Assembly: GCA_945492685.1 (NCBI GenBank)
Contig: CALYUZ010000011.1
Coordinates: 1 to 10,795, forward strand
Direction: 5' to 3'
Source: an uncultured Methanomassiliicoccaceae archaeon
Lineage (GTDB): Archaea; Thermoplasmatota; Thermoplasmata; Methanomassiliicoccales; Methanomethylophilaceae
Length of the DNA: 10,795 nt
Translations under genes and position numbers: made by a program
Notes under the pieces: model-generated
The model's database searches: none
What the model was told of the DNA's origin: nothing
What the model saw: the letters and a program-made list of their open reading frames with translations, nothing else
Part shown: positions 1 through 10,795 of the stretch, one piece after another
How the letters are laid out: the number at the start of each line of letters is the position of its first letter
Numbering within the stretch: position 1 is the stretch's first letter

Positions 1-22
1 GTAGTTATTATTTTGAGAACAA

Positions 23-823
23 TTATATAGAATATCGTCTGATCGTGTTTGGTTGATGAATGGGTTTTCTGTAAAGACGTATTCTTGAAACAGCCTTTTC
101 CGTCGGACCAACGATATGGTCCACACCCACAGGACAAACGGCGATACAACGACCGCATGGAGATATCCCCTCTTTGGCGAGCTTCTCGGAATTTCCGAGG
201 CACAGTTTCTTGTCAACGACACCCTCAGGATAATGACAATCAGGAACTGCTGAGACCGGACAGACCTTGGTGCATTTCCTACAACCGATGCAGATCCTCT
301 CCGTAACCGGTGAATCGCACGGCAATTCAGCGTTCGTGATCACAGAGGTGAATCTGATACGAGGTCCGTTCTTGGAGGTCAGAAGCATATTGTTGTACCC
401 GAAGTTACCAAGACCGGCCAGATATGCGGAATGGCGATGGGAGAAGAACGAATCCTGCCTCTGTTTCAATCCTACAATCCCATGGTATCCGTCACGGGGA
501 ATGTAGACTGCGTGGTGCCCGAGGGCCAGAAGCTCAAGGGCGACCCTTTCACCAACCTGGTCGAGCATGTTGTTCACGACACCGTAGAGGTGATTGTAGT
601 AGATCGATGGGGCGGTATCGAGAATTGTATTCTGTATGGGTATCCCGAAAACTATGACCGATCTGGCGCCGGGCATGATGTCCCTGGGTCTGCACCCGGC
701 ATCGATGCGAGAGGAGACCAAGGGGTCGGAGTCCCATGCGGTGGCATCCGCCACTCCGAAATCCACGATGCCGTTGTTCCTCAGCAACGTCCTGATGCCC
801 TCCCTCAATCCCTCCGGGTCCAT
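23..823 (-). CDS. QueG-like (COG1600 family) double [4Fe-4S] protein, short archaeal form
   Basis: A 266-residue protein. The stretch AGLGNFGYNNMLLTSKNG (about residues 136-153) matches the conserved core of epoxyqueuosine reductase (QueG) proteins, whose usual form is AGLGWxGKN, so this copy has Tyr where QueG has Lys. Two ferredoxin-type cluster motifs follow: C178, C181, C184, C188-Pro, then C208, C223, C226, C230-Pro. QueG reduces epoxyqueuosine in tRNA using cobalamin and two [4Fe-4S] clusters, and is related to reductive dehalogenases. This protein is shorter than QueG and lacks the C-terminal tRNA-binding repeats. Archaea generally make archaeosine rather than queuosine, so the true substrate is unknown; a cobalamin- or iron-sulfur-dependent reductase role is inference. 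ATG at 823 is the first start after an in-frame stop. GTCGGAC lies directly upstream of it. It ends in TAA, unlike the other genes here. Confidence 0.85.
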   Translation of the reverse strand: MDPEGLREGIRTLLRNNGIVDFGVADATAWDSDPLVSSRIDAGCRPRDIMPGARSVIVFGIPIQNTILDTAPSIYYNHLYGVVNNMLDQVGERVALELLALGHHAVYIPRDGYHGIVGLKQRQDSFFSHRHSAYLAGLGNFGYNNMLLTSKNGPRIRFTSVITNAELPCDSPVTERICIGCRKCTKVCPVSAVPDCHYPEGVVDKKLCLGNSEKLAKEGISPCGRCIAVCPVGVDHIVGPTEKAVSRIRLYRKPIHQPNTIRRYSI

Positions 824-899
824 GTCCGACGGATTGGATTCGTCGTACTAACCATTGTCGGACGAAATCAGGATAACCATTCCCGGCATTCATGTCCAT
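824..899. promoter_or_regulatory. Divergent spacer between the QueG-like and Sel1-repeat genes
   Basis: If the plus-strand gene starts at 900 or 912, this is a true divergent control region; if it starts at TTG 855, only 31 bases remain. It holds two copies of the palindromic heptamer GTCNGAC (824-830 and 857-863). The best TATA-like element for the minus gene is TTAGTAC (about 843-849), roughly 25 bases before its ATG, which would fit a leaderless transcript. It is a weak match. I see no convincing TATA box for the plus gene. Confidence 0.35.
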
Positions 900-1223
900 A
901 TGGAGAATCTTATGGCGGAAGGAGAGGAGGCCCTTGTTAGAGGCGACACATACATCGCCAGGGACATATTCGAGAAGCTGGCCATGGAGGGGGATCCCGA
1001 TGCCATGTACCGTCTCGGACTCATCTACAGGGATGGCGGAAGAGGGGTCATTTCGGATCATCAGGAGGCGCGCAGGTGGTTCTCCCGTGCGTCAAAGCTG
1101 GGACATGCCAAGGCACATGATGCACTTCTCGCCATGAACTCCCATTCCGAGTACATCACCGTATTCACCGAGAAGGGCTACGGCGGGAACTACGGCGGCG
1201 AGATGTCCCGTTTCAGACGTTGA
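855..1223 (+). CDS. Small Sel1-repeat (TPR-like) protein
   Basis: Up to 122 residues. The segment from AMEGDPDAMYRLGLIYRDGG to the ARRWFSRASKLGHAKAHDAL stretch is a clear Sel1-like repeat: alternating Ala/Gly helix pairs with the pattern G-x-x-x-A-x-x-x-L-G-x-x-Y. A helix before it (GEEALVRGDTYIARDIFEKL) looks like a degenerate first repeat. Sel1 repeats mediate protein-protein contacts; no enzymatic motif is visible. The C-terminus is a Gly/Tyr-rich tail ending in FRR. There is no signal peptide or membrane segment. The start is uncertain: TTG 855 gives the longest form, ATG 900 gives 107 residues, and ATG 912 gives 103 residues with GGAG (902-905) six bases upstream, the best ribosome site of the three. 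The coordinates given are the maximum extent. The partner and pathway are unknown. Confidence 0.7.
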   Translation: MSDEIRITIPGIHVHMENLMAEGEEALVRGDTYIARDIFEKLAMEGDPDAMYRLGLIYRDGGRGVISDHQEARRWFSRASKLGHAKAHDALLAMNSHSEYITVFTEKGYGGNYGGEMSRFRR

Positions 1224-1231
1224 TGTTGTAA

Positions 1232-1264
1232 GTCGGATTTATCCGACCCAGCCAGGTTTAATAT
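1232..1264 (+). promoter_or_regulatory. iorA promoter: TATA box with an adjacent inverted repeat
   Basis: TTTAATAT at 1257-1264 is a good archaeal TATA box. Transcription would start about 25 bases downstream, near 1286, leaving a short leader that carries GAGGT (1291-1295) six bases before the iorA ATG. Just upstream, GTCGGAT-TT-ATCCGAC (1232-1247) is a perfect 7-base inverted repeat ending ten bases before the TATA box, where the BRE and a regulator would sit. As RNA it could also form a 6-bp hairpin with loop TTTA after the Sel1 gene stop at 1223, but no T-run follows, so an operator is favoured over a terminator. Confidence 0.6.
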
Positions 1265-1301
1265 GGATGTACAGATACGTCATTTTCATTGAGGTTTCAA
1301 A

Positions 1302-3119
1302 ATGTCCAATCTACTCGCTGATGGGGGAAAGCAGCTCCTCCTCGGAAACGAGGCGATCGTGAGGGGTCTCCTGGAATCAGGGACCGGTTTCGCCTCCACC
1401 TATCCCGGAACACCTTCTTCCGAGATCGGAAACATCCTCGAGAAGATCTCGTCCGACGCCGGACTCTACTTCGAGTTCTCCACGAACGAGAAGGTGGCCT
1501 TCGAGGTCTCCGCGGCCGCCGCATCCGCAGGCGTCAGGTCGTTCACGTTCATGAAGCACGTCGGACTCAACGTGGCAGCCGATCCGATGATGACCCTCGC
1601 TTATTCGGGTGTCAGGGGAGGTATGCTCATCCTCTCCGCCGACGATCCGTCCGCACACAGCTCCCAGAACGAGCAGGACAACCGCTATTACTCCACTCTC
1701 GCGTTGCTCCCCATGATGGAGCCCTCAACACCACAGGAGGCCAAGGACATGGTCGCCGAGGCTTACAGGGTGTCAGAGGAGCTCACACTGCCCCTGATCT
1801 ACAGGACCACCACCAGGGTTAACCACGCACGCGGGGTCGTCAACCTGTCCGACAGGGTCCAGCCGGTTGCCAAAGGACACTTCGACAAGGATGTCGTGCG
1901 CTTCGTCAACGTGCCCGCGAACGCCAGGATCAACAGGAAGAGACTGCTGGAGATCTACGCCAAGGCCGCTCAGATGTCCGAGGAGTCCCCCCTCAACTTC
2001 ATCGAGGGAGACGGTGATATCGGAATCATAACCTCGGGTGTGTCCTACACCTATGTGAAGGAGTTCGTCAAGGGCGTCTCCATCCTCAAGCTCGGATTCA
2101 CGAACCCCCTTCCCGAGAAGAAGATCGCATCCTTCGTCCAGGGGAAGAAGGCCGTCATCGTGGTTGAGGAGCTGGAGCCCTTCGTCGAGGACCAGGTGCT
2201 GAGGATCTGTGCCCAGAACCACATTGGTGTCCCCGTATACGGAAAGAGGACCGGTCATCTGCCCAGGGCATGGGAGTTCTCACCCGACACACTGTCCGGA
2301 ATCAGGGACATAGTCAATGTGGAGGAGTTCGCGAAGCCCCTGCCCGCATCCACCGTCAAACTGCCCAGCAGGCCCCCGACACTATGTGCGGGATGCCCCC
2401 ACAGGGGACTGTTCGGCGCGACCAAGAAGGCCGTCGGAAGCAAGGACGTCGTCTACTGTTCCGACATCGGGTGCTATACCTTGGGCGTTCAGCCGCCGTT
2501 CAATGCCGCCGATTTCATCATCTGTATGGGCGGAGGCGCCGGTGCGGCGGGAGGTTTCGACCAGTCCACCGACCAGAAGGCCATCGCATTCATGGGAGAT
2601 TCCACATTCTTCCACTCGGGAGTGCCCCCGTTGGTTAACGCCCTGTTCAACAACCACAAGATCGTCATGGTCATCCTGGACAACAGGACAACGGCCATGA
2701 CCGGACACCAGCCCAACCCCGGAACAGGAAGGGACTTCGGCGGCGTGACAACAGATGCCATCGACATCGAGCAGCTTGTCCGCGGGGTCGGGGCCAAGTT
2801 CGTCGAGACCGTCGATCCTTACGACGTGAAGAGGACCACTCAGGTCATGAAGGATGCCATCGCCTACGACGGTGTCGCTGTCGTGATCTCCAAGTGCCCC
2901 TGTCCCCTCGAGCTGAAGAAGAGGAAGATGCTGGAGGCAAAGCGCTGCGTCGTCCATCCCGAGGGCTGCATCAAGTGTTACACATGTCTCAAGACCGTCG
3001 CCTGCCCGGCCATCATCAAGGGCAAGGATGGGTCCGTCTCCACCGATCCCACACAGTGCATCGGATGCGGCATGTGTGCCAATGTTTGTCCCAAGAAGAC
3101 CATCGAGGTGATCAGATGA
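1302..3119 (+). CDS. iorA: Indolepyruvate:ferredoxin oxidoreductase, alpha subunit
   Basis: 605 residues, the normal IorA length. IorA with IorB oxidatively decarboxylates aryl-2-oxoacids (indolepyruvate, phenylpyruvate, hydroxyphenylpyruvate) to aryl-acetyl-CoA and reduces ferredoxin; methanogens can run it backwards to make aromatic amino acids from aryl acids. The N-terminal pyrimidine-binding domain opens with LLLGNEAIVRGLLESG and has TYPGTPSSEIGN. The motif CAGCPHR is at about 362-368. The thiamine-diphosphate fold runs from GDSTFFHSG (432-440) to DNRTTAMTG (460-468). The C-terminal ferredoxin domain binds two [4Fe-4S] clusters: C556, C559, C562 and C568 (five-residue last spacing, normal for this family), then C586, C589, C592 and C596. 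ATG 1302 is supported by GAGGT at 1291-1295. It overlaps iorB by four bases. Expected to be cytoplasmic and oxygen-sensitive. Confidence 0.97.
   Translation: MSNLLADGGKQLLLGNEAIVRGLLESGTGFASTYPGTPSSEIGNILEKISSDAGLYFEFSTNEKVAFEVSAAAASAGVRSFTFMKHVGLNVAADPMMTLAYSGVRGGMLILSADDPSAHSSQNEQDNRYYSTLALLPMMEPSTPQEAKDMVAEAYRVSEELTLPLIYRTTTRVNHARGVVNLSDRVQPVAKGHFDKDVVRFVNVPANARINRKRLLEIYAKAAQMSEESPLNFIEGDGDIGIITSGVSYTYVKEFVKGVSILKLGFTNPLPEKKIASFVQGKKAVIVVEELEPFVEDQVLRICAQNHIGVPVYGKRTGHLPRAWEFSPDTLSGIRDIVNVEEFAKPLPASTVKLPSRPPTLCAGCPHRGLFGATKKAVGSKDVVYCSDIGCYTLGVQPPFNAADFIICMGGGAGAAGGFDQSTDQKAIAFMGDSTFFHSGVPPLVNALFNNHKIVMVILDNRTTAMTGHQPNPGTGRDFGGVTTDAIDIEQLVRGVGAKFVETVDPYDVKRTTQVMKDAIAYDGVAVVISKCPCPLELKKRKMLEAKRCVVHPEGCIKCYTCLKTVACPAIIKGKDGSVSTDPTQCIGCGMCANVCPKKTIEVIR
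3104..3112 (+). promoter_or_regulatory. Strong Shine-Dalgarno site of iorB inside the iorA end
   Basis: GAGGTGATC matches nine bases of the Shine-Dalgarno consensus complementary to the 3' end of archaeal 16S rRNA. It lies within the last codons of iorA, with GAGGT seven bases before the iorB ATG at 3116. It fixes the iorB start and shows coupled translation, keeping the two subunits in step. Confidence 0.8.
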
Positions 3120-3706
3120 AGTACACTGTGCAGATAGTCGGAGTCGGAGGACAGGGTGTCCTCCTGGCATCCATGGTCCTGGGGAATGCTGCCATGGAGA
3201 TGGGTTTCCAGGTGGCCATGAGCGAGGTCCACGGAATGGCCCAGAGGGGAGGAAGCGTCCTTTCCACACTCCGCTTCGGAGATGAGGTCATCACTCCCCT
3301 GGAGGCCGTCGGGAATGCGGATATGATCATGGGATTCGAACCCTCCGAGACATGCAGGAACATCCACCTGGCCAACGAGGATTCCGTCATCCTGATGAAT
3401 CTCGATCCCGTCCTGCCCTCCATGGTCGCAGCCGGATTCGAGGAATATCCCGAGGTCTCCGACCTGGTGGATTCCGTCAAGGCTGTGAACAACCACCTGG
3501 TGACCATCGACGCCACGAGTCTGGCCATCAAGGCGGGGAAGGCCGTTGCGGCGAATGCGGTCATGATCGGTGCGGTCGCCGCACTGGATGGATTCCCCAT
3601 ACCCAAGGATGTCCTGAAGGATGTCCTGGGGAAGCAGGTCCCCGAGAAGTTCAGGGAACTCAACCTCAACGCCTTCGAGATGGGCTACGAGGCTGCAAAA
3701 CACTGA
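3116..3706 (+). CDS. iorB: Indolepyruvate:ferredoxin oxidoreductase, beta subunit
   Basis: 196 residues, the usual IorB size. It starts with the 2-oxoacid oxidoreductase gamma-domain signature VGVGGQGVLLASMVLGNAA (about residues 8-26), followed by SEVHGMAQRGGSV and LEAVGNADMIMGFEP, all typical of IorB and PorG. The subunit has no iron-sulfur motif of its own and pairs with IorA to form the active enzyme. The start is ATG 3116, overlapping the iorA stop as ATGA. An in-frame extension upstream is open but lies inside iorA and would ignore the strong ribosome site, so it is not used. A hairpin terminator follows directly. No acyl-CoA synthetase gene, which often acts on the product, is found in this window. 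Confidence 0.96.
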   Translation: MKYTVQIVGVGGQGVLLASMVLGNAAMEMGFQVAMSEVHGMAQRGGSVLSTLRFGDEVITPLEAVGNADMIMGFEPSETCRNIHLANEDSVILMNLDPVLPSMVAAGFEEYPEVSDLVDSVKAVNNHLVTIDATSLAIKAGKAVAANAVMIGAVAALDGFPIPKDVLKDVLGKQVPEKFRELNLNAFEMGYEAAKH

Positions 3707-3742
3707 GATCACGGGCCTCACGGCCCCCCGATCTCACCTTTT
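3704..3742. terminator. Bidirectional hairpin terminator between iorB and fpg
   Basis: TGAGATC (3704-3710) pairs with GATCTCA (3730-3736), and inside it GGGCC (3713-3717) pairs with GGCCC (3722-3726) around a TCAC loop. On the plus strand CCTTTT follows (3737-3742). On the minus strand the hairpin is followed by AGTGTTTT. The genes converge here with their stops only about 46 bases apart, so one hairpin serving both is a natural reading. Strength in vivo is not known. Confidence 0.65.
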
Positions 3743-3752
3743 CATATCTCCG

Positions 3753-4574
3753 TCATCTCTGACAGTTCGGACAGAAGTAGCTGCTCCTGTTGGAGATGAC
3801 CGTTCTGAGGATCGTCGTACCGCATGTCGGACATGGATCCCCCTCATGACCGTACATGACATACGGAGATTCCTCCCAGTCTCCCTCTCTGCCTGACAGA
3901 TACCACTCGGGTGACTCGAGGTCGTCTGACAGTCCTTTTCCTAGAACCTTCGGAATGAGGTCCGATATCCTCTCCCAATCACCCGTCTCCAGTGTATCAG
4001 CCTTGCGTGTCGGACAGATCCCCGCACCGAAGAGGATCTCGTCGGCGTAGATGTTGCCGATTCCTGCAACGACTGACTGGTCCAGGAGGCATGATTTCAC
4101 GCATCTCCTGCAGTGTCCGACACGTTCTTCCAGGTATTGTCCTGTGATATCGCCGTCCAAGGGCTCCGGACCGAGCCTGGACATGCCCGTGAACGTGTCC
4201 TCTTCCTCATCCCTGATCAACCAGAACCTGCCGAACCTCCTGGAATCAGTGAAACGGAGGTCGGTTCCATCATCGAGTCTGAAAATGATGTGGGTGTGCT
4301 TCTGCTCAGGCTCGTCCGACGGGACGGATAACATCCTGCCTGTCATGCGTAGGTGGAACCAGATGCTGTCCCCGGAATCCAGTTCGAGTGATACGTACTT
4401 CCCGCGTCTTCCCATTGAGACTATGGGGTGTCCGACGCAGAGGTCCCGGAAGATGGATGGATCGGGATGCTCGATGATCTCGGGTCTGTTCATGGTGACG
4501 GACACTATCGTCCTACCGATGGCCTTCGGCTCCAGCATGAGCCTCATAGACTCCACCTCGGGGAGTTCTGGCAT
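3753..4574 (-). CDS. mutM: Formamidopyrimidine-DNA glycosylase (Fpg/MutM)
   Basis: 273 residues, the usual Fpg length. It removes oxidised purines such as 8-oxoguanine and FapyG and nicks the abasic site by beta/delta elimination. After Met removal the N-terminus is PELPEVE, giving the catalytic Pro2 and Glu3. Lys59 in MGRRGKYVSL is the beta-hairpin lysine. HLRMTG (74-79) is the void-filling loop region, and FTDSRRFGRF (108-117) is conserved. The H2TH element is LLDQSVVAGIGNIYADE (163-179). The C-terminal zinc finger has C248, C251, C268 and C271, with Arg263 in NRSSYF as the DNA-binding arginine. All key residues are present, so it should be active. It starts four bases after pncB, so the two are co-transcribed. 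Fpg is widespread in bacteria but uncommon in archaea, so acquisition from bacteria is likely. Confidence 0.96.
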   Translation of the reverse strand: MPELPEVESMRLMLEPKAIGRTIVSVTMNRPEIIEHPDPSIFRDLCVGHPIVSMGRRGKYVSLELDSGDSIWFHLRMTGRMLSVPSDEPEQKHTHIIFRLDDGTDLRFTDSRRFGRFWLIRDEEEDTFTGMSRLGPEPLDGDITGQYLEERVGHCRRCVKSCLLDQSVVAGIGNIYADEILFGAGICPTRKADTLETGDWERISDLIPKVLGKGLSDDLESPEWYLSGREGDWEESPYVMYGHEGDPCPTCGTTILRTVISNRSSYFCPNCQR

Positions 4575-4578
4575 GGTA

Positions 4579-6060
4579 TCACTGTCTTCCGGAGGATACC
4601 TTCTCGCTCTGCTCCCTCAGGAGGGCTATCTTCGACTCGTAGTAGGCGGGGCTCATGTCCATGTGATGGATGTGAGGATTCTCGAACCTCTGCTCCTCCT
4701 GCCAGATCTCGTCCCTGAGCTGTCTCTCCACGTATTCCCTGATATCGCGGATGCTCCTGACGTCCCCGACTCTCTTCCCATCGGAGATGACCTTCCTGAG
4801 CAGGGGCTTGAAGGTGCAGTCGGTCAGCGTGATGTCCATCCAGGGTTTCTTCGGATCGATGCATCTGTACGGTCTTCCGGATTCGGGCTGCTCCCAGTCG
4901 TGTGTTATAAGATCCGCTACCGCGTGTCCTGTCCTGTCATACACACGGAAGACAGACTTCCTTCCGGGATTGGTTATCTTCTCCACAGCCTCCGATACCT
5001 TGATCTTGGGCTGACATACACCGTCCTTCTCGATCGCGGATATCTTGTACACGGCTCCGAAGACCGGATCGCTCTTGGCGGTGATCAGACGCTCGCCGAC
5101 TCCGAACGCATCGATGCAGGCGCCCTGATCTATGATGGATGTGATGGAATACTCATCCAGGCTGTTGGAGGCGATTATCCGACAGTCATCCAATCCTGCA
5201 TCATCGAGCATCCTGCGGACCTCCTTGGTGAGGTATGCGAGGTCACCCGAGTCCAGACGTACTCCCTTGAGCCTCTTGCCCATGGGTTCCAGGATCTCTT
5301 TGGCGGTGCGAATGGCATTGGGCGTTCCAGACCTGAGGACATCGTAGGTGTCGATCAGGAGGACGGTGTCGTCCGGATATATCTCTGCATATTTCCTGAA
5401 TGCCTCGAACTCCGAATCATGGTACATCACCCAGCTATGGGCCATGGTACCGCTGATGGGGATGTCGAACATCTGTCCGGCCAGCACTGTTGCGCTTCCC
5501 GCGGCACCGCCGATGTATGCGGCTCTGGCACCGAAAACTGCGGAATCCATGTTGTGGGCCCTGCGGGCACCGAAGTCGGACACTGCCCTCCCGTCTGCAG
5601 CTTTCACGATCCTGCGGGCTTTGGTGGCGATGAGGGACTGATGGTTGATCTGCGCGAGGATGGCGGTCTCCACAAGCTGCGCATCTATGAGTGGTGCGTT
5701 GACCACGAGTATCGGCTCGTTGGGATAGATGATGGTGCCCTCATCGAAGGCTAGGATGTCCCCTCTGAAACGGTAGTCGGACAGAAACTCCAGGAACCTC
5801 TCGTCGAACATACCCAGGGATCTGAAGTAATCGATGTCCTGGGAATCGAAGTGCATGTTCTCGATGTAGTCTATCACCTGCTCCAGACCGGCGAAGATCG
5901 CGAATCCCCCATCATCGGGGATCCTGCGGAAGAACACCTCGAAGGTGGCCATGTGCTCCTCGTGTCCCTCAAGGAAATAACCATTGGACATCGTCAGTTC
6001 ATAAAGGTCCATGACCATCGTCAGATTGCGCTCATCTCCCATGCTCATATGTTCCACCAT
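4579..6060 (-). CDS. pncB: Nicotinate phosphoribosyltransferase
   Basis: It joins nicotinate and PRPP to give nicotinate mononucleotide, the Preiss-Handler step of NAD salvage. From ATG 6060 it has 493 residues, near the size of bacterial Firmicutes-type enzymes. Visible family motifs are RNLTMVMDLYELTMSNGYF (11-29), SDFGARRAH (161-169), SGTMAHSW (203-210) with His208 as the candidate phosphorylated catalytic histidine, GVRLDSGDL (266-274) and SNSLDEYSI, then FGVGERLITAKSDPVFGAVYKI. Start choice: ATG 6060 has GAGGT (plus-strand 6065-6069) four bases upstream and lies at a sensible distance from a TATA-like box. Longer frames reach 6099 or 6135, and ATG 6048 or 6042 would trim a few residues. 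It is followed by fpg with a four-base gap. The bacterial flavour of both genes suggests they may have been acquired together. Confidence 0.93.
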   Translation of the reverse strand: MVEHMSMGDERNLTMVMDLYELTMSNGYFLEGHEEHMATFEVFFRRIPDDGGFAIFAGLEQVIDYIENMHFDSQDIDYFRSLGMFDERFLEFLSDYRFRGDILAFDEGTIIYPNEPILVVNAPLIDAQLVETAILAQINHQSLIATKARRIVKAADGRAVSDFGARRAHNMDSAVFGARAAYIGGAAGSATVLAGQMFDIPISGTMAHSWVMYHDSEFEAFRKYAEIYPDDTVLLIDTYDVLRSGTPNAIRTAKEILEPMGKRLKGVRLDSGDLAYLTKEVRRMLDDAGLDDCRIIASNSLDEYSITSIIDQGACIDAFGVGERLITAKSDPVFGAVYKISAIEKDGVCQPKIKVSEAVEKITNPGRKSVFRVYDRTGHAVADLITHDWEQPESGRPYRCIDPKKPWMDITLTDCTFKPLLRKVISDGKRVGDVRSIRDIREYVERQLRDEIWQEEQRFENPHIHHMDMSPAYYESKIALLREQSEKVSSGRQ

Positions 6061-6100
6061 TTGGACCTCTCGACGGTCCATGAACCTGAAACGTTTCATT

Positions 6101-6108
6101 CTAGATAA
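6101..6108 (-). promoter_or_regulatory. Probable TATA box of pncB-fpg
   Basis: On the minus strand this reads TTATCTAG, a fair archaeal TATA box. Transcription would begin about 25 bases on, near 6079, giving an approximately 19-base leader that includes GAGGT before ATG 6060. It lies just past the terminator hairpin of the ftsZ operon, so pncB-fpg probably has its own promoter rather than depending on read-through. Confidence 0.45.
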
Positions 6109-6135
6109 CCGAGATGCCGGGATACGGGTGAACAT

Positions 6136-6165
6136 GGAAAAATAGTGAGGGGTCTGTGCCCCTCA
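6136..6165 (-). terminator. Terminator of the cdrS-ftsZ operon
   Basis: On the minus strand TGAGGGG-CACAGA-CCCCTCA (6146-6165) forms a 7-bp GC-rich stem with a 6-base loop and is followed by CTATTTTT, a clear U-run. It lies about 70 bases after the ftsZ stop and just before pncB. A second, weaker GC-rich hairpin (GCAGG at 6183-6187 with CCTGC at 6201-6205, or CCCCT-CGC-AGGGG on the minus strand) lies between it and ftsZ and may assist termination or protect the mRNA end. Confidence 0.65.
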
Positions 6166-6232
6166 GAGGAGAAAAGATGAATGCAGGAGAGCGGCGCCCC
6201 CCTGCGAGGGGAGAAAAGCGTTATGTTGTGAA

Positions 6233-6931
6233 TCAGGCGCTCATGAGCTGTCTGATGGGGAAGGCATTCTCCGGTGCCTTCTCTGTGACCATCCTGGGCT
6301 TGGATGCCTCGTCATCGTAGATCTCGTTGACGATGCGGACCTGGTCCATGACGTACTTCATGATGCTCCTGTTGACCTCCCTGAACGCCTTCTCGGGCGA
6401 GAGGTCGGACATGTGGTTGAGAACGAGGTCGTTCTCCACGAGGATGCTGTTGCGGCAGACGTTCTTGATGTGTGCGTAACCGATCTTGGCGGTCTCGATC
6501 CTGGAACCCTCGAAGGAGAAAGGCGCGATCGCGATGGCGAAGGTCATGATGCCCTGCGACTGAGCTGCCTCGATGACGACGGATGCGGCCCCGGTCCCGG
6601 TTCCACCGCCGAGTCCCGCGACGACGAAGACGAAATCATGACCGGCGACTGCCTCCCTGATCTCCTCTCTGTGGATATCCGCGCACTTCTTTCCGATGGC
6701 GGCATCTCCGCGTGCTCCCTCTCCCTTCAGAACCTCCTTGCAGATGTAGATCTTCTGATCCGCCTGGGTCCTGTTGTGGAGGGCATCCTTGTCCGTGTTG
6801 ATCGCGATGGTGTCCACTGAGCAGAGAGATCCGAAGAACTCGCTGATGACGTTGCATCCTGCACCGCCCACACCCACGACCGCAATGCTCGGCTCGTGAA
6901 GTCCTTCAATGTCTGTTCTGTGATCCACCAT
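6233..6931 (-). CDS. Short FtsZ-like protein: GTP-binding domain only, no T7 loop
   Basis: 232 residues, against roughly 350-400 for normal FtsZ. The GTP-binding half is complete: VVGVGGAGCNVI (18-29), INTDKDAL (44-51), the tubulin/FtsZ signature GLGGGTGTGAA (106-116), the APFSFEGSR loop (136-144), and END (166-168) at the guanine-contact loop. Helix H7 follows as AFREVNRSIMKYVMDQVRIV (182-201). The chain then ends with about 30 unrelated residues (EIYDDEASKPRMVTEKAPEN and a short tail). The T7 loop (NxDFADV type), which supplies catalytic aspartates to the next subunit, and the whole C-terminal domain are missing. The protein should bind GTP but should not activate hydrolysis in a neighbour. 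It follows the cdrS-like gene by 110 bases, presumably in one operon. Start ATG 6931 fits the fold; the longer frame to 7135 overlaps cdrS and looks non-coding. No ribosome site is strong. Confidence 0.9.
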   Translation of the reverse strand: MVDHRTDIEGLHEPSIAVVGVGGAGCNVISEFFGSLCSVDTIAINTDKDALHNRTQADQKIYICKEVLKGEGARGDAAIGKKCADIHREEIREAVAGHDFVFVVAGLGGGTGTGAASVVIEAAQSQGIMTFAIAIAPFSFEGSRIETAKIGYAHIKNVCRNSILVENDLVLNHMSDLSPEKAFREVNRSIMKYVMDQVRIVNEIYDDEASKPRMVTEKAPENAFPIRQLMSA

Positions 6932-7041
6932 TGTGCATCCCCGTTTTTTCTTTCTTGTTAACAGGTTTGATTTGACATCACCCGGCTGGCCGAAGCCATC
7001 CCATCCGCCGGCGGATGTCGATTTCCCATCCCTTTGGTTCT
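6932..7041 (-). promoter_or_regulatory. cdrS-ftsZ spacer with two hairpins
   Basis: After the cdrS stop the minus strand carries CATCCGCCGGCGGATG (7002-7017), a perfect 16-base palindrome, then TGGC-TTCG-GCCA (6987-6998), a stem closed by the very stable C(UUCG)G tetraloop. No U-run follows either, so they do not look like full terminators. They could mark an RNA processing site or slow the polymerase and so lower ftsZ relative to cdrS; that is inference. An A-rich tract (AAGAAAGAAAAAACGGGG) precedes the ftsZ start. I see no TATA box of its own for ftsZ. Confidence 0.5.
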
Positions 7042-7398
7042 TCACTTGAGTGCAGCGTTCCTCTGGGCCGATCTGAACGCGTTGGTGAACACGTCCTTCT
7101 CGACCTCCTCTGGTACGATCCTGTCGAGGACGCACCTTCTGACGAACTCCTCGACATCGTAGGCGACACCGCCTTCGACGATCTTGTCGAGAGCATCCAT
7201 CTGGAGTTCGCTGAAGCGGACGAAGATCCCGCCTTCCATCGCGGAGGCACCGCCCCTTTGAGAGGCGATGTAACCACAGATGGCGTCACGGATGAAGTCG
7301 GACCTGTTCTCAATCTCATGATCAGCCATGAAGTCCTCCATCGCCTGGATTACCTCAGGTCCCATCCTGATCGTGACCTTGGTTGCCTCGTCCGACAT
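7042..7398 (-). CDS. CdrS-like regulator with two tandem ribbon-helix-helix units
   Basis: 118 residues from ATG 7398, with GGTGA (plus-strand 7404-7408) five bases upstream. The first unit, residues 8-44, is a classic ribbon-helix-helix: strand KVTIRM, helix EVIQAMEDFMA, then RSDFIRDAICGYI. Residues 58-94 align to it without gaps (IFVRFSELQMDALDKI, then EEFVRRCVLDRI), suggesting a second unit and a one-chain pseudo-dimer. The tail ends in RSAQRNAALK. In haloarchaea the short RHH protein CdrS is encoded next to ftsZ2 and controls cell division; by position and fold this is its counterpart, though orthology is inferred. The promoter carries GTCNGAC palindromes beside its TATA box, which fits autoregulation. 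An open extension to 7473 is disfavoured because it would run past the ribosome site. Confidence 0.87.
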   Translation of the reverse strand: MSDEATKVTIRMGPEVIQAMEDFMADHEIENRSDFIRDAICGYIASQRGGASAMEGGIFVRFSELQMDALDKIVEGGVAYDVEEFVRRCVLDRIVPEEVEKDVFTNAFRSAQRNAALK

Positions 7399-7479
7399 TG
7401 TTCTCACCCGTGTTTTCACATGCAAGTCCTGCAGAGTCCCATCCCTTCGTACTTGCTGATTTTGACATGTCATGCAGAC

Positions 7480-7488
7480 TATTTAAAA
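7480..7488 (-). promoter_or_regulatory. TATA box of cdrS-ftsZ
   Basis: On the minus strand this reads TTTTAAATA, a good archaeal TATA box. The start site would lie near 7455-7460, giving a leader of about 60 bases to ATG 7398. The BRE position immediately upstream is covered by GTCTGAC at 7491-7497, so a protein bound there would compete with TFB. Confidence 0.55.
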
Positions 7489-7490
7489 CT

Positions 7491-7519
7491 GTCTGACAAA
7501 ACGTAAGACAACGTCGGAC
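7491..7519. repeat. GTCNGAC cluster at the cdrS promoter (candidate operator)
   Basis: Palindromic heptamers GTCTGAC (7491-7497) and GTCGGAC (7513-7519) flank the imperfect GTAAGAC (7503-7509); the steps are 12 and 10 bases. The first is the centre of TGTCTGACA, a 9-base palindrome. The cluster abuts the cdrS TATA box on its BRE side. Ribbon-helix-helix proteins commonly bind arrays of short sites, so the adjacent regulator is the obvious candidate ligand. That pairing is inference. Confidence 0.5.
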
Positions 7520-7707
7520 AGGGAAAAACCCCGAAAAAGTCGAGAGGTCACCCTGTCATCTGAATCCACATCGGTTCAGGAGTATAATAAACTGTTGCAT
7601 TGTGCATCATTTTCCCTGGAAAATGGCGATAATCTTTGAAAAGACCTGTTTTACACGATGGCCAAAAAACCCGTTGTTTTCATCATCATGACATGAAAAA
7701 CAGCATT

Positions 7708-7738
7708 GTCTGACAGTTAGTCGGACGTAGAGTCGGAC
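7708..7738. repeat. Three GTC(T/G)GAC heptamers at an exact 12-base step upstream of leuS
   Basis: GTCTGAC at 7708-7714, GTCGGAC at 7720-7726 and GTCGGAC at 7732-7738. Each heptamer is a palindrome around its centre base, and the five-base spacers differ (AGTTA, GTAGA). The array ends 26 bases before the leuS TATA box, an upstream-activator or looping position rather than one that blocks TBP. Conserved heptamers with unrelated spacers argue for protein binding rather than a simple tandem duplication. Confidence 0.55.
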
Positions 7739-7764
7739 CAGTTCTAGTCTTCTTTTCTAAAAAG

Positions 7765-7772
7765 TATATAAT
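7765..7772 (+). promoter_or_regulatory. TATA box of leuS
   Basis: TATATAAT, preceded by a purine-rich BRE-like AAAAAG (7759-7764). The expected start site is near 7793-7796, giving a leader of about 20 bases to ATG 7815. The leader contains AGGATC shortly before the start, a partial Shine-Dalgarno site. Confidence 0.7.
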
Positions 7773-7814
7773 GGACTCCCTTATACGCGCACTATTAATT
7801 GGAAAAGGATCGAA

Positions 7815-10700
7815 ATGGCATTCGATTACGGTAAGATGGAAGAGAAATGGCAGGCCAGGTGGGTCGAGGCGGGACTCGACAAGGCCGAGAGGGACGATAG
7901 CAAACCGAAGTTCATGGCGATCTTCGCGTACCCCGGTGTCACGGGATACCTGCACGTCGGTCACCTCAGAGGATACACCTATGTGGACGCCATCGGAAGG
8001 TACAAGCGCATGACCGGCTACAACGTCCTCTTCCCCGTGGGAACACACGCTACGGGAAACGGGGGCATCAGTCTGGCCAAGAAGATCGCCAACGGCGACG
8101 AGAAGACCATCGACTACCTCGTAAGGAACGGATGTCCCGAGGAGAAGCTCGCCGAGCTCAAAGACCCCATGTCCGTCATCGAGTTCTTCAACGATGTCTA
8201 TCAGAACGACTACTGGAGGAGGTTCGGATTCCTCGCCGACTGGAGGAGGTTCACCTGCACCCTCTATTCCGACTACGGCAAGTTCATCCAGTGGCAGTTC
8301 AGGAAGCTCAAGGATGCCGGGCTCCTGATCCAGAAGCCCTACTACGCCTCCGTATGTCCCAACTGCGGACCCGTTGCTGTCGACCCCTCCGAGACCGACC
8401 TCTCCAAGGGAGGAAAGGCGGAGACGCAGGAGTACACCCTCCTCAAGTTCAGACATGGTGACGAGTATCTGATCGCCGCCACCCTCAGGCCCGAAACTGT
8501 ATACGGACAGGTCTGCTTCTGGGTCAACCCCGAGGTGGAATACAAGAAGATCACCAAGGATGGGGAGACATGGATCGTATCCCCTCAGGCCGCCGAGAAG
8601 ATGGTCCTCCAGAAGGATGGCATCGAGGTTGTCGGCTCCATCCCCGGAAGGGACATGATCGGCTGGATGTGCGAGGCACCCATGATCCATCGCGAGATCC
8701 CCGTGTTCCCCGCATCATTCTGCAACCCTGATGTAGGTACTGGACTGGTCACATCCGTGCCGTCCGACGCTCCCGACGACTGGATCTCCCTCGAGGCGGT
8801 CAAGAAGGATCCCAGGATGGTCTCGGAGTACGGACTCTCACAGGAGCTCATCGATTCCGTCGTCCCCATCTCCATCATCGAGATGAAGGGATACGGAGAC
8901 TTCCCCGCGAAGGACATGATCGACCGCCTGGGCATCAAGGAGCCCGGGGACCCCAAGCTCGTGGACGCGAAGAAGCAGGTCTACAAGGACGGCTACCACA
9001 TGGGCAGGATGAAGGCCGTCTGCGGAGAATTCGCCGGAATGCGTGTCGAGGAGGCCAAGGACAAGATGCGTCAGGCCATGATCGACGCCGGTGAGGCGGA
9101 GCCCTTCTTCGATCTGACCGAGGAGGTCGTGTGCAGATGCGGAGCCAGGGTCCACATCAAGAGGATCGACGATCAGTGGTTCATCAACTACGCAGACAAG
9201 GACCTGACCGAGAGGACCTCCGAGCACTGCAGGACCATGGACATCAACCCCGCAGAGTACGCGGACAACGTCCACGGAGTCCTGGACTGGTTCAGGGAGA
9301 GGGCATGTGTCAGGATGGGTAACTGGCTCGGAACCAAGTTCCCCTTCGACGACAGATGGATCATCGAGGCCATCTCCGATTCCACCCTGTATCCCATATA
9401 CTACACGATTTCCCTATACGCCAACGAGAAGCAGATCGTCCCCGATCAGATGACAGAGGAGTTCTTCGACTACGTCATCCTCGGAAAGGGAGAGATGTCA
9501 CAGGTATCCGCATCCACAGGGGTCTCCGAAGAGCTTCTGGACAAGATAAGGAAGGATGTCCTCTACTGGTACCCCCTGGACATGAACCTGGGAGGAAAGG
9601 AGCACATGACCGTGCACTTCCCCGTGTTCCTGTTCAACCACGTTGCCATCCTCCCGCCTGAGATGTGGCCCAAGGGAATAACCGTCAACTGGTATGTAAC
9701 GGGAAAGAACAGCGACAAGATCTCCAAGTCCAAGGGAGGTGCGCAGCCCATCCCCGGAGCAGCCGCGAAGTTCGGTGTCGACGCCATGAGGCTGTACTAC
9801 GCCCATGTGGCATCCATGTTCGTGGATGTGGAGTGGAGCGAGGACACCGTGATGACCTACAGGCAGAGGGTCGACAGGATCATGGGTGCCGTTCAGGACC
9901 TGATCGCATCCGAGTCCGATGCCCCCAGGGGAGGCATGGACGACTGGCTCCTGTCCAGATTCAACAACCATCTGGCGGCCATCAGGAAGGCCATGGAGAA
10001 GAACGACCTCAGGGCAATGGCCACAATCGTCTACTTCGACATGTTCAACGACATGAAGTGGTACAACAGGCGCGGAGGCTCCAACAGGGACACCGTCAGG
10101 GAGGCACTGGCCATCTGGATCCAGGCAATGATGCCCATAACACCCCACACCGCGGAGGAGCTTTGGGAGCAGGCGGGATTCGACGGATTGGTATCTGCGG
10201 GACAATTGCCCGAGCCCGACGAGTCCAAGATGTCAGTCGCAGCGGAGTACGGCGAGAATCTGATCCGTGACGTCATGTCCGACATCACCGAGATCAGGAA
10301 GATCGCAGGGATCGAGCCCAAGAAGCTGATCATGTACACCTCCGCCCAGTGGAAGAAGGACGTCATGAGGATGGGATGCGAGATGCTCGAGGAGGGCAAG
10401 CTCACCGTCCCCGACCTCACCAAGAGATGCATGCAGGACGAGAACATCAAGAGGAACGGAAAGGCCGCTTCAGAACTCGCCAAGAAGGTCGCGGTGGAGT
10501 TCGTCAGGTCCACACCCGAGGCCAAGAGGCCTGTGTTCGAGACCGATGAGGCCGTCCTGTTCTCCGATGCGGCGGCATTCCTTTCCGAGGAGACCGGAAT
10601 CCCCGTGGAGGTCTACTCCGCCGACACCGAAGGCATCTACGATCCCCAGAACAAGGCGAGGCAGGCCGCACCCGGAAGGCCCGCGATCTTCCTGGAGTGA
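7815..10700 (+). CDS. leuS: Leucyl-tRNA synthetase, archaeal/eukaryal type
   Basis: 961 residues, normal for archaeal LeuRS. It charges tRNA-Leu with leucine in the cytoplasm. The class I HIGH motif is HVGH (47-50) in GYLHVGHLRGYTY, followed by NVLFPVGTHATGNG. The CP1 editing domain, which hydrolyses mischarged tRNA, shows the threonine-rich TLRPET (223-228) and VTSVPSDAPDD (312-322) with the acidic residues needed for editing. RACVRMGNWLGTKFPFDDRW precedes the second half of the Rossmann fold, and the KMSKS motif is KISKS (635-639) in TGKNSDKISKSKGG. The rest is the anticodon-binding helical domain and the archaeal C-terminal extension. ATG 7815 fits the TATA box at 7765-7772. The next gene begins six bases after the stop, so they may form an operon. 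The upstream GTCNGAC array suggests specific control. Confidence 0.98.
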   Translation: MAFDYGKMEEKWQARWVEAGLDKAERDDSKPKFMAIFAYPGVTGYLHVGHLRGYTYVDAIGRYKRMTGYNVLFPVGTHATGNGGISLAKKIANGDEKTIDYLVRNGCPEEKLAELKDPMSVIEFFNDVYQNDYWRRFGFLADWRRFTCTLYSDYGKFIQWQFRKLKDAGLLIQKPYYASVCPNCGPVAVDPSETDLSKGGKAETQEYTLLKFRHGDEYLIAATLRPETVYGQVCFWVNPEVEYKKITKDGETWIVSPQAAEKMVLQKDGIEVVGSIPGRDMIGWMCEAPMIHREIPVFPASFCNPDVGTGLVTSVPSDAPDDWISLEAVKKDPRMVSEYGLSQELIDSVVPISIIEMKGYGDFPAKDMIDRLGIKEPGDPKLVDAKKQVYKDGYHMGRMKAVCGEFAGMRVEEAKDKMRQAMIDAGEAEPFFDLTEEVVCRCGARVHIKRIDDQWFINYADKDLTERTSEHCRTMDINPAEYADNVHGVLDWFRERACVRMGNWLGTKFPFDDRWIIEAISDSTLYPIYYTISLYANEKQIVPDQMTEEFFDYVILGKGEMSQVSASTGVSEELLDKIRKDVLYWYPLDMNLGGKEHMTVHFPVFLFNHVAILPPEMWPKGITVNWYVTGKNSDKISKSKGGAQPIPGAAAKFGVDAMRLYYAHVASMFVDVEWSEDTVMTYRQRVDRIMGAVQDLIASESDAPRGGMDDWLLSRFNNHLAAIRKAMEKNDLRAMATIVYFDMFNDMKWYNRRGGSNRDTVREALAIWIQAMMPITPHTAEELWEQAGFDGLVSAGQLPEPDESKMSVAAEYGENLIRDVMSDITEIRKIAGIEPKKLIMYTSAQWKKDVMRMGCEMLEEGKLTVPDLTKRCMQDENIKRNGKAASELAKKVAVEFVRSTPEAKRPVFETDEAVLFSDAAAFLSEETGIPVEVYSADTEGIYDPQNKARQAAPGRPAIFLE

Positions 10701-10705
10701 TCGGT

Positions 10706-10795
10706 TTGTTCATAGACATCGCGAGGTCCAGGCACAGCAGCAGGCTCTTCACGGAGGAACCGCTGTCGTCCGAGGAGATGGAACTCATAATGGAA
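10706..10795 (+). CDS. Nitroreductase-like protein, N-terminal fragment (runs off window)
   Basis: Thirty codons are visible, reading FIDIARSRHSSRLFTEEPLS then SSEEMELIME after the start. This matches the N-terminus typical of nitroreductase-family flavoproteins: a short FxxxxxxRxSxRxF segment, where the RxSxR stretch binds FMN phosphate, then a (D/E)xP and an acidic helix. These enzymes use FMN and NAD(P)H to reduce nitro compounds, quinones or flavins; the substrate cannot be told from this piece. TTG 10706 is favoured because GTGATC (10697-10702), the core of the Shine-Dalgarno site, precedes it by three bases, as in iorB. GTG 10697, overlapping the leuS TGA, is the alternative and would add three residues. 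With so few residues the family call is moderate. Confidence 0.6.
   Translation, partial: MFIDIARSRHSSRLFTEEPLSSEEMELIME

Follow-up and report, generated by a model that had tools for sequence, protein, structure and literature searches.

An FtsZ paralog reduced to its GTP-binding half in Methanomethylophilaceae and other Thermoplasmata

In FtsZ and tubulin, GTP is hydrolysed when the T7 loop of one subunit enters the nucleotide site of the next. The C-terminal domain of FtsZ supplies the lower face of the subunit, and helix H7 packs against this domain. The DNA analysed here (the window) carries a gene for an FtsZ that ends shortly after H7, which raises the question of whether this gene is a damaged copy or encodes a protein with a job of its own, and of what that job could be. 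The window is a whole contig of 10,795 bp from a metagenome-assembled genome (MAG; 1.05 Mb, 200 contigs, 67% complete) of Methanomethylophilaceae, a family placed by the NCBI taxonomy within Methanomassiliicoccales, Thermoplasmata. An original prediction, made from the sequence of the window, had proposed either that the protein regulates or caps a full-length FtsZ encoded elsewhere or that it is a polymer-independent GTP switch. In the following, f1 denotes Methanomethylophilaceae, the family of the window, and g1 the genus of the window, which is the main genus of the family; f2 to f6 are other families of the order Methanomassiliicoccales, and f7, f9 and f12 are other families of the class Thermoplasmata.

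Architecture of half-FtsZ

The encoded protein, referred to here as half-FtsZ, is matched by the Pfam family Tubulin (PF00091) over residues 15-172 (E 3.2e-33, 116 bits, cut-off 33). The NCBIfam profile TIGR00065 (ftsZ) aligns residues 12-201 with positions 16-206 of its 353, and the whole-protein score of 179 bits falls under the cut-off of 295.2 bits. The marks of the FtsZ-tubulin superfamily, namely the T1 and T4 loops and helix H7, are all present (Table 1), as is the ND motif. An alignment with almost no gaps through H7 shows no NxDFxD T7 motif beyond this helix. Pfam, TIGR00065 and the alignment therefore agree with the prediction of a GTP-binding half of FtsZ that retains its nucleotide-binding loops and H7 and lacks the T7 loop and the C-terminal domain. 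The frame closes again soon after the stop, as had also been predicted (TGA-TTC-ACA-ACA-TAA), and the next gene on the minus strand begins at 6135. A scan of 1.6 kb that covered both strands gave 4 sites matching the terminator pattern, against 1.1 expected. The claim that no missing half lies nearby is borne out by the FtsZ C-terminal domain profile (FtsZ_C, PF12327), for which the genome of the window gives 0 matches; a split gene with its C-terminal domain elsewhere was rejected for the same reason. Since the source MAG is 67% complete, it is the relatives that carry the argument that no separate C-terminal half exists.

Table 1 Positions of half-FtsZ, its sequence elements and its neighbours in the window, with one example of the second tubulin-family protein, L2
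Feature	Position	Strand	Basis or remark
half-FtsZ (N-terminal GTPase domain and H7 only), 232 aa	6233..6931	(-)	ATG at 6931, TGA at 6233-6235
T1 nucleotide loop GVGGAGCN	6851..6874	(-)	ORF translation, ortholog alignment
T4 signature loop GGGTGTG	6590..6610	(-)	ORF translation, ortholog counts
Helix H7 (AFREVNRSIMKYVMDQVRIVNE)	6323..6388	(-)	extent by alignment; last element in common with FtsZ
29-residue tail replacing T7 and the C-terminal domain; last residues FPIRQLMSA	6236..6322	(-)	alignment
Terminator-like stem 3' of half-ftsZ	6183..6205	(-)	pattern match only
Second terminator-like stem 3' of half-ftsZ	6146-6165	(-)	pattern match only
Ribbon-helix-helix (RHH) protein, 118 aa from MSDEATK	7042..7398	(-)	110 bp upstream of half-ftsZ, same strand
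Leucyl-tRNA synthetase (leuS)	7815..10697	(+)	conserved neighbour
Indolepyruvate:ferredoxin oxidoreductase alpha-like (TPP enzyme; iorA)	1302..3116	(+)	conserved far neighbour; domains by Pfam
Indolepyruvate oxidoreductase beta-like (POR domain; iorB)	2984..3703	(+)	conserved far neighbour; start not settled
L2 example	L109:2411-3298 (G000:C66)	(-)	with relatives in alignment A2

Conservation and descent of the truncated form

To place the window's protein among its relatives, 73 short proteins were read (37 from f1, 23 from f2-f6, 4 from f7 and 9 from f9/f12). The T7 pattern is found in 0/73 of these orthologs, compared with 30/32 two-domain FtsZs of the order, and the two exceptions in the latter group are the degenerate proteins at loci L133 and L148. 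As the original prediction had suggested checking, the related homologues align and all stop before T7. Their length lies between 221 and 292 aa, with 21-69 residues from the T7 column onward. In contrast to this loss, the nucleotide loops are kept: the T4 pattern is present in 71/73 orthologs and T1 in 68/73, and the T1 residues G20, G22, G23, A24, G25 and N27 are invariant among the 33 orthologs of alignment A1. Although the MAFFT alignment set some tail letters under T7, none of the 73 proteins contains NxDFxD. A degenerate T7 concealed in the tail was rejected, because the nearly gap-free alignment and the end of the hhalign match at column 200 put the place of T7 beyond those letters.

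Within the family, a protein-level match to half-FtsZ is present in 35/36 f1 genomes. The protein itself is counted in 34/36, comprising 32 copies read whole, the copy of G025, which is in two pieces at contig ends, and the copy of G006 (L088, G006:C113). In G006, which was left out of the 73 orthologs, T4 is destroyed and the adjoining RHH gene reads through; going by its sequence, this one species may be in the course of losing GTP binding. T4 is altered in L087 and L257 as well, and together with the loss in G006 this indicates that some copies may do without GTP binding. In G002, the match is to the second tubulin-family protein described below and not to half-FtsZ. Both G002 and G031 have neither half-ftsZ nor a close leuS, so the corresponding contig is probably missing through an assembly gap. 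Among the other families of the order, 23/24 genomes have one short FtsZ each, of 240-267 aa (one, at L080, has undetermined letters in its tail), and the contig of the remaining genome, G045, starts 265 bp before leuS. In a class-wide sample of 151 genomes, the matches listed for the half-FtsZ profile include further short frames. Thirteen of these loci (4 in f7, 9 in f9/f12), picked for their short open frames, encode proteins of 261-292 aa that all end without T7. None of the matches listed for this profile at E 1e-30 falls in the 10 genomes sampled from another Thermoplasmata family, f17, which may be either FtsZ-less or diverged.

These comparisons bear directly on the two trivial accounts of the gene. 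An assembly error or a recent frameshift of a normal FtsZ would be suggested by the location of the window on a contig of a 67% complete MAG. However, the same truncated architecture recurs in the single-contig genomes G007, G014, G030 and G033 and in dozens of others, and the window's genome has no FtsZ_C; this account has next to no probability left. As a control, 76 of the best 80 of 552 FtsZ loci have complete ORFs, 75 of them of at least 310 aa, and the one short ORF among those best 80 is a Methanomethylophilaceae locus (L149). A decaying relic of a lost FtsZ would have the G006 copy in its favour, but it is strongly disfavoured and very improbable in view of purifying selection, the occurrence in several families of the class and the retention of T4 in 71/73 proteins. 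The dN/dS of the core is 0.02-0.36 in 14/16 chosen pairs, and dS is saturated in the other 2. Taken together, relatives and purifying selection reject a pseudogene or an assembly error, and half-FtsZ is, on these comparisons, an old and selected paralog.

A GTPase-domain tree places the order's 55 short proteins in one group (UFBoot 54), within which those of f1 form a clade (UFBoot 96). When f7, f9 and f12 are added, all 45 of the short proteins sampled from the 73 fall with the two degenerate two-domain proteins into one group (SH-aLRT 81.6, UFBoot 93), and the f1 clade receives only 74.7/63 (SH-aLRT/UFBoot) in this larger tree. There, the group stands near the two-domain FtsZ of the order that we label FtsZ3, and half-FtsZ and FtsZ3 lie, with weak support, nearer to the RHH-linked haloarchaeal FtsZs than to the other haloarchaeal FtsZs. 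One old truncation would be the simplest reading of these trees. As the support for the clade is moderate, f9 may represent a separate, second truncation.

A solved structure marks where the likeness to canonical FtsZ ends. Profile A1 matches 1fsz_A, which we take to be the FtsZ of Methanocaldococcus jannaschii, with E 8.6e-58 over residues 34-229, that is, over the GTPase domain through H7. Canonical FtsZ continues into the T7 loop and FtsZ_C, whereas half-FtsZ has neither and scores under the TIGR00065 cut-off. The likeness to TubZ (4xcq, E 2e-11) and to phrog_4733 (PhuZ/TubZ, E 7e-5) is a weak one in the GTPase domain, far below that to FtsZ, and the PhuZ and TubZ tubulins of phages and plasmids are two-domain proteins. 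The CetZ family does not accommodate half-FtsZ, which has no second domain. FtsZl1 resembles half-FtsZ in that no C-terminal domain recognisable as that of FtsZ accompanies its FtsZ GTPase domain, but most FtsZl1 proteins (Makarova & Koonin 2010, PMC2875224) carry a coiled coil together with a helical C-terminal domain, and their T6-H7 region could not be identified, unlike the clear H7 seen here. With 221-292 aa in total and 21-69 residues from the T7 column onward, half-FtsZ was therefore rejected as a member of FtsZl1. An uncharacterised FtsZ-like clade of Culexarchaeia and others, positioned between FtsZ2 and CetZ, includes Thermoplasmata (PMC9723716); like half-FtsZ, this clade is FtsZ-related and has members in Thermoplasmata, and truncation goes unmentioned in the available part of that source. 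Makarova et al. 2024 (PMC11188069) report several Thermoplasmata that encode FtsZ but neither SepF nor PRC, and some in which all three are absent. This pattern fits the present data, and the available part of that paper likewise contains no mention of truncation. The term 'ftsZ' is absent from the main text of PMC4153887, PMC5011839, PMC7883539 and PMC8727293 and from the available part of PMC7203096, and Methanomassiliicoccales are unmentioned in that of PMC9871819. No description of half-FtsZ was found in the literature on archaeal FtsZ, SepF and division in Methanomassiliicoccales, with subscription papers and supplements outside the scope of the search; as far as searched, the family is new.

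The tail that replaces T7 was described in the original prediction as short and unrelated. It is indeed short and free of T7, but not wholly unrelated: a motif recurs in the tails of the window's genus. The pattern P-x(2,4)-[LIMFY]-[IVLMT]-x-A, selected after the tails had been inspected, occurs in 22/28 g1 tails, mostly at the extreme C-terminus, and in 0/9 tails from other f1 genera. Over the whole of f1, the count of 22/37 compares with a mean of 0.9 and a maximum of 5 in shuffled tails, a shuffling that leaves relatedness in. In the other families, H7 extends with a helical amphipathic periodicity over the place of T7 (shuffled fraction 0.004 in f2-f6, 0.003 in f7 and 0.000 in f9/f12). The same columns of full-length FtsZ show no such periodicity (shuffled fraction 0.51), and the stretch after H7 in f1 is not significantly helical (0.25). 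The FtsZ C-terminal peptide is rare in these tails: DF[IV] lies within the last 10 residues of 16/32 two-domain FtsZs of the order compared with 1/73 short proteins, and in f1 a loose regular expression for the peptide matches 4/37 tails and the stricter DF[IV] 1/37. By eye, the f9 tails (L249-L256) show a PPVLEALKYV-like pattern and an LDxFLENYxH-like C-terminal end, which suggests another docking partner.

Canonical FtsZ, L2 and SepF in Methanomethylophilaceae

The presence of other division proteins was surveyed by profile search. FtsZ_C is found in 0/36 f1 genomes compared with 24/24 genomes of f2-f6, the latter having 2-7 FtsZ_C matches and 3-8 PF00091 matches each. In 13 further f1 genomes, there is a single weak match, below the cut-off, in G133. 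It belongs to a two-domain FtsZ-like protein without an intact T7 motif, encoded between an RHH gene and TrmJ (G133:C21, L258:675-1730, minus strand). The matches listed for the half-FtsZ profile, at an E-value of 1e-30 or lower, include a second one in both G133, where it is this two-domain protein, and G175; both are deep members of f1, and the second FtsZ-like gene is perhaps an intermediate between FtsZ3 and L2. Canonical FtsZ thus appears to have been lost in Methanomethylophilaceae, with G133 and G175 as possible exceptions. In f2-f6 and f7, full-length FtsZs coexist with half-FtsZ. A tandem pair of FtsZ genes with an FtsZ3 gene nearby is seen at L136, L137, L131 and L142 (f2, f3, f6). 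The degenerate two-domain proteins of L133 and L148 (G047, G056) are FtsZ-like, about 300 aa long and have GGETGS at T4, and canonical FtsZs are also present in those genomes.

The second tubulin-family protein of f1, here called L2, is found in 30 of the first 36 f1 genomes, on which this count was made; 29 of them, including the window's, also have half-FtsZ, and G002 does not. In f2-f6, L2 is found in 0/24 genomes, the best scores, of at most 93 bits, falling on other FtsZs. L2 has two domains (hhalign to FtsZ3, 99.7% over 247 columns), but the C-terminal one has diverged too far to be matched by PF12327. At the T7 position, GPF[FY][ST][TM]F stands in 14/14 sequences, which have no T7 motif, and T4 is exactly GGGTGTG in 7/14. 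Its gene sits between an RHH gene (lost in some genomes) and TrmJ, near the ribosomal L10/L12 genes, and the order RHH - FtsZ3 - TrmJ recurs in 2/3 of the FtsZ3 loci laid out in f2-f6. Because of the hhalign match and the shared RHH/TrmJ place, L2 is taken to be a putative decayed FtsZ3; it is a family in its own right. In G032, G034 and G035, one genome from each of three genera, RHH and TrmJ abut, L2 is deleted and half-FtsZ is kept as the sole tubulin-family protein found. No L2 is present at the L12-TrmJ place of G031, and L2 is unseen in G003, where the contig ends at this place, and in G010, where TrmJ was not found. Half-FtsZ is the most widely retained tubulin-family protein of Methanomethylophilaceae.

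SepF follows a similar course. The Pfam profile finds it in 2/36 f1 genomes, one of them below the cut-off, compared with 24/24 in f2-f6. A sensitive SepF profile applied to 23/36 f1 genomes reports it in 4, all outside g1 (G032, G033, G034 and G035), with the matches of G032 and G033 given by construction, as proteins of both were included in the profile, and that of G034 containing an internal stop. The same profile finds no SepF in 18 g1 genomes, including the window's, or in G031. In the deep f1 genera represented by G033, G032, G035 and G034 (L234, L235, L243, L244), SepF is strongly diverged. ESCRT-III was found in 0/60 genomes by a search of low power, in which the control rang for Sulfolobus only, below the cut-off.

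These results divide the first proposal of the original prediction. Capping of a full-length FtsZ, or co-assembly with it, is conceivable in f2-f6, where such FtsZs coexist with half-FtsZ; for f1, where no canonical FtsZ was found, the proposal is not supported. With no canonical FtsZ in f1 and with L2 lacking T7 and gone from three genomes, a simple capper does not fit there. In a wider form, half-FtsZ could attach through its GTP face to the bottom face of a two-domain relative of FtsZ, whose filament it would end or block, the partner being full-length FtsZ in most Thermoplasmata and L2, in a non-hydrolysing hetero-pair, in Methanomethylophilaceae. This pairing with L2/FtsZ3 is the main rival to the reading preferred below, since both genes are RHH-linked and are kept together in most f1 genomes. 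L2 is retained in 30/36 f1 genomes while other FtsZs are lost, it preserves at least part of the C-terminal domain with its uniform GPF[FY][ST][TM]F segment, and full-length partners are at hand in the sister families and f7. Nevertheless, half-FtsZ persists in the three genomes from which L2 is deleted, and T4 of L2 is exact in just half of the 14 sequences; we consider a partner or capper of this kind possible, though somewhat doubtful. The second proposal, a polymer-independent GTP switch, survives, as half-FtsZ stays where no other tubulin was found.

Gene neighbourhood and a possible function

The gene order leuS - RHH - half-ftsZ - iorB - iorA was read in regions of 10-12 kb from Methanomassiliicoccales. 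The product of 1302..3116 (iorA) is presumably an indolepyruvate:ferredoxin oxidoreductase. With the window excluded, leuS adjoins half-ftsZ in at least 10/11 f1 loci and at least 6/10 f2-f6 loci, iorA is near in at least 10/11 and at least 6/10, and RHH in at least 8/11 and at least 7/10; these counts are minima, because overlapping antisense frames were picked in the window and in some other loci. At 4051-5754(+) in the window, a long frame of 567 aa runs antisense to the genes for formamidopyrimidine glycosylase and nicotinate phosphoribosyltransferase; it is probably a by-product of GC-rich coding. In f7, the order is leuS - RHH - half-ftsZ - kinase in 4/4 loci, and RHH stands beside 8/9 of the f9/f12 half-ftsZ genes. 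A full-length FtsZ at this position in related genomes, which would have pointed to a recent deletion in the window, was not seen in any relative's locus read.

The RHH gene provides a possible link to cell division. Its assignment was made through homologs, the 143-aa frame itself having no Pfam match at E 0.01. The family of the window's RHH protein matches a small ORF directly upstream of FtsZ in 5/10 archaeal loci examined, from Haloferax sp. Q22, two other Halobacteriales, Methanocorpusculum and one Thermoplasmatota MAG (L158, L159, L177, L170, L166). In haloarchaea, CdrS influences division and is encoded in a cdrS-ftsZ2 arrangement with the RHH gene upstream, according to the available part of PMC8406309, and ftsZ2 is frequently found together with parD (PMC8178401, likewise in part). 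The window's locus is like the CdrS-FtsZ2 locus in its related RHH directly upstream, but the haloarchaeal FtsZ is full length and that of the window is halved (PMC8406309, in the part available). This kinship of the RHH genes suggests that half-FtsZ may belong to a cell-division regulon, and a role in division would follow from gene linkage only. A different job, as a GTP-binding regulator repurposed outside division, could lie in transcription together with the RHH protein or in translation or metabolism at the leuS/ior locus. The linkage to RHH, leuS and iorBA is compatible with such a job, as is the persistence of half-FtsZ where no other tubulin was found. However, housekeeping neighbours need not share a function, and haloarchaeal FtsZ genes are preceded by members of the same RHH family, of which CdrS has an influence on division there (PMC8406309); we regard this alternative as unlikely.

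The reading that we prefer, with a probability of about 0.42, is that half-FtsZ is an old Thermoplasmata FtsZ paralog, linked to a CdrS-type RHH gene, that would act as a GTP-dependent switch or scaffold without ordinary protofilaments. A switch or scaffold independent of protofilaments is favoured, since half-ftsZ is retained even in genomes in which no further tubulin was found. In the proposed course of events, an ancestral paralog would have permanently lost its T7 loop and C-terminal domain, and GTP would still be bound through the retained nucleotide loops. With T7 and the lower face absent, half-FtsZ should bind GTP without extending a filament or activating the adjacent subunit: the missing face would leave the neighbour's GTP unhydrolysed and the filament uncontinued. 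Helix H7 would be left free, having no C-terminal domain to pack on. In the other families, its continuation as an amphipathic stretch would suit self-association or the binding of a partner, and in the window's genus the tail motif may act as a docking-type motif.

For Methanomethylophilaceae, it is conceivable, at somewhat less than even odds, that cells divide without an FtsZ capable of forming canonical protofilaments and, in the main genus, without SepF; half-FtsZ, alone or paired with a T7-dead relative, or else other machinery would then do the job. The strongest point of the analysis is the apparent family-wide loss of canonical FtsZ with the half retained. How this family divides thereby becomes a specific question about two defined proteins. 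Surveys in which the GTPase domain is the criterion for FtsZ would list f1 genomes as FtsZ-positive and could overlook the loss. A conserved and selected FtsZ without T7 or C-terminal domain implies an independent job for the GTPase half. If this is true, half-FtsZ would be a tubulin-superfamily protein that works without the T7 mechanism by which the superfamily is defined.
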